From Candidatus Bathyarchaeia archaeon (GTDB lineage: Archaea > Thermoproteota > Bathyarchaeia > Hecatellales > Hecatellaceae), in contig JAVZMI010000009.1 of assembly GCA_038883335.1 (NCBI GenBank), positions 1 through 53,627 on the forward strand: a stretch of 53,627 nucleotides of DNA, given 5' to 3'. Within the stretch, counting starts at the first letter, position 1. Every line of letters starts with the position of its first letter. The notes beneath the pieces are model-generated. The model saw only the letters and a program-made list of their open reading frames with translations. It was not told where the DNA came from and ran no database searches. Positions 1 to 53,627 of this stretch are shown in pieces. The translations under genes were made by a program, and so were the position numbers.

Positions 1-534
1 CTCAACAACTTTCTCTACCCCGCTGAACTTTAGGAATACGTTATGCTGGCTCTTCACGCCTCCCTCAGTTTCGATGATGTCAGGTAGAATTGTCCCCTGC
101 GTCATAACGTTACACCCAGACTCCACCATCTGCTGGTCTGTGGCAATTTCGTAAGCCTTTCTAAAACCTAGACGCTTCTCCTCAGCGTCTAAAATTCCCA
201 TAACCTTCTCATAGAATAATCGTCTACCATCTACAAGTTTAAAATTCTTGAACTCTGAGAATCTCTCCGCGATCGTCTCAGATTCCTCTCTCCCCCTTAA
301 TAACCTCATGAAGCCAGTATCTACATGGGTAACATAGAGCCTATCTCCCACTTCCAAATGGAAGAGTGCAGCTGTAACGGTGGAGTCAGCTCCGCCTGAA
401 ACCATTACCTCCACCTTATCCTCAGGCCTTACATGTTTCCGGATGAAGTCTCTAGCACCGTCCACAAATTTTCCCGGATCATCTCTCGGAGAAGCTTCCG
501 GCTTTAAATACCTGAAAACTGTGGCTATAGGCAT
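1..534 (-). CDS. guaAB: GMP synthase ATP-pyrophosphatase subunit, 3' end cut by window edge
   Basis: The reverse strand reads open from an ATG at 534 to the window edge (178 codons seen). The product would amidate XMP to GMP using ammonia from a separate glutaminase subunit, as in archaea with split GMP synthase. The PP-loop SGGADST lies near residue 45. Further GuaA PPase signatures are VDTGFMR and TQGTILPDIIETEGG followed by KSQHN. There is no glutaminase domain before the PP-loop, so this is the stand-alone PPase subunit. The C-terminal dimerisation part is outside the window. The gene is divergent from the tRNA and MFS genes to its right. Confidence 0.9.
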   Translation of the reverse strand, partial: MPIATVFRYLKPEASPRDDPGKFVDGARDFIRKHVRPEDKVEVMVSGGADSTVTAALFHLEVGDRLYVTHVDTGFMRLLRGREESETIAERFSEFKNFKLVDGRRLFYEKVMGILDAEEKRLGFRKAYEIATDQQMVESGCNVMTQGTILPDIIETEGGVKSQHNVFLKFSGVEKVVE

Positions 535-711
535 AGTAACACTACACGATGTCCTCTATTTAACATTAGCGGAAATAGGTAACCTATAACCGATAATTCT
601 CGTCTCCCAAACTCTCTTCGGTGATTGCGTCTCTCTAAACAATCCTTATTTGGCGCTGGAGAGTCAGGATGGAAAACTTAATTTTTAACCTCGAAGGTGC
701 TAGATCTATTA

Positions 712-898
712 GGGACCGTAGTCTAGCCCGGTAGGACGACTGTCGAGTAAGTGAATCTTCTTGACAGTTAGGGGCTCCAGCTCGATTAAGCTGATATTGA
801 CCGCTCAGGGATGATGGGGAGCTGGAGCGGGGAGAGACCCGTAGGCGGCGTGTGCCTGCCGGCGAAAGTCGTCGGTTCAAATCCGGCCGGTCCCACCA
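712..898 (+). tRNA. Intron-containing tRNA, probably tRNA-Val(GAC), CCA encoded
   Basis: The acceptor strands GGGACCG (712-718) and CGGTCCC (888-894) pair and are followed by A and an encoded CCA. The D arm starts TAGTCTAGCCCGGTAGGAC. The T arm GTCGG-TTCAAAT-CCGGC is perfect. The 187-nt length needs introns. The 3' exon before the variable loop reads C-GGCGA-AAGTC, as in archaeal tRNA-Val, and TTGACA at 761-766 supplies U33-GAC-A37. This suggests a canonical 37/38 intron of about 93 nt (about 767-859), which contains a long CTCCAGCTC/GAGCTGGAG hairpin. A further short intron is needed between the D arm and position 32. That boundary is not resolved and the isotype is tentative. A TATA-like element sits at about 676-688. 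Confidence 0.7.
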
Positions 899-1078
899 CC
901 CTACTTGCTCTTGACTCGCAGCTTGTTTAAGCCCTTTCGTTCAAGCTTCTTTAACGCAACAGTCGAGTTTGTTGGGTCAAAGCCGGCATGATCAGAGGAG
1001 TAGTTACCGATGAGGGTGGCTTATTAAAAGTCTACTCGATTGTCAAATATTTTTACACTTACTGCTGGGGTTTATGGT

Positions 1079-2266
1079 ATGAGTATCTATAGGAACCGTA
1101 ACTTGCAGGTCATCTTCGGAGTGACACTTATGAACATTATGGGTGTAAGCGCCATATCTCCAGCACTTCCAAAAATGGCATCAGTTCTGAATGTGCCAGC
1201 AGAGAGTATAGGATTAATAATAGCATTCTATACGCTCCCAGGGGTACTCCTCGCCCCCTTAATAGGGATGCTCGCTGACAGGCTCGGAAGAAAGGAGACA
1301 CTTATCCCCTGCATACTCCTATTCGGCTTCGCTGGAATAGCTCTCTACCTTGCTGCCGACTTCCAACTTATATTAGCTTTGAGGTTCATACAGGGGATTG
1401 GTGGTGCAGGGTTGGCTTCCTTAGCGGTTACTTTAATTGGCGATTTATTTCACGGCTCAACTCGGATAAAAGCTATGGGCGCTAATGCAAGCATAATAAG
1501 CATAGGTACTGCTTCTTTTCCCATAATAGGCGGGGCTTTAGGGCTTCTGGCGTGGAATCTTCCTTTCCTCCTGTTCGTTGTTGCCTTTCCAATTGCAGCT
1601 CTGGCATATCTCTTCCTAGAAAACCCTGCCGTTACACGTGAACTTGGGATTAGTCTATATCTCAGGGGCACATTCACGTATATGCGGTCGCCGAAGGCAT
1701 TAGCGGCTTTCTTCGCCGGGATTTCAGCATTTATGCTACTTTACGGCGGCATTATTACCTTCTTTACTATACTCCTGGGGGAGACTTTTGGGGTAACTTC
1801 CTTTGTTATAGGTGTCTTTCTCTCTATTATGTCCCTTTTTACCGCGGTCTTCGCTTCGCAAACCGGAAGGTTGGCTGGAAGAATTGCGAAACCGAAGCTC
1901 ATCATAATAGGCTTCTTGGCATACGGCTTTAGCTTTATAATGATACCATTTACCACATCGTTACCAAACCTACTCTTACCCATCGCCATCTTTGGGGCTG
2001 GGCACGGCTTGAACCTCCCCGCATTAAACCTCATAGCTACAGAGATAGCTCCTGTAGAACAGCGTGCAGTTGTAGTATCCTTATTCAATACTACGCTAAG
2101 AATCGGTCAGACCTTAGGCCCAGTATTGCTGGGTATGGTGCTTCTACTTTCAGACCTTGAGACTGTCTTCCTATTTTCAGGGGCGGTCGCCATTTTAACG
2201 GCGGTCGTTATTTTTGGTTTGGCATCATTTAAAATTATAAATACAACAAGTCTACAAGCCGCCTAA
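1079..2266 (+). CDS. MFS transporter, drug/metabolite efflux type
   Basis: This is an integral membrane protein of about 395 residues with roughly 12 hydrophobic segments. The MFS signature GMLADRLGRKE falls in the loop between TM2 and TM3, and RFIQGIGGAGLAS fits the efflux-type motif of TM4. The substrate cannot be told from sequence. A longer reading from TTG 1040 adds 13 polar residues. I prefer the ATG at 1079 because a TATA-like TTATTAAAAG at 1020-1030 would place the transcript start shortly upstream of it. The gene stands alone. Confidence 0.85.
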   Translation: MSIYRNRNLQVIFGVTLMNIMGVSAISPALPKMASVLNVPAESIGLIIAFYTLPGVLLAPLIGMLADRLGRKETLIPCILLFGFAGIALYLAADFQLILALRFIQGIGGAGLASLAVTLIGDLFHGSTRIKAMGANASIISIGTASFPIIGGALGLLAWNLPFLLFVVAFPIAALAYLFLENPAVTRELGISLYLRGTFTYMRSPKALAAFFAGISAFMLLYGGIITFFTILLGETFGVTSFVIGVFLSIMSLFTAVFASQTGRLAGRIAKPKLIIIGFLAYGFSFIMIPFTTSLPNLLLPIAIFGAGHGLNLPALNLIATEIAPVEQRAVVVSLFNTTLRIGQTLGPVLLGMVLLLSDLETVFLFSGAVAILTAVVIFGLASFKIINTTSLQAA

Positions 2267-2542
2267 ATTAAACAGCTTCTCTCAGAGAGAGGAACATGTG
2301 TATTGCAGCTAGAGTTGTATAGGTTCAGGTAGCTTATTAATTATGGGTCAAGAAGACCTAGTTATTCTGCTCCGAGAGAAAAGGTGTACATGTAGCTTAA
2401 GCTCGTCATCAGTAAATAATATTATTACTAGGAGGCATGGCTCTATTTTGTCTGATAAATTCTAATTTGCTGGTAGGGTGCAACTGGCTAGTATATTATG
2501 TGGCGTCTATTTTCTTGGAGACCTAGGAATATGGCATTGAGC

Positions 2543-3337
2543 TTAAGTGATGGTGAGTGGACCTAGCCTCTTATGTTCACTCCGAAGTTTTCTGGTTCTT
2601 ATACTCTCGACGAGGCTCTTTGGTAATTCCAGTTGCTTTGCGATCTCATCTGTGGAAAGCCCAAATTCAAACCCCTGAAGTATCAGGTCTAGGGTCTCAT
2701 ATTTAACGCCAAGCTCCTCCTCGTCTAACTGCCTTGGCCATAGACCCGCTGTTGGAGGCTTATTTATGATGTCCTCAGGAATTTTAAGGTAGTGGGCCAG
2801 CTGGTATACCTGAGTCTTATACAGCCCCCCAATGGGAAGAAGATCAGAGGCACCGTCACCATACTTTGTGAAGTAGCCGGTTAATATCTCACTCTTGTTG
2901 CTGGTGCCTACTACGAGAGAGTTAAGTTTGTTAGCAAAATAGTAGAGGACAGTCATCCTTATACGTGCTTTTAGATTACCCTTCTCAAGTAGGCTCTGAG
3001 GGTCGAATATAGGGAGGACTCTGGTTAAAGCCTCCAAAGCCTCCGAGATATCCACTATGTGAAAGTTTATTTTAAGGTCACTCGCAAGCCTTGAGGCGTC
3101 ATCTACATCCTTCTGGTTGAATGTTTCCGCCTCCGGGAGGCAGATACCAGTGACACGCCTTTCACCCAGCGCCCTTGCTGAGAGAGCGGTGACAACGGAG
3201 GAATCAAGGCCGCCACTCATCCCCACAACCACACCGGAGGCTTGAACATTCTCTACGTAAAACTTCAAAATACATGTAATCCGGATTGCTGTTTTTTCTG
3301 CGTCTATACTTAACAGCCTACTCGACAATTGTAACAT
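2543..3337 (-). CDS. nadE: NH3-dependent NAD+ synthetase
   Basis: The enzyme adenylates and amidates deamido-NAD to NAD+ in the cytoplasm. The ATP-PPase P-loop GMSGGLDSSVV lies at residues 39-49. Later NadE motifs are GTSNKSEILTGYFTKYGDGASDLLPIG and PPTAGLWPRQLDEEELG, written here as separate conserved blocks. Length (264 aa) is normal for the ammonia-dependent form without a glutaminase domain. The ATG at 3337 is the only good start. It is divergent from tmk with about 120 bp between them. Confidence 0.93.
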   Translation of the reverse strand: MLQLSSRLLSIDAEKTAIRITCILKFYVENVQASGVVVGMSGGLDSSVVTALSARALGERRVTGICLPEAETFNQKDVDDASRLASDLKINFHIVDISEALEALTRVLPIFDPQSLLEKGNLKARIRMTVLYYFANKLNSLVVGTSNKSEILTGYFTKYGDGASDLLPIGGLYKTQVYQLAHYLKIPEDIINKPPTAGLWPRQLDEEELGVKYETLDLILQGFEFGLSTDEIAKQLELPKSLVESIRTRKLRSEHKRLGPLTIT

Positions 3338-3459
3338 GTAACCGACCAGAATATATTATCATTCAATTATTAATATAAGCCCTATAACTAGTCTCAAGAG
3401 ACTCGCTGTAGTTCAGTTTAGTGGTCGTTATGGTTAAGGCTACCGCGGGAGGTAAAGGA

Positions 3460-4068
3460 ATGCTCATAGCCATCGAAGGGATTGACGGCTCTGGTAAGAC
3501 AACCCAGGCTTATCTACTAGTTGAAGGTTTAAGGAGGCTTGGCTATAAAGCAGAGTATACAACCGAACCGACTCACGGCCGCATAGGAGAAATCATCCGG
3601 TTACATGTCTCTAGAGCAAAGGGCAGAGCGCCAGTTCATGAGGCGTTACTATTTGCGGCTGACAGGTATGAGCATGTAAGGATGACAATCCAGCCCAAAC
3701 TCAGGCAAGGCATAGTCGTAGTATCTGACCGTTACCTCTACTCCTCTCTCGCATACCAAGGAGCCGCAGGACGCGATTTGAAATGGTTGCGGGAAATAAA
3801 CTTCTTCGCCCCAAAACCCCACTTGACGGTCTACCTAGATCTGCCCCCTAGTGAGAGTTTGAAAAGGAAGACTGGTGAGCGGTCTGTCTTCGAGGATTTG
3901 GAGTACCAGTCTAAGGTGCGTAAGATATATCTCGACCTCGCCAAGACTGATGGCTTCAAGATAGTCAAAGCCGATAGGAGTATCGAGGAGATACATGGGG
4001 AGATACTAGAAATCGTCTTGAAAGAGGCTGAGAGGCTAATGTCCCTCAAGCCTCACAATGCTCAGTAG
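3460..4068 (+). CDS. tmk: Thymidylate kinase
   Basis: It phosphorylates dTMP to dTDP. The P-loop GIDGSGKTT is at the N-terminus, the DR(Y) motif is in SDRYLYSSLAYQG, and EPTHGRIGEIIR is the TMK substrate loop. I chose the ATG at 3460 because GGAGGT (3448-3453) is an ideal ribosome binding site. An upstream in-frame GTG at 3421 would only add a 13-residue polar tail. The 3' end overlaps the convergent gene at 4036 by 33 bp. Confidence 0.92.
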   Translation: MLIAIEGIDGSGKTTQAYLLVEGLRRLGYKAEYTTEPTHGRIGEIIRLHVSRAKGRAPVHEALLFAADRYEHVRMTIQPKLRQGIVVVSDRYLYSSLAYQGAAGRDLKWLREINFFAPKPHLTVYLDLPPSESLKRKTGERSVFEDLEYQSKVRKIYLDLAKTDGFKIVKADRSIEEIHGEILEIVLKEAERLMSLKPHNAQ

Positions 4069-4566
4069 AGGTAGCCTCCTCCTCTTAGCCTCATCATTTA
4101 ACCTATTGAAGATTCTCCTGATCAGCTCATCCAGCGGCATCCACCTAGGGCCTCTGAAATGATGGACGTACACCTCGAAGTAGTCCAGTGCTTCGAACGT
4201 GAACCTTAAATATTGAAGATCTGACCTCAGCTTGGTTTTCTTTCCATCTTTCGTCGCGTAATAATATGAAGTGCAGATTAAGGTATCCAAAATTTTATAT
4301 GACTCACCTTCAAGCTTTTCTCTTAATTTCAAAACTTCTTCCTCGTCTATGAAATTAAAACACATGCCATCTGCCACTCCAACTTCATATCTGCACCACA
4401 CAGGCCCTGAACTTTTTGAGATGTGCTCAACAGCCTCTTCGCTGTTGCTATTCAGTTTCCATAAAGTTTCGATCAGTATTGATTGTACTTGGTGAATTTT
4501 AGAGCTATACGCGATGAGAGCCCATGTCTGTACTGTTTCCGGGAAATTATCGAATTTTCCATACAT
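4036..4566 (-). CDS. Conserved-looking archaeal protein of unknown function
   Basis: About 176 residues, soluble, rich in aromatic and charged residues, with no signal peptide or membrane segment. I do not recognise the family. The ATG at 4566 has GGAG 10 nt upstream. An in-frame GTG at 4587 is the alternative. The gene is divergent from hef across a 50-80 bp promoter region and its 3' end overlaps tmk. The overlap and good codon structure argue that it is real. Confidence 0.6.
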   Translation of the reverse strand: MYGKFDNFPETVQTWALIAYSSKIHQVQSILIETLWKLNSNSEEAVEHISKSSGPVWCRYEVGVADGMCFNFIDEEEVLKLREKLEGESYKILDTLICTSYYYATKDGKKTKLRSDLQYLRFTFEALDYFEVYVHHFRGPRWMPLDELIRRIFNRLNDEAKRRRLPLLSIVRLEGH

Positions 4567-4601
4567 GGAGTCGTCTCCGTAGAACACCTACGCATAAGAT
4601 G

Positions 4602-4610
4602 GATATATTA
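4602..4610 (+). promoter_or_regulatory. TATA element of hef
   Basis: GATATATTA lies here. With the usual archaeal spacing the transcript would start near 4630, downstream of the GTG at 4613 and upstream of the ATG at 4649. This decides the hef start. Confidence 0.5.
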
Positions 4611-4648
4611 AGGTGAGCGGCGGTTCTGTCTTTGAGAGGCACAGCTGT

Positions 4649-6940
4649 ATGCCGGAGTTCGTTGATCACCCTATGATCAAGGCTGGGGTGGTCGAGCGGC
4701 GGCCCTACCAAGATCGCATAGTTGAAACCTGCTCTAAGGGTAATACCCTTGTCACAATCCCTACAGGCTTGGGTAAGACTGTGATCGCTGCTAGGGTCGC
4801 TGCAGAGCGGCTTTACCGACATCCGGGGGGGCGGTGCTTCATTCTGGCTCCAACCCGACCTTTGATTCTTCAGCACGCTAAGACCTTTAGGTCTCTCCTT
4901 GAACTCAGGGATGAAGATTTCTGTATATTCACGGGTGAGACCCCTCCAGGCAAGAGGGCTGGCTCGACTGGCAGGCTGGTATTCATGACGCCGCAAATCT
5001 TGGAGAATGACATTCTGGCCGGTCGGGTTTCCCTGCGCGATGTAGTCTTGTTAGTCTTTGATGAAGCCCATAGGGCGGTTGGCAACTACGCCTACGTGTT
5101 CATTGCGGAGCAATACTTGAAGACGAGTGAGCATCCGCTGATAATGGGTTTAACAGCTTCCCCAGGGTCTTCCAGGGAGAAAATTGAGGAGATCCGGAGG
5201 AATCTGGGCATACAGTTCATTGAGGCTAGGAGTGAGATGAGCCCTGATGTCAGAGGTTACGTGGCACCGCTGGAGGTTGAGTGGTGTAGCACTGAACTTC
5301 CTCCAGCATTTAAGAGCGTCAAAAGTCACCTAGAGTCTTTCATCCGAGAGAGGAGCAAGGCGTTGAGGGAGGCGGGCTTCTTGGAGACTGGTACCTCTGG
5401 AAAATTCACCTTTGAAAGTTTCAAGAAGGCCATGAGAGGGATACAGTCGGAGATCGCGAAATATTCTACTCCGCCACAACACCTCCGCCTCTTACTATCA
5501 GACCTGTTAGCATTGAGGCGGTGTTCCTACGCTGTGGAACTTCTGGAGACGCAAGGTCTCGCCCCTCTGAAGAGTTACTTCGCAAAATTGGAGGCGATGG
5601 GCAGCCGCTCTGGGGTCTCAACAGCTGTTAGGAGTATTCTCATGGATGGCGAGATCCGTGATGCGATAAACTTAACTTTGCTCTACGAAGCGAAAGGGGT
5701 CGAGCATCCCAAACTTGAGAAACTCGTAGAGAAGGTTAGAGAGAACCTCTCGAAGGGAGCTCGGCGGATAATAGTCTTCACAAACTATAGGGAGACCGCA
5801 AGTCGGCTGATTGAGCGGTTAGGCGCTGTTTCAGGTGTCAAGGCAGTGAGGTTTGTTGGGCAGAGTAGCAAGCTTGGGGATGAAGGTCTCTCCCAGAAGG
5901 AGCAAGTTGCACTGTTAGATGGCTTTAGGAGAGGCGTGTATAACGTGTTGGTTGCCACACAGGTAGCTGAAGAGGGGATTGACATATCTGCCTCAGACCT
6001 TGTAATTTTCTACGATAATGTCCCCAGCGCTATCAGGTTCATACAACGGCGTGGGAGAACCGCGAGGGGTAGCCCTGGTAGGCTAATCATACTAGTCACA
6101 AAGGATACACGGGATGAAGCCTACTACTGGCTGGCGAAGAGAAAGGAGAAGTTAATGCTGGACATAATCCGTGAGATGCAGCCTCCAAGAAGCTCATCTG
6201 ATAGGGATGATCAGCCCAAATTAGAGCCCTACCTAAAGCCTGAGCTGCCTAGAGGCGAAGGGAGAGGGGAGGGGCCGCTAATCTACGTGGATAACCGTGA
6301 CTCCTCCTCCCAAGTTGTCAAGGAACTTATCCGTCTCGGTGCGAGAATTGAGCTTAAGAACCTTCCCGTGGGCGACTATGTCCTCTCAGAAGATGTCGCC
6401 GTAGAGAGGAAGACCTCCTCCGATCTAGCGGATTCCATAATAGATAAGCGGCTGTTCACACAGGCTAAAGAGTTATCATCCTCATATACTAAGCCCATTT
6501 TTATAGTTGAAGGTGAGGACCCCTACACATCGAGAGGCATCTCAGCTCAGGCAATAAGGGGGGCGATCCTCAGCCTGATGCTCGACTTCAGGATCCCAGT
6601 TCTCATAACTAAGAACCCCACCGAGACCGCACTCATGCTCATAGCCGCAGCCAAAAGTGAACAGCTAGAGAAGAAAGAAGTCCACATCTCGGTTCGAGCG
6701 GCAAAGAAACCGTTGACTCTCACAGAACAACAGGAGTACATCGTAGCAGGTCTCCCGAATGTTGAACGAACATTAGCCAGAAGACTGCTCTCCGCCCTAG
6801 GCTCTGTCGAGGGCGTTTTCACCGCCACGAAAGAGGAGCTACAGAGAATCCACGGTGTTGGTGACGTGATCGCGGAGAAGATCAGAAGAGTCATAACCGC
6901 CAAATACCAGACAGACAGAGTTGAAGGGCAGGAGGAGTAA
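4649..6940 (+). CDS. hef: Hef: SF2 helicase fused to XPF-type nuclease
   Basis: Hef processes stalled or branched replication forks (FANCM/XPF family). With the ATG at 4649 the protein has 763 residues. The N-terminal helicase has motif I TIPTGLGKT (36-44), DEAH (138-141), motif III LTASPG and motif VI QRRGRTAR. The C-terminal XPF nuclease has GDYVLSEDVAVERK with catalytic E586-R587-K588. Tandem helix-hairpin-helix segments follow (LPNVERTLARRLLSALGSV; IHGVGDVIAEKIRR). Both halves look catalytically intact. The archaeal Hef N-terminus normally begins with a short HPxIKxxxVE-R-YQ segment, which fits the 4649 start rather than GTG 4613. Confidence 0.93.
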   Translation: MPEFVDHPMIKAGVVERRPYQDRIVETCSKGNTLVTIPTGLGKTVIAARVAAERLYRHPGGRCFILAPTRPLILQHAKTFRSLLELRDEDFCIFTGETPPGKRAGSTGRLVFMTPQILENDILAGRVSLRDVVLLVFDEAHRAVGNYAYVFIAEQYLKTSEHPLIMGLTASPGSSREKIEEIRRNLGIQFIEARSEMSPDVRGYVAPLEVEWCSTELPPAFKSVKSHLESFIRERSKALREAGFLETGTSGKFTFESFKKAMRGIQSEIAKYSTPPQHLRLLLSDLLALRRCSYAVELLETQGLAPLKSYFAKLEAMGSRSGVSTAVRSILMDGEIRDAINLTLLYEAKGVEHPKLEKLVEKVRENLSKGARRIIVFTNYRETASRLIERLGAVSGVKAVRFVGQSSKLGDEGLSQKEQVALLDGFRRGVYNVLVATQVAEEGIDISASDLVIFYDNVPSAIRFIQRRGRTARGSPGRLIILVTKDTRDEAYYWLAKRKEKLMLDIIREMQPPRSSSDRDDQPKLEPYLKPELPRGEGRGEGPLIYVDNRDSSSQVVKELIRLGARIELKNLPVGDYVLSEDVAVERKTSSDLADSIIDKRLFTQAKELSSSYTKPIFIVEGEDPYTSRGISAQAIRGAILSLMLDFRIPVLITKNPTETALMLIAAAKSEQLEKKEVHISVRAAKKPLTLTEQQEYIVAGLPNVERTLARRLLSALGSVEGVFTATKEELQRIHGVGDVIAEKIRRVITAKYQTDRVEGQEE

Positions 6941-6963
6941 AACTATGTTGCCGTCTAAGATCT

Positions 6964-7323
6964 TTAGCTGGGCCCCCTCAACTTTCTTATTCTCTGCAGG
7001 ATCTCCAAGTATCCTAAGGCCAGACTTACAAGGGTTTGTAGCCCTTGAGGTTCCTTCTCCGAGTTGATCTGGCCCTCTAACTCCCTCAGCTTTCTGGATA
7101 CTGTCTCTTCTAGCGAATAGAGTGCCACAGGCAAAACCGCTTGGAGTGCATCTTCTCCACTCTTTACGACCACAACTCTCCGTTCACATTTAGCGCAATA
7201 GATCTCACCAGAAGGCAGTTTGAAAAGGGGCGAATAACATTGGGGGCAAGTTTTATCTAGCATCGTCGCCCCCGCCTTCAAAACCTCTGCCATCTTCTTT
7301 AGACTCTCACCCAAAAGGGCCAC
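6964..7323 (-). CDS. Sjogren/scleroderma autoantigen 1 (p27/UPF0148) family zinc protein
   Basis: A small protein with a zinc ribbon CPQCYSPLFKLPSGEIYCAKC followed by basic strands, typical of the archaeal UPF0148/p27 family, whose molecular role is not established. The remainder is helical. The frame extends to 7431, but its first 36 residues have no family character. I prefer the GTG at 7323, preceded by AGGAG at a good spacing. It lies downstream of, and in the same direction as, the nuclease-like gene at 7421. Confidence 0.75.
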   Translation of the reverse strand: MALLGESLKKMAEVLKAGATMLDKTCPQCYSPLFKLPSGEIYCAKCERRVVVVKSGEDALQAVLPVALYSLEETVSRKLRELEGQINSEKEPQGLQTLVSLALGYLEILQRIRKLRGPS

Positions 7324-7420
7324 CTGAACTCCTATAATAACTGTTATCAGCAAATTAAAAAGCCTATAGAAGTTACATTTGCGGTTTCTAGTTGGAAAAG
7401 TTGCAAGCTTTTTATCGACT

Positions 7421-8101
7421 TTACCGAGCATTCTCAGCTAGGTGGGGAAACGCTGAGAGAGCCTCAACATATGCGTCTATATCAACTTCTGTAACTTTCA
7501 ACTTGTCCACATCTAATATGTAAACCGCATATAGGCGACCGAATTTTATCTCCTCAAGTTCTATCGGAGGATTCGTATAGTATCTATCACAGAGAGCTTT
7601 CATCTCTGACAATTCCTCTGCCATCCTGAACCTAGGCGGCTTACAGAAGAGCCGTGGAATTTGTAGTATATTAGTGGGAGGGGTGCCAAGTATGAACTTG
7701 TTAGAGAATTTGCTGTACCTAGCTACCTTACTCACAATTCGCACCTTGTTATAGGTTCCAGGGTCGAGTGCATGCTCTGGAGGTGTAAACCCCGTCTCAA
7801 CCTCGACTATAACATTTCCGTCCCCTTTAACCCCATACACATCACACGTCAAGATGTCGGTTAGTCGACGTTCAACATCTACCTCGTAACCATTCCGAAT
7901 AAGATAGCTGGCGCATAGGAGTTCAATGACGGAATGATTGATCTTCACTAAGTTACGCCTGCGAAGTTCAAACAGCTTATCTCTTACCCCATCTAGTTCA
8001 CCCTTGGCCGTGTGAGCCCCGCATTCCACGAGCCTCGAGATTAGAAATTCAATATCCTCCTCGAATCCCACCAGTAATTCCCACTCTAGTTTAGCAGCCA
8101 T
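7421..8101 (-). CDS. PD-(D/E)XK nuclease-like protein of archaea
   Basis: 226 residues. A helical N-terminus is followed by a core that reads like a restriction-endonuclease-like fold: helix with YLIRNGYEVDVE, then LTCDVYG and NVIVEVETGF, where D and E-V-E take the place of D...ExK. The following block (PPEHALDPGTYNKVR, SKVARYSKFS, GTPP) looks strongly conserved and I recall similar proteins in Thermoproteota, but no biochemical role. The missing lysine means nuclease activity is uncertain. Start ATG at 8101. Confidence 0.65.
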   Translation of the reverse strand: MAAKLEWELLVGFEEDIEFLISRLVECGAHTAKGELDGVRDKLFELRRRNLVKINHSVIELLCASYLIRNGYEVDVERRLTDILTCDVYGVKGDGNVIVEVETGFTPPEHALDPGTYNKVRIVSKVARYSKFSNKFILGTPPTNILQIPRLFCKPPRFRMAEELSEMKALCDRYYTNPPIELEEIKFGRLYAVYILDVDKLKVTEVDIDAYVEALSAFPHLAENAR

Positions 8102-8629
8102 ACTAAAATTATTTGTTAAATTTAAGAAATCTACATCGACATTAAACCTTCGATCTACTCGGGACTCTTCAGCCCCAAATCTCCTTTTTGAGCTGAGAAG
8201 CTTAAACTTACATTAAGTGGCTCAGTTTTTGTGCGATATGAGGTTAATGGCAAGTCCGACCCGGGGTGAGAGACTTTAAACCCTTAAGCTACACGGGTCT
8301 CTATGTCGCCGTCATCTAGGCGAAGAGTCAGTATAATTCTTTGACTTGAATCCGAAGATGGGACGCCAACATTCATTAGCCTTTCCCGCATATTCGACTT
8401 GGTTACCTTCCAAGCCACCCACAGAGAGGTATCCAATTTTTAGGCTAAAAATGGTCAATGTATGTAATCTAGTCTCTAGCCACTAGGAACTAACCAGATT
8501 GCTGTGTAAATCTCACATTCATCCCCGAGCTTACACAAGGCAAGGGTACAATTCAATGATCAGATCGACTGATTTTTTTAAAAAAAGGTTATGTGCGGTG
8601 CGAAAGACCGAGTCCTCTATAGAGCGAAT
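8102..8629. other. Gene-free stretch with structured segment
   Basis: No convincing ORF on either strand. At 8258-8346 three successive inverted repeats occur: GACCCG (8258-8263)/CGGGTC (8294-8299), TCGCC (8306-8310)/GGCGA (8319-8323), AGTCA (8326-8330)/TGACT (8342-8346). A TATA-like CTTAAACTTAC lies about 50 bp upstream. AGAGAC (8269-8274) could also pair with GTCTCT (8297-8302), an alternative to the first stem. No match to SRP RNA, RNase P RNA or tRNA that I can see. Confidence 0.35.
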
Positions 8630-9829
8630 TCAATTGGCGGTGAACTTTGCAAACTCCGAGTCTCGAAGAAGACTTTGAAGACTTTCCACGACAGCTGACC
8701 CATAACTAATAGCTTTCTCGAGAAGTCTCTCATAGACCTCTCTATTCACTGGAGTTGATCCATGTGCTAGGATGGAAAAGTTTCTCTTTGACAGTAAGTC
8801 TCTAAGCTTCTCATCTCTCAGAAACATTTCTCCTATTTCATCACCTTTTGCTGCTAGCAGCTCATAATCTCTCTCAAGTCCCAGCTTAATCTTTTCACCC
8901 TGTGCAGGTATCTTCCACCTCTCCTTAAGGGTTGGAGGTATCTTCTCCAAGTCGATGTCACTTGAATTTATTCCATAATTTTTCCTTAAACGGTATTGCG
9001 CCACCAACTCCACAACGCGGTATAAACGCCCTACTGCGTCGTCATATTTCTTTTCGATGTCGCCCCGCCGCTTTGCGTTATTTATCAAGTCAGCAATTAG
9101 GTATGGTTCCTTCTCGTCGCTGTGCAGTAGTCTGCCTAGGAAGCTTTTATTGCCATCAAATTCTCTACCTTCCAAAGCCTCAAGATGCTTGAATGCTTCG
9201 GCATGTTTAAATTTGTCCCAAGCTGAATAGGCTGAGGCTGCATTTTTTATTGGGGCTATTCGGCTATGGACTTCTTTGTCAGCTACAATCCTCTCAACCT
9301 CCTCGATGATGGCTGATGCTGTGTCAAATCGGCATTCATTAAAAAACCTTTTAGCTTCCATGATCTTTTTATCGCAGATCACGAAGTATGGTCTAACACT
9401 TTGAAGCTCCTCCGCGCCCTTAATGACAACGCCATCAGTTCTTTTCCCGCTAACATAGCTTAAAGTGTCCACCTCAAACAGAGATCCTAAAATTACAAGC
9501 GCCCCTGTCATAGCCTTAGTCCCAGAAGTGTAGTCAACAACCACCGAGGGATATCTGCTTCTTATTTCCACGAATTTCCTTCTCAGATCCTCATAGATCT
9601 TACGAATATTGTCAGGATCCTCCACATCTATTATCTCGTAATCCGGTAATGCTACTCTCTGAAGGATTCTGGGTAAGGTCTTTTCAACACTATCCTTACT
9701 AGCAACGAAGAACACTTTGTCAGGGTGATTGTTTTTTATGCTGAAAGCTATAGCGCCCGCTAAGCTGTTTATAGCCTCATCGCCTGGTCTGGTTCCAGTT
9801 CCCACGGAGATCACTAAAGCTTTCCCCAT
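8630..9829 (-). CDS. CARF-HEPN protein, CRISPR-associated (TIGR02710/Csm6-like)
   Basis: 399 residues. The N-terminal CARF Rossmann-like domain starts VISVGTGTRPG (6-16) and carries the ligand-site motif DYTSGTKAMTGA (D99 to A110). The C-terminal helical half ends in a HEPN-type ribonuclease motif, R349-N-F-S-I-L-A-H356 (R-x6-H). By family knowledge such proteins are RNases switched on by cyclic oligoadenylate made by type III CRISPR complexes. It is the second gene of an operon, 6 bp after the wHTH-CARF gene. No cas gene or CRISPR array lies in the window, so activation by a distant type III locus, or a CRISPR-independent role, is inference. Confidence 0.82.
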   Translation of the reverse strand: MGKALVISVGTGTRPGDEAINSLAGAIAFSIKNNHPDKVFFVASKDSVEKTLPRILQRVALPDYEIIDVEDPDNIRKIYEDLRRKFVEIRSRYPSVVVDYTSGTKAMTGALVILGSLFEVDTLSYVSGKRTDGVVIKGAEELQSVRPYFVICDKKIMEAKRFFNECRFDTASAIIEEVERIVADKEVHSRIAPIKNAASAYSAWDKFKHAEAFKHLEALEGREFDGNKSFLGRLLHSDEKEPYLIADLINNAKRRGDIEKKYDDAVGRLYRVVELVAQYRLRKNYGINSSDIDLEKIPPTLKERWKIPAQGEKIKLGLERDYELLAAKGDEIGEMFLRDEKLRDLLSKRNFSILAHGSTPVNREVYERLLEKAISYGSAVVESLQSLLRDSEFAKFTAN

Positions 9830-9835
9830 CTGGAA

Positions 9836-10555
9836 TCATTCCTCACCCTTCGGTATTCCGAGCCTCCTCTTTATAGTTTCCTTAGAGACCAGCCACTTTA
9901 AGGTTCTAGTTGGCTCGTATACGTAGATGAGAGGCGTATAAAACATCTGAGCCAGCTCATAATAGGCAAGCGTCGCAGGTTTGGTAGCTGATGTGCAGTC
10001 AAGGATGGCTACATACTCTTTCAGAGAACTCTCCAGCCACGAAATCACATTCCTCTTCACAGCATCAATATCGAGTATCTGATCTTCATAGCAGAGTATC
10101 CATTGGTACTGAAGCTTGAGGTCCTTCCAGTCACTCAACGCCTCATGGGAGGTAGTTACGTAGACCAGTTTAGGGGTTACCCCTTCTTTCTCGAGGAGTT
10201 TTAGAGCCACCTCCGGTTCAGGGTCACAGATATCGTCCTTCCTTCCCAGAAGCCCATAATAAGCGAATGGAACCTCACTCTCACGGCCGAAGAGGTAGCA
10301 GAGGGGTGTCTTATATTTTAGGCGATATGTTCCCTTAACTTCACGATCCACTATGTTAAGGGATTGTAATACGTCAAGGTGATGTGTTAAAGTAGACCCC
10401 TTAACACCGGAGGCTCTCTCGATATCCTTAAAGTTAGCGACCCCGCCTTTACTGGCGATGGCTTCAAGGACTCTCCACCTATTCCTACTCTTCACCGCAT
10501 ACTCGTAATCAGGCAATTTAGCTTCCGCCCATATAACGTGAGGCAAGTTCAACAC
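9836..10555 (-). CDS. Winged-helix regulator with C-terminal CARF-like domain
   Basis: 239 residues. Residues 24-85 form a winged helix (ASGVKGSTLTHHLDVLQSL is the recognition region, ArsR-like). Residues about 128-215 read as a CARF-like domain with VYVTTSHEA and DCTSATKPATLAYYELA (D186, K192), equivalent to the D-x-T-x-x-T-K motif of its neighbour. The order is opposite to Csa3, where CARF precedes the wHTH. It probably senses a cyclic nucleotide and controls its own operon. A TATA-like GATATACAAA lies just upstream on the reverse strand (about 10566-10575). Confidence 0.75.
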   Translation of the reverse strand: MLNLPHVIWAEAKLPDYEYAVKSRNRWRVLEAIASKGGVANFKDIERASGVKGSTLTHHLDVLQSLNIVDREVKGTYRLKYKTPLCYLFGRESEVPFAYYGLLGRKDDICDPEPEVALKLLEKEGVTPKLVYVTTSHEALSDWKDLKLQYQWILCYEDQILDIDAVKRNVISWLESSLKEYVAILDCTSATKPATLAYYELAQMFYTPLIYVYEPTRTLKWLVSKETIKRRLGIPKGEE

Positions 10556-11107
10556 CTTATCTCTTTGTATATCATCACTCTACTAAACTCGAGTAACACT
10601 CCAGATAATCTAGAATAACCCTTTAAGTATTAAATAAACTCGGTGAGCGAGATGCCAAATGGAGCTTACGGTTTTCTGAAGGCGCAAGGCGAGGGCCCGA
10701 TGACCATTCAAGAATCTTCTGAGGGCGCACACAGCTCACCACTCAACGCTACAAGCCAAGCCCACCGCATTGGGTTTAGCGTCGAAGCTTACAGTCCACA
10801 TAGCTTTCAAAAAGGGACGAATACTCTCGTTATCTCGACAACTCTAGCTGCATCTCCTTCATCTCCAAATTTTTCTCGAGGTTTTACGATAATACCGCTC
10901 ATCTATCCTACCACAATCGAGGAAAGCCTCCTCAGAGAGGTTACATGTCTAATTAGTTGGCCTGCTAAGAGCCACATCCAACCATGTATAATTCCCGACG
11001 TGCCTTAGCATGTTGTTAAGCCTTGTTAAGAGGTTTTCGTCTTTTTTGGATGTAAACTTTTCCGCAAAAATTGGCTGGCATGTTACATGTTCCTTTATCG
11101 TTGGTGT
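10556..11107. other. Intergenic stretch without convincing gene
   Basis: Contains the leftward promoter of the CARF operon. A rightward frame (10643-11008) and a 31-codon leftward frame (10902-10807) exist, but neither has a recognisable domain or a well-placed ribosome binding site. I see no RNA gene or repeat. Confidence 0.4.
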
Positions 11108-11407
11108 TCACCATAGTTCTACAAGTGTACAGAGTATCCTGTAGAGGTAAACTTTCCATTGTGGGCTGTTTGTCTCGATGAGGTAGTGAACGTGTTCAGG
11201 TAGCTTGTCGTAGCGGTCTCTAACTCTGAGCGAGTGAAGTGTGGCGTGGATGCTTTCATGAGTCAAATTTCTGAGTAGGTCTTTATGGTCGGATAGAATT
11301 ATGGTTCTGCAATGCCCGCAATAGCCAGCCTTAGTCCAGTGGGGGTGTATTCTCCAATGGCGGCATTTTCCAATTGAAATGTTGAGAGGCTTATCTGCGG
11401 TCCTCAC
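11108..11407 (-). CDS. Small HExxHxxxH zinc-metallopeptidase-like protein
   Basis: 99 residues from a GTG at 11407 with GAGGG 6 nt upstream. Residues about 53-62 read THESIHATLH, an HExxH zinc-protease motif extended by a third histidine (HExxHxxxH). A CGHC pair and other His/Cys residues (KCRHWRIHPHW) suggest a second metal site. There is no signal peptide, so it would act in the cytoplasm. I do not recognise a named family. It flanks the surface-filament island but a link is not shown. Confidence 0.6.
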   Translation of the reverse strand: MRTADKPLNISIGKCRHWRIHPHWTKAGYCGHCRTIILSDHKDLLRNLTHESIHATLHSLRVRDRYDKLPEHVHYLIETNSPQWKVYLYRILCTLVELW

Positions 11408-11606
11408 CGGTAACCCTCATTAATGTACGCTCCATCGTGTGTTTCAAAAAACTTTTCCACATCTTTTTGTGTCCCAGACTTGAGCTTGCATAAAATCTAG
11501 CCGATACTTGGCGCATTTAAAGCTTGAAATTAACTGCCTCAAAATCTCCACTATGGAGCGGGAATAGTTTTTTTTCCTCTGTTGCCCGTTTTGTTGTCTC
11601 AGGCTG

Positions 11607-11861
11607 TTACTCGTCGTCTTGGTTTGTTGGGACGTGTTTTTTGATTCTTTGGAAGTTCTTTATGAAGTTGAGGCCCTTCTTCGTTGTTACCCATCGGTCG
11701 CCATTCCTCTCTATCAGGTTCTGGTCCTCTAAAATTTGTAAGTATTGGTTAGCTCTTGTGAAAGTTAAGTTCCCCTCGTAGACTATCTCGGTCTTTTTCG
11801 CCCCATCTTTCGCTATCATTAAGATGTCGTAAAAGACACCGAGCTTCGATCTTCTCAACAT
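11607..11861 (-). CDS. HTH_45-type winged-helix regulator (paralogue of 17661 gene)
   Basis: 84 residues, a single archaeal winged helix. DGAKKTEIVYEGNLTF is the helix-turn-helix start and RNGDRWVTTKKG the wing. The gene at 17661-17954 shares these blocks almost word for word. It is transcribed away from the filament gene at 12037, with two GTTCGGTC motifs between them. A leftward TATA (GTTATACATTT on the reverse strand, about 11886-11896) suggests a nearly leaderless mRNA. Likely a local regulator of the island (inference). Confidence 0.8.
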   Translation of the reverse strand: MLRRSKLGVFYDILMIAKDGAKKTEIVYEGNLTFTRANQYLQILEDQNLIERNGDRWVTTKKGLNFIKNFQRIKKHVPTNQDDE

Positions 11862-11910
11862 TGGTCATCCAAGGTTTTATTCGCAAATGTATAACGGTTT
11901 GGAACCAATT

Positions 11911-11980
11911 GTTCGGTCTTATATGGTTTCGTCGGCTTGGGTAGGATTTCAAAGTTTGTGCGTATACTTAATGTTCGGTC
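11911..11980. promoter_or_regulatory. Two GTTCGGTC motifs, candidate operator
   Basis: GTTCGGTC occurs at 11911-11918 and 11973-11980, each followed by a TAT-containing stretch (TTATATGG, TATTGG). A third copy lies at 18041-18048 upstream of the paralogous regulator. They sit in the divergent intergenic region between the regulator at 11861 and the filament gene at 12037. Confidence 0.45.
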
Positions 11981-12036
11981 TATTGGTTCTAAATCCTCTT
12001 AAAAGACTTCGGCACAAACCCTCATAGAGTACCACT

Positions 12037-13482
12037 TTGACTAATATAAACCGTCCGAAGTCGCTATTTTCGCTATTTCTGCTTATTATAGGTATTCTTA
12101 TGTTCTCAACGGTGAGCGTAGCACACTGGAGCGATAGGGTCGAGATCCGTGACATAGTCGAGATGGGAAGCCTCACAACTGGGTTTACGGATATTCTGGG
12201 TTGTGGAGATAATGAAGACCTAAACATGCCCCCAAAAGATGTGGGGAGTGTGGAATGTAAACTGACAGTTCCTGAGACTGACACGCACACTGGTAAGACT
12301 GTCTATAAGAAACTTGATCTAGTTATCGGCAATGTCTACCCGTCTTATGAGGCGTGGTGCGAGCTAACGGTCGATAATGCTGGGACAATACCGGTGGTAA
12401 CGAAGAAGATTACCTTCACCGAGCTTACAGGAGCTCTTACATATGACGCTGTAAAACGGTGTTTTTTGGATGCTAGTGGCAACGAGATATTAGATGTGGT
12501 TGTTGACCCTGACCCTGTAGGTCAGCAAATTGACCCTTGCGACTCTTTCAAGACTAGAATAAGTATACACGCAAAGCAAGGCGCGGAGCAATGCCACACT
12601 TATGCGTTCGAGGTTGAGGTGGTTCCTGTACAGTGGAACAAGTACTCAGAAGTTGACCCTGACCCCCAGCCGAACCCGAGATCTGACCCAAATCCGGGGC
12701 CATCTGATAAGGCGCCCCACATAGAAGAGAATACATTCAGTATGGAGACTTATGCTGGAGGGTTGAGATGTCTGAGGTCGGAGGCTAAGATGCCCTACAC
12801 GTTTTATGGTGAAACAGTCAAGTTTAAGGTTAATATTACAGATGAGGATGGCATCTCCGACATAGACTTTGATGGGGCTGCCAAAGTAATCTTATCGTCT
12901 GATGAGGTAATAAGCCTAGACGATTTTGCTTTAGCTCTCAACCTATCCGAGATCGTTGACGCGACCTGCGGCAATTTTGAAGGTGAATGGAGTGTACCAG
13001 CAGATTATGGGTTGTTTAACATATTCATAGTCGCGTTCGACAGCGACCTGACACCTGCAGATAACTGTGGCGTTAAGGTAGGGGGGATATTCTTGAATCC
13101 ACGTGTTATGGAGAGTGTAAGCTCTCCGTCTCTAAGCTTCGGGTCTGTTGTTGCGGGTAATGAAAATGTGTCTGCTGCCCAAAACCCCTTTATCGTTACG
13201 AACATGGATCCCGATAATGTTGGGATGAAGATAGACATCTTCATTTATGGTACTGACCTTAGTCACGAGTTTCTTGATGCAAAGATACCGGTATCAAATA
13301 TAAGGGTTGAGGGTGGTTCTGGTGGTGTCATCTACCTATCTGCGGTGCCTCAGAAGATTGACACTTTGAGTAGTGGTGCCTCTGGGTCATACTGCTTTTA
13401 CCTGGATGCTCCTCCGTCGATGCCCGCAGGGGACTATAACGGAAAGGTGACTATTCAGCCTGTAGAGAACAGTTTCGGTTGA
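12037..13482 (+). CDS. Large TasA-like secreted filament protein with C-terminal surface module
   Basis: 481 residues from a TTG start, needed to complete the signal peptide (basic N-terminus, hydrophobic stretch to about residue 29). The mature protein begins HWSD. Residues 30-205 match the island's smaller subunits: DNEDLNMPPKDVG, VYPSYEAWC, QIDPCD, QCHTYAFEVE and VQWNK. A Pro/Asp linker (EVDPDPQPNPRSDPNPGP) then leads to two beta-rich domains shared with the next gene. There is no C-terminal membrane anchor. By analogy to SipW-dependent TasA/camelysin and the AbpA pili of Pyrobaculum it is probably a fibre subunit or cap exported by Sec and processed by the island's signal peptidase. A TATA-like TCTTAAAAG at about 11996-12004 suggests a leaderless mRNA. 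Confidence 0.72.
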   Translation: MTNINRPKSLFSLFLLIIGILMFSTVSVAHWSDRVEIRDIVEMGSLTTGFTDILGCGDNEDLNMPPKDVGSVECKLTVPETDTHTGKTVYKKLDLVIGNVYPSYEAWCELTVDNAGTIPVVTKKITFTELTGALTYDAVKRCFLDASGNEILDVVVDPDPVGQQIDPCDSFKTRISIHAKQGAEQCHTYAFEVEVVPVQWNKYSEVDPDPQPNPRSDPNPGPSDKAPHIEENTFSMETYAGGLRCLRSEAKMPYTFYGETVKFKVNITDEDGISDIDFDGAAKVILSSDEVISLDDFALALNLSEIVDATCGNFEGEWSVPADYGLFNIFIVAFDSDLTPADNCGVKVGGIFLNPRVMESVSSPSLSFGSVVAGNENVSAAQNPFIVTNMDPDNVGMKIDIFIYGTDLSHEFLDAKIPVSNIRVEGGSGGVIYLSAVPQKIDTLSSGASGSYCFYLDAPPSMPAGDYNGKVTIQPVENSFG

Positions 13483-13572
13483 ACTGTCTGAAATTAAATC
13501 TTAATGTAAAAAGTCTTTGTATGCCTTGCAACTGGGAGATCTGCTCATATTTTTGCGTTTTTGCTAGTTCTG

Positions 13573-13685
13573 ACCTAAGGAACGACTCTTAGGTTCACAA
13601 CTGCTTTATTAGAATTTCACTGAAGACGCCATCGGTGAACTACCCGGAGGACTAACTGGGAGCCTCCGTTAAAGGATTGGCGTCT
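13573..13685 (+). promoter_or_regulatory. Structured leader upstream of 13731 gene
   Basis: A first hairpin ACCTAAG (13573-13579)/CTTAGGT (13588-13594) may terminate the upstream transcript. After a TATA-like CTTTATTAG (13604-13612) comes a nested structure: outer stem AGACGCCA (13624-13631)/TGGCGTCT (13678-13685), inner stem CGGAGG (13645-13650)/CCTCCG (13663-13668). It would lie at the start of the mRNA of the next gene and could stabilise it or regulate translation. Confidence 0.5.
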
Positions 13686-13730
13686 GCACGCTCAATCCGA
13701 TGATAGCCCAAAAATTGGAGGAAGAAAAAA

Positions 13731-14756
13731 ATGAGGTTCTTAATGCCCGCGGAGAGAGGTTTGACTGTTGCTGTTGCTATCGCCACGATCTTGGTTCTGA
13801 CTTTATCTGCGGTAGTCATGGTGCCTGTGTTCGCCCAAGAGATTGACACCCAGGTTACCATAGCCGCTGGAGGGGGCACCGCGCCGAAGGTTAAGTGCAA
13901 ATGGGAGCAAGACTTGACTCCAAGCTTGGAAGACGGTGATCCTACACATGCAATCTCAGGAAGCCAGTTCCTCCCACCTGGTGTATACCAAGGCAAGAAG
14001 ACTATTCAATATTTTGCGGTAGTGACCGACGCTGAAGACAACGGTGCTGTGAAGCTGGTTTGGGCTGATGTTTATCACCCCGACGGTAGCTTCAAGTACG
14101 AAGTGCCGATGAGCAGGATAGCTAAACCACCGGTAGAGCCTGTTCTGGCACTATTTGATGCGGCTGCAGCGGCAGGCCTAGTGCACTATGGTCCTGGAGA
14201 GGACTATAATTCCGTTCGCTTCCAGCTTGAGAAATGTGTCGCCGATCTTTGGAGAGGACAAGCCGATCTTGACTATCACCAGCCAGCTGGGGACTACACT
14301 GTGAAAGTTATCGCGATGGATCACAATGATAACTTATCGCCTGAACTCGTTAACACATTCCTCTACGTACCTGTTGCCGTCTGTGAGTTTGACTTCTGCA
14401 CAGTCAACTATGGTTCTGTAAGCGTCTGTAAGGAGAAGTGGGTTGCTGGCGATAAGGACTTTGGAACTGCTAACTTCCCAACTGTTAGAAATGTTGGGAA
14501 CATAGCTTGCAAGATAAAGATCAAACAGAATGACATGGGCTTCGGTAAAGACGTGACCGGCACTTGGAATGTAAAGTTTGATGCTAGGCTGGGCAGTGAC
14601 CCCGCCAACGGAGTATATTATAACCCAGAGCAAGAAGTCATACTGCCCAACCCTCTGCCAAACTGCAACACTGAAGAGCTTGACTTCTCAATCCACGTGA
14701 TAAAGGGCACAGGCGAGCATACAGGTAAGATGTGGCTCAGCTGCGTTCCTGCCTAA
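13731..14756 (+). CDS. Secreted two-domain surface protein sharing module with 12037 protein
   Basis: 341 residues. Strong ribosome binding site GGAGGA 6 nt before the ATG. A signal peptide ends near FAQEI (about residue 36). Domain 1 is Ig-like (TDAEDNGAVKL through NLSPELVNTFLYVPV) and domain 2 begins CEFDFCTVNYGSVSV, both resembling the C-terminal half of the 12037 protein in order and motif. Several cysteine pairs suggest disulphides outside the cell. There is no membrane anchor, so it is released or held by protein contacts. The strong leader, binding site and terminator suggest high expression. Accessory or matrix component by inference. Confidence 0.7.
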   Translation: MRFLMPAERGLTVAVAIATILVLTLSAVVMVPVFAQEIDTQVTIAAGGGTAPKVKCKWEQDLTPSLEDGDPTHAISGSQFLPPGVYQGKKTIQYFAVVTDAEDNGAVKLVWADVYHPDGSFKYEVPMSRIAKPPVEPVLALFDAAAAAGLVHYGPGEDYNSVRFQLEKCVADLWRGQADLDYHQPAGDYTVKVIAMDHNDNLSPELVNTFLYVPVAVCEFDFCTVNYGSVSVCKEKWVAGDKDFGTANFPTVRNVGNIACKIKIKQNDMGFGKDVTGTWNVKFDARLGSDPANGVYYNPEQEVILPNPLPNCNTEELDFSIHVIKGTGEHTGKMWLSCVPA

Positions 14757-14788
14757 GAAGCCAGCATAAGTTAAAAACCACCTGAAAC

Positions 14789-14814
14789 GTATGCCGTTAA
14801 GGCATACATTTTTT
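14789..14814 (+). terminator. Hairpin plus T-run terminator
   Basis: GTATGCC (14789-14795), loop GTTAA, GGCATAC (14801-14807), then ATTTTTT. A 7-bp stem with a six-T tail 33 bp after the stop of the secreted-protein gene. Confidence 0.7.
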
Positions 14815-14961
14815 CTCCATTACTTTAACTCTCAAAAGGGTTTGATCAGGGTTCTGGAAGTTAGATTCTAAGAGAGTAAAAATAGGAACATAAGTCCGAA
14901 CCTTAAGTTCCAAACTATTATTTTAAAAAGTAGTCTTAGAGAAACCCTGAGAGTGTAAATC

Positions 14962-16176
14962 TTGACTGGCGTAGCCAAGAAATTTCTAATCCTCGGGTTG
15001 GTTGTTTTGATGTTCTCTCCTCTTTTCTCCCAGCCTGCTGGAGCCGTTGGCGTCGGTATTGGGCCGAGCGAGTTGAGGATAACGAATGCTTTGCGGGGTA
15101 TGGAGTATGATAGAACAGTGACGGTTTTTAACCCTAGTACAGATGCCGGTGTATTTGCCTTGAGGACTGAGGGTGTCGCTAGCGGGTGGATTACTCTTTA
15201 CAAACTAGACGACTTGACTACGCCGTTGGAGGAGTTGTCTATCGCAGGCGAGCAGCGTTCTACCGTGCTGGTTAAAATCAAGATACCGCAAGATGCTGCT
15301 AATGGCGTCTATAACGCCACCATATATGCTGAGACCTCGTCTGGGATTGGAGAAGAGGTTGAGGTAGGAGTAGGCACAGTTATTCAGGCATCATCGCTCG
15401 TGATCATCGAAGTCTCCGGCGACCAGATTCTAGCCGGCGCAGTAGATTACGTTACTCTGACTGATACTGAGGTAAATTACCCACTCATAATAAATGTTGC
15501 ATTCCGAAATACCGGGAACGTGGTTGCAAATCCGCGGATCGATACAACTATAACTAGGTATGGAACACCCATAGACAGCTTTAGCTATATAGCTGAGGGT
15601 ATAAAGCCAGGTCCGGTCACTATCATTCAGGCAAGATGGAACGCTACAGGCGTAGAGGTTGGAGACTACAATGCTACTGTAGCTGTATCGCTAGATGGTG
15701 ATATGCTGACCAAGGTTAACTTACCTTTCAAGGTGCTTCCATTAGGCACATTAACCAGAGAGGGTATTTTGACTGAGTTAACCTACGGTGGGCAGTCTCT
15801 CTCCGGTCCAATCTTAGGGATCACTGGAGTGTTTGAGAATATAGGTAAGATTGAGACAAGGGCGAAGCTCGTTGGGGAAGTATATCGGGACGGCGCTCTG
15901 GTTGAGACGTTCAACACTGATGAGCTTATTGTGCCTGCTGGTCGTCAGGTTCTACTTAAATCCTACATCGACATAAGGCAGCCTGGCGAATATAGGGTGG
16001 TCGCTCACGCGGTCTACGAAGGTAAGATGACTGATGCGAAAGAGTTGACGTTCACTGTGGGAGAGCCGAGAATTCTGGCGGTACCATATGACCCTACGCT
16101 ACTCGCCGTATTAGCTGTTTCGGCTTCAGCTCTGGCTGCTGGACTTTACGTGGTCGTGAGGAAGAGGAGAGGCTGA
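14962..16176 (+). CDS. Membrane-anchored Ig-like surface protein
   Basis: 404 residues from TTG 14962. Signal peptide (LILGLVVLMFSPLFS, cleavage near PAGA), then an extracellular region of Ig-like/CARDB-like beta domains (PSELRITNALRGMEY..., NTGNVVANPRI, FENIGKIETRAKLVGEVY). A C-terminal membrane helix (LLAVLAVSASALAAGLYVVV) ends in RKRRG. The layout resembles bacterial DUF916/DUF3324 host-surface proteins of WxL systems, though homology is not certain. It is followed after 10 bp by another anchored protein, so the two probably form one operon and tether the secreted fibre to the cell (inference). Confidence 0.72.
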   Translation: MTGVAKKFLILGLVVLMFSPLFSQPAGAVGVGIGPSELRITNALRGMEYDRTVTVFNPSTDAGVFALRTEGVASGWITLYKLDDLTTPLEELSIAGEQRSTVLVKIKIPQDAANGVYNATIYAETSSGIGEEVEVGVGTVIQASSLVIIEVSGDQILAGAVDYVTLTDTEVNYPLIINVAFRNTGNVVANPRIDTTITRYGTPIDSFSYIAEGIKPGPVTIIQARWNATGVEVGDYNATVAVSLDGDMLTKVNLPFKVLPLGTLTREGILTELTYGGQSLSGPILGITGVFENIGKIETRAKLVGEVYRDGALVETFNTDELIVPAGRQVLLKSYIDIRQPGEYRVVAHAVYEGKMTDAKELTFTVGEPRILAVPYDPTLLAVLAVSASALAAGLYVVVRKRRG

Positions 16177-16186
16177 GAGGCTGGCG

Positions 16187-17635
16187 ATGATGCGGCTAGT
16201 TCACGGGAGTTGCTGTTTGAGGCTTCACTCAAAACTCTGTTTGGTTTTGTCTCTTCTTCTTATTTCTTCGTTTTGCGGTTCGGTGGGCTTTGGTGCCCAG
16301 GCTCAGGAAGAGTACACTGTAACCCTCAATAGTTACCCTACTCCTGTCTCGTTTATTGTTGATGGTTTAACGTATCTCCCGACAAATTTGCCTCTTAACT
16401 TCAAATGGGCTAAAAATTCGGTTCACAGTGTGTCTATCGCTTCAGGTACCGTTTATGGTTCGGCGGGAGTTAGATATGTGTTTGAGGGGTGGAATGACGG
16501 CTACGTGGCGTCATCTAGAAGCTTGAAGGTTACATCCGACTTCACCTATGTAGCTATCTACAAAACTCAGTATTTTCTCACAGTCTTGTCGCCCTACGGT
16601 AACCCTAGGGGGCAGGGCTGGTATGACAAAGATTCTCTGGCTAATTTTGCCGTAGACCCTGTTTACTATGTGGTAGAAGGTAAGGTTCGGTATGTTTTTA
16701 ATAGGTGGAATGTGGGCCTTTCGCCGTGGACTTCGGAGAATTCTATATATATGTCAGGCCCTACGACTGTCATGGCTGACTGGGTCAAGCAGTACTGGTT
16801 AGAGATCAGTTCAGCCGTTAAAGGCATTCCTACTAGCGGTTCTGGGTGGTATGATAGAGGTTTCAAAGCCACCATCTCTACACTCGACGAGTTAGAGGTT
16901 GAGAAGAATAGGCGCAAGTATGTTTTCGATAAATGGGTCAATGTTGGAGAAAATCTCGCCTATATAAGAAGCCCTACGGATCCAGTTACAACTTTGGATA
17001 TTGACAACTTCTATTCCATTAAAGCCGAGTTCGTTGAGAACTGGTATATTGATGTGGCTAGTGCTTTTGGTGATCCTCAGGGAGGCGGTTACTATCCCGC
17101 AAACTCGAGGCAAGTTGTCTCTGTCACTAACCCTTGGAATGTTGTGGAGGGGGAGAGTAGATATGTCTTCACCGGTTGGACGGGGTCTTTAAATTCAACC
17201 GAATCCAGCTTGGAGGTCTTGGTTGATGGGCCTAAAACATTGCAGGCTGAATGGAAGAAACAGTACTATCTTAAGATTAACTCTGCTTACGGTGGAGTTA
17301 CCGGCTCGGGTTGGTATGATAAGGATTCCAACGCGTTCTTCTCCGCCTCGCCTTCTATTAGTGGGGGTTGGGGCATAAAATATATTTTCACTCATTGGTC
17401 TGGGGACTATGCTGGCACTTCGCCTAGTGGCCAGATTTTTATGAGTAGACCGAGAGTTATCACCGCGGAGTGGGCTGTTGACTATACGGGCTTGTACCTT
17501 AATATCGCCGTGATTAGTGGCATCTTCTTAGCTGTTGCCATTCTGGTTAAGAAGTTCGTGTTAAAGAAGGTTTATTTGGCTGAGGGTGAAGTTGGAGAAA
17601 AAGATGATGGTGGTAAGGTGAGGGACGCTGCTTGA
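16187..17635 (+). CDS. Membrane-anchored adhesin with InlB-B-like repeats
   Basis: 482 residues. Signal peptide ends near GAQAQ. The ectodomain holds about five degenerate repeats of 70-80 residues, each with a turn like GSGWYDKDS and a strand-turn KYVF-x-x-W, then an A-E-W or A-D-W end. This is the pattern of InlB B-repeat/Flg_new-type beta domains found in surface adhesins. A C-terminal helix (YLNIAVISGIFLAVAILV) is followed by KKFVLKK and an acidic cytoplasmic tail. It sits 10 bp after the Ig-like anchored protein. Likely adhesion or filament anchoring at the cell surface. Confidence 0.75.
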   Translation: MMRLVHGSCCLRLHSKLCLVLSLLLISSFCGSVGFGAQAQEEYTVTLNSYPTPVSFIVDGLTYLPTNLPLNFKWAKNSVHSVSIASGTVYGSAGVRYVFEGWNDGYVASSRSLKVTSDFTYVAIYKTQYFLTVLSPYGNPRGQGWYDKDSLANFAVDPVYYVVEGKVRYVFNRWNVGLSPWTSENSIYMSGPTTVMADWVKQYWLEISSAVKGIPTSGSGWYDRGFKATISTLDELEVEKNRRKYVFDKWVNVGENLAYIRSPTDPVTTLDIDNFYSIKAEFVENWYIDVASAFGDPQGGGYYPANSRQVVSVTNPWNVVEGESRYVFTGWTGSLNSTESSLEVLVDGPKTLQAEWKKQYYLKINSAYGGVTGSGWYDKDSNAFFSASPSISGGWGIKYIFTHWSGDYAGTSPSGQIFMSRPRVITAEWAVDYTGLYLNIAVISGIFLAVAILVKKFVLKKVYLAEGEVGEKDDGGKVRDAA

Positions 17636-17670
17636 CCTGGTGATGCAGGTATAGCAGGGCTCAGGTCAAG
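17631..17670. terminator. 9-bp inverted repeat between convergent genes, candidate bidirectional terminator
   Basis: CTTGACCTG (17631-17639) and CAGGTCAAG (17662-17670) pair perfectly and include the stop codons of the adhesin gene and of the convergent regulator. A smaller stem ACCTG/CAGGT is nested inside. Confidence 0.45.
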
Positions 17671-17954
17671 TATTTGTTTAGTCTCTCCAAGTCTTCTAGG
17701 AATTGGTAGCCTTTCTCCGTGGTAAACCAACGGTCTCCATCTCTTCTGAGTAAACCTTGCTCCTCTAAATATTGCAGGTATCTTGTAGTCCGTGTAAATG
17801 TAAGGTTCGACTTGTATACTATCTCCGTTTTTTTGGCTCCTCTAGTTGCCACCTTAATAATCGCTTGAATTATATCCACCTGTGACCTCCTTGAGATTAC
17901 TCCTACGAAGTGTTCACGTGACAGAGCTAATCTCCCCTCTCCGCTAGAATCCAT
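17661..17954 (-). CDS. HTH_45-type winged-helix regulator (paralogue of 11607 gene)
   Basis: About 97 residues. Shares RGAKKTEIVYKSNLTFTR, YLQYLEEQ and RDGDRWFTTEKG with the regulator at 11607-11861. The N-terminus is longer. I chose the ATG at 17954, while a TTG at 17975 is also in frame. Each paralogue is divergent from a filament gene and has GTTCGGTC upstream. Convergent with the adhesin gene, 25 bp apart. Probably a local repressor or activator (inference). Confidence 0.8.
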   Translation of the reverse strand: MDSSGEGRLALSREHFVGVISRRSQVDIIQAIIKVATRGAKKTEIVYKSNLTFTRTTRYLQYLEEQGLLRRDGDRWFTTEKGYQFLEDLERLNKYLT

Positions 17955-18000
17955 CAGAAACACGCCTTTAAGCAATTCCTCACGGACTTCTAATTTAGAA

Positions 18001-18478
18001 CTTTAGGTACGGAAGATAATTAAAGCTTTCCGTATCACTGGTTCGGTCATATTGTTTCAGTAATCTACAAATAACCAGCCCGCTTTCGGCTAACAGTTAC
18101 GTTGCCTCACGTAATTTTCTGGCCGTGAGTTGCGGTCCTAATTTTTGTCTCAATGGTTCATTTTAAAATAGCACTCGAGAAGAAGCTGTCGTAGCTTAGG
18201 TCTAAAGGGTTCGTATAATGTGGGCTGTGCCTACTCGAAACTAGATAAACAAGTCGAAATTCATGGATAATCTTGATTTTAAGGATTTATAGGGCAGTCT
18301 GACTTTGTTGATGCTTCTTCTTCGGATTTACGGCTCAGTCTTAGAGTTCGGTTTACCAGTTCTCGTTCTTTATAAATATGCCCACTGGAGGTTGAGTTGG
18401 GGAAGCCGAGAGAGGGGCCTATGAACCGATGACCCCTAGAGGGTCGTAATACCCAAAAAAAGAACAGAGGAGTGATAT
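18001..18478. promoter_or_regulatory. Long regulatory region upstream of filament genes
   Basis: No ORF. It holds GTTCGGTC at 18041-18048, a related GTTCGGTTTA at 18346-18355, and a strong TATA box TTTATAAATAT at 18369-18379. The predicted leader carries a small hairpin GACCC/GGGTC (about 18431-18445) and the ribosome binding site GAGGAG (18467-18472). The length and spacing suggest complex control of the subunit genes. Confidence 0.55.
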
Positions 18479-18481
18479 GTG

Positions 18482-19138
18482 ATGGCGTATAGTAAGGCTT
18501 TGGTTCTGCCGCTGGTTCTTATGATGGCGCTGTCAGTTACTGGGGTTGCAGCCGCACACTGGAGCGACACAGTCAAGATAAACGGCACCGTCTATATGGG
18601 TGACCTGATCGTTGGATGGGATGAAATCATAGACTGCTGGGATAACGAGAACGAAAATTCACCTCCTAAAGATGTAGGGGATGTATCCTGCAGTCTAAGC
18701 GATGAGGAGCGTAGCACACATACAGGGAAGTATGTCTACCATAAGCTAAGTGTTAATCTCACAAACGTCTACCCACAATATGAAGCTTGGTGCAAAGCCA
18801 CCTTGACGAGCGCTGGAACCATACCTGCCCACATAATTAGTGCTACTATAACACCAGGAGCCGGGCTGGTAATAGGTGAGACGTTCTACGACGTTAATGG
18901 CAGGGTTATTGGCTGGGAGCTGGATAATGCGGAAACTGGTGGTCCTGTGCTTAACGTGTATGTAACCAAACAAGAAACAGGCTTATCGCTTGTATGCAAC
19001 CAGATCGATCCATGCGATGATGAAGCAGTAGACGTGTACATTGACGTAAAGCAGGATGGAACTCAGGAGTGCCACACCTACACATTCGACATAGAGTTTG
19101 AGGCCATCCAGTGGAACAAGGTAGGCGAGGTTGCTTAA
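18482..19138 (+). CDS. TasA-like filament subunit 1
   Basis: 218 residues. Signal peptide to about residue 25 (GVAAA), mature start HWSDT, then KINGTVYMGDLIVGW, matching the SipW-dependent pattern (aromatic/SD, then N-x-T...G-x-L) of TasA, camelysin and AbpA. The mature domain has DNENENSPPKDVG, VYPQYEAWC, QIDPCD, ECHTYTF and a C-terminal IQWNK. Four or more cysteines suggest disulphides. A GTG at 18479 directly precedes the chosen ATG and both fit GAGGAG. It is 17 bp upstream of the second subunit, in one operon. Probable major structural fibre protein. Confidence 0.78.
   Translation: MAYSKALVLPLVLMMALSVTGVAAAHWSDTVKINGTVYMGDLIVGWDEIIDCWDNENENSPPKDVGDVSCSLSDEERSTHTGKYVYHKLSVNLTNVYPQYEAWCKATLTSAGTIPAHIISATITPGAGLVIGETFYDVNGRVIGWELDNAETGGPVLNVYVTKQETGLSLVCNQIDPCDDEAVDVYIDVKQDGTQECHTYTFDIEFEAIQWNKVGEVA
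18492..18570 (+). repeat. 79-bp perfect direct repeat, copy 1
   Basis: Identical base for base to 19172-19250 (offset 680). Covers the signal peptide and the first mature residues HWSD of subunit 1. Confidence 0.97.
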
Positions 19139-19155
19139 TGGGAGGGCTATAAAAG

Positions 19156-19821
19156 ATGAATACGCTGCACGGTAAGGCTTTGGTTCTGCCGCTGGTTCTT
19201 ATGATGGCGCTGTCAGTTACTGGGGTTGCAGCCGCACACTGGAGCGACACGTTCAGTGTGAGTGGCACAGTAGCGATGGGCACCTGCACTATAGCGTTTC
19301 ATCCAAAAGAAATTCTAAGCTACGTGGATAATGAACAGCAAAACGTGCCTCCTAAAGACATAGGCTGGGCAGAAATATATTATCAGCCGGAAAGCTACAT
19401 AGTGGATCCTCACTCCAATAAGGACGGCTACAAGAAGCTAGAGTTCGTGATCCACAACGCCTACCCACAATACGAGGTCCACTTCACCACGGTCAGGATA
19501 GCTAATATCGGGACTATACCAGTCCACTTCATAGGGCTTGACATACGGGACCCCACCGGCGTGCTCAACTGGCAATGGACTACTCCACCTCCAGCACATG
19601 AAACCACAGGCTTCTTCTGGAAGGATTTCAACGGCAACGGTGCATATGATCCAGGCGAGGAGATAATGAACATAACCATAGTAAACTTCATATGCACCCA
19701 ACTTGAACCATGCGACTCCACCAAGGGTGAGGTTGACATAGACTTCAAACAACCCGCTGAAGAATGCCACACCTACCAGTTCGAAATAGAGATAACCGCA
19801 ATCCAGTGGAATAAGGCCTAA
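19156..19821 (+). CDS. TasA-like filament subunit 2
   Basis: 221 residues. The signal peptide and HWSDT are encoded by DNA identical to that in subunit 1, but the mature domain differs strongly. It keeps DNEQQNVPPKDIG, AYPQYEV, QLEPCD, ECHTYQFEIE and IQWNK, and lacks the Cys after YEV. GGGAGGG upstream of the ATG serves as ribosome binding site. It follows subunit 1 by 17 bp and precedes a T-run. Probably co-assembles with subunit 1 as major and minor fibre proteins (inference). Confidence 0.78.
   Translation: MNTLHGKALVLPLVLMMALSVTGVAAAHWSDTFSVSGTVAMGTCTIAFHPKEILSYVDNEQQNVPPKDIGWAEIYYQPESYIVDPHSNKDGYKKLEFVIHNAYPQYEVHFTTVRIANIGTIPVHFIGLDIRDPTGVLNWQWTTPPPAHETTGFFWKDFNGNGAYDPGEEIMNITIVNFICTQLEPCDSTKGEVDIDFKQPAEECHTYQFEIEITAIQWNKA
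19172..19250 (+). repeat. 79-bp perfect direct repeat, copy 2
   Basis: Second copy, coding for the signal peptide of subunit 2. Flanking bases on both sides differ from copy 1. Confidence 0.97.
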
Positions 19822-19852
19822 CAAACAAAAACAACCCTAAACCTCCCCCCAC

Positions 19853-19858
19853 TTTTTT
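19853..19858 (+). terminator. T-run after filament subunits
   Basis: Six T residues after a C-rich stretch, 31 bp past the stop of subunit 2. Archaeal RNA polymerase often stops at such runs. Confidence 0.35.
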
Positions 19859-19899
19859 AGTCTCAAAACCAAGCCGTAAGTATACGGCTAAAGGTGGTA

Positions 19900-20502
19900 A
19901 TGACGACATACAAAGTTACAGTAATGTTTATTTGCATACTAATAGTTACAGCTATAACTAGCTTCACCGGTGGCCACTGGAACGACACCGACAGCGTAAG
20001 CGGAACAGTAAAAATAGGCCACAGGGCCACCATAATAGACTCGTGGAAAGTTATCACACCAGTAGGGTATCCCCCTTACGATGAGACAACCCAACTTACA
20101 CCCGACAGGCGTACCCTTCAAATCACAGCCACTGAAATCTTCAATGTAACTGAAACTGAACTCTGGTATATATGGGTCGGGTTGCTTGTCAAAAACGACG
20201 GAACCCTGCCGGTAAATATAATTCGACCCTTAATCAAGTTCATACCAGGCGGTAACGATTTCACTGTCGAAGAAACACGTTTTTATGGCCCATACGACAA
20301 AGCTGGCTTCAAAGTTGTATGGGGCAAAGTGAAAGTAAACGACCTAAATAAACCCCCATTCACCACTGACTGGAAGAATCCCCCAATCGCAGCCGACCCT
20401 ACGCAACACGTAGTCATATGGATAAAGATCTCCTACAAGGGAACAGAACCACTCGATACTGCCCAAATAAACATAACAATAAGAGATGAACTAGCCATCT
20501 GA
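19900..20502 (+). CDS. Divergent TasA-like secreted protein (subunit 3)
   Basis: 200 residues. ATG 19900 with GGTGG just upstream, chosen over GTG 19894. Signal peptide (FICILIVTAITSFTGG), mature start HWNDT followed by SVSGTVKIGHRATI, the same frame as the other subunits. The mature part is beta-rich with NDGTLPVNII but lacks the cysteine/CHTY/QWNK signature, so it is a distant paralogue, perhaps an initiator, cap or TapA-like accessory. A 19-bp gap to the next gene suggests an operon with the membrane protein. Confidence 0.68.
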   Translation: MTTYKVTVMFICILIVTAITSFTGGHWNDTDSVSGTVKIGHRATIIDSWKVITPVGYPPYDETTQLTPDRRTLQITATEIFNVTETELWYIWVGLLVKNDGTLPVNIIRPLIKFIPGGNDFTVEETRFYGPYDKAGFKVVWGKVKVNDLNKPPFTTDWKNPPIAADPTQHVVIWIKISYKGTEPLDTAQINITIRDELAI

Positions 20503-20521
20503 CAAACCCGAGGTGGAAAGC

Positions 20522-21181
20522 ATGCCTCTTAAAACTGGCTTCCGAAGTTGGCTCCACCGACATCTGAAGCCTCTCGGGAAACTGGTGGGCGGGGGGCGCA
20601 ACCTCAAATACGCCAAGATCGCGGTCACAGTTGCCTATACTATCTTTTTAATCTCCTTCAGCCCTACATTTATGAACGTTCCAGCTCTTCACCCCATCTT
20701 CTACTGGTGGGAAGTTCACGACCTGTTCGGATCCGGACCCGGACACCACCAACAATTGGGCGGATACCTCTGCTATGTGTTTACCTTCCCAGAGTTAACC
20801 TACCCCATCCTGCCCTACATCACCCTAAGCATGGTTACTGCTTTCATCTGGTACTATGCCTGGAGATTCGTGAGGAGAAATAGCAACACTGCTTCACCTC
20901 ACAATAAATGGTTATTGACGGTAGGATCCTTGAATACCCTATACCTATTCACCATTCAAATGTTCATCATGCCACACCTTCTAAGGTGGCCCTTTGCCAC
21001 GACATTCCTATCAATCTTAGCCATACTTTTAACAGATCTGATACTCACCACACGAAAGCCTCAAAGAGAGCTGCCCCCACCGCCTAGAAGTTTAGGCGTC
21101 TCGACGCATGGTCTACCTTTGGATCCCCAAGGCGCTCAAGAAAACTCTACACCTAATCGGAAAGATAATATTCCCAGCTGA
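20522..21181 (+). CDS. Small multi-pass membrane protein of unknown function
   Basis: 219 residues with four or five hydrophobic segments (IAVTVAYTIFLISFSP; ILPYITLSMVTAFIWYYAW; LLTVGSLNTLYLFTIQMFIM; TTFLSILAILLTDLIL). The C-terminal tail is soluble and Pro-rich. A His-rich loop (GSGPGHHQQLGG) lies between segments 1 and 2. ATG 20522 has GAGGTGG upstream, preferred to GTG 20513. I do not recognise the family. Its place between a fibre subunit and the signal peptidase suggests an export or assembly partner (inference). Confidence 0.65.
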   Translation: MPLKTGFRSWLHRHLKPLGKLVGGGRNLKYAKIAVTVAYTIFLISFSPTFMNVPALHPIFYWWEVHDLFGSGPGHHQQLGGYLCYVFTFPELTYPILPYITLSMVTAFIWYYAWRFVRRNSNTASPHNKWLLTVGSLNTLYLFTIQMFIMPHLLRWPFATTFLSILAILLTDLILTTRKPQRELPPPPRSLGVSTHGLPLDPQGAQENSTPNRKDNIPS

Positions 21182-21190
21182 GAACTGAGG

Positions 21191-21646
21191 ATGGGACGGC
21201 TGAAACATCGGACAGACCATCAAGAGCTCTCCACCGTCCAACAAAGGTTAATGAGATCACATAAAGTCATATGCCCTAGCTGCGGATATGAGTTCAAAAT
21301 TCAACATTACACCTTAGCTCAAAGATCTCAGAACAATCATCGGCGGCTGAGCGAGCAATGCACCATAATAATGCAATACCTCAGCCGGCATAAGGAAGGA
21401 CTCCAGAAGCGACACCTGAAAAGAATTCTAAACGACCGAGGGATATCGATCTCCAGTCGCGCCCTATCCAGTCACCTCAATGAGCTGCTGGCACTACGCC
21501 TCATAGCCGTGAAAGCCACCATAGAAGCAAACGGGTCTAAAATGCCTCGGTGGGCAATCCTCTGGCTTATTACCCCTAAAGGCTGTAGGGTACTCCACAG
21601 ACGTGAACAGGCATGTGCCCTCTCCCAAGCTAGTCAGTATCGTTGA
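21191..21646 (+). CDS. Zinc-ribbon plus winged-helix DNA-binding protein
   Basis: 151 residues. One CPSCGYEF half-ribbon near residue 28 is followed by a helix-rich region with a winged helix (GLQKRHLKRILNDRGISIS, SSHLNELLALRLI, ITPKGCRVL). Only one Cys pair is present in the ribbon region, so metal binding may need a partner or dimer. The ATG at 21191 lies 9 bp after the membrane protein stop, in the same operon. Candidate regulator of the filament island. Confidence 0.65.
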   Translation: MGRLKHRTDHQELSTVQQRLMRSHKVICPSCGYEFKIQHYTLAQRSQNNHRRLSEQCTIIMQYLSRHKEGLQKRHLKRILNDRGISISSRALSSHLNELLALRLIAVKATIEANGSKMPRWAILWLITPKGCRVLHRREQACALSQASQYR

Positions 21647-21678
21647 CCTGCAAGACCAGTGTAGATGGAATATCTTCG

Positions 21679-21720
21679 GTACGATCTTCTCGTACGATCT
21701 TATCATTCATACGGTTTATA
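21679..21720 (+). promoter_or_regulatory. Tandem GTACGATCTT repeats next to TATA element
   Basis: GTACGATCTT occurs at 21679-21688 and again at 21692-21701 (13-bp period). A TATA-like GGTTTATA follows at about 21713-21720, 30 bp before the ATG of the signal peptidase gene. The layout fits an upstream regulator site for an independent promoter. Confidence 0.45.
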
Positions 21721-21749
21721 GGTTCTCTCTAAGAGCAGAAAGAGTAGTT

Positions 21750-22940
21750 ATGAATAGAAACCCAACACCTCACCTCTCCGCTTGGACTGGATGGCTTCCC
21801 ATCTTAGCCTTGACACTGACCGTCTACATTCTAGCAACTCAAATCCTACCACCCATAAGCGGGACGCTATCTTACTACACAAACCCACTCTTGTGGGGGA
21901 TCTTAATCTTTATAACATTAACAAGATTCAAAAAGCAGAAAAAATATAGGTGGCACCTCGATAAGCCGCTCGTTGTAATGGCTGTAACAGTAGCCACGTT
22001 TCAAATATCAGCCTCAGTGATTGTAGGGCTGTTCACCAGCTTCGGCAGGAGCCCATTTTCATCCGAACCTCAGATTATAACAACCAACCTAGCCTACTTC
22101 ATATCTATGCTATTCGGGCTCGAACTACCAAGAGCCTACCTAATCAAATCCTGGGAACGTAAGGCAACTCTGGCAATAGGCGTTACAGCCCTGCTCTTCG
22201 CTCAACTGTCAGCATCATTCTTGCCTGTAATAACTCTGAGTAGCCCTTTCGAGTTAACAAAGTTTCTAAGTGAGAAATATCTGCCTAGCGTAGCAGAAAA
22301 TCTTCTCGCATCCTACCTGGCATTATTGGGTGGACCAATAGCGTCGATAAGCTATATGGGAACAATTCTAACTTTCCAATGGCTCTCTCCGATACTACCA
22401 GACCCCTCATGGTCCATCAAAGCTCTACTCGGCGTAATAGCACCCACAATAGGTTTCCTGATAATTCACAACTTTCACACCACTCCAACTCAAACCACAA
22501 AACCCGAAAAACTCCACACGCCACACTGGACAGCCATATCCATCATCTTCGTCTTGGCTGTCTGGGCTTCAACAGGTCAGTTGGGCTTCTATCCAACAGC
22601 GATTATCAGCGGGAGCATGCAGCCAACAATAGATGTGGGAGACTTGGTCATCGTCACGAAGATATCTCCGGAAAAAATCAAACCAGGAGACATAATTCAG
22701 TTTAAAGGCGAGAGAGAGAACATTGTCCACAGGGTTGTGGCTGTCCAGCAGGGCGCCACGAAAACGTTTATAACAAAAGGGGACAACAATAACAGCCCAG
22801 ACCGTGAACCTGTAAAACCAGATCAAATCCTAGGTAAAGTAACTTATATCGTGCCAAAGATCGGATGGGCGTCGATCATTGTAAAGACAGCCATAGAGAA
22901 AATTCGAGTGCTCCTAGAAAACCTTGCTTTTGCACCCTGA
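21750..22940 (+). CDS. SipW-like signal peptidase I (S26B) with large multi-TM N-terminus
   Basis: 396 residues from ATG 21750. The upstream 49 codons of the frame are polar and overlap the previous gene. Residues 1-270 contain about seven or eight membrane segments of unknown role. The C-terminal catalytic domain has SGSMQPT (Ser289), GDLVIV, ENIVHRVVA (His327) and TKGDNN, the Ser/His form used by ER, archaeal and SipW peptidases, not the Ser/Lys form. Ordinary archaeal signal peptidases are under 200 residues, so the N-terminal membrane part is unusual. Placed with four HWSD-type preproteins it is the probable dedicated processing enzyme, as SipW is for TasA. Confidence 0.8.
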   Translation: MNRNPTPHLSAWTGWLPILALTLTVYILATQILPPISGTLSYYTNPLLWGILIFITLTRFKKQKKYRWHLDKPLVVMAVTVATFQISASVIVGLFTSFGRSPFSSEPQIITTNLAYFISMLFGLELPRAYLIKSWERKATLAIGVTALLFAQLSASFLPVITLSSPFELTKFLSEKYLPSVAENLLASYLALLGGPIASISYMGTILTFQWLSPILPDPSWSIKALLGVIAPTIGFLIIHNFHTTPTQTTKPEKLHTPHWTAISIIFVLAVWASTGQLGFYPTAIISGSMQPTIDVGDLVIVTKISPEKIKPGDIIQFKGERENIVHRVVAVQQGATKTFITKGDNNNSPDREPVKPDQILGKVTYIVPKIGWASIIVKTAIEKIRVLLENLAFAP

Positions 22941-23407
22941 GACAGCCACGAATTAGGCGAGAAAAGGGAGAAGGTGAGCCAATAATGTGTAGCTGTAGCT
23001 TTACCAACGTTTCCGCTAGTCATGAAAGGTTTGATAGAGATGTGGCCTATATGGAGCATTACAACCCAGTTGGCAGTTCATGTCTCCTCATAGTCACCGT
23101 AGCGAGTTAGGTAGTGGATCGTACGGTAGATGGGTAGCTGTTGAGCGTATGGTTGTGAGTTTTTGGAAATGCTCTCATAAACATAAGCAGAGCTAAATAA
23201 GAGCACGGGCGTAAGTGAAAGATTCGATACACCCCATTAGTAATCTATACCGGTAAAGTCCATTGTTTACCGTGATTTTCCTCTCTTCCTAAGAATGGCC
23301 AAATGCCCTCCCAATATATTTTAATATACCGCGTTTCACATAATTGGATAAGAAACGATTTAAACGGGCACCCGTTTAATATATTTTTGTAGGACTATAA
23401 CTCCTAG
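22941..23407. other. Intergenic stretch with operator-like palindrome
   Basis: No convincing ORF. The last 50 bp hold the palindrome and TATA element listed separately. I see nothing recognisable in 22941-23350. Confidence 0.4.
23360..23388 (+). promoter_or_regulatory. 20-bp palindrome overlapping a TATA box
   Basis: TTAAACGGG (23360-23368), CA, CCCGTTTAA (23371-23379), running into AATATATTTTT (23378-23388). Predicted transcript start falls close to GTG 23408. A dimeric regulator bound here would cover the TBP/TFB site, so a repressor is likely, perhaps the product of the next gene. Confidence 0.6.
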
Positions 23408-23740
23408 GTGACTAGATATCGTTACACTAGTTTTATATATAATAAAAACTATCCGATATTTGACCGTAATATGCGCTGTAACTCTACATTGAACGACGCA
23501 CAAGGCATAATAGACTCCCTCCTTGAACTATTGCTCGATGGGAAGCTGCATACATTAGCTGAACTATCGAAAGAACTTAAAATTCAACAAGACACCTGCC
23601 AAAAAATCCTAGAGACCCTAGGCAAATATGAACTAGTCGAGTACCAGGCAGATACAAAAGAGGCTAAAATTGACCCCAAACTTAGGCAGCTGCTGAAAAA
23701 CAACGGTGATAGACTAGACAGCCCTGAAAATCAATCTTGA
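23408..23740 (+). CDS. Small helix-turn-helix regulator
   Basis: 110 residues from GTG 23408, or 89 from ATG 23471. The domain begins at about residue 28 (GIIDSLLELLLDGKLHTLAELSKELKIQ is the winged-helix entry) and ends with VEYQADTKEAKIDPKL. The palindrome/TATA at 23360-23388 would start a leaderless mRNA at about 23408. A second TATA-like TTTTATATATAATAAAA (23431-23447) would serve ATG 23471. Both starts are possible. It closes the filament island on its right side. Confidence 0.65.
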   Translation: MTRYRYTSFIYNKNYPIFDRNMRCNSTLNDAQGIIDSLLELLLDGKLHTLAELSKELKIQQDTCQKILETLGKYELVEYQADTKEAKIDPKLRQLLKNNGDRLDSPENQS

Positions 23741-24249
23741 AAGGTGCGCTCGCAAAGACAACCACAAACCAAGTAGCGCCGAAACGCAGTTTTTAGGGGC
23801 GGTCATGGATGGAAAATATATCCCAACCACCATGAGAGGGTATTGCCTCTTTTCTTAACCTGCCTGCTTTAGTATTTCTCTTTTATCGCGAAGTAATCAT
23901 ACAGAGCAAACGCTGTCACAAAGTGTGTTGGCCAGCATCAACTGATTTTTTTCCCGTTCAGTTTTCCTAGTCGAAGAGAGAGTTACTGCATCAGGTGGGG
24001 CAACGTAACCGTATAGAGTTTGGTTACATTAAATCATTGATAAATATTAATCTGTTGAGTTCAGGTTTGTTGTAGGAAAAATGTAAGAAAATATTACACA
24101 TAAACCTCTTGTGAAAGTTTATTGCATCTAGATAAACTAGAGAGCGTGAGTCTAAGTAATTTTATATCTTACGAGTCTAAGAATTAGAGGTAACAATTAA
24201 ACTTAGACCGGAGCAGGTGCTCTGCCCCATCTTGGGGGAGGGGAGGTTT
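23741..24249. other. AT-rich intergenic stretch
   Basis: No ORF, repeat or RNA gene that I can support. Promoter-like AT stretches occur before the UPF0147 gene (for example TAAGTAATTTTATATC, about 24152-24167). Confidence 0.4.
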
Positions 24250-24531
24250 ATGTCTAGGAAGAAGCAGAAGCTAGAGGAGTATGAACAACGCATAAAAAGT
24301 GTGCTCGAGGTTTTGAAGGCAATCTCGGAGGATACAACGACTCCTAGAAATATTAGAAGGGCGGCCAAGAACTCTATCGATATGTTAATGAATACAAGCC
24401 TTACTCAAGCAGTGAGGTCGGCCAACACTATCTCGATTCTTGACGAGATCTCTCAGGATCCGAATATGCCACCCTACACTAGAACTCGTATCTGGAATAT
24501 ACTTAGCATCCTAGAAACCATAAAAGATTAA
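24250..24531 (+). CDS. UPF0147 family protein
   Basis: 93 residues. Matches the archaeal UPF0147 family from end to end: RIKSVLEVLKAISED, TPRNIRRAAK, VRSANTISILDEIS and DPNMPPYTRTRIWNI. Helical, cytoplasmic, function unknown. ATG 24250 has GGGGAGG upstream, and the extra 11 codons of the frame are not conserved. Confidence 0.9.
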   Translation: MSRKKQKLEEYEQRIKSVLEVLKAISEDTTTPRNIRRAAKNSIDMLMNTSLTQAVRSANTISILDEISQDPNMPPYTRTRIWNILSILETIKD

Positions 24532-24552
24532 CCGACTGCCACCTTCATGGGG

Positions 24553-25377
24553 CTAGCCCCTAACAAGTCCCAGAACTTGCCCTAGGAGAGCCCTATTGGC
24601 TGAGGCTATAAAAGACACCTTCTCTGTTGGATCCATTATGGGTGCATTGAGGTCTCGCCCATTAATGTCAACAATCAACCCTCCCGCCTCCTTGACTATT
24701 AGGTAGGCAGCAGCCATGTCTGTAATTCTCAATCTACCTCTCAAATCCACGAAGACATCCAGCTTACCGGTTGCTAGGTAGCAGAGCTCGAGCGCATTAG
24801 CGCCGAAGTGGCGGCTGTGAGAGGTTCTAAGGATCAACTTCATTAGCTTCTGGAGGGTTATTTCGTCCGTTATGGCGCTGAGGTCGATGCTCACCAATGC
24901 CTCCTTCAGGTTTGAGGTGGTGGAGGTTCTCAAAGAAGGTGTGCTGTCTGAAGCTGCGCCAGCCCCCTTAACAGCCCAATAGGAGACTCCTTGGTGAAGA
25001 TCCGCTACAAGGGCGATCTGGATTGAGGAGAGATCTGAGCCCTCGGCGGCTGCTATAGAGAGGGCATAAAAAGGTATACCCCGGACTGCATTGTTGGTAC
25101 CGTCTACGCTGTCAACGATAACGTAGGCTTCTTCAGCCTTGAGTCTGTCGCCAATAATCCTCCTACCGCACTCTTCGCTCACCGCTACACAGTCCACGGA
25201 GCTCCGTTCTAGCTCTGCAAAGACCACATCCTCCGCAACTTTATCGATAAGTTTGGTGGCGTCGCCCCCAGCCCCCCTACCAACAACTTCTCCAGCCTTA
25301 AGAGTGCCGGCTAGGGGGGTGACTTCGCTTCGGACACGGGATGCAATTCGCTTAAGGACATTGATGTCTGGCTTCAT
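24553..25377 (-). CDS. Inositol-monophosphatase/fructose-1,6-bisphosphatase family phosphatase
   Basis: 274 residues. Metal-binding motifs of the IMPase superfamily are present: SEECG, VDSVDGTNN (D-x-x-D-G-T) and ITDMAAAYLIVKEAGG. In archaea such enzymes often act on both inositol-1-phosphate and fructose-1,6-bisphosphate, and the exact substrate cannot be read here. Convergent with UPF0147, 21 bp apart. Confidence 0.87.
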   Translation of the reverse strand: MKPDINVLKRIASRVRSEVTPLAGTLKAGEVVGRGAGGDATKLIDKVAEDVVFAELERSSVDCVAVSEECGRRIIGDRLKAEEAYVIVDSVDGTNNAVRGIPFYALSIAAAEGSDLSSIQIALVADLHQGVSYWAVKGAGAASDSTPSLRTSTTSNLKEALVSIDLSAITDEITLQKLMKLILRTSHSRHFGANALELCYLATGKLDVFVDLRGRLRITDMAAAYLIVKEAGGLIVDINGRDLNAPIMDPTEKVSFIASANRALLGQVLGLVRG

Positions 25378-25448
25378 ACTCCTCAGCTACCAGTCGTAAA
25401 GCTCTTAATAACTATCAGTGCTAAAAATATTACCGCTCTTAAGTAACG

Positions 25449-25533
25449 GCGGGGGTCGCCAAGTCTGGTCAAAGGCGCAGGGCTTAGGACCCTGTCCCGT
25501 AGGGGTTCGAGGGTTCAAATCCCTCCCCCCGCA
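25449..25533 (+). tRNA. tRNA-Leu(UAG)
   Basis: Acceptor GCGGGGG (25449-25455) pairs with CCCCCGC (25526-25532), discriminator A. Anticodon stem CAGGG/CCCTG with loop CTTAGGA gives anticodon TAG (25485-25487). A long variable arm (TCCCGTAGGGG) is as expected for tRNA-Leu. T arm GAGGG-TTCAAAT-CCCTC. No intron and no encoded CCA. Confidence 0.97.
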
Positions 25534-26009
25534 TGCCATATTTTAGGCAGAGCTGTTTGAATTAGGATCATCTTCGGGTGTTATATTTGAGATTTTAGGT
25601 TTGTGTTGTTAGGGTTTTCCATGAGAGTTGGAATTATGGTTTTGAGGTTTGGGAGCTTCTCTTTTGTTAAGTGTTTGAAGTATATGGCATAGCGTTATTT
25701 ACGGTCTTGTCTCCTTTCAATTAAGGAATAAAAAGAGTGTGACTGATGCGGTTGAAGCTGACAGACGGAGACTTGATTTAGACCTTACTTCCTATACTAG
25801 ATTTTGAATGCAAGATTTCTTATGGAAATACCTTAGCATACTTTCATCGCCACCAAAAAATTCAATAAATCGCTCTACATCTTTCATGTTTAATTTAATG
25901 GGCCTCATCTCTACGCTACAGCCTCTAAAGGAATATCGTAAAAGGTTCCTGCAACATTTACAAGCTGGTTCTTAGCTTCTCCGAGATCTGTGCGGCTTTC
26001 TCGCAGTGT
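25534..26009. other. Intergenic stretch, possible gene relic
   Basis: No full gene. A 38-codon reverse frame (25908-25792) reads like the start of a GNAT acetyltransferase domain (DVERFIEFF...SMLRYFHKK) and may be a decayed fragment. Confidence 0.3.
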
Positions 26010-26945
26010 TCACACTCTGCCTGATGTGGCGTATGCTATAATCAAAGGGAAGGCTATTGTGAAGTCTGCGACGACTGTGACGAGGTTTCCTTCCTCTTTT
26101 GCCTTCCCCCATGAGATCGCCTCCTCTAAGGAGGCGCCTGAGAGACTGCCGCCCTCAGGCCTATCCATGATTATCTGCACGGCTGCGTCTGCGCCGCCCC
26201 TCAACATACAGGCTCCTAAAGTGAAGTGTTTGGGAACTCCGCCCCCCAGTATGATAGCCCCAATCTTCTTAGCTCCATAGACCAGGTCAGCCATCCGGCT
26301 CATATCAGATTGGAGATCTACTTGGAGTGCATTCAGCTGACCATAAGTCCAGAGGTGGAGGCCCAACATCGAGTCGAAGATTCCAGGCGAAAATATTGGT
26401 ACACCTCTCTCAGCGGCACTGGCTAAGATTGAAGTTTCAGCTTTCAAACCCCGGCCGAAGGCTTCGAGGATGGTGGAGACTGGCACCTTGCCAACTCCCC
26501 CCTCCTTGCCTGCGGCCAAGGTTTCAAGTGTCCTATGGACCCATCTCTCCAGCTGCTTGAAGGCTGCCTGATCCGTGTAGATGTCGCCGATCCGTCCTAT
26601 ACCCCTCCTCCTCAGTGCTGAATCATCCGCCCGTGCATCCCCTCTTATATGCCTGAATCCCAGACCTTCTATGATGTCATGGGTCAGGTTGGCGCCGTTG
26701 CTTACCAGAGCGTCAATATGCCCCTTCCTGACGAGTTCGGATACTATTGCCCCCAACCCCCCGGGGACAACTGGGCCTGCCATCGCTAGGAAGATGGTGA
26801 AGTCAGGATCCTCAAAGAACTCCTTTACGAGCTCAGCTGCCTTCGCCAGTCTTCCTCCACCTAAAACGCCACTAGATCGCATGGCGGCTATGATCTCTGA
26901 GGCTCGAGCGTCAGGGCATATCTTCATCTGTTTAACATATTCCAA
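26010..26945 (-). CDS. dys: Deoxyhypusine synthase
   Basis: It transfers the aminobutyl group of spermidine to a lysine of aIF5A, using NAD. 311 residues. Family blocks: FLAMAGPVVPGGLG, SNGANLTHD, ILGGGVPKHF, RPEGGSLSGASLEEA and SWGKAK with the active-site lysine. It lies 42 bp downstream of the aIF5A gene in the same direction, so enzyme and substrate form one operon. Confidence 0.95.
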   Translation of the reverse strand: MEYVKQMKICPDARASEIIAAMRSSGVLGGGRLAKAAELVKEFFEDPDFTIFLAMAGPVVPGGLGAIVSELVRKGHIDALVSNGANLTHDIIEGLGFRHIRGDARADDSALRRRGIGRIGDIYTDQAAFKQLERWVHRTLETLAAGKEGGVGKVPVSTILEAFGRGLKAETSILASAAERGVPIFSPGIFDSMLGLHLWTYGQLNALQVDLQSDMSRMADLVYGAKKIGAIILGGGVPKHFTLGACMLRGGADAAVQIIMDRPEGGSLSGASLEEAISWGKAKEEGNLVTVVADFTIAFPLIIAYATSGRV

Positions 26946-26987
26946 GAGACTCCCCTTGCTATAAAATTGGCAGGCTTACTGCTGTCT

Positions 26988-27383
26988 TCAGCCTTTAACC
27001 CGTATCAGTTTAGTTCTGCCCATAATCCTCCAATGCTCGACCTCGACGCCGCTACTTAGCTTCGATTTTATCTCGTCCTCGGTTGGCATCGGCGCCTCGA
27101 AGATCTCATAAGTTTCGAGATCCATCAACTGCACCGAATTTTCCGAGAGAGATATGACTTGGGAGGTTCTCTTTTCAATTGTAGGTACCTCAACCTTACC
27201 GTCCACAGGGCTCACTATACTCCTCTTTACATTGTCGAATAGGCCGATGGCTACTATCCGAGCTTTAGCTGAACCGTGTTTTCCAGGTTTAGACTTCTCA
27301 TACTCCACGATCTTACAAGGTTCACCCTCTATCAGAATGTATTGCCCTGGCTTTAACGAGCCGATGTCAACAGGCCTACTCAT
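26988..27383 (-). CDS. eif5A: Translation factor aIF5A
   Basis: 131 residues. The KOW-like N-domain holds the hypusination loop SKPGKHGSAK (target lysine between G and H), followed by an OB-fold C-domain. It relieves ribosome stalling. The start MSRPVDIGS at 27383 is typical, while the frame extends four codons upstream. Cotranscribed with dys. Confidence 0.95.
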   Translation of the reverse strand: MSRPVDIGSLKPGQYILIEGEPCKIVEYEKSKPGKHGSAKARIVAIGLFDNVKRSIVSPVDGKVEVPTIEKRTSQVISLSENSVQLMDLETYEIFEAPMPTEDEIKSKLSSGVEVEHWRIMGRTKLIRVKG

Positions 27384-27765
27384 CCACACCACCAACCGAA
27401 TCTAAACCAGCAATGCTAGCAGTAAAAAACGAGTTCCAAAACATGGAATTACGGGCAAGCTTAGCCATAATCTTTACAAGTTTTGCCATCCTAACTAACC
27501 CACCTTCTTACGCTTACATAGACCTTATAGGCTCACTTTTATTATTTAAAAAGTTTTTACTACCTCAAACCGTTTACTCGATACATGCCCAGTCATCGAA
27601 AATTTTTTCCTCCTCCCTACCCCACCATAAATGAAAACCCAGCAGTCGAGCCACATTTAATCTTCTATGGTCCGCAAGGTATACGTGCATTCTCGTGCTA
27701 GGAGCATGGAACGGTCGTTCCATTAGAGTTCCATATATACAAACTCGGAGGATAACTTTGGGCGG
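27384..27765. other. Divergent intergenic region
   Basis: No gene I can support. It holds the aIF5A promoter on one side and the palindrome plus TATA box of the secreted coiled-coil gene on the other. Confidence 0.4.
27706..27740 (+). promoter_or_regulatory. 18-bp palindrome followed by TATA box
   Basis: ATGGAACG (27706-27713), GT, CGTTCCAT (27716-27723), then CCATATATAC (27731-27740). A smaller TGCT/AGCA repeat overlaps the left arm. Transcript start is expected near 27762-27766, that is, at the GTG start codon. The palindrome covers the region just upstream of BRE/TATA. Confidence 0.6.
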
Positions 27766-28740
27766 GTGAACTATGTGGAAAGGTTTGGTATTCTGTTTCT
27801 GGTCTCTGTATTAGTCGTGGCTTCAGCTATATTGCCAACTGGTGCTAATGCCGCGAATACCGAGATCCAAAAGGCTGAACGGATGCTGGAGACCGCGGAG
27901 AAGGTTGGGGAGATAGTTGACAGAGTTTTTGAACGTGCAAACCAAATGAACTTGACTATACCGGAGAGCAGTATAATAGCTAGAGATGAGGGAGATGCGT
28001 TATTTGCAAAGGCCCAAACAGCCTACGCCGCGGGCAACTACACTCAGACTAGAGAGTTGGCGTTCACTGCGATGCACCAATACAGGCTGGCCTTAACCCC
28101 TCTAGCAGTCTTGCTGGAAGAGGGTGAACTTACTTTACAAAGTCAACTGCGCATGCAAGAGGCGATAAGACGGCGTGAACAGTTCCTCTTTAGAGTGCAA
28201 TCCATATTAGAGCGAGCCAGAGCTGCCGGGTTGAACACCACTAGCATCGAGGAGAGGTTAGCTGTGGCTGTGGAACATCTAAACAACACCAGGGCTCTAC
28301 TCGCTCAGGGCTACGTTAACACCTCCGCAAAGGAACTTGGCAGAATCCAGTCCAGCTTCGCTGGCGTTGTCGATGACATACAACACCTCGCGAGGGAGCA
28401 CAATTATAAGAGGATCGTCAACTTCACCGATCGCCAGGGTGGTCTTCTGCGTAACCTCGAGAAGCTTATCGGGAAAGCTGAACAACTCAACTTGGACACT
28501 GCCAGCGCGACTTCAAACTTAGAAGAGGCGAGAGAAGCTATAGAAGAAGCTCAGAGTCTGATTGAGCAGGGAGATGTCGACGAAGCCATAGCAAAGGTGA
28601 AAGAGGCAAGGAAAGAAATTAATGAAGCCTTTAAGGACCTAAACGCACAAGGGAAGCAGAAAGGCGGAGGCACACATGGGCATCACTCTTGGAAGACACC
28701 TCACTCAGTCCAAACGCCATTCAACGACCTACCTCCATAG
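27766..28740 (+). CDS. Secreted alpha-helical coiled-coil protein
   Basis: 324 residues, GTG start. Signal peptide (FLVSVLVVASAILP, cleavage near ANA). The rest is almost wholly helical and heptad-like: AERMLETAEKVGEIVDR, RVQSILERARAAG, LEKLIGKAEQLN and LEEAREAIEEAQSLIEQG. The tail is polar and His-rich (GGGTHGHHSWK). Function unknown. Upstream of a membrane-bound regulator by 7 bp, so it may be a sensor partner or a stress-induced envelope protein (inference). Confidence 0.65.
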   Translation: MNYVERFGILFLVSVLVVASAILPTGANAANTEIQKAERMLETAEKVGEIVDRVFERANQMNLTIPESSIIARDEGDALFAKAQTAYAAGNYTQTRELAFTAMHQYRLALTPLAVLLEEGELTLQSQLRMQEAIRRREQFLFRVQSILERARAAGLNTTSIEERLAVAVEHLNNTRALLAQGYVNTSAKELGRIQSSFAGVVDDIQHLAREHNYKRIVNFTDRQGGLLRNLEKLIGKAEQLNLDTASATSNLEEAREAIEEAQSLIEQGDVDEAIAKVKEARKEINEAFKDLNAQGKQKGGGTHGHHSWKTPHSVQTPFNDLPP

Positions 28741-28747
28741 TCAAAGG

Positions 28748-29662
28748 ATGAGCTATACAGGGGGAGTCATCGCCTACTGGAAGATTCCCCTATCCTTTGC
28801 CATACTTTTTTCCCTAGCAGCTCTCCCAAACGTTGTTATAGCCCAGAATGAAACCTACACTCCGGAGAGCCTGACCTTCACACTATATAGAGACGGTGTA
28901 GCTCACGTTAAGTATACTCTAACCGTAAATGCCACATGGCCGGCGATAGACGTATCCCTCTTTGGTGGAGGGTTTGAAGGTTTTACGGCAGTTGACCAAG
29001 ATGGCGTGGTATTAGACTATAGAGTATATGAAGACTTTGTGGAGATTTACACTTTGGGTGTCTCTAAGGTGAGCATCGAGTATGACACCCAATTTCTTAC
29101 CACGAAGGAGGGGGGTCTATGGTTTTTCTCGATCGACGCCCCCGTCGAGTTCACAGTTGAACTGCCCGAGGGCTCAACTATAATCGACCTTACTTCTGTT
29201 CCTCTAGAGATTCGAGCAGGAGATGGACACTCAGTCCTACTCATGCCACCCGGAGTTCAGGAAGTCGTTTATATCCTGGGCGTGTTGCCGGAGGGGCCAG
29301 AGAAAACCGTCCTGTCGCAATATCTGATCCTCGTAGGGGTTGTGTGTGTAGGTGTAATTGGGGGGTTCGCATTAATCCTACTTAAACGTCGGAGGGAGCC
29401 TAGGTGGGACGCTTACGTGAAACGCCTACTAAAGAAGTACCCCGACCTTCGCCCTGATGAGCAGGCAGTTATAAATTTCCTAGCAGTCTCGGGCGGCTCC
29501 GCACTTGAAGCTCATATCAGGAACGCAGTTGGTCTTCCCAAATCTTCCGCGTGGAGGATAGTTAAAGGACTTGAGGAGAGGGGGCTTGTCTCCGTGGAAC
29601 AGATCGGACAGCAGAACTATGTCAGGCTTAGAAGGGATGCTTTAAGCAAAAGTGACGAGTAG
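28748..29662 (+). CDS. Membrane-anchored winged-helix transcription regulator
   Basis: 304 residues from ATG 28748, which follows the previous stop by 7 bp. The longer frame from 28676 overlaps it. Signal/anchor helix (FAILFSLAALPNVVIAQ), an extracellular beta domain of about 170 residues, a membrane helix (LILVGVVCVGVIGGFALILL) with KRRRE stop-transfer, then a cytoplasmic winged helix (DEQAVINFLAVSGGSAL, GLPKSSAWRIVKGLEERG, VSVEQIG). This architecture is common in archaea and senses an external or membrane signal. It may bind the palindrome at 27706 upstream of its operon (inference). Confidence 0.8.
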   Translation: MSYTGGVIAYWKIPLSFAILFSLAALPNVVIAQNETYTPESLTFTLYRDGVAHVKYTLTVNATWPAIDVSLFGGGFEGFTAVDQDGVVLDYRVYEDFVEIYTLGVSKVSIEYDTQFLTTKEGGLWFFSIDAPVEFTVELPEGSTIIDLTSVPLEIRAGDGHSVLLMPPGVQEVVYILGVLPEGPEKTVLSQYLILVGVVCVGVIGGFALILLKRRREPRWDAYVKRLLKKYPDLRPDEQAVINFLAVSGGSALEAHIRNAVGLPKSSAWRIVKGLEERGLVSVEQIGQQNYVRLRRDALSKSDE

Positions 29663-29727
29663 GACCTCCAACTAAAAGTTATACCATCCTCACTCCGAAG
29701 TCTCCGAACGTTTAAATCCCTCTTGTT

Positions 29728-30666
29728 TCATTTGCGGATTACCCTATCCATGAAAAGGTCTAGGAACCTTTTGCCTTCAACACTAACGCAGATATCGACA
29801 TTCGGCTTCTTCCGGGGCATAATCCAACTCCTCCGCTCTACGACTGTCTGCCCCCTAGTCAACTCACCTTTGGTCTCGATGTCGACATAAAACGGTTTAG
29901 TCCTTACGAGAGTCAGATCCACCGCCACGGCGACTGTTAGGGGGTCATGGAGGGCTACATACCCGAATCTCTCCATTAAACTCCTAGTAGCCTCAACTGC
30001 AAATCTAGCCGTCTCAGTATCCGCCCTCTGCATCTCTGCATAATGCTCCTTCCTGAGACAGGCTTCAGGGTTCATCGTCACATCGAGGCCGACCGCCGTG
30101 ATACTTATGCCAGAATGATATACAATATTTGCTGCCTCAGGGTCGGAGTAGATGTTGAACTCTGCAACTGGCGTTTGGTTCCCATAACCGTAACGTGTGA
30201 GCCCGAAGGCGCCGCCCATCGATATCAGTCTATCCACCTTCTTGGCCACTTCAGGCTCTTTCATAAGAGCTGAGGCAATGTTGGTGAGAGGCGCCGTAGA
30301 GATAATAGTTAAACTCCTCCTCCCAGTCGATAGAGCCTGCTCTATGATGAGGTCTGGGGCGCGGATCTTCCCAGGCTTCATTCTTCCAACGGGTAGGGTT
30401 GCTCCTCCTAGCCCATCCTTTCCATGGATGGACTGCGCATCGATACGCCTGCCCTTTAACGGTCTGGCCATACCCCTAGCAACGGTGACCTCAGCTTTTA
30501 GAAGCTCCAGCACCTTTAGCACGTTAAGGGTCGTCTTCTTCAGACTGAGGTTTCCGAAGACCGTTGTTATGGCAGAGACCTCTAACTCTTCAGACCTCAA
30601 AGCCATTATCAAGGCTAACGCATCATCGATTCCAGGGTCTACGTCTAATACTACGAGCTTCCCCAT
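29728..30666 (-). CDS. Inosine-uridine preferring nucleoside hydrolase
   Basis: 312 residues. N-terminal Ca2+ site DVDPGIDDALA, plus TTVFGNLSLKKTTLN, HGKDGLGG, ISTAPLTNIA, MGGAF, and a second Asp in ALHDPLTVAVA. It hydrolyses the N-glycosidic bond of ribonucleosides for base salvage. Substrate range not readable. Stands alone. Confidence 0.9.
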   Translation of the reverse strand: MGKLVVLDVDPGIDDALALIMALRSEELEVSAITTVFGNLSLKKTTLNVLKVLELLKAEVTVARGMARPLKGRRIDAQSIHGKDGLGGATLPVGRMKPGKIRAPDLIIEQALSTGRRSLTIISTAPLTNIASALMKEPEVAKKVDRLISMGGAFGLTRYGYGNQTPVAEFNIYSDPEAANIVYHSGISITAVGLDVTMNPEACLRKEHYAEMQRADTETARFAVEATRSLMERFGYVALHDPLTVAVAVDLTLVRTKPFYVDIETKGELTRGQTVVERRSWIMPRKKPNVDICVSVEGKRFLDLFMDRVIRK

Positions 30667-30965
30667 AGCGGCACTGCCTTCCCTAACATGTTAATGTGGC
30701 TCTAAACCCTTGCATCCCACTTAGCCACACTCAGCCGTCTGCATCTTACTCTCCCACACTTCGCCTAAAGCCCCGTTGAGAGCAACGCCCATCCATATTA
30801 TCACGTTTATGAGTACCGCGCCAATCAATATTGCTGGTTCACCCTATAAGACAATTCAAGAATCTGCTTAATCCCGATATGTGCGCGTTTGAGTAGTTTA
30901 AGCCCTTAAACCTTAATAGAGGCTAGAAAGATATGAACTCCTCTAACATTTCGAGGTCCTCCTAA

Positions 30966-32780
30966 ATGATAAAGGGTGGATACGTTCAAAGGATAGCTAG
31001 AGTGAATCTTGAATGGAAGAGGGCGAAGTTAGAGCATGTAGAAGATCAGTTTGCAGTTAAATATACTGGTGGGAGAGGTTGGGGGGCAAGGATCCTCTAT
31101 GATGAGATTAAAAGTAAGATAGGGGGCTTCGACCCCCAGAACAAGATAGTCGTAGCCAGCGGCCCCCTATCAGGTCTTCTCGTACCCGGCTCCGCAAAGA
31201 TAAGCTTCAGCGCGATCTCACCTGCTACCGGGCTCTACGGCGACAGTAACTTAGGTGGCGAATTCTCGGTAGCCCTAAAAAAGAGCGGCCTTGACGCTCT
31301 AATAATTGAAGGAAAGGCGGAGAAGGAGACATACCTCGTCATTGATGGCGGCTCGGTTGAGTTTAGAGATGCTGGCAGTCTCTGGGGTATGCTGTCTCTC
31401 GACGCTGAGGACGCCTTAAAGAGAGAGCTAGGTAGGGACTACCAGATCGCTGTGATAGGACCTGCAGGAGAGAATCTGGTCAAGTTTGCCGCTATAACCT
31501 CTCGCCAAGGTCGGCAGGCCGCCCGTTGTGGAATTGGGACGCTGATGGGTTGGAAGAAGCTCAAAGCTATAGCCGTTAGAGGTGATAGGAGTATCCCAGT
31601 TGCAGACTCCTCAAAACTTCAGCGTGTCTATGAGGAAGCCGTCGAACACCTAGTTAAACATCCGTCGCTGAAGTTGTGGCATAGGGAAGGCACACTACAG
31701 CTAGTAGAATGGGCGAACGAGGCAAGCTGCCTGCCGACTAGGAACTTCAGGGAAGCTCAATTCGAGTATGCGGATAGGATTGGCGGGAAGGCGATGGAAT
31801 CTACCACACGTATCCATAACAAGTCATGTTACCTTTGCCCAATAGGGTGTGGGCAGATTAACGAGGTTAAGGGTGTTAGGGTTGAGGGGCCAGAGTATGA
31901 AACTGCGGCAATGATTGGTAGCAACTGCGCCCTAACTCGGGTTGAAGATCTAATTTACGCTAACTACATATGTGACCAGCTTGGCCTGGACACAATCTCC
32001 GCAGGGAATACCGCAGCCTTCGCTATTGAGTGCTTTGAGAGGGGATTGATAAATATTGAAGACACGGAGGGGATCGAGCTTAGGTTTGGAAACGCCGACG
32101 CCCTTTACACACTCTTCGAGCGCATAGCGTATCGGAAGGGGATAGGTGAGATATTAGCAGAAGGTGTTAGGTATGCTAGCCGTAAAGTAGGAAAAGGCTC
32201 TGAACGGTTCGCTATGCATGTGAAGGGGTTAGAGATAAGCGGCTACGATGTGAGGGCGGCTCAAGCAATGGCCTTAGCCTACGCCACAGCCGACATAGGT
32301 GCCCACCATAACCGAGCTTGGGCGATAACGTATGATATGAAGACCGATAGATGCTCCTATGGGGATGACAAAGTTCAGTGGGTTATCTACCTCCAGCATG
32401 TGAGGCCTATGTTTGACGCATTAGGTGTCTGCAGATTTCCATGGGTTGAGCTAGGGTTAGAGCTGGACTTCTACGCGCAGTTCTACTCAGCAGCCACAGG
32501 CATCGAGACAACCCTTCAGGAACTCTTGAAGAGGTCTGAGATTAGCTGGAACCTGACACGTCTCATAAACCTGAGACAGGGCCTTACACCAAAAGATGAC
32601 TGGCTACCTGACAGGGTCTTCGACGACCCTATACCCTCAGGCTCTCTCAAGGGGGCAAGCTTGAATCGTGATGCCTTCGGGCGCATGGTCAAAAGCTACT
32701 ATAGGCTACGGGGCTGGAGTGATGATGGCGTGCCAACTAAGGAGAAACTCCTCGAGTTAGGGTTGGAGCAAGCTGCCTAG
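30966..32780 (+). CDS. aor: Tungsten-containing aldehyde:ferredoxin oxidoreductase
   Basis: 604 residues, full length. The [4Fe-4S] ligands Cys288, Cys291, Cys295 (CYLCPIGC) and Cys489 are in place at positions close to those of Pyrococcus AOR. N-terminal pterin-binding block YTGGRGWGARIL and GPLSGLLVPGS. Oxidises aldehydes to acids with ferredoxin in the cytoplasm. A moaE gene for the pterin cofactor is 3.5 kb downstream. proC follows after 13 bp. Confidence 0.93.
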   Translation: MIKGGYVQRIARVNLEWKRAKLEHVEDQFAVKYTGGRGWGARILYDEIKSKIGGFDPQNKIVVASGPLSGLLVPGSAKISFSAISPATGLYGDSNLGGEFSVALKKSGLDALIIEGKAEKETYLVIDGGSVEFRDAGSLWGMLSLDAEDALKRELGRDYQIAVIGPAGENLVKFAAITSRQGRQAARCGIGTLMGWKKLKAIAVRGDRSIPVADSSKLQRVYEEAVEHLVKHPSLKLWHREGTLQLVEWANEASCLPTRNFREAQFEYADRIGGKAMESTTRIHNKSCYLCPIGCGQINEVKGVRVEGPEYETAAMIGSNCALTRVEDLIYANYICDQLGLDTISAGNTAAFAIECFERGLINIEDTEGIELRFGNADALYTLFERIAYRKGIGEILAEGVRYASRKVGKGSERFAMHVKGLEISGYDVRAAQAMALAYATADIGAHHNRAWAITYDMKTDRCSYGDDKVQWVIYLQHVRPMFDALGVCRFPWVELGLELDFYAQFYSAATGIETTLQELLKRSEISWNLTRLINLRQGLTPKDDWLPDRVFDDPIPSGSLKGASLNRDAFGRMVKSYYRLRGWSDDGVPTKEKLLELGLEQAA

Positions 32781-32793
32781 GAGCTGTAGTCTA

Positions 32794-33606
32794 ATGGCTG
32801 GTATGAAGATAGGCGTCATTGGCGCTGGGAGGATGGGTGAGGCTTTGATCTCAGGCTTCCTGAGATCGGGCGCCGTCAAACCAGCTGAGATCATAATATA
32901 CGATACCTCCATGGAACGGTTGGCGTACATCACTCAGAAGTATAATCTTGAATGTTGCTCAGACTGTGAAACTATAGCTGAAGTCAGCGACATCGTCATA
33001 ATATCCGTAAAACCTAAAGACGCCAAAACGGTTTTGGAGTGTCTGGGGAGTAAGATTACACCTAATAAGACCGTCGTCTCCGTGGTAGCTGGACTTACTA
33101 CAAAGTATATCTCACAGCATTTCCCTCTAGGAGTTCCGGTCATTAGGGCTATGCCCAATATAGCTTGCGCCGTGGGAGATGGTATGATAGCGATCTCACC
33201 TTCCCGTGGCACCTCGCAAGAGAGCCTTAAGGTTGTGCAGAGCTATCTTAACCTCGTCGGTAGGCCGCTCATACTTGAGGAGAAATACTTGAGTGCAGTG
33301 ACAGGCCTTAGTGGGAGCGGGCCAGCATATGTTGCTTTGGTAGCGGAGGCATTAGCCGATGCAGGGGTTAAACTTGGTCTCTCAAGGGAAGACGCTGAGC
33401 TTTTGGCATCCCAGACGATATTGGGCACTGGCAGGATGTTGTTAGAGTTTAGCGAACCACCCAGTAGTCTAATAGGTAGGGTTGTGACCCCGGGTGGAAC
33501 CACGGCCGAAGGGCTACGTGAGCTTGAGAAAGGGCAGTTTAAGGAAGTTCTTTCAGCCGCCGTGATAGCCGCGGCAAAGAAGGCTGAGGAACTTGAGACC
33601 CGTTAA
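32794..33606 (+). CDS. proC: Pyrroline-5-carboxylate reductase
   Basis: 270 residues, last step of proline synthesis. NAD(P) site IGVIGAGRMGEALISGF, then SVKP, AMPN and the C-terminal signature LSGSGPAYVALVAEALADAGVK, with TPGGTTAEGL. 13 bp after aor, possibly cotranscribed. Confidence 0.94.
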   Translation: MAGMKIGVIGAGRMGEALISGFLRSGAVKPAEIIIYDTSMERLAYITQKYNLECCSDCETIAEVSDIVIISVKPKDAKTVLECLGSKITPNKTVVSVVAGLTTKYISQHFPLGVPVIRAMPNIACAVGDGMIAISPSRGTSQESLKVVQSYLNLVGRPLILEEKYLSAVTGLSGSGPAYVALVAEALADAGVKLGLSREDAELLASQTILGTGRMLLEFSEPPSSLIGRVVTPGGTTAEGLRELEKGQFKEVLSAAVIAAAKKAEELETR

Positions 33607-33696
33607 TTGAGTGTGGCATCTTTAGTAAATGTTTTGTTACTCGGTTCTGGCATAATCCTTTAATGTCTCTCGAAGTTTATGCCTATTGGGTATCTC

Positions 33697-34257
33697 ATGG
33701 TTAAAGCTGGAAAACTGGTTCTAGATACCTCAGCTTTCATCGCGGGGTTAAGTCCTTCATCTCTCAATGTGGAGACTTATACAACCCCTAGGGTTGTAAA
33801 AGAGTTGAGGGGTATTTCTTCGCATTTGCGGTGCTCGATAGCAACCCAGTTGAAGAAGCTAAAGATACTTAATCCCGCCCAGTCGTCAATAAATGCCGTG
33901 GAGAGGATTTCTTCAGCTCTAGGGGACATAAAGAGCCTCTCTAAGGCAGACCTGAGCATTCTAGCTCTGGCATTCGAGCTCAAGGCTCAGGATATGGATG
34001 TTGCCATTGTGAGCGACGACTATTCGGTTCAGAATATCGCCGAGTATATGGGTATCAAGTATCAAAGTGTCTCCTCAGGAGGGATAAGGTTCAAGATCAG
34101 GTGGGTGCTCCGCTGTGCAGACTGCAGGAGAATCTTTCCTTCAAACTTCGCCGGCGCTGTCTGTCCTGTATGTGGCGGTGATGTTAGAAGGAAGGCCGCC
34201 TATAGGACTTACTGCGATCCTACAAAAGGTAAAAATCAAGACGGCAAACCAACATAA
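33697..34257 (+). CDS. nob1: Nob1: PIN-domain rRNA endonuclease with zinc ribbon
   Basis: About 186 residues. PIN catalytic acids in LVLDTSAFIAG, KELRG, SKADLSILALA and VSDDYSVQN, then a zinc ribbon CADC...CPVC. Nob1 makes the final cut at the 3' end of 16S rRNA. ATG 33679 is six codons upstream. I prefer 33697 because a TATA-like CTTTAAT (about 33658) would start the mRNA between them. Confidence 0.92.
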   Translation: MVKAGKLVLDTSAFIAGLSPSSLNVETYTTPRVVKELRGISSHLRCSIATQLKKLKILNPAQSSINAVERISSALGDIKSLSKADLSILALAFELKAQDMDVAIVSDDYSVQNIAEYMGIKYQSVSSGGIRFKIRWVLRCADCRRIFPSNFAGAVCPVCGGDVRRKAAYRTYCDPTKGKNQDGKPT

Positions 34258-34352
34258 TTAGATATGAATAGTATAAACTTGCCACCTAATCCTATGTTTA
34301 TATTATATATTATTGTTAGGCTCATAATAAAGATCGAGAGGTTTGAGTTGCA

Positions 34353-34979
34353 ATGTCTGGTTGCGAGGCGCTATTGAACAAAGCCCTAGAATTAAAGAAG
34401 AAAGGCCTCAGCGTCAGAGAGATAGCCGATGAATTAAATCTTCAAGTAGACACAGTAGACTGGCTTCTTCTCCACGAGAAGGAACGGGCGAGAGCTCCTC
34501 CACCTATGGACTATGCTGTAAACTGGTCTGCCATAGGTTGTAGCACTAGGAGGCTGAGTCAGATTGGCTGGGCTATGGCTGATATCGTGAGAGAGAGCCG
34601 CGCCAACAACGAATTCGAAGACTTTGATGTGGTCGTCGGGATAGAGTTATCAGGGCTGCCTCTCGGTTTGATGGTGGCCGACGACTTGGAGAAACCCTTC
34701 GCCGCTGCAAGAGCAGCTAAACCCACAGGAACAGCTGAGGGCTCACGGTATCTAACTGGGACGATCAGCATGAACTTCTCATCAGTTGAGGGCAAGAGGG
34801 TTCTGCTGGTTACGGACGTAATAAGCACTGGCATAATTTTGAGGGATGTGATAAGGTCTCTGAAAGAGCTTCAAGCTACACCTGTAGCCATGGTTGCCTT
34901 CGTGGACAAGCGGGGGGGTGGGGACATAGAGGGTGTACCGGTCAAGGCGCTAGTTAGCCTCATCCCATTTAAGAGATAG
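34353..34979 (+). CDS. Orotate-phosphoribosyltransferase-like DNA-binding regulator (GfcR-like)
   Basis: 208 residues. N-terminal HTH (LKKKGLSVREIADELNLQ) fused to a PRTase fold with VVVGIELSGLPLG and the PRPP motif VLLVTDVISTG. The family is annotated as PyrE-like and includes the haloarchaeal sugar regulator GfcR, so it is more likely a transcription factor sensing a metabolite than an enzyme. Confidence 0.88.
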   Translation: MSGCEALLNKALELKKKGLSVREIADELNLQVDTVDWLLLHEKERARAPPPMDYAVNWSAIGCSTRRLSQIGWAMADIVRESRANNEFEDFDVVVGIELSGLPLGLMVADDLEKPFAAARAAKPTGTAEGSRYLTGTISMNFSSVEGKRVLLVTDVISTGIILRDVIRSLKELQATPVAMVAFVDKRGGGDIEGVPVKALVSLIPFKR

Positions 34980-35023
34980 CCCATCGAAAAACGCTTACAC
35001 CACCTTATGCTCCATGTGCAGCT

Positions 35024-36217
35024 TTGAAGAGAGTCTCGATCTTGCGGAGAGATTTTTTTTTCTCTAAGGACGTTATAAAACACCTCCATGCTGTTTATGG
35101 GGATGATGTTGCAGAGGTTGTAAAGGCGCTTAAGACCCCCGGTTTGGAGTACAGTATAAGAGTTAACACACTTAAAGCCAACCCGGAAGAAGTTTGTGCA
35201 AAGTTTGTTGGAAGAGGGCTTAAAGCTAGGCTCCATTCAGTCTTGAAGGAGATAATTTTGATACATGTAGAGGGCCCCTTCCCAGTCCCCAGCCTTCCAG
35301 GTAGGGTGGTCGTTGATAAGTATGCGGCTGAGGCGGTTCTTATGGGCTCTCATGTGTACGCTCCCGGCGTTAAGGAGTGTAGAGGGCTCAAAAAAGGAGA
35401 TGAGGTTTCAGTGATGGATAGATACTTCCAAGTGGTTGGTGGGGGTGTTGCTAAGATGAGCGAGAGCGAGATACTAAGGTTGAGGAGGGGCTTAGCCGTG
35501 GAGATAACCCACCCCAAGTATAGAGTGCCGAGCTTAAGGGAGAGTAAAGAGTTCGAAGACGGCTACATCTACCCACAATCTCTCCCAGCCTCGCTCACCA
35601 GCCGAGTCCTAGATCCTCAACCGGGGGAGACAATCCTCGACCTCAACTGTGCTCCTGGGGGGAAACTCTCCCATATCAGCCAGCTTATGGGATCTAAGGG
35701 TCTCGTTATCGGTGTGGATTGCAGAGCAAAAAAGATAGAGGCAACCCGGCAAACTTTGAGTCGTCTAGGATGCTTTAGTAATGTACGGCTTATAGTAGCT
35801 GACAGCCGTTATCTCGATATAGATTATCCCTCAATAAAAGTCGACCGTTGTCTAATCGACCCACCATGTAGCGCCTTAGGACTTATGCCTAAGCTCTACG
35901 CTCACACGACCGAGGCTGAGATCGATGCGCTCGCAAATTATCAGAGACAATTTATCAGGGTGGCGGCTAAGACAGTTAAGCCTGGAGGACGGATAGTCTA
36001 TAGCGTGTGCACATTAACCCTAGATGAGTGTGAGAAAGCTGTAAAGTTCGCGGTTGAGAGCTGTGGCCTCAAGGTTGAAGAGCAAGAGCCTTTCCTTGGC
36101 TCCCCAGGGTTGGAGTGGGTGACGTCTGAGGCGTCTCTCGCTCAGAGATTTCATCCGCATGTTCATGGGTCTGGTTATTTCATAGCCTGCTTCCGAAGAC
36201 CTGTCGCACTTTCCTAG
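35024..36217 (+). CDS. NSUN6-like RNA cytosine-C5 methyltransferase with PUA domain
   Basis: 397 residues from TTG. N-terminal RVNTLKAN, an inserted PUA domain (about 100-175; GRVVVDKYAAEAVLMGSHVYAPGV), then the Rossmann methylase with LDLNCAPGGK, VDCRAKK, DPPCSALG and catalytic SVCTLT. The archaeal NSUN6-like enzymes methylate a cytosine in tRNA. The region before RVNTL is doubtful: ATG 35014 in another frame reads MCSFEESLDLAERFF and would join this frame if the T9 run at about 35053-35061 had one T fewer. Confidence 0.87.
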   Translation: MKRVSILRRDFFFSKDVIKHLHAVYGDDVAEVVKALKTPGLEYSIRVNTLKANPEEVCAKFVGRGLKARLHSVLKEIILIHVEGPFPVPSLPGRVVVDKYAAEAVLMGSHVYAPGVKECRGLKKGDEVSVMDRYFQVVGGGVAKMSESEILRLRRGLAVEITHPKYRVPSLRESKEFEDGYIYPQSLPASLTSRVLDPQPGETILDLNCAPGGKLSHISQLMGSKGLVIGVDCRAKKIEATRQTLSRLGCFSNVRLIVADSRYLDIDYPSIKVDRCLIDPPCSALGLMPKLYAHTTEAEIDALANYQRQFIRVAAKTVKPGGRIVYSVCTLTLDECEKAVKFAVESCGLKVEEQEPFLGSPGLEWVTSEASLAQRFHPHVHGSGYFIACFRRPVALS

Positions 36218-36280
36218 TTTACGGCAGCCTTATCATGGAAGTCTTCGAATAAATAAAACTGGAGAGGTGGTTGTGGAGCC

Positions 36281-36751
36281 TTGGTTGGCAAAGTTGGGAT
36301 TCACAAGAAGGGTGAGATTTCACTCGAGTCAATTCTTGAGGAGATTCGTCGAAATCCTTCACTTGAGATGGCTGGAGCAATAGCCTGTTTCGTGGGCATT
36401 GTTAGGGGCTATAGTCCGGATGGGAGTCGGGTTGAGGAATTACAATATGAGGCATACGAGGAGGAGGCTATTCTAGCGATGGATAGAATTCAGTCTGAGA
36501 TCTGCCATAGAGAAGGCATATTGGATGTTCACATTCACCACATAGTGGACTCGCTCAAAGTCGGTGAAGAGATACTTTACGTCGTTGTGGCTGGAAGGTC
36601 GAGGGGGGATGTGTTCCCAGCGTTGTCCGAAGTCGTCGAGAGGTTGAAAGGCGAAGTCCCGATCTTCAAGAAGGAAATATTAAGTAGTGGGTCCTCCTAT
36701 TGGGTTTCCGAGGTTGCATATCAAGGTAAAAGTCATCAAACAAAGATTTGA
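36281..36751 (+). CDS. moaE: Molybdopterin synthase catalytic subunit
   Basis: 156 residues from TTG. MoaE motifs: GAIACFVGIVRG, LQYEAYEEEA, VGEEILYVVVAGRSRGDVFPAL and VPIFKKE. Makes the dithiolene of the Mo/W cofactor with MoaD, which is not in the window. Relevant to the tungsto-enzyme AOR upstream. Confidence 0.9.
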   Translation: MVGKVGIHKKGEISLESILEEIRRNPSLEMAGAIACFVGIVRGYSPDGSRVEELQYEAYEEEAILAMDRIQSEICHREGILDVHIHHIVDSLKVGEEILYVVVAGRSRGDVFPALSEVVERLKGEVPIFKKEILSSGSSYWVSEVAYQGKSHQTKI

Positions 36752-36838
36752 AAACGGAAAAAATTAAAAAAAGTCTCCGGTAGAAGGTTAGATTTTTATG
36801 ATAATTTTTTAGTAAGCTGCTTCTATTAACATCACATT

Positions 36839-37258
36839 TCAATATCGGCGCTCGCGTCTCTCTCCGAACCTACCCCTCCTGAAACCTCCACGTTCACCAC
36901 CGCCAAACTCGCGTTGGTATACACGTTCGGAGAGGTTGTTCTGCGTGTTCACTTCCGGCAGTTCTGCATCTATTTTCGTAAGTTTACCGTATCTTCCAAC
37001 ATTCAACCGCATAGACCCTCGAAACAGTGACACAAAGCCGTTCTCCAACTTCAGTTTATCGTCGGGCTGAACCTGATCTATAAGGTCATCCCACAACGTT
37101 AATAGTATGCACCCTGAGTCGTCTCCCACCAGCGCCTCCGCCACCCTGTGGTTCGAGCCATCCGCTCTAGAGGTTATCTGCCGTTCCTCGAACTTCTTCG
37201 AAACCCTCAGATCCATTTCCACACCGCGAGACCCGACCTGTAGGTCGCTGACCTTCAA
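36839..37258 (-). CDS. ssb: Single-stranded DNA-binding OB-fold protein
   Basis: 139 residues from TTG. One RPA/SOSS-B-type OB fold (VSDLQVGSRGVEMDLRV through GKLTKIDAELPEV) with the conserved DDSGCILLTLWDD strand, then a disordered Arg/Gly-rich tail (FGGGERGGFRRGRFGERR). This one-OB-fold plus flexible tail layout is typical of Thermoproteota SSB, though RG-rich tails also bind RNA. Confidence 0.85.
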   Translation of the reverse strand: MKVSDLQVGSRGVEMDLRVSKKFEERQITSRADGSNHRVAEALVGDDSGCILLTLWDDLIDQVQPDDKLKLENGFVSLFRGSMRLNVGRYGKLTKIDAELPEVNTQNNLSERVYQREFGGGERGGFRRGRFGERRERRY

Positions 37259-37340
37259 TATTCACTCACCACTCCTTTGCTACCAGCCTCAGTGAAGCCT
37301 ACGTACAGCCCACCGAGGTGGTGGCGTATCAACCTAACTA

Positions 37341-38030
37341 ATGAAGTCTATGCTTATAAATCTGAGCCCATATCGGTATACGAGGGGGCGGAGTGGTGTG
37401 CGGCCTCCTTACAAACTTGTAGCCTTCGATCTAGATGGTACATTAGTTGAACAAGTCAGCAGTTGGGGGACTCTCCACCGGTACTTTGGGACTGAGGCAG
37501 CAGTTGAGGGGGACCTCTCAGCCTATGAGCATGGAGAGATTGATTATGCCGAGTTCATGCGACGGGACATAGCCCCCTGGCCTAAACCCCTCCACATCTC
37601 CACAGTCCAGAAAGCTCTAACGAACTATACCCTTGCACCCGGAGCAGAGTTGGTTGTGAGGGAACTTGAGAGGAGAGGCTATAAGGTTGCAATCATATCA
37701 GGTGGGATAGACATTCTAGCCAGCCAAGTGGCAGAAAGGTTATCTATAAGTAAGACCGTCGCAAACGGTCTCGCAGCAGACTCGGACGGCTATCTCACTG
37801 GTGAGGGTATCCTCCGAGTTGACCCTATAAATAAACATTTAGTACTGAAACATATCGCTAAAGAGTGGGGGTTAACTTTGAGCGAGTGTGTAGCGGTGGG
37901 TGATGGCATGTTCGATGGAAACTTTTTGAAGCATGCAGGGTTGGGTGTAGCCATCGGCTCAAATGTGAAACTTCGAATGGTCGCTGGGGTGATAGTGCCC
38001 AGTCTAAAGGCAATTTTAAAGTTCCTATAA
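37341..38030 (+). CDS. HAD-IB phosphatase, SerB-like
   Basis: About 229 residues (a GTG at 37398 preceded by GGGGCGGAG is an alternative start). HAD motifs: FDLDGTLVEQ (motif I), ISGG (II), K in NKHLVLK (III) and AVGDGMFDGNF (IV). Helical C1 cap of the SerB subgroup. Phosphoserine phosphatase is the likeliest activity. Related HAD-IB enzymes act on other phosphomonoesters. Confidence 0.82.
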   Translation: MKSMLINLSPYRYTRGRSGVRPPYKLVAFDLDGTLVEQVSSWGTLHRYFGTEAAVEGDLSAYEHGEIDYAEFMRRDIAPWPKPLHISTVQKALTNYTLAPGAELVVRELERRGYKVAIISGGIDILASQVAERLSISKTVANGLAADSDGYLTGEGILRVDPINKHLVLKHIAKEWGLTLSECVAVGDGMFDGNFLKHAGLGVAIGSNVKLRMVAGVIVPSLKAILKFL

Positions 38031-38137
38031 CAGGTACATAATTATTCGAGGTATATCTTTCGCAGCTGGAATTTACGACGCTGTCTATCAGGCATGCGCG
38101 CTAGGCGTTGGAAGGGTAGCCGCTTCGAGGGGTCGGT

Positions 38138-39196
38138 TTGGAAATTAAAGAAATAATCGCAACTTTAGCCGAAGGGAAAGACCTCAGTCCTAAAGTAGCG
38201 GAGGACGTGATGCGGCTAATAATGGCTGGCGGGGTTACAGAAGCCCAGATAGCCGCCTTTTTGACAGCTTTAAAGTTTAAAGGCGAAACAGTAGATGAAC
38301 TGGAATCTTTCGCCAAGGTAATGCGTGAATCTTGTGTTCCAGTCCGCCCTAAAGTTAATGGCATACTTGTTGACACTTGTGGGACTGGCGGGGATAAGAT
38401 TAAGACATTTAACGTCAGTACTCTGGTTGCTCTTGTAGTGTCTGGGGCTGGCGGATATGTTGCGAAGCATGGTAATAGGTCTGTAACCGGCAGGTGCGGT
38501 AGCGCTGATTTGATGGAAGGGTTTGGAGTGAATATTCAGGCTTCACCTAAGATTGTTGAAGAGTGTATAGAGGAGTTAGGGATTGGCTTCATATTTGCTC
38601 CGCTCTTCCATCCTGCAATGAAGAATGTTGCTAAGGTGAGAAAGGAAATGGGAATAAAGACAGTCTTCAATGTTTTAGGCCCCCTTACAAATCCAGCCCC
38701 TGTTAAGGCTCAACTGTTAGGCGTTTATAGTGCTGATCTTACAGAGAAGCTCGCTGAAGTATTAAGCAGACTTGGTGTTGAGCGTGCATTGGTAACCCAC
38801 GGTCTCATCGGGGTTGATGAGATCTCGATAATTGGAGAAACTAGGGTCACCGAGTTAAATCAAGGCGCAATTGCCACTTACCACATCAAGCCGTCCATGT
38901 TCGGACTCAAAGAAGCATCGAGAATTGAGGAGCTTCTTGGCGGAGACTTGGAGGAGAATATAGGGCATTGCATCAGGATCCTCAATGGCGCGAAAGATCA
39001 AAAAGCTGACATGGCAGTGTTGAATTCGGCGGCTGGGATCGTCGCCTGTGGAAGAGCAGATAATATTCAAGAGGGAATAGATCTTGCCCGCGAGTCTATA
39101 GAGAGTGGTAGAGCCCTCAAGAAATTGACCCTCCTAATCAAAAAGACAGGCGGAGATATGGGCCGGTTCGAGGAAGCCCAAAGGAGACATGCGTAG
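38138..39196 (+). CDS. trpD: Anthranilate phosphoribosyltransferase
   Basis: 352 residues from TTG 38138 with GAGGGG 5 nt upstream. PRPP loop VDTCGTGGDK, KHGNRSVTGRCGSADLMEG, NVLGPLTNPA and VTHGLIGVDEIS are all TrpD/glycosyltransferase-3 family. No other trp genes are adjacent, so a TrpD2-like paralogue is possible, but the CGTGGD and GNRS motifs favour true TrpD. Confidence 0.87.
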   Translation: MEIKEIIATLAEGKDLSPKVAEDVMRLIMAGGVTEAQIAAFLTALKFKGETVDELESFAKVMRESCVPVRPKVNGILVDTCGTGGDKIKTFNVSTLVALVVSGAGGYVAKHGNRSVTGRCGSADLMEGFGVNIQASPKIVEECIEELGIGFIFAPLFHPAMKNVAKVRKEMGIKTVFNVLGPLTNPAPVKAQLLGVYSADLTEKLAEVLSRLGVERALVTHGLIGVDEISIIGETRVTELNQGAIATYHIKPSMFGLKEASRIEELLGGDLEENIGHCIRILNGAKDQKADMAVLNSAAGIVACGRADNIQEGIDLARESIESGRALKKLTLLIKKTGGDMGRFEEAQRRHA

Positions 39197-39430
39197 CTAA
39201 CCAGTGGATCATTTTTTGTCATCTCCAAAGCCGTATGGAAACAAGTCTTTCTAATTTATAGTGAATAGAGCTAGGCTGGGTTTAGGTTCATCTCTAGTTG
39301 ATCGTTAGTTTTTAGTAATTGTTGTGAAGGTTGTCTTGAGTGTTTACTGTGAGCTCATATGGGCGGCTGGTAAGGGCTAAGCTGAATAGGTAAGGATATT
39401 AATCATGAGGGAGTTTCCTATTCAGGGGTT

Positions 39431-39676
39431 GTGAGAGTGGGTAGAAGGCGGAAGAGGAAGGTAGTAAAGCCTGTTAAGAGGAGGCTCCCTAACGTATTCG
39501 TCTGCCCCAAGTGTGGAGGGCAGTCGATAAAAGTTACAATGCATAAGGACACTTATACTGCTGATATTACCTGTAGCCTGTGCGGGATCAAAAACCAGAT
39601 ACCTGTAACCCCCGGCAGCCAAGAGGTAGACATATACTGCAAATTCACCGACATGTTCTACCAAAAACCCACCTAA
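39431..39676 (+). CDS. elf1: Elf1-like transcription elongation factor
   Basis: 81 residues. Basic N-terminus (GRRRKRKVVKPVKRRLP) then a zinc ribbon FVCPKCGG...CSLCG, followed by VDIYCKFTDMFY. Archaeal Elf1 joins the transcription elongation complex. 18 bp upstream of the PolD large subunit gene, likely one transcript. Confidence 0.9.
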   Translation: MRVGRRRKRKVVKPVKRRLPNVFVCPKCGGQSIKVTMHKDTYTADITCSLCGIKNQIPVTPGSQEVDIYCKFTDMFYQKPT

Positions 39677-39694
39677 GCCGTTGGGTATGAGGCA

Positions 39695-42600
39695 TTGAAC
39701 ATCATATGTAGCGAAAATTACGCGAAGTACTTCGCAAACTTGGAGGCTGAACTGGGACGTATACTTGAGATCGCCAATAAAGCCAAGGCTAGAGGGTTAG
39801 ATGTCAAACGCAGAGTCGAGGATGAGATCCGTATATCAAGAGATCTTGCCGACCGCGTCGAGTACATGATTGGCCCTCACGGTGTCGGAAAACGTATCCA
39901 AGAATTACACCACCTCCCCAGAACTCAGCTCGCCTTCAAGATAGCTGAAGAGATAGTCTATGGTGGGTTCGGGGTATATACGGCGGAGGCCGCGGCGGAA
40001 CAAGCGGTGAAGACAGGCGCGGCTATACTGAACGAGGGGGTAACAGTAGCCCCTCTGCAGGGGATCGTGAAGGTTGCTATCAAGCAGCGCTGGGATGAGC
40101 TGGGGCGGTCTACGCCTTCCCGCTACCTCTCATTATACTTTGCTGGGCCTATGAGGTCTGCGGGTGGGACTGAGCTCGCCTTGGTCACTGTTTTGGGGGA
40201 CTATGTAAGGCGTCTCCTTGGTCTCGACGCTTATAAAGCACAAAGAGATGAGATAGGCCGCTTCTGCGAAGAACTCCGGCTTTATGAGCGTGAAGTGGGT
40301 CGGTTCCAGTTTCACGTCACCGACGAGGTTATCGAGAATATTCTAAGCCACCTTCCTGTAGAGGTCACAGGGATAAAGACAGATCCGGTTGAAGTCTCTT
40401 CGTACAGGAATCTCCCTTCAGTTGAAACCAACTGTGTTCGAGGAGGTGCTTTAAGAGTTATTAACGATGGCATAGCAGGGAGAGCTCTCAAAGTCTGGAA
40501 GGTGATAAATGAGATAAACCTGACGGGTTGGGATTGGCTGAAGAGCATCGGGGAGGTTAAGCGGGATAAGTCTGAGGACGCAGAACCCACATACCTCCAA
40601 GATATAATAGCCGGCCGTCCAGTCTTCTCATTTCCCTTCCTTCTCGGACGTGGGTGTGGGTTCAGGTTACGTTACGGGCGCTCTAGGAATACGGGCCTCG
40701 CCTGCGTGGGGGTTCATCCGATAACCATGTCGATACTTAATGATTTCATAGCTGTTGGAACGCAACTACGCCTCGAGATGCCGGGTAAGGCAGGGGTCGT
40801 TAGCAGCGTGGACACCATAGAACCTCCAATAGTCAAGTTGAAGGACGGCTCCGTCGCCAGGGTTGAGACATCCGAAAAGAGAGACGAAGTGAAAGGCAAA
40901 GTTGAGAAGGTTCTATTCTTGGGCGACCTCTTGATTGCCGTGGCTGAGTTCCTAGAGAACGGCAAGCCGCTGATGCCCTCAGGCTTCGTGGAGGAGTGGT
41001 GGGCGTGCGAGGTCAAGAAGGCCATGGAGCCTGAAGGCGACGAAGCCATTGAAAATATCAGTAAGGTGGTAGGAATCCCGGCGGTGCGACTCAGAGAGCT
41101 GTTAACGAATTATCTAAAGGTTAAGCCTAGCGCGGATGAGGCCGTCAAGATCTCGACAGCCATAAAAATTCCGCTCCATCCCCGATACTGTTACTTTTGG
41201 CGGAATATAAGCGTGGAGGAGTTAAAGGCTTTGAGAAGCCGCATCCTAGGCTCTGATCTCGAGGTTGAAAACAAGGTGGTTAGAAAGATCACCTTGAACC
41301 TCGACGTGAGAATAAAAACTATAATGGAAAAGCTCCTCCTCCCTCACAAAGTTTCAGATGGAAAGATCATCGTGGACGAGGATGCGCCAACTCTGGCGAG
41401 GTGCCTCGGCATACCTGAGAAGAGCCTAGAGATAGCAGAGACTCCGGAAATTTTACGGGTTGTGTCAGAGCTGGCTGGGTTTGAGGTGAGAGATAAGTAC
41501 CCCTCTTTCGTCGGGGTTCGTATGGGGCGGCCGGAGAAGGCGGACGAGAGGAAGATGAAGCCCCCAGTTCATGTTCTCTTCCCAATTGGTCTGAGCGGGG
41601 GGGCGCAACGGAACATTTCGGAAGTAGATGGGAGTGTAGAGGTGGAAATAGCGCGGAAGTTTTGTAAGGCTTGTGGAGTCGTCACCTATGAAGCTAGATG
41701 CCAAGTTTGTGGGTATGAGACAGTGCCACAGGCGGTGTGCCCTGTCTGTTCCAGAACGTTGGCAGATCGGAAGTGTAGCCGCTGTAACGCCGAGGGGCGA
41801 TTCTATAGTGTTCAAGTGATCCCTGACATGAGGGAGCGGTTGATGGAGGCATGCCGCCGGTTGGGTGTCAATTTGCCCAAGGTGTTGAAGGGTGTGAAGG
41901 GGTTGATGAGCGCCAATAAGATTCCTGAGCCCCTTGAGAAAGGCATCCTTCGAGCTAAGTATGATCTCTACGTCTTCAAAGACGGCACGGTGAGGTATGA
42001 TCTAACTAATGCTCCCCTCACACATTTCAGGCCGTCGGAAATAGGTGTCTCCATCGATAGGCTGAAACGGCTCGGCTACACAATAGACAGGCATGGTAAT
42101 CCGCTGGAAAGTTCAGATCAGACCTGTGAATTAAAGGTTCAAGATCTAATAATTCCTGAGCGATGCGGCGACTATCTAGCTAGGGTGGCCAACTTCATAG
42201 ATGAGCTACTGGCACGCTTTTATGGTTTAGATGCATTTTATAAGGCTGAAGATAGATACGGGTTGCTAGGGCATCTGGTGGTAGGCCTCTCACCCCATAC
42301 CTCCGCAGGTGTTCTGGGGAGAATCATAGGTTTCTCAAAGCTTAATGTGTGTTATTCGCACCCACTTTGGATCTCAGCCAAGAGGCGTGATTGTGACGGA
42401 GATGAAGACGCCTTAATCCTCGCTCTAGACGTGTTTCTGAACTTCTCTAGGGAATTTCTGCCAGCACAGATCGGCGGGTTGATGGATGCTCCATTGCTCC
42501 TAACTCCGATAATAGCCCCTCAAGAAGTAGACGATCAGGTGTGGACTCTTGAGTTGAATGATCTTTACCCCTTAGAGTTTTATTACAACTCGCTTGTGTG

Positions 42601-43162
42601 TGTGGACTCCAAATATGCGTTAAAGTTTTTAGACACAGTAGGTTGCAGGCTTGGGAGACCGGCGCAGTATGAGGGTTACAGCTTTATACACGATGTCACC
42701 GACATCAACATTGGCGTCCGTGAGAACAGGTACAAGCGGTTGGGGACGATGATGGATAAGCTTCAAAGCCAGATGGCGCTTATGGACATCCTCGAAGGTG
42801 TAGATGCAAAGGATGTGGCGAGAAGAGTTCTTGGGGTTCACTTTATGCGGGACATCGCAGGGAATCTCAGAGTCTTCGCATCTCAATCCTTCAGGTGTAA
42901 GAGATGTAACTCGAGGTATCGTCGTATACCCTTAAAGGGGCGTTGCCTCCGTTGCGGAGGCCAGCTATCTCTCACAGTATTCAAAGGTACTGTGGAGAAG
43001 TATCTTAAAGTGGCGGAGTGGATCGCTAAGACTTATGGTCTAGAGGATTACTATAACCAAAGAGTAGCCTTGATCTCTGACGAGATCGCTTCAGTTTTTG
43101 CGGGAGGGGAGGAAGAAACTAAGGAGAAGGTAAAGGCAACTGAGTTGACGGACTTTATGTAA
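39695..43162 (+). CDS. polD2: DNA polymerase D large subunit (DP2)
   Basis: 1155 residues from TTG. Catalytic subunit of replicative PolD. N-terminal YFANLEAELGRI, GPMRSAGGTELAL, the NTGLACVGVHP region, and the active-site block AKRRDCDGDEDAL (three acidic residues). Cys clusters CKAC/CQVC/CPVC/CSRC in the middle and CKRC/CLRC at the end. No intein. Partner DP1 is outside the window. Confidence 0.96.
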   Translation: MNIICSENYAKYFANLEAELGRILEIANKAKARGLDVKRRVEDEIRISRDLADRVEYMIGPHGVGKRIQELHHLPRTQLAFKIAEEIVYGGFGVYTAEAAAEQAVKTGAAILNEGVTVAPLQGIVKVAIKQRWDELGRSTPSRYLSLYFAGPMRSAGGTELALVTVLGDYVRRLLGLDAYKAQRDEIGRFCEELRLYEREVGRFQFHVTDEVIENILSHLPVEVTGIKTDPVEVSSYRNLPSVETNCVRGGALRVINDGIAGRALKVWKVINEINLTGWDWLKSIGEVKRDKSEDAEPTYLQDIIAGRPVFSFPFLLGRGCGFRLRYGRSRNTGLACVGVHPITMSILNDFIAVGTQLRLEMPGKAGVVSSVDTIEPPIVKLKDGSVARVETSEKRDEVKGKVEKVLFLGDLLIAVAEFLENGKPLMPSGFVEEWWACEVKKAMEPEGDEAIENISKVVGIPAVRLRELLTNYLKVKPSADEAVKISTAIKIPLHPRYCYFWRNISVEELKALRSRILGSDLEVENKVVRKITLNLDVRIKTIMEKLLLPHKVSDGKIIVDEDAPTLARCLGIPEKSLEIAETPEILRVVSELAGFEVRDKYPSFVGVRMGRPEKADERKMKPPVHVLFPIGLSGGAQRNISEVDGSVEVEIARKFCKACGVVTYEARCQVCGYETVPQAVCPVCSRTLADRKCSRCNAEGRFYSVQVIPDMRERLMEACRRLGVNLPKVLKGVKGLMSANKIPEPLEKGILRAKYDLYVFKDGTVRYDLTNAPLTHFRPSEIGVSIDRLKRLGYTIDRHGNPLESSDQTCELKVQDLIIPERCGDYLARVANFIDELLARFYGLDAFYKAEDRYGLLGHLVVGLSPHTSAGVLGRIIGFSKLNVCYSHPLWISAKRRDCDGDEDALILALDVFLNFSREFLPAQIGGLMDAPLLLTPIIAPQEVDDQVWTLELNDLYPLEFYYNSLVCVDSKYALKFLDTVGCRLGRPAQYEGYSFIHDVTDINIGVRENRYKRLGTMMDKLQSQMALMDILEGVDAKDVARRVLGVHFMRDIAGNLRVFASQSFRCKRCNSRYRRIPLKGRCLRCGGQLSLTVFKGTVEKYLKVAEWIAKTYGLEDYYNQRVALISDEIASVFAGGEEETKEKVKATELTDFM

Positions 43163-43218
43163 TCCCTCAAGCTTTATTAGTGGCTTTTAGAAGCCTCCTA
43201 TGGATTGAGGGATGTGGA

Positions 43219-43557
43219 TTGTCCTCAAAAGTTGTAATCGCGACGACCGAGAAAATTCCCGGATACGATGTGAGCGAGGTTTTAGGCGTGGTATCCGCCC
43301 CTGTAGCTATGGCTAGATGGTTTGGCGCAGACCTGATCGCAGGCTTCAAAGACCTCATCGGCGGCAGAGTCGGGAGATATGAGGAGCTAATGCGGAATGC
43401 TACAAACGAAGCACTGGAGCGGCTAAAGGTTGAAGCCAGCAAGCTTGGTGCAGATGCCGTTATCGGTGTAAAAATGTTCTCACCCGAGATAGGCGGGCAT
43501 CATAATATCGGAGAAGTTGTAGTCTACGGCACAGCCGTTCGCCTCACAAAAGTGTAA
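43219..43557 (+). CDS. UPF0145 (YbjQ) family protein
   Basis: About 112 residues. Family blocks: VIATTEKIPGYDVSEVLGVV, ALERLKVEASKLGADAVIGV and VVVYGTAVRL. YbjQ proteins form pentamers and function is unknown. TTG 43219 with GAGGG upstream matches the family start. The frame is open back to GTG 43180. Confidence 0.85.
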   Translation: MSSKVVIATTEKIPGYDVSEVLGVVSAPVAMARWFGADLIAGFKDLIGGRVGRYEELMRNATNEALERLKVEASKLGADAVIGVKMFSPEIGGHHNIGEVVVYGTAVRLTKV

Positions 43558-43573
43558 GGTTATGTAGACTAGG

Positions 43574-43852
43574 GTGTTAAGGCTGCCTTGGGAGATCCAA
43601 CATCCTAACGCCTTCATACCTAATTTGAAAAATAGGAAGGCTGGACTGCGCGCGAGGAGCCTAATCCTCAAAGCCTTAGAAGAAAGAGATCTCTCTCTAA
43701 GGGATTTAAGTGAGCAAATAAATTTAGCGCCCTCAACCTTACTCTACCACCTAAAGCTTCTCGAAAGCAGAAAACTCGTCCAAAGAAGGCATGTAGCTAA
43801 GCGCAGATTCGTCTGGGAGCAGACTGGCCTAGGCCAGCAGCCTATACTTTAG
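43574..43852 (+). CDS. ArsR-like winged-helix regulator
   Basis: 92 residues. Single winged helix: ARSLILKALEERDLSLRDL, INLAPSTLLYHLKLLES, then a basic wing KLVQRRHVAKRRFVW. 16 bp after UPF0145. Its last 4 bp overlap the convergent mazG-like gene. Confidence 0.75.
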   Translation: MLRLPWEIQHPNAFIPNLKNRKAGLRARSLILKALEERDLSLRDLSEQINLAPSTLLYHLKLLESRKLVQRRHVAKRRFVWEQTGLGQQPIL

Positions 43853-44139
43853 GTTTGATTGCAATGGCAAGGTTCACGGCGGCATCGGGGGCACTTTCCG
43901 TCGTATTTCCGAAGGGCCGCAGCCTCGAGATCGCAACCCGCCAAGTTTGCAAGTGAAGAAAGCCACGCTAACACATCCGCGAATTCGTCCTCTAACGCCA
44001 CTTTACTCTCTCCTTGCAGAGCCTTACCGAGTTCAGCTACCTCCTCAATCAACCAAACGTAAGTCCCGTTAACGCCCCGTTTAGAATCTTTACTATAATA
44101 TATCCTACGCATCATATTCTGAAATTCGTGAATATGCAA
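43849..44139 (-). CDS. MazG-like nucleotide pyrophosphohydrolase
   Basis: 96 residues from TTG. Metal motif EEVAELGKAL...EDEFADVLAW (E-x-x-E...E-x-x-D) of the MazG/all-alpha NTP-PPase fold. A C-terminal cluster CPRCRREPCHC probably binds zinc. House-cleaning of non-canonical NTPs is likely. Last gene of a reverse three-gene operon. Confidence 0.85.
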   Translation of the reverse strand: MHIHEFQNMMRRIYYSKDSKRGVNGTYVWLIEEVAELGKALQGESKVALEDEFADVLAWLSSLANLAGCDLEAAALRKYDGKCPRCRREPCHCNQT

Positions 44140-44146
44140 GTCCTCT

Positions 44147-45283
44147 TCACCCGAAACTGTTGCTATGAAGGCATTGTTTGGTTAAATTTTTCAAAGGCTG
44201 AGCCTCAACACCTATTTTTTTACGGATTTGGCTGGCTAATTCGCCGTTCATGCCTAGGCTTGTGTAGACGATTTTGGGTTTAACATGTCTCACATAGCTT
44301 AGGAGTTGGTAGAAGTCCGCGTGGCTGCTGAGCGGGAAGCTTCTATTTGCGCGCCTAAACCGCAAAGCCCATCCAGTAGCCATGGCCGGGGTCACACCTG
44401 GCTCGGGTCTTGAAGGGTCAAAGAGTCGACGCGGTTTGACTACCAAGCAGCCACGTTTAGACTTGTTAGAGCTTCCATCATCTATAGCCGCGTTGAGCTT
44501 TACCCCAAAACTCGAGTAAACTTCGTTCACCCTCGCGATCCGCGGGTCGACTACAACTGGAATCTCTGTGAAGTGATTTACCAGTTTGATTATCTCCTGA
44601 GACTTCCCAACCGGGTAGACGTAGAAAGCTGGGGGGGCGTCACTCCAAGCCTCAGAGACCACCCACTCCACAAGATCCTTGTAGATCTCCTCTCGTGGGG
44701 GGAAGAGAAAGTCTGGGCTGCCGTAGGTGGACTCTAACACTAGGACATCGCAGTGGACTTCCTCTGCGGCTCTGGTGACAACTGTATCCACACAGTTAAT
44801 ATCGCCAGTGTAAAGAACCGTCTCTTCTCCCGTGTCCACCATGTAAAGCGCCGAGCCAAGTATATGCCCAGCATTATGTGCGGTTATTTCGAAGTCGCCC
44901 ACCTTCACCTTCTCCCCATAATTCAATGTCTTGAGCCTACCAACGGTTCGGCCTGTCATAGCTTCAAATATGGCTGCAGTGGCGGGAGTCGAGTACTTCT
45001 CCGAGCGCCCCGCCATAAATCCGGCTGTGTGATCACTGTGGGCATGTGAGATGAAGATGTGTCTGTATTGGGTATTTATACTGCTTGGGTCAAAGCAGAT
45101 GGCCGAGTCTCTACTCATTACCACTACACCGTTGTCCCACCCTACCTCAACTCTAAACGTCCTCGCCCCACCACCTAGAAATAGAATGGTATTCACCATT
45201 CTGCATTTTTCAAGGTTTTGATCAACAGCTTTAAAACTTGAGTCGTCAGAGCTGTGCGAATTATCCGCTCTGACAACCGTCAC
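44147..45283 (-). CDS. Metallo-beta-lactamase-fold nuclease-like protein
   Basis: 378 residues. Zinc motif HAHSDHTAG, then GHILGSALY and D in YTGDIN, and SSHADF near the C-terminus, all found in the exonuclease/Snm1/CPSF73 branch of the MBL superfamily. RNA or DNA end processing is likely. Some MBL proteins of this kind act on other phosphoesters. A start at residue 30 is also possible. 18 bp after DUF488 and 7 bp before the MazG-like gene. Confidence 0.82.
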   Translation of the reverse strand: MTVVRADNSHSSDDSSFKAVDQNLEKCRMVNTILFLGGGARTFRVEVGWDNGVVVMSRDSAICFDPSSINTQYRHIFISHAHSDHTAGFMAGRSEKYSTPATAAIFEAMTGRTVGRLKTLNYGEKVKVGDFEITAHNAGHILGSALYMVDTGEETVLYTGDINCVDTVVTRAAEEVHCDVLVLESTYGSPDFLFPPREEIYKDLVEWVVSEAWSDAPPAFYVYPVGKSQEIIKLVNHFTEIPVVVDPRIARVNEVYSSFGVKLNAAIDDGSSNKSKRGCLVVKPRRLFDPSRPEPGVTPAMATGWALRFRRANRSFPLSSHADFYQLLSYVRHVKPKIVYTSLGMNGELASQIRKKIGVEAQPLKNLTKQCLHSNSFG

Positions 45284-45301
45284 TATTTTTATTTTAAATT
45301 T

Positions 45302-45745
45302 CTACTTTCTCCTAGGTTCTGGAATATAATTTAATTCTAGGCTCTCGCCGTGGCTAATTATGTGGATCACGCGAACTCCAAGTTGCTGCAGATAGTTGCT
45401 GAGGTAGCGTCTATGGCAGCGAAACACAATTCGTTCCGTGCACATCACCACGGTGCGTTGCCCCCTTGCGAGCTCTAGAAGCCTCTCGACTCCTCTCCTA
45501 AAATCCTCAGTTGCCATGTAGCTCCTATAGCCTCCTTTACGGAATCCACCCAGCAAATGTCCCAGGTATTCGTACCTTATAGACCGCCTCGCTAAGGCGC
45601 CTCTTAGCTCATCCCCACGGAACCAAGGCCACCTAGACCTAGGAAACCTGCGTATGTCGACAAGAAGCCGAATTTGGAACTCCTCAAGGAGGTTTAGGAA
45701 ATCCTCAAGAGTTCGGCTACTATGGCCTATCGAGTATACCTCCAT
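45302..45745 (-). CDS. DUF488 family protein
   Basis: 147 residues. Typical blocks: YSIGHSSRTLEDFL, LVDIRRFPRSR, YEYLGHLLGG and VVMCTERIVFRCHRRYLS (the Cys-x-E-x6-CHR motif). Function unknown in the family. Heads the reverse operon with the MBL and MazG-like genes. Confidence 0.9.
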   Translation of the reverse strand: MEVYSIGHSSRTLEDFLNLLEEFQIRLLVDIRRFPRSRWPWFRGDELRGALARRSIRYEYLGHLLGGFRKGGYRSYMATEDFRRGVERLLELARGQRTVVMCTERIVFRCHRRYLSNYLQQLGVRVIHIISHGESLELNYIPEPRRK

Positions 45746-45847
45746 TCTTCGATCACATCCTAAACCTCAAACTTATATGCTGCCAAGTTAAAAATAACTG
45801 GACAGAATTAAATCGGCGTGGAAGCCGATAAAAATTCGGTGTGTTAT

Positions 45848-46021
45848 ATGAGCCGAGTTAGAAAGAAGCGTGAAGGGGCGCCTATGCCTTCTACAGCCGC
45901 TGGGCTTCTCCGCTTCTATGAGGAGGAATCATTCGGGGTTAAGATCCGACCGGAGGTAGTGGTTGTAGCAGCAGTGGCGCTGGCAGTTATTGTGGCGTTG
46001 GCTCCTTTCCTCTTCCCGTAA
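45848..46021 (+). CDS. secG: Sec61-beta/SecG translocon subunit
   Basis: 57 residues. MSRVRKKREGAPMPSTAAGL then RFYEEESFGVKI and one C-terminal membrane helix (VVVVAAVALAVIVALAPFLF), the archaeal Sec61-beta plan. ATG 45848 chosen. The frame is open to GTG 45818. Serves Sec export, hence also the preproteins of the filament island. Confidence 0.92.
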   Translation: MSRVRKKREGAPMPSTAAGLLRFYEEESFGVKIRPEVVVVAAVALAVIVALAPFLFP

Positions 46022-46298
46022 CCTTGCTGGGGAGAATCTCCACTCGTAGAACCGAGTTAAGGTGTAAGAATAGCTCGCTCTTTTTCTCTCTTGATACTAT
46101 GCGCGGGAGAGGGTTTGCCAATGTCGTCCGCAAAACTACCGCTTCAGCGTCCGTCAACCATATTCCCGGCGGGATGTGAGACACAGCTTCTACTAGCCCT
46201 TCATAACCGAACTCTCTGTCTATTATAACTAAAGCCCGCTTCCCTATGTTACGTTCTAGGAAGTGAAACACTGAAGGGCTGATCCCGGAATCACTCAT
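45987..46298 (-). CDS. Hypothetical protein
   Basis: 103 residues, no signal or membrane segment. Reads like a real small alpha/beta protein (ALVIIDREFGYEGLVEA, PPGIWLTDAEAVVLRTTL). Family not recognised. Overlaps the 3' end of secG by 35 bp on the other strand. Lies 107 bp after the ZPR1 gene in the same direction. Confidence 0.5.
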   Translation of the reverse strand: MSDSGISPSVFHFLERNIGKRALVIIDREFGYEGLVEAVSHIPPGIWLTDAEAVVLRTTLANPLPRIVSREKKSELFLHLNSVLRVEILPSKVTGRGKEPTPQ

Positions 46299-46405
46299 TA
46301 CTCCTCATCAAGGGATTCTCGTTTGAAACCTTCAAACTACAATAGATAAGTTCGCTTATAATAAACTGAGCCCTCCAAATCCGCTTTCAAGAAAGTGTCT
46401 CTTGG

Positions 46406-47029
46406 CTATAGGAGTGAAGTTTGGAGGGTTTTTGGTCTCGTGAGTAACTCGATTTCTCTCATGGTGAGCCTCCGTTTTTTAACCTTCTTGTCATTCTGAG
46501 GGATTAGGGCGCTGAGTCCTTGCGGGTCTCTTATGATTAACGTGAAAGGGATCTTCCCTTCTCTGGCCATCCTAATCTTATCGAGATACTCAAGCTGTCT
46601 CCTCCTCTGCCGAGGATTTTGGGTTAAGGTTATTAAAGCTTTGACAGCGTCCTCAACACGTAGGAGTATACCTTCAATATTGGAGATGTAACTCTCAGCC
46701 TGAGGCCCAGGAGTGACATCCACCTTCAACTCTGGGATTTTGATATGAGCTGTAGCAGATCTAACTACACGTGTCTTGAGGTCTTCAACGCCGGTTACCT
46801 TAATGCTATAGAAACTAGGCTCCTTGGTCGCCAGATAAATTATATCATTATATTTGAATCCACACCGGGAGCATTTTACTGCCAGCAGGACGACCGGCCC
46901 AATGTATGGTATCTCCTCCTCAGACTGAGAGATCATAGCCTTCTCAGACCTACAGGCAGGGCATTCCTCATAACTTCCAACGCCCATCTGGATTCCTTCT
47001 ATCGCCGTCCAACAGTCCAGCGGATTCAT
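46406..47029 (-). CDS. zpr1: ZPR1 zinc-finger protein
   Basis: 207 residues. CPAC-(about 30)-CSRCGFKYNDI zinc finger followed by the ZPR1 beta domain (TRVVRSATAHIKIPELKVDV, YISNIEGILLRVEDAV). Eukaryal ZPR1 is a chaperone of elongation factor EF1A. The archaeal single-copy role is probably similar. A start at 46987 is also possible. Confidence 0.9.
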   Translation of the reverse strand: MNPLDCWTAIEGIQMGVGSYEECPACRSEKAMISQSEEEIPYIGPVVLLAVKCSRCGFKYNDIIYLATKEPSFYSIKVTGVEDLKTRVVRSATAHIKIPELKVDVTPGPQAESYISNIEGILLRVEDAVKALITLTQNPRQRRRQLEYLDKIRMAREGKIPFTLIIRDPQGLSALIPQNDKKVKKRRLTMREIELLTRPKTLQTSLL

Positions 47030-47251
47030 CTAAACGTGGCAGAGTTTGAGGTATATAGGTTTGCTTCAAACCGGTGTGGGGTGTGCTGGGTAGTATCGCG
47101 TAACACTGGCCGTAGCGTGACCCATGTATACGTGGTTTTTTTTAAGAGCCTGTAGGTAGTATATTGTCAGGGATCGCCGATTACTTTCGCCAGCCACTCA
47201 TTTTTTATTTCATTTAGCTACACTATTAGCTGATTAGAGGAGCGGCAGCGG

Positions 47252-47767
47252 TTGAGTGTGAGGCCTTCGAAAGATCAGTACTACCTTAACATTGCGTTGG
47301 AGGTAGCTGCTAGGAGCACTTGCCTCAGGCGAAGCTATGGCGCCATAATAGTCAGGGACGACCAGATAGTCAGCACCGGCTACAATGGCTCACCAAGAGG
47401 TACGCCTAACTGTGCAGATCTGGGATACTGTATCCGTGAACTCAACAAAATTCCCCCAGGCGAACGCTACGAGCTGTGTAGGGGTGTCCATGCGGAGCAG
47501 AATGCGATCATCAACGCTGCTAGGGCTGGAGTCAGCGTTCTGAGGGGCACAATTTATATTTCGGGTGTGGATGCTAAGACAAGGCTAATACTATCTGAGA
47601 ATTATCTTACACCTTGTCGTCTCTGCTCTAGGATGATAATTAACGCTGGACTCTTAGAAGCTAAGACCCCGCACACCACCTTCTCCATTGAGCAGCTGGC
47701 TAAGATGAGCGATTACATAGATCCTAAGATGGTTGGGGGTAGGAGCCGGTTAAGGCTGAGCCCGTAG
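47252..47767 (+). CDS. dCMP deaminase
   Basis: 171 residues from TTG. Zinc site HAE (GVHAEQNAI) and TPCRLCSRM, plus STGYNGSPRGTPNC of the dCMP deaminase/ComEB family. Supplies dUMP for dTMP synthesis, and tmk is at 3460. Convergent with the GT2 gene. Confidence 0.9.
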   Translation: MSVRPSKDQYYLNIALEVAARSTCLRRSYGAIIVRDDQIVSTGYNGSPRGTPNCADLGYCIRELNKIPPGERYELCRGVHAEQNAIINAARAGVSVLRGTIYISGVDAKTRLILSENYLTPCRLCSRMIINAGLLEAKTPHTTFSIEQLAKMSDYIDPKMVGGRSRLRLSP

Positions 47768-47779
47768 CATAAGTTCGGC

Positions 47780-48853
47780 TTATGTGACTGTTGGGTTGTG
47801 TTGTGCCTTTTTCAGTTTGGCGTAAATTTGTGTGAGGGTTCGCTTCAATGCTAGGCTGGTCATACCGTAAGCTAGGGCGATCCCTCCAGTGGTAAATATG
47901 GCGGCTGCTGCCAACCCGTATGACACCCTCCTCGTCTTGCGGAGGTGGAAGGCTGCAGGTAGCCCGACGTATAGTAGGCATAGGGCTGTGGTTATCAGGT
48001 TTGAGGTAAATAGTGAAAGGATTGCGGCTACGAGTACAAGTGGGTATAAGAGGTAGTAGGCTGTCTTGGCGGCATGTGTCTTTGGGTTCCTCTTGGCTAT
48101 TTCTATTATGTTGGTTGGGGCTTTGGTGAGATTATACCAAAGGAACCGTTTGTAGTCGAAAATTCCTTTTCTCTCTAGGTATCTGCCTGATAGGAAGGTT
48201 TCAGGTTTCAAGTGTATGCATCTAACTGTGGGGTCGAAGATCAGTTTGTATCCGTTCTTCTTGACTCTGAGGCAGTACTCTCTGTCTTCGTATCCGGTCA
48301 TCTTCTCATTGAAGAGTCCTGTCTTCTCAACGGTCTCTCGCCTGATCATGGTGAAGCCCATGGTCAACCCTTCAACTGGGGATGTGTGGGGGGGCTCTCG
48401 GGCTCTGTAGACGCGGTCGAAGAGGCTTGGTTTGTCTATGTCGTAGGGTAGCCCAGCCATTCCTGTGGTGGGGTCTTTGAGGTGGGTGAGGAGGGTGTTG
48501 ATCCCCTCGTGGGGCGCCTTGACGTCGCTGTCCCAGAAGAGTATGTAGTTGCCCTTAGAGTTGCGGAGGCAGATGTTTCTCGCTTGGGGGATGTTACTCT
48601 TCTCCCTCAGGACTGTTATCTCATAATATTCGTGTCTGTGCTCGTCAGCCCAGGCTAGAATCTTGCTGTAGGTTTCATCTGTAGAGTAACCATCAACGAA
48701 TATTAGCTGGATACGTCTCTTCGGGTAGGTTTGACTCTCTAAGGAGTCCAGTGTATCCTTTATACACCATGCACTGTTCTTTAACGGCATAGCCACCGTT
48801 AATAATGGTGAATCACTTTCATCAGTGAAGGTTAGCGGGAGATTATGATGCAT
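47780..48853 (-). CDS. Family 2 glycosyltransferase with C-terminal membrane helices
   Basis: 357 residues. GT-A fold: VAMPLKNSAWCIKDTLDSL, FVDGYSTDET, the DxD-like FWDSDVKAP and GYEDREYC. Two or three C-terminal hydrophobic segments (YPLVLVAAILSLFTSNLITT; GLAAAAIFTTGGIALAYG) anchor it in the membrane. Likely adds sugars to a lipid-linked glycan or surface polysaccharide. Confidence 0.88.
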   Translation of the reverse strand: MHHNLPLTFTDESDSPLLTVAMPLKNSAWCIKDTLDSLESQTYPKRRIQLIFVDGYSTDETYSKILAWADEHRHEYYEITVLREKSNIPQARNICLRNSKGNYILFWDSDVKAPHEGINTLLTHLKDPTTGMAGLPYDIDKPSLFDRVYRAREPPHTSPVEGLTMGFTMIRRETVEKTGLFNEKMTGYEDREYCLRVKKNGYKLIFDPTVRCIHLKPETFLSGRYLERKGIFDYKRFLWYNLTKAPTNIIEIAKRNPKTHAAKTAYYLLYPLVLVAAILSLFTSNLITTALCLLYVGLPAAFHLRKTRRVSYGLAAAAIFTTGGIALAYGMTSLALKRTLTQIYAKLKKAQHNPTVT

Positions 48854-49033
48854 CTACTACATGCTCCCTAGGATCCTTAACCTATTCTTTGCTGAATTTT
48901 TATATCTCTAATTCAGCTTGCTATTCTATAACATCTTCTGGCGTGTTTTATACAATTCTTTTTTCCCATCTGTCGAAAGTTCAATAAGGGTAATGTCGTA
49001 AGCTTACGAGGGAGAGGGTCGGGTGAAGGAGCT

Positions 49034-50077
49034 TTGAGCTTTGAGTTGCGTCGTTCTATTGCCCCTAAATCCAGCGTGAACCCTTCAGGGGAGAATGCCG
49101 CAAAAGAGTCCCTACCCGCCGCAGAAGATAGGCTAGGTTTTCCTCTGGTTTTATTGATTTGCGACTCGAACCCCTTTTCTATCGTAAGGTATTTCGAGCA
49201 CGCGCTTTACGAATGTGTTAATCTGGTTACGGTTTACCTTGATGTCCATGAGTGGTTCTTGAAGAGGTTCGGGTTGCCTAGGCTACTCTATAAACTTTTC
49301 AAAACTAGGCTTAGGCATCTTGGACCTCTGCCTAGGGAGCCTGATGTTGTGCTAGTTGTTGAACCTTACGTGAAGACCCGCTTGGAGCTTGACCGTTTTA
49401 AGGACTCGGTTAAAGTATTCTACGCTCTTGACCCTCACTCCCCCAAGGCTAGAGAGGCATATGCGCGGTGTGGGGTCTGGGGGTATGATTATGTGTTCTG
49501 CGGCCAGAAAGATTATATTCCAATGCTGGAGGAGCTGGGTTGTAGTAGGGTACATTGGCTTCCCTACGCTGTTGACCCCTCCATCTTCAGGAAGTTAGAA
49601 GATGTGGGAGTCAAGTATGATGTCGCCTTTCTGGGGAGTCTAACCCCTGATAGGCGAACAGTGTTAGAGAGGTTGGGAAGTAGATTTAAACTATTAACTG
49701 TCGGGCATGGCAAGGGCGCATGTTACATGCATGACGCTTCGATCGCTTATTCGATGTCTAGGATTGTGCTCCAAGTCTCAAATAGGGGGACGCTTGGGGC
49801 TAGGGTCTTTGAGGGTATGGCGTGTAACAGGTTGGTGGTGGCTGACAAGATAGACAACGGCCTCAACGATCTATTCGTAGATGGAAGAGATATCGTGCTC
49901 TACGGGGAACTGGAGGAGCTTGAGGAGAGGGTCGATTATTATCTATCGCATGAGGAGGAGAGGAAGCGTATTGCAGTTCAAGGTTATAACATCGTGATAG
50001 ATAAGCACACATACAAACATCGAATAACAGAGTTACTAACAACCGTCCTCGGCTCTAGCCTATCAGGTGGTCCCTAG
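49034..50077 (+). CDS. CgeB-like glycosyltransferase 1
   Basis: 347 residues. GT-B fold of the spore-maturation CgeB/glycosyl-transferase-1 type: YALDPHSPKAREAY, YDYVFCGQKDYIPMLEELG, LPYAVDPSIF, VAFLGSLTPDRR and C-terminal ARVFEGMACNRLVVAD. Cytoplasmic. Paralogous to the convergent gene at 50121. Probable role in surface glycan or archaellin/S-layer glycosylation. Confidence 0.82.
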   Translation: MSFELRRSIAPKSSVNPSGENAAKESLPAAEDRLGFPLVLLICDSNPFSIVRYFEHALYECVNLVTVYLDVHEWFLKRFGLPRLLYKLFKTRLRHLGPLPREPDVVLVVEPYVKTRLELDRFKDSVKVFYALDPHSPKAREAYARCGVWGYDYVFCGQKDYIPMLEELGCSRVHWLPYAVDPSIFRKLEDVGVKYDVAFLGSLTPDRRTVLERLGSRFKLLTVGHGKGACYMHDASIAYSMSRIVLQVSNRGTLGARVFEGMACNRLVVADKIDNGLNDLFVDGRDIVLYGELEELEERVDYYLSHEEERKRIAVQGYNIVIDKHTYKHRITELLTTVLGSSLSGGP

Positions 50078-50120
50078 TTTTATGGGTTCGCCGCATTTTT
50101 TAATGAGCTTCTAGTCGATT

Positions 50121-51101
50121 CTACTCTCCCAACATTACTGATAAAATATACTTTGCTCGGTGTAGCCATGTATGCTTAGAATAGACCTCATTTTGACCGT
50201 TTCTCGCTATGGTTTCTCTCTCCTCTTCGTGTTTAAGGTAGTATTTTATTTTTTCAACAGCATCAGGCAAGTCTTTATAGATTACCAGGTGTTTACCGTC
50301 TTCAAAAAGCAGATTTCTGCCGGAGAAATCATTCGTTAACAATAGACGGCCACATGCCATAGCTTCAAATATTCGCCTGTTTAATCCAGGAAATACGTGA
50401 AAGTTTACAATAATCTTAGCCATATTATACAACTTAACATAGTCATGGTGAAGATAGCCTTGACCGATAAAACTTTTCGGGAAAAATTTCGTTAGCTCCT
50501 CCATGAAAACACGGCGTTGCTCGTAATACTTGCCATCTAACCTTCCCACAAATGCAAAATCGTAAATTTCAGGCACATCTAACCTTTTGTGAACAATTGG
50601 ATCGCAGGCTAATGGCAGAAAGAAGACATGCCTACAACCAGCGTCACGATACTTATCTATGTAGTCATAATGGGCTATGAACACATAATCATACTTACTG
50701 ATCTTTACCCTTTCTTTATGCACCTCAAATCCACCCATGATTGTGTCAATGGCGTAGTATGCTTTCCTCGCGTTACTGTGACAACTAAAGTCAAAATTTA
50801 CCCTCACTGGGTCGACCACGAGTATCATGTCAGGAGAATCGAATGTATTCCCAGGGAGCTTAATAGCGTTATCAAAACGTCTTCCCAGCATCCTTCGAAA
50901 CATTTTGAAACTAGGATGTTTAATCAGATCTGATAAGTAATAGCCATGATGCGGATTAACCAGTTGAGCATTGCACAATCCATAGAAGGCTCTCTCTAAA
51001 CAGGCGCTCTCTCCATAAAAAGACGGGTAACCAACTATTAATACCTTGAGAGCTTTCTCAAATTTAGAATTAAAGCTTTGCCCGTTCAGAGAGTTGCTCA
51101 T
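50121..51101 (-). CDS. CgeB-like glycosyltransferase 2
   Basis: About 326 residues from ATG 51101 (the frame is open to 51128). Same plan as the previous gene: YYAIDTIMGG, YDYVFIAHYDYIDKYRDAG, LPLACDP, FAFVGRLDGKYYEQRR and RRIFEAMACGRLLLTND. More AT-rich than the genes to its left, which hints at separate acquisition. Confidence 0.82.
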   Translation of the reverse strand: MSNSLNGQSFNSKFEKALKVLIVGYPSFYGESACLERAFYGLCNAQLVNPHHGYYLSDLIKHPSFKMFRRMLGRRFDNAIKLPGNTFDSPDMILVVDPVRVNFDFSCHSNARKAYYAIDTIMGGFEVHKERVKISKYDYVFIAHYDYIDKYRDAGCRHVFFLPLACDPIVHKRLDVPEIYDFAFVGRLDGKYYEQRRVFMEELTKFFPKSFIGQGYLHHDYVKLYNMAKIIVNFHVFPGLNRRIFEAMACGRLLLTNDFSGRNLLFEDGKHLVIYKDLPDAVEKIKYYLKHEEERETIARNGQNEVYSKHTWLHRAKYILSVMLGE

Positions 51102-51626
51102 ACGACACACTACCGCTCGCGCACGCAAATACCCTCAGATGATTAAATCCTTCTAATGGTATAGCTGAACATATTTAATGGCTTCAATGGCAGATGAATT
51201 GACAAGTATACTTTATAAGGTGCAGCCCCAATAGGGCTTCACTCCAAAGAGTGGCGGTAGCTTTTACTATCTTTGACTTTCAAATTACAAGGCACGGGAT
51301 AGGATTACCCATTTTATAGGCAAGCGATGGGTACACGTCGCGGTAAGATTACGTAGGGCACAAAGGAATGTGTGCTCAAGGTCACCGCTACGCTTTTGAA
51401 TCCAACTTTTTTTTCTCTTTGTTGATACAACCCGATTGTTTTCTAGTAGAAAATACGCCGATAAGTCTAGGTAACTCTTCTTTATTAAAATATCAAACAA
51501 AAGTCTTTAAAGATACTAAATGCCATATTAACAGAATCTGCTGTTACATCAGGTCAAAGCAGTCTTGATCTATTTTTATTTTTATAAAGGATTTCGTCAT
51601 GACGGCAAATGCCGTAACCATATTTG
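51102..51626. other. AT-rich gene-free stretch with tandem hairpins
   Basis: A TATA-like CTTTATAAGG (51211-51220) is followed by two adjacent hairpins: AGCCC/GGGCT (51224-51238) and CACTC/GAGTG (51240-51253). Small frames here lack domains and have atypical composition. It might hold a small RNA. Confidence 0.35.
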
Positions 51627-53174
51627 TTAAGGTATTGTCGTTTCTTTCCTGGAAGATTGAAGATATGCCCAAACGTCTTTGAAGAGTTTTCGGCTTTCCG
51701 AATCAATCAACGACAATACAGCGAAGTAGACAAAACTGCCAACCGCCACGGTCAGAACAGTCTCATAACTTCTAGCAGGGTGAATAATCCATACGAGCAG
51801 ACCCATAACAGTAGCGGCCCCCAAATACCGGGTCAGGTTCTTGATGGGAAATTTGAACTGCAATGCCTTCCTAGATATCTGATAGGCTAATAAGAATAGA
51901 AGTATGTCGGCTATGAAATTGGCTAAAAAGCAGCCAATCGTTGCGTACAAATAAGGCTGTTGTGGGAAATATTCTAGAGATATTTTTACAAATAAATAGA
52001 TAAGTGGGAGAGCAACAAATGCACGTATATATTTGGTGAGAGGCCATACGATGAGCATACTACTCATCAACTTCTTGAATGAGACATTAACATCCAAATC
52101 CACCTTTACACTTCCAAAAATAACGTTCTCCATAACTACGATCAAAGGGACCATAGGCGCCCACACCGACATCAATTTCAATAGCGGTGTAGCCGTCTCA
52201 TAATCGGATTTGAAAAGATGCAAAAGCGGCTCTGCTAATACAAAGGTTCCCACGGCCATAGGAATGGAAAACATCAAGCATAGCTTCAAAATTTCTTCAA
52301 CATCCCTGATCCCACCTCCACTTAAGAGTCTAGGATACAACGCTATAGCCAAACTTGCCGCAAAGTGAGTCGTTACTGCCACAGAAGCGGCAACTCGATA
52401 TAGAGCCAGCGGCTCAGGTTGGTGTATAATAAGAGCTAAAACCAGCAAGTCTAGGCTGTATAAAAATCCGGCAAAGGGATCTGGGGCGGCCACCCATATA
52501 CGTGAAAACCACTTCTTACTCAAGCTCCAATTAATATCTTCTCCAATTTCGCCTATAAAACGCGAGAGATAAAATAAACAACCAACAGCATAGGCGAATA
52601 TGACGGCAATGATTGCGCCGACTAAACCCATCCGGAGAACATAAAAGAGTAGGAAGGCGAAAATTATCTTCGCAATCTCGAAAAGCATCTCAGCATAACC
52701 GATTAGGTGGGGATACCGACCTTGAGCCAAGGCACGTAAACTTGCATACAAATACATCACAAAAATTTGAGTACCGGTTATGTAGAAGTAAGAGATGTCA
52801 GTTTTAATAATGTTAGAGGCAGGAATAGAGATAAAAATGAATATTAGAAAAGCAACCGAAGCTATTATAAGGTTGCTCACAACTCCCGTTTTACCTATGG
52901 AATAGCCCCTAGCGTAAAACCTCGTAATCCAGAAAGGTAGGAACGATGATGGAAAAACAGCATAGCCCAATATGATGCTTATATACTGCCATATGCCAAA
53001 ATCTGCAACTGAAAGATTTCGCGTCACTATGATAATGAATATCAGCCCAGTAAGCATGCTGACGATCCTTGAGCCAAAGGCGACCAAACCAGAGTAACGT
53101 AGTCTTATAGACCCGCTCAACTTATTCGCCTTACGAGGATTATGCATGCCTTCTGTACTTTTAATATTATCCAA
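51627..53174 (-). CDS. Oligosaccharide flippase (Wzx/RfbX-like, MOP superfamily)
   Basis: 515 residues with 12-14 membrane segments. N-terminal YSGLVAFGSRIVSMLTGLIF and VTRNLSVADFGIWQY match polysaccharide flippases. Moves lipid-linked glycans across the membrane, in keeping with the glycosyltransferases beside it. AT-rich codon use. Confidence 0.87.
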   Translation of the reverse strand: MDNIKSTEGMHNPRKANKLSGSIRLRYSGLVAFGSRIVSMLTGLIFIIIVTRNLSVADFGIWQYISIILGYAVFPSSFLPFWITRFYARGYSIGKTGVVSNLIIASVAFLIFIFISIPASNIIKTDISYFYITGTQIFVMYLYASLRALAQGRYPHLIGYAEMLFEIAKIIFAFLLFYVLRMGLVGAIIAVIFAYAVGCLFYLSRFIGEIGEDINWSLSKKWFSRIWVAAPDPFAGFLYSLDLLVLALIIHQPEPLALYRVAASVAVTTHFAASLAIALYPRLLSGGGIRDVEEILKLCLMFSIPMAVGTFVLAEPLLHLFKSDYETATPLLKLMSVWAPMVPLIVVMENVIFGSVKVDLDVNVSFKKLMSSMLIVWPLTKYIRAFVALPLIYLFVKISLEYFPQQPYLYATIGCFLANFIADILLFLLAYQISRKALQFKFPIKNLTRYLGAATVMGLLVWIIHPARSYETVLTVAVGSFVYFAVLSLIDSESRKLFKDVWAYLQSSRKETTIP

Positions 53175-53260
53175 TGTTCGAAGTTAGGCTACACCCTTTA
53201 AAATGCGGAGCATATCACTTCAAATACAAGTTACCAGCTTAAGAAAAATAGTCGAGTCTT

Positions 53261-53627
53261 ATGCATCCAATAAATAAATTACTTTCTATCTTTGGCTTGC
53301 GGCTGGAAAGGACGCGCATCAGAATTCCAAAGGAGTTCGAGGCGAATTACAGGCGCCAAATGGAGGAAGTAGAAAGAAACAGTAGGGGCTTTCGAGTTTT
53401 TAAGAAAATTATCTATGAGGCAGGTTTTCATCCGCAGAGCTATATCGATTTTGAATGCGAATTTGCATCTTCTTGGATCGCCAGACTGAAACCAAATACC
53501 ATTTTAGACATCGGGTCCTATAGGCATTGGATTATAGGGTTGCTCGCAAATTTTCACGTTACGACTGTAGATATTCGAGATAGGAAGGCGTTTTCGATGA
53601 ATGAAAATGTCATCGTATGTGATGCAA
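53261..53627 (+). CDS. SAM-dependent methyltransferase-like protein, cut by window edge
   Basis: 122 codons from ATG 53261 to the right edge with no stop. The N-terminus is helical and basic. NTILDIGSYRHW followed by VTTVDIRD is methyltransferase motif I and the acidic end of beta-2. It would belong to the polysaccharide block. Most of the domain is outside the window. Confidence 0.65.
   Translation, partial: MHPINKLLSIFGLRLERTRIRIPKEFEANYRRQMEEVERNSRGFRVFKKIIYEAGFHPQSYIDFECEFASSWIARLKPNTILDIGSYRHWIIGLLANFHVTTVDIRDRKAFSMNENVIVCDA

Follow-up and report, generated by a model that had tools for sequence, protein, structure and literature searches.

The window analysed here is a stretch of 53,627 nucleotides of archaeal DNA. 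It belongs to a 1.22-Mb assembly with a completeness of 98.9%, and the contig of the closest named relative is annotated as Candidatus Bathyarchaeota. An island at positions 11607-23740 carries two co-oriented gene blocks, each lying behind a divergent HTH_45 regulator (11607 and 17661; genes are named here by their first coordinate). The first block encodes four proteins: a long HWSD protein, one secreted protein and a pair of surface proteins with C-terminal anchors. The second encodes HWSD1, HWSD2, HWND, a 222-aa membrane protein, a small possible regulator and a multi-TM S26 protein, and it is likely an operon because its intergenic gaps are short (17, 72, 10, 9 and 100 bp). All open reading frames on which a preceding sequence-only reading of the region had been based were found in place. 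The features of the island are:

11607..11861, minus strand: HTH_45 winged-helix regulator (PF14947, E 4e-21), divergent from the first gene block
12037..13482, plus strand: long HWSD subunit, AbpX-like domain at about residues 28-205 and a C-terminal extension of about 265 aa
13731..14756, plus strand: secreted protein of 341 aa, ordinary signal peptide, P2' not aromatic
14962..16176, plus strand: surface protein with C-terminal anchor, Ig-like/WxLIP-like hints below cut-off
16187..17635, plus strand: B-repeat (Flg_new_2) surface protein with C-terminal anchor, Pfam 31.4 bits versus a cut-off of 23.6
17661..17975, minus strand: HTH_45 regulator (Pfam E 1.3e-20), divergent from the subunit-peptidase operon
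18371..18380 (approximate), plus strand: TATA-like box TTTATAAATA, found by eye and unscored, with the first subunit gene about 100 bp downstream
18479..19138, plus strand: HWSD subunit 1, probable start ATG 18482, predicted cleavage between AAA and HWSD
19156..19821, plus strand: HWSD subunit 2, 234 bits with the A3 HMM
19894..20502, plus strand: HWND subunit, divergent member, 109 bits with the A3 HMM
20513..21181, plus strand: membrane protein (222 aa), separated by 10 bp from the preceding HWND gene
21191..21646, plus strand: possible zinc-ribbon/winged-helix regulator (weak), HTH matches below cut-off
21747..22940, plus strand: predicted dedicated signal peptidase, a fusion of a 7-8-TM domain (N-terminal) and an S26 domain of ER/SipW type (C-terminal; SGSM, HR, GDxN)
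23360..23379, no strand: perfect 20-bp palindrome TTAAACGGG-CA-CCCGTTTAA (TTAAACGGGCACCCGTTTAA), just upstream of 23408
23408..23740, plus strand: small winged-helix-like regulator, weak HTH matches

A foreign composition of the island was considered and rejected, as its GC content of 0.42-0.48 resembles that of the left flank. Directly left of the island, a CARF-HEPN Csx1/Csm6-like gene and a winged-helix CARF-like gene lie on the minus strand (8630-10555). A small ORF on the same strand (11108-11407) has an HE-x-x-H-like motif (LTHESIHATLH) and might encode a metalloprotease; the family search with it gave no match.

In four proteins (18479, 19156, 12037 and 19894), a signal peptide is followed directly by HWSD or HWND, as the sequence-only reading had noticed. 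These proteins form one family, since a search of the own genome with one of them recovers only the other three. In sequence the paralogues are diverse; the long subunit 12037 (194 bits with the A3 HMM) shows 47% identity to 18479 across the domain, and HWSD1 and HWSD2 are 41% identical overall. At the DNA level, the latter two share a perfectly identical tract of 79 bp (18492-18570 versus 19172-19250) that spans signal peptide and HWSD, which in proteins only 41% identical suggests that the start with signal peptide and donor strand was recently copied or converted between the two genes. Long HWSD variants with unrelated extensions also occur in five other cassettes. The extension of 12037 is window-specific, with no homologue among the other cassettes compared, and the protein is a candidate tip or adhesin subunit. 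Tryptophan occupies the P2' position in 101 of the 108 family subunits, and in the sequences of the remaining secreted proteins of the island it does not. Pfam and NCBIfam scans of the window subunits returned nothing specific, and a scan of viral contigs found no relatives.

The kind of protein to which these subunits belong became apparent from profile searches of the PDB. A profile built from the four window sequences only matched 9sj2, the AbpX chain of Pyrodictium abyssi, with an E-value of 4.4e-6, which changed to 4.3e-15 with 30 rows and to 1.2e-18 with 46 rows. In the alignment, QWSETL at the start of the solved chain is paired with HWSDT, and the match continues through the core. Because the alignment starts at residue 1 of solved AbpX, H-W-[SN]-D is the expected new N-terminus of the subunits. 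In a further AbpX entry, 9rhp, QWSETLSLSATISTG is found at the C-terminus instead, and such a C-terminal strand would fit a donor-strand-complemented construct. In Pyrodictium abyssi, ABPx is reported to be a fibre that forms bundles and is built by donor-strand exchange (PMC11952670). Judged by the profile comparisons, the HWSD proteins are AbpX homologues. The likeness to AbpX (9sj2, 9rhp) covers the subunit family, the mature N-terminus X-W-S-[ED]-T and the adjoining multi-TM S26 gene. The window differs in having four paralogues with a long variant, and in its anchored surface proteins and its HTH_45 regulators; its lineage is related to Bathyarchaeota.

The sequence-only reading had proposed a TasA/AbpA-like fibre. 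The homology to AbpX, a donor-strand fibre subunit, upholds the general idea, but the two named relatives fare less well. No chain named AbpA was among the matches of the PDB searches with the family profile, although AbpA of Pyrobaculum calidifontis is likewise described as a secreted, TasA-related donor-strand fibre (PMC9674648, PMC9715654). The profile match between TasA, whose query sequence was checked against PDB 8aur, and the subunits is marginal, with an hhalign probability of 6% and 1 of 2000 shuffles equalling or exceeding it. Curated TasA, camelysin and SipW-cognate models of NCBIfam and Pfam did not match the window subunits and matched a few relatives marginally. The BsaA family of SipW-dependent matrix proteins (TIGR04090) gave weak matches in 5 of 46 archaeal family members (best 5e-5), whereas no window protein matches it. 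An AF2 model of mature HWSD1 is all-beta (pLDDT 85.9, pTM 0.81), and the first 18 residues of this monomer model are without strand and of low confidence. With this model, Foldseek gave no match at E <= 0.001; the TasA fibre 8aur stood at rank 12 with a probability of 0.84, the highest among the top 50, but with an E-value of 0.03 and a TM-score of 0.35. The resemblance to the bacterial systems (TasA/TapA/SipW of B. subtilis, sipW-calY1-calY2 of B. cereus) is in organisation: beta-rich subunits, two paralogues of them in B. cereus, are encoded with a dedicated ER-type peptidase in one operon, and TasA also has an aromatic P2' residue. A TapA-like starter was not identified.

The gene at 21747 encodes the enzyme that the sequence-only reading had recognised as a signal peptidase at the end of a large membrane protein. 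Its start is most likely ATG 21747 (397 aa) and not GTG 21603, because relatives begin there. The S26 domain scores 105 bits with TIGR02228, the archaeal signal peptidase model (cut-off 51.85, E 3e-30), and is above the cut-off of PF10502; the peptidase family profile matches Sec11A/C at 1e-28. S290, H328 and D346 are invariant across 32 fusions. By these matches, the C-terminal domain is an archaeal/ER-type signal peptidase I. At 22900-22940, the window peptidase is without the C-terminal TM and basic tail that relatives have; loss by a frameshift was rejected, as the two frames read hold no remnant. One other S26 enzyme is encoded in the genome, a small one of housekeeping type on a different contig (C4:57394). 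Aromatic residues at P2' impair LepB of E. coli, while TasA, with Phe in that position, is processed by a dedicated enzyme, SipW (PMC10269814). Together with this precedent, the P2' Trp of the subunits suggests a reason for a dedicated enzyme. The proposed SipW-type processing is supported by the strict genomic pairing and the aromatic P2' of SipW-substrate type, but the peptidase itself, with 68 bits, lies below the cut-off of 190 of the SipW equivalog NF046067. SipW is also a small enzyme (the NCBIfam model has 189 positions), whereas the window peptidase has a membrane domain of about 260 residues ahead of the catalytic part.

This N-terminal membrane domain is predicted to comprise about 7-8 helices, and it contains an E-x-x-R that is nearly invariant. 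A structure prediction from two sequences shows a run of helices at a pLDDT of 35. That the domain belongs to a recognised Pfam family was rejected, as no Pfam family matches it; in particular, PF02517 matches 0 of the 32 fusions. A clue to its origin comes from three split cassettes (G131, G155, G029), in which the fusion is absent and replaced by a short S26 gene, a stand-alone PF02517-like (CPBP/Rce1-like) membrane protein and DUF5305. When a 35-sequence profile of the domain was compared with 48 other multi-TM proteins of the loci, one of these stand-alone CPBP-like proteins matched with E 2.3e-5 and a probability of 76%, and the other two more weakly (E 0.035 and 0.048). They are the best long non-fusion matches, ranking behind a fragment of the domain itself, and the E and R of E-x-x-R coincide with the E..R motif of the CPBP protein. 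Ordinary CPBP proteins of the same genomes do not stand out. The comparison is informative only with the 35-sequence profile: the fused domain against a profile of two near-identical split CPBP proteins came back empty. Unlike CPBP proteins, the fusions are without the EExxxR spacing, and no His column is conserved at 75%. Because the split-cassette proteins are the best long matches and their E and R align, a CPBP origin of the domain appears possible to probable. The domain may possibly be a degenerate CPBP (Rce1-like) fold that acts in substrate binding or as an assembly scaffold.

The sequence-only reading was not aware of any description of a dedicated multi-TM signal peptidase with paired anchors in one archaeal locus. 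That such a peptidase would be peculiar to this locus is not supported: it is the phylum-wide partner of these subunits. Among 398 genomes of the phylum, HWSD proteins (counted at E <= 1e-7) occur in 47, the membrane domain in 41 and both in 40; the single membrane-domain genome without HWSD is a partial match (5e-5). In all 40 paired genomes the genes are adjacent, no more than about 1 kb apart (in the window the distance is 1.2 kb). The Fisher p-value of 8e-38 for this co-occurrence is uncorrected for relatedness, and since some of the surveyed loci went into the domain profile and necessarily contain the domain, the information lies in its near-absence outside them. Within 251 genomes of the class, HWSD is present in 12, and a full or contig-truncated fusion in 9, all of them within these 12 (Fisher 2e-14). 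An S26 gene lies <=1.5 kb from HWSD in 37 of 45 regions, most exceptions being contig ends or split cassettes. The pairing extends to AbpX: the locus G441/L131 encodes AbpX (100% over 149 aa), and 222 bp downstream a 380-aa multi-TM S26 protein. Such a pattern far exceeds chance expectation, and the absence of co-occurrence that had been named as refuting the proposal was not found. Our searches of the open literature found no description of a phylum-wide pairing of this peptidase architecture, although part of it may be already published. New is the peptidase with a conserved 7-8-TM domain, possibly CPBP/Rce1-derived judging from the alignments, that is almost exclusive to this pairing. The distribution of the cassette is patchy, as only one of eight sampled genomes of the window's family, the window genome itself, has it.

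Around this core, the accessory genes vary. The two HTH_45 regulators 11607 and 17661 are 51% identical and are the only HTH_45 genes of the genome. Of 11 genomes tested, 10 have an HTH_45 gene no more than 5 kb from the cassette (p about 1e-12), a linkage that is only indicative because three genomes were picked after the gene was seen. Homologues of 23408 recur at seven bathyarchaeal cassettes (L066, L067, L069, L070, L071, L074 and L075), and 21191 has no counterpart in the other cassettes compared. Of the four small HTH regulators proposed before, two are HTH_45 proteins, while 23408 and 21191 have only weak HTH matches; that regulators belong to the cassette is borne out by the recurrence of HTH_45 and 23408. 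The palindrome at 23360, of which 0.01 are expected by chance in the window, is a candidate operator.

The secreted protein, the membrane protein and the two anchored surface proteins of the sequence-only reading are all present. Each of the anchored proteins (14962 and 16187) has a signal peptide and, at its C-terminal end, a hydrophobic stretch with basic residues behind it. Homologues of 16187 lie directly beside the peptidase in L135 and L136 (E 6e-81 and 7e-73). In the genomes G534, G496 and G490 the homologue is single copy; in the first two it neighbours the peptidase, and in the third it is at the edge of a contig. Going by these neighbourhoods, 16187 is an accessory cassette member. 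For 14962, no homologue was found in 18 related genomes, and it is window-specific, so the idea of paired anchors as a conserved module was not borne out: 16187 recurs near cassettes and 14962 in none. The secreted protein 13731 is equally window-specific, with no homologue in the 18 related genomes and no family match. Its descent as a paralogue of the long subunit's C-terminus was rejected, as BLASTP gives no support. The 222-aa membrane protein has no counterpart in the cassettes compared and no family match. DUF5305 (PF17231) is found in 23 of the 45 cassette regions examined (for example L066, L067, L069, L072-L075, L107 and L108). It is a two-TM beta-rich protein and a candidate anchor or starter of the fibre; no mention of it was found in the open literature searched. 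Since DUF5305 is absent from the window genome, calling the island 'self-contained' was too strong.

Taken together, the core at 18479-22940 with the regulators 17661 and 23408 and the long subunit 12037 is very probably an AbpX-type bundling-fibre cassette that is TasA-like in its working. Fibre formation by the window proteins is an inference. Subunits would be exported by Sec, with signal peptides that end in AxA followed by X-Trp, and the membrane-embedded Ser-His-Asp peptidase of the cassette would cut just before H-W-[SN]-D, a site whose aromatic P2' residue ordinary type I peptidases are expected to handle poorly. The cut would free the N-terminal strand HWSDTVKINGTVYMG, which may insert into the groove of the next subunit by donor-strand exchange and so build a thin fibre. 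HWSD1 and HWSD2 are likely the bulk subunits, and HWND and the long subunit may serve as starter, tip or adhesive. Fibres might be attached to the cell or matrix with the help of surface proteins such as 16187, and the HTH_45 proteins presumably regulate the two divergent gene blocks.

Other readings of the locus have to be weighed against this assignment. HWSD proteins could be AbpX relatives that are matured by the peptidase and act as non-polymerising surface or S-layer-associated proteins (adhesins), forming no donor-strand fibre. Such a role would agree with the diversity of the four paralogues, with the long HWSD variant and the window-specific anchored surface proteins nearby, and with the Foldseek search, which yielded nothing at its threshold. 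However, the matched region spans the first residues through the core of a solved fibre subunit, and the tandem organisation and peptidase type are common to the AbpX locus and its relatives, so we consider this reading unlikely. Pyrodictium has both CanA cannulae and AbpX fibres, both of them discussed as donor-strand assemblies in work that PMC11952670 cites, and the assembled object might accordingly be a tube of the cannula type or a mixed appendage in place of an AbpX-like bundling fibre. In the PDB, however, the profile matches chains of AbpX and none that is named CanA, and of the readings considered here we regard this one as the least probable.

The role of the peptidase can be questioned as well. 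The multi-TM S26 protein might be a general or regulatory protease that is linked to the subunit genes by chance, and a membrane domain without a family would suit this reading. Against this, 40 of the 41 membrane-domain genomes carry adjacent HWSD genes, the catalytic residues are invariant, and the genome has a separate small S26 peptidase. We regard this reading as very unlikely. For the fibre cassette favoured here, a further idea is that the peptidase is a two-part fibre maturase, in which a catalytically dead CPBP-derived domain holds the emerging subunit and hands its cut N-terminal strand to the next one. We regard this as speculative and rather doubtful. If it were true, one enzyme would couple signal-peptide cleavage to donor-strand assembly throughout the phylum and would be an archaeal counterpart in function of the chaperone-usher machinery.

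A few cultured species are known to make donor-strand fibres of the TasA/ABP kind. Because the cassette is widespread in the phylum, it is a real example of a known fibre kind and not a one-off. The genomic signature of X-Trp subunits and a multi-TM S26 peptidase, often with HTH_45 and DUF5305, flags such fibres in about 12% of the sampled phylum genomes, uncultured lineages included. With a specific candidate processing enzyme that has a conserved membrane domain, the maturation and assembly of archaeal fibres become directly testable.
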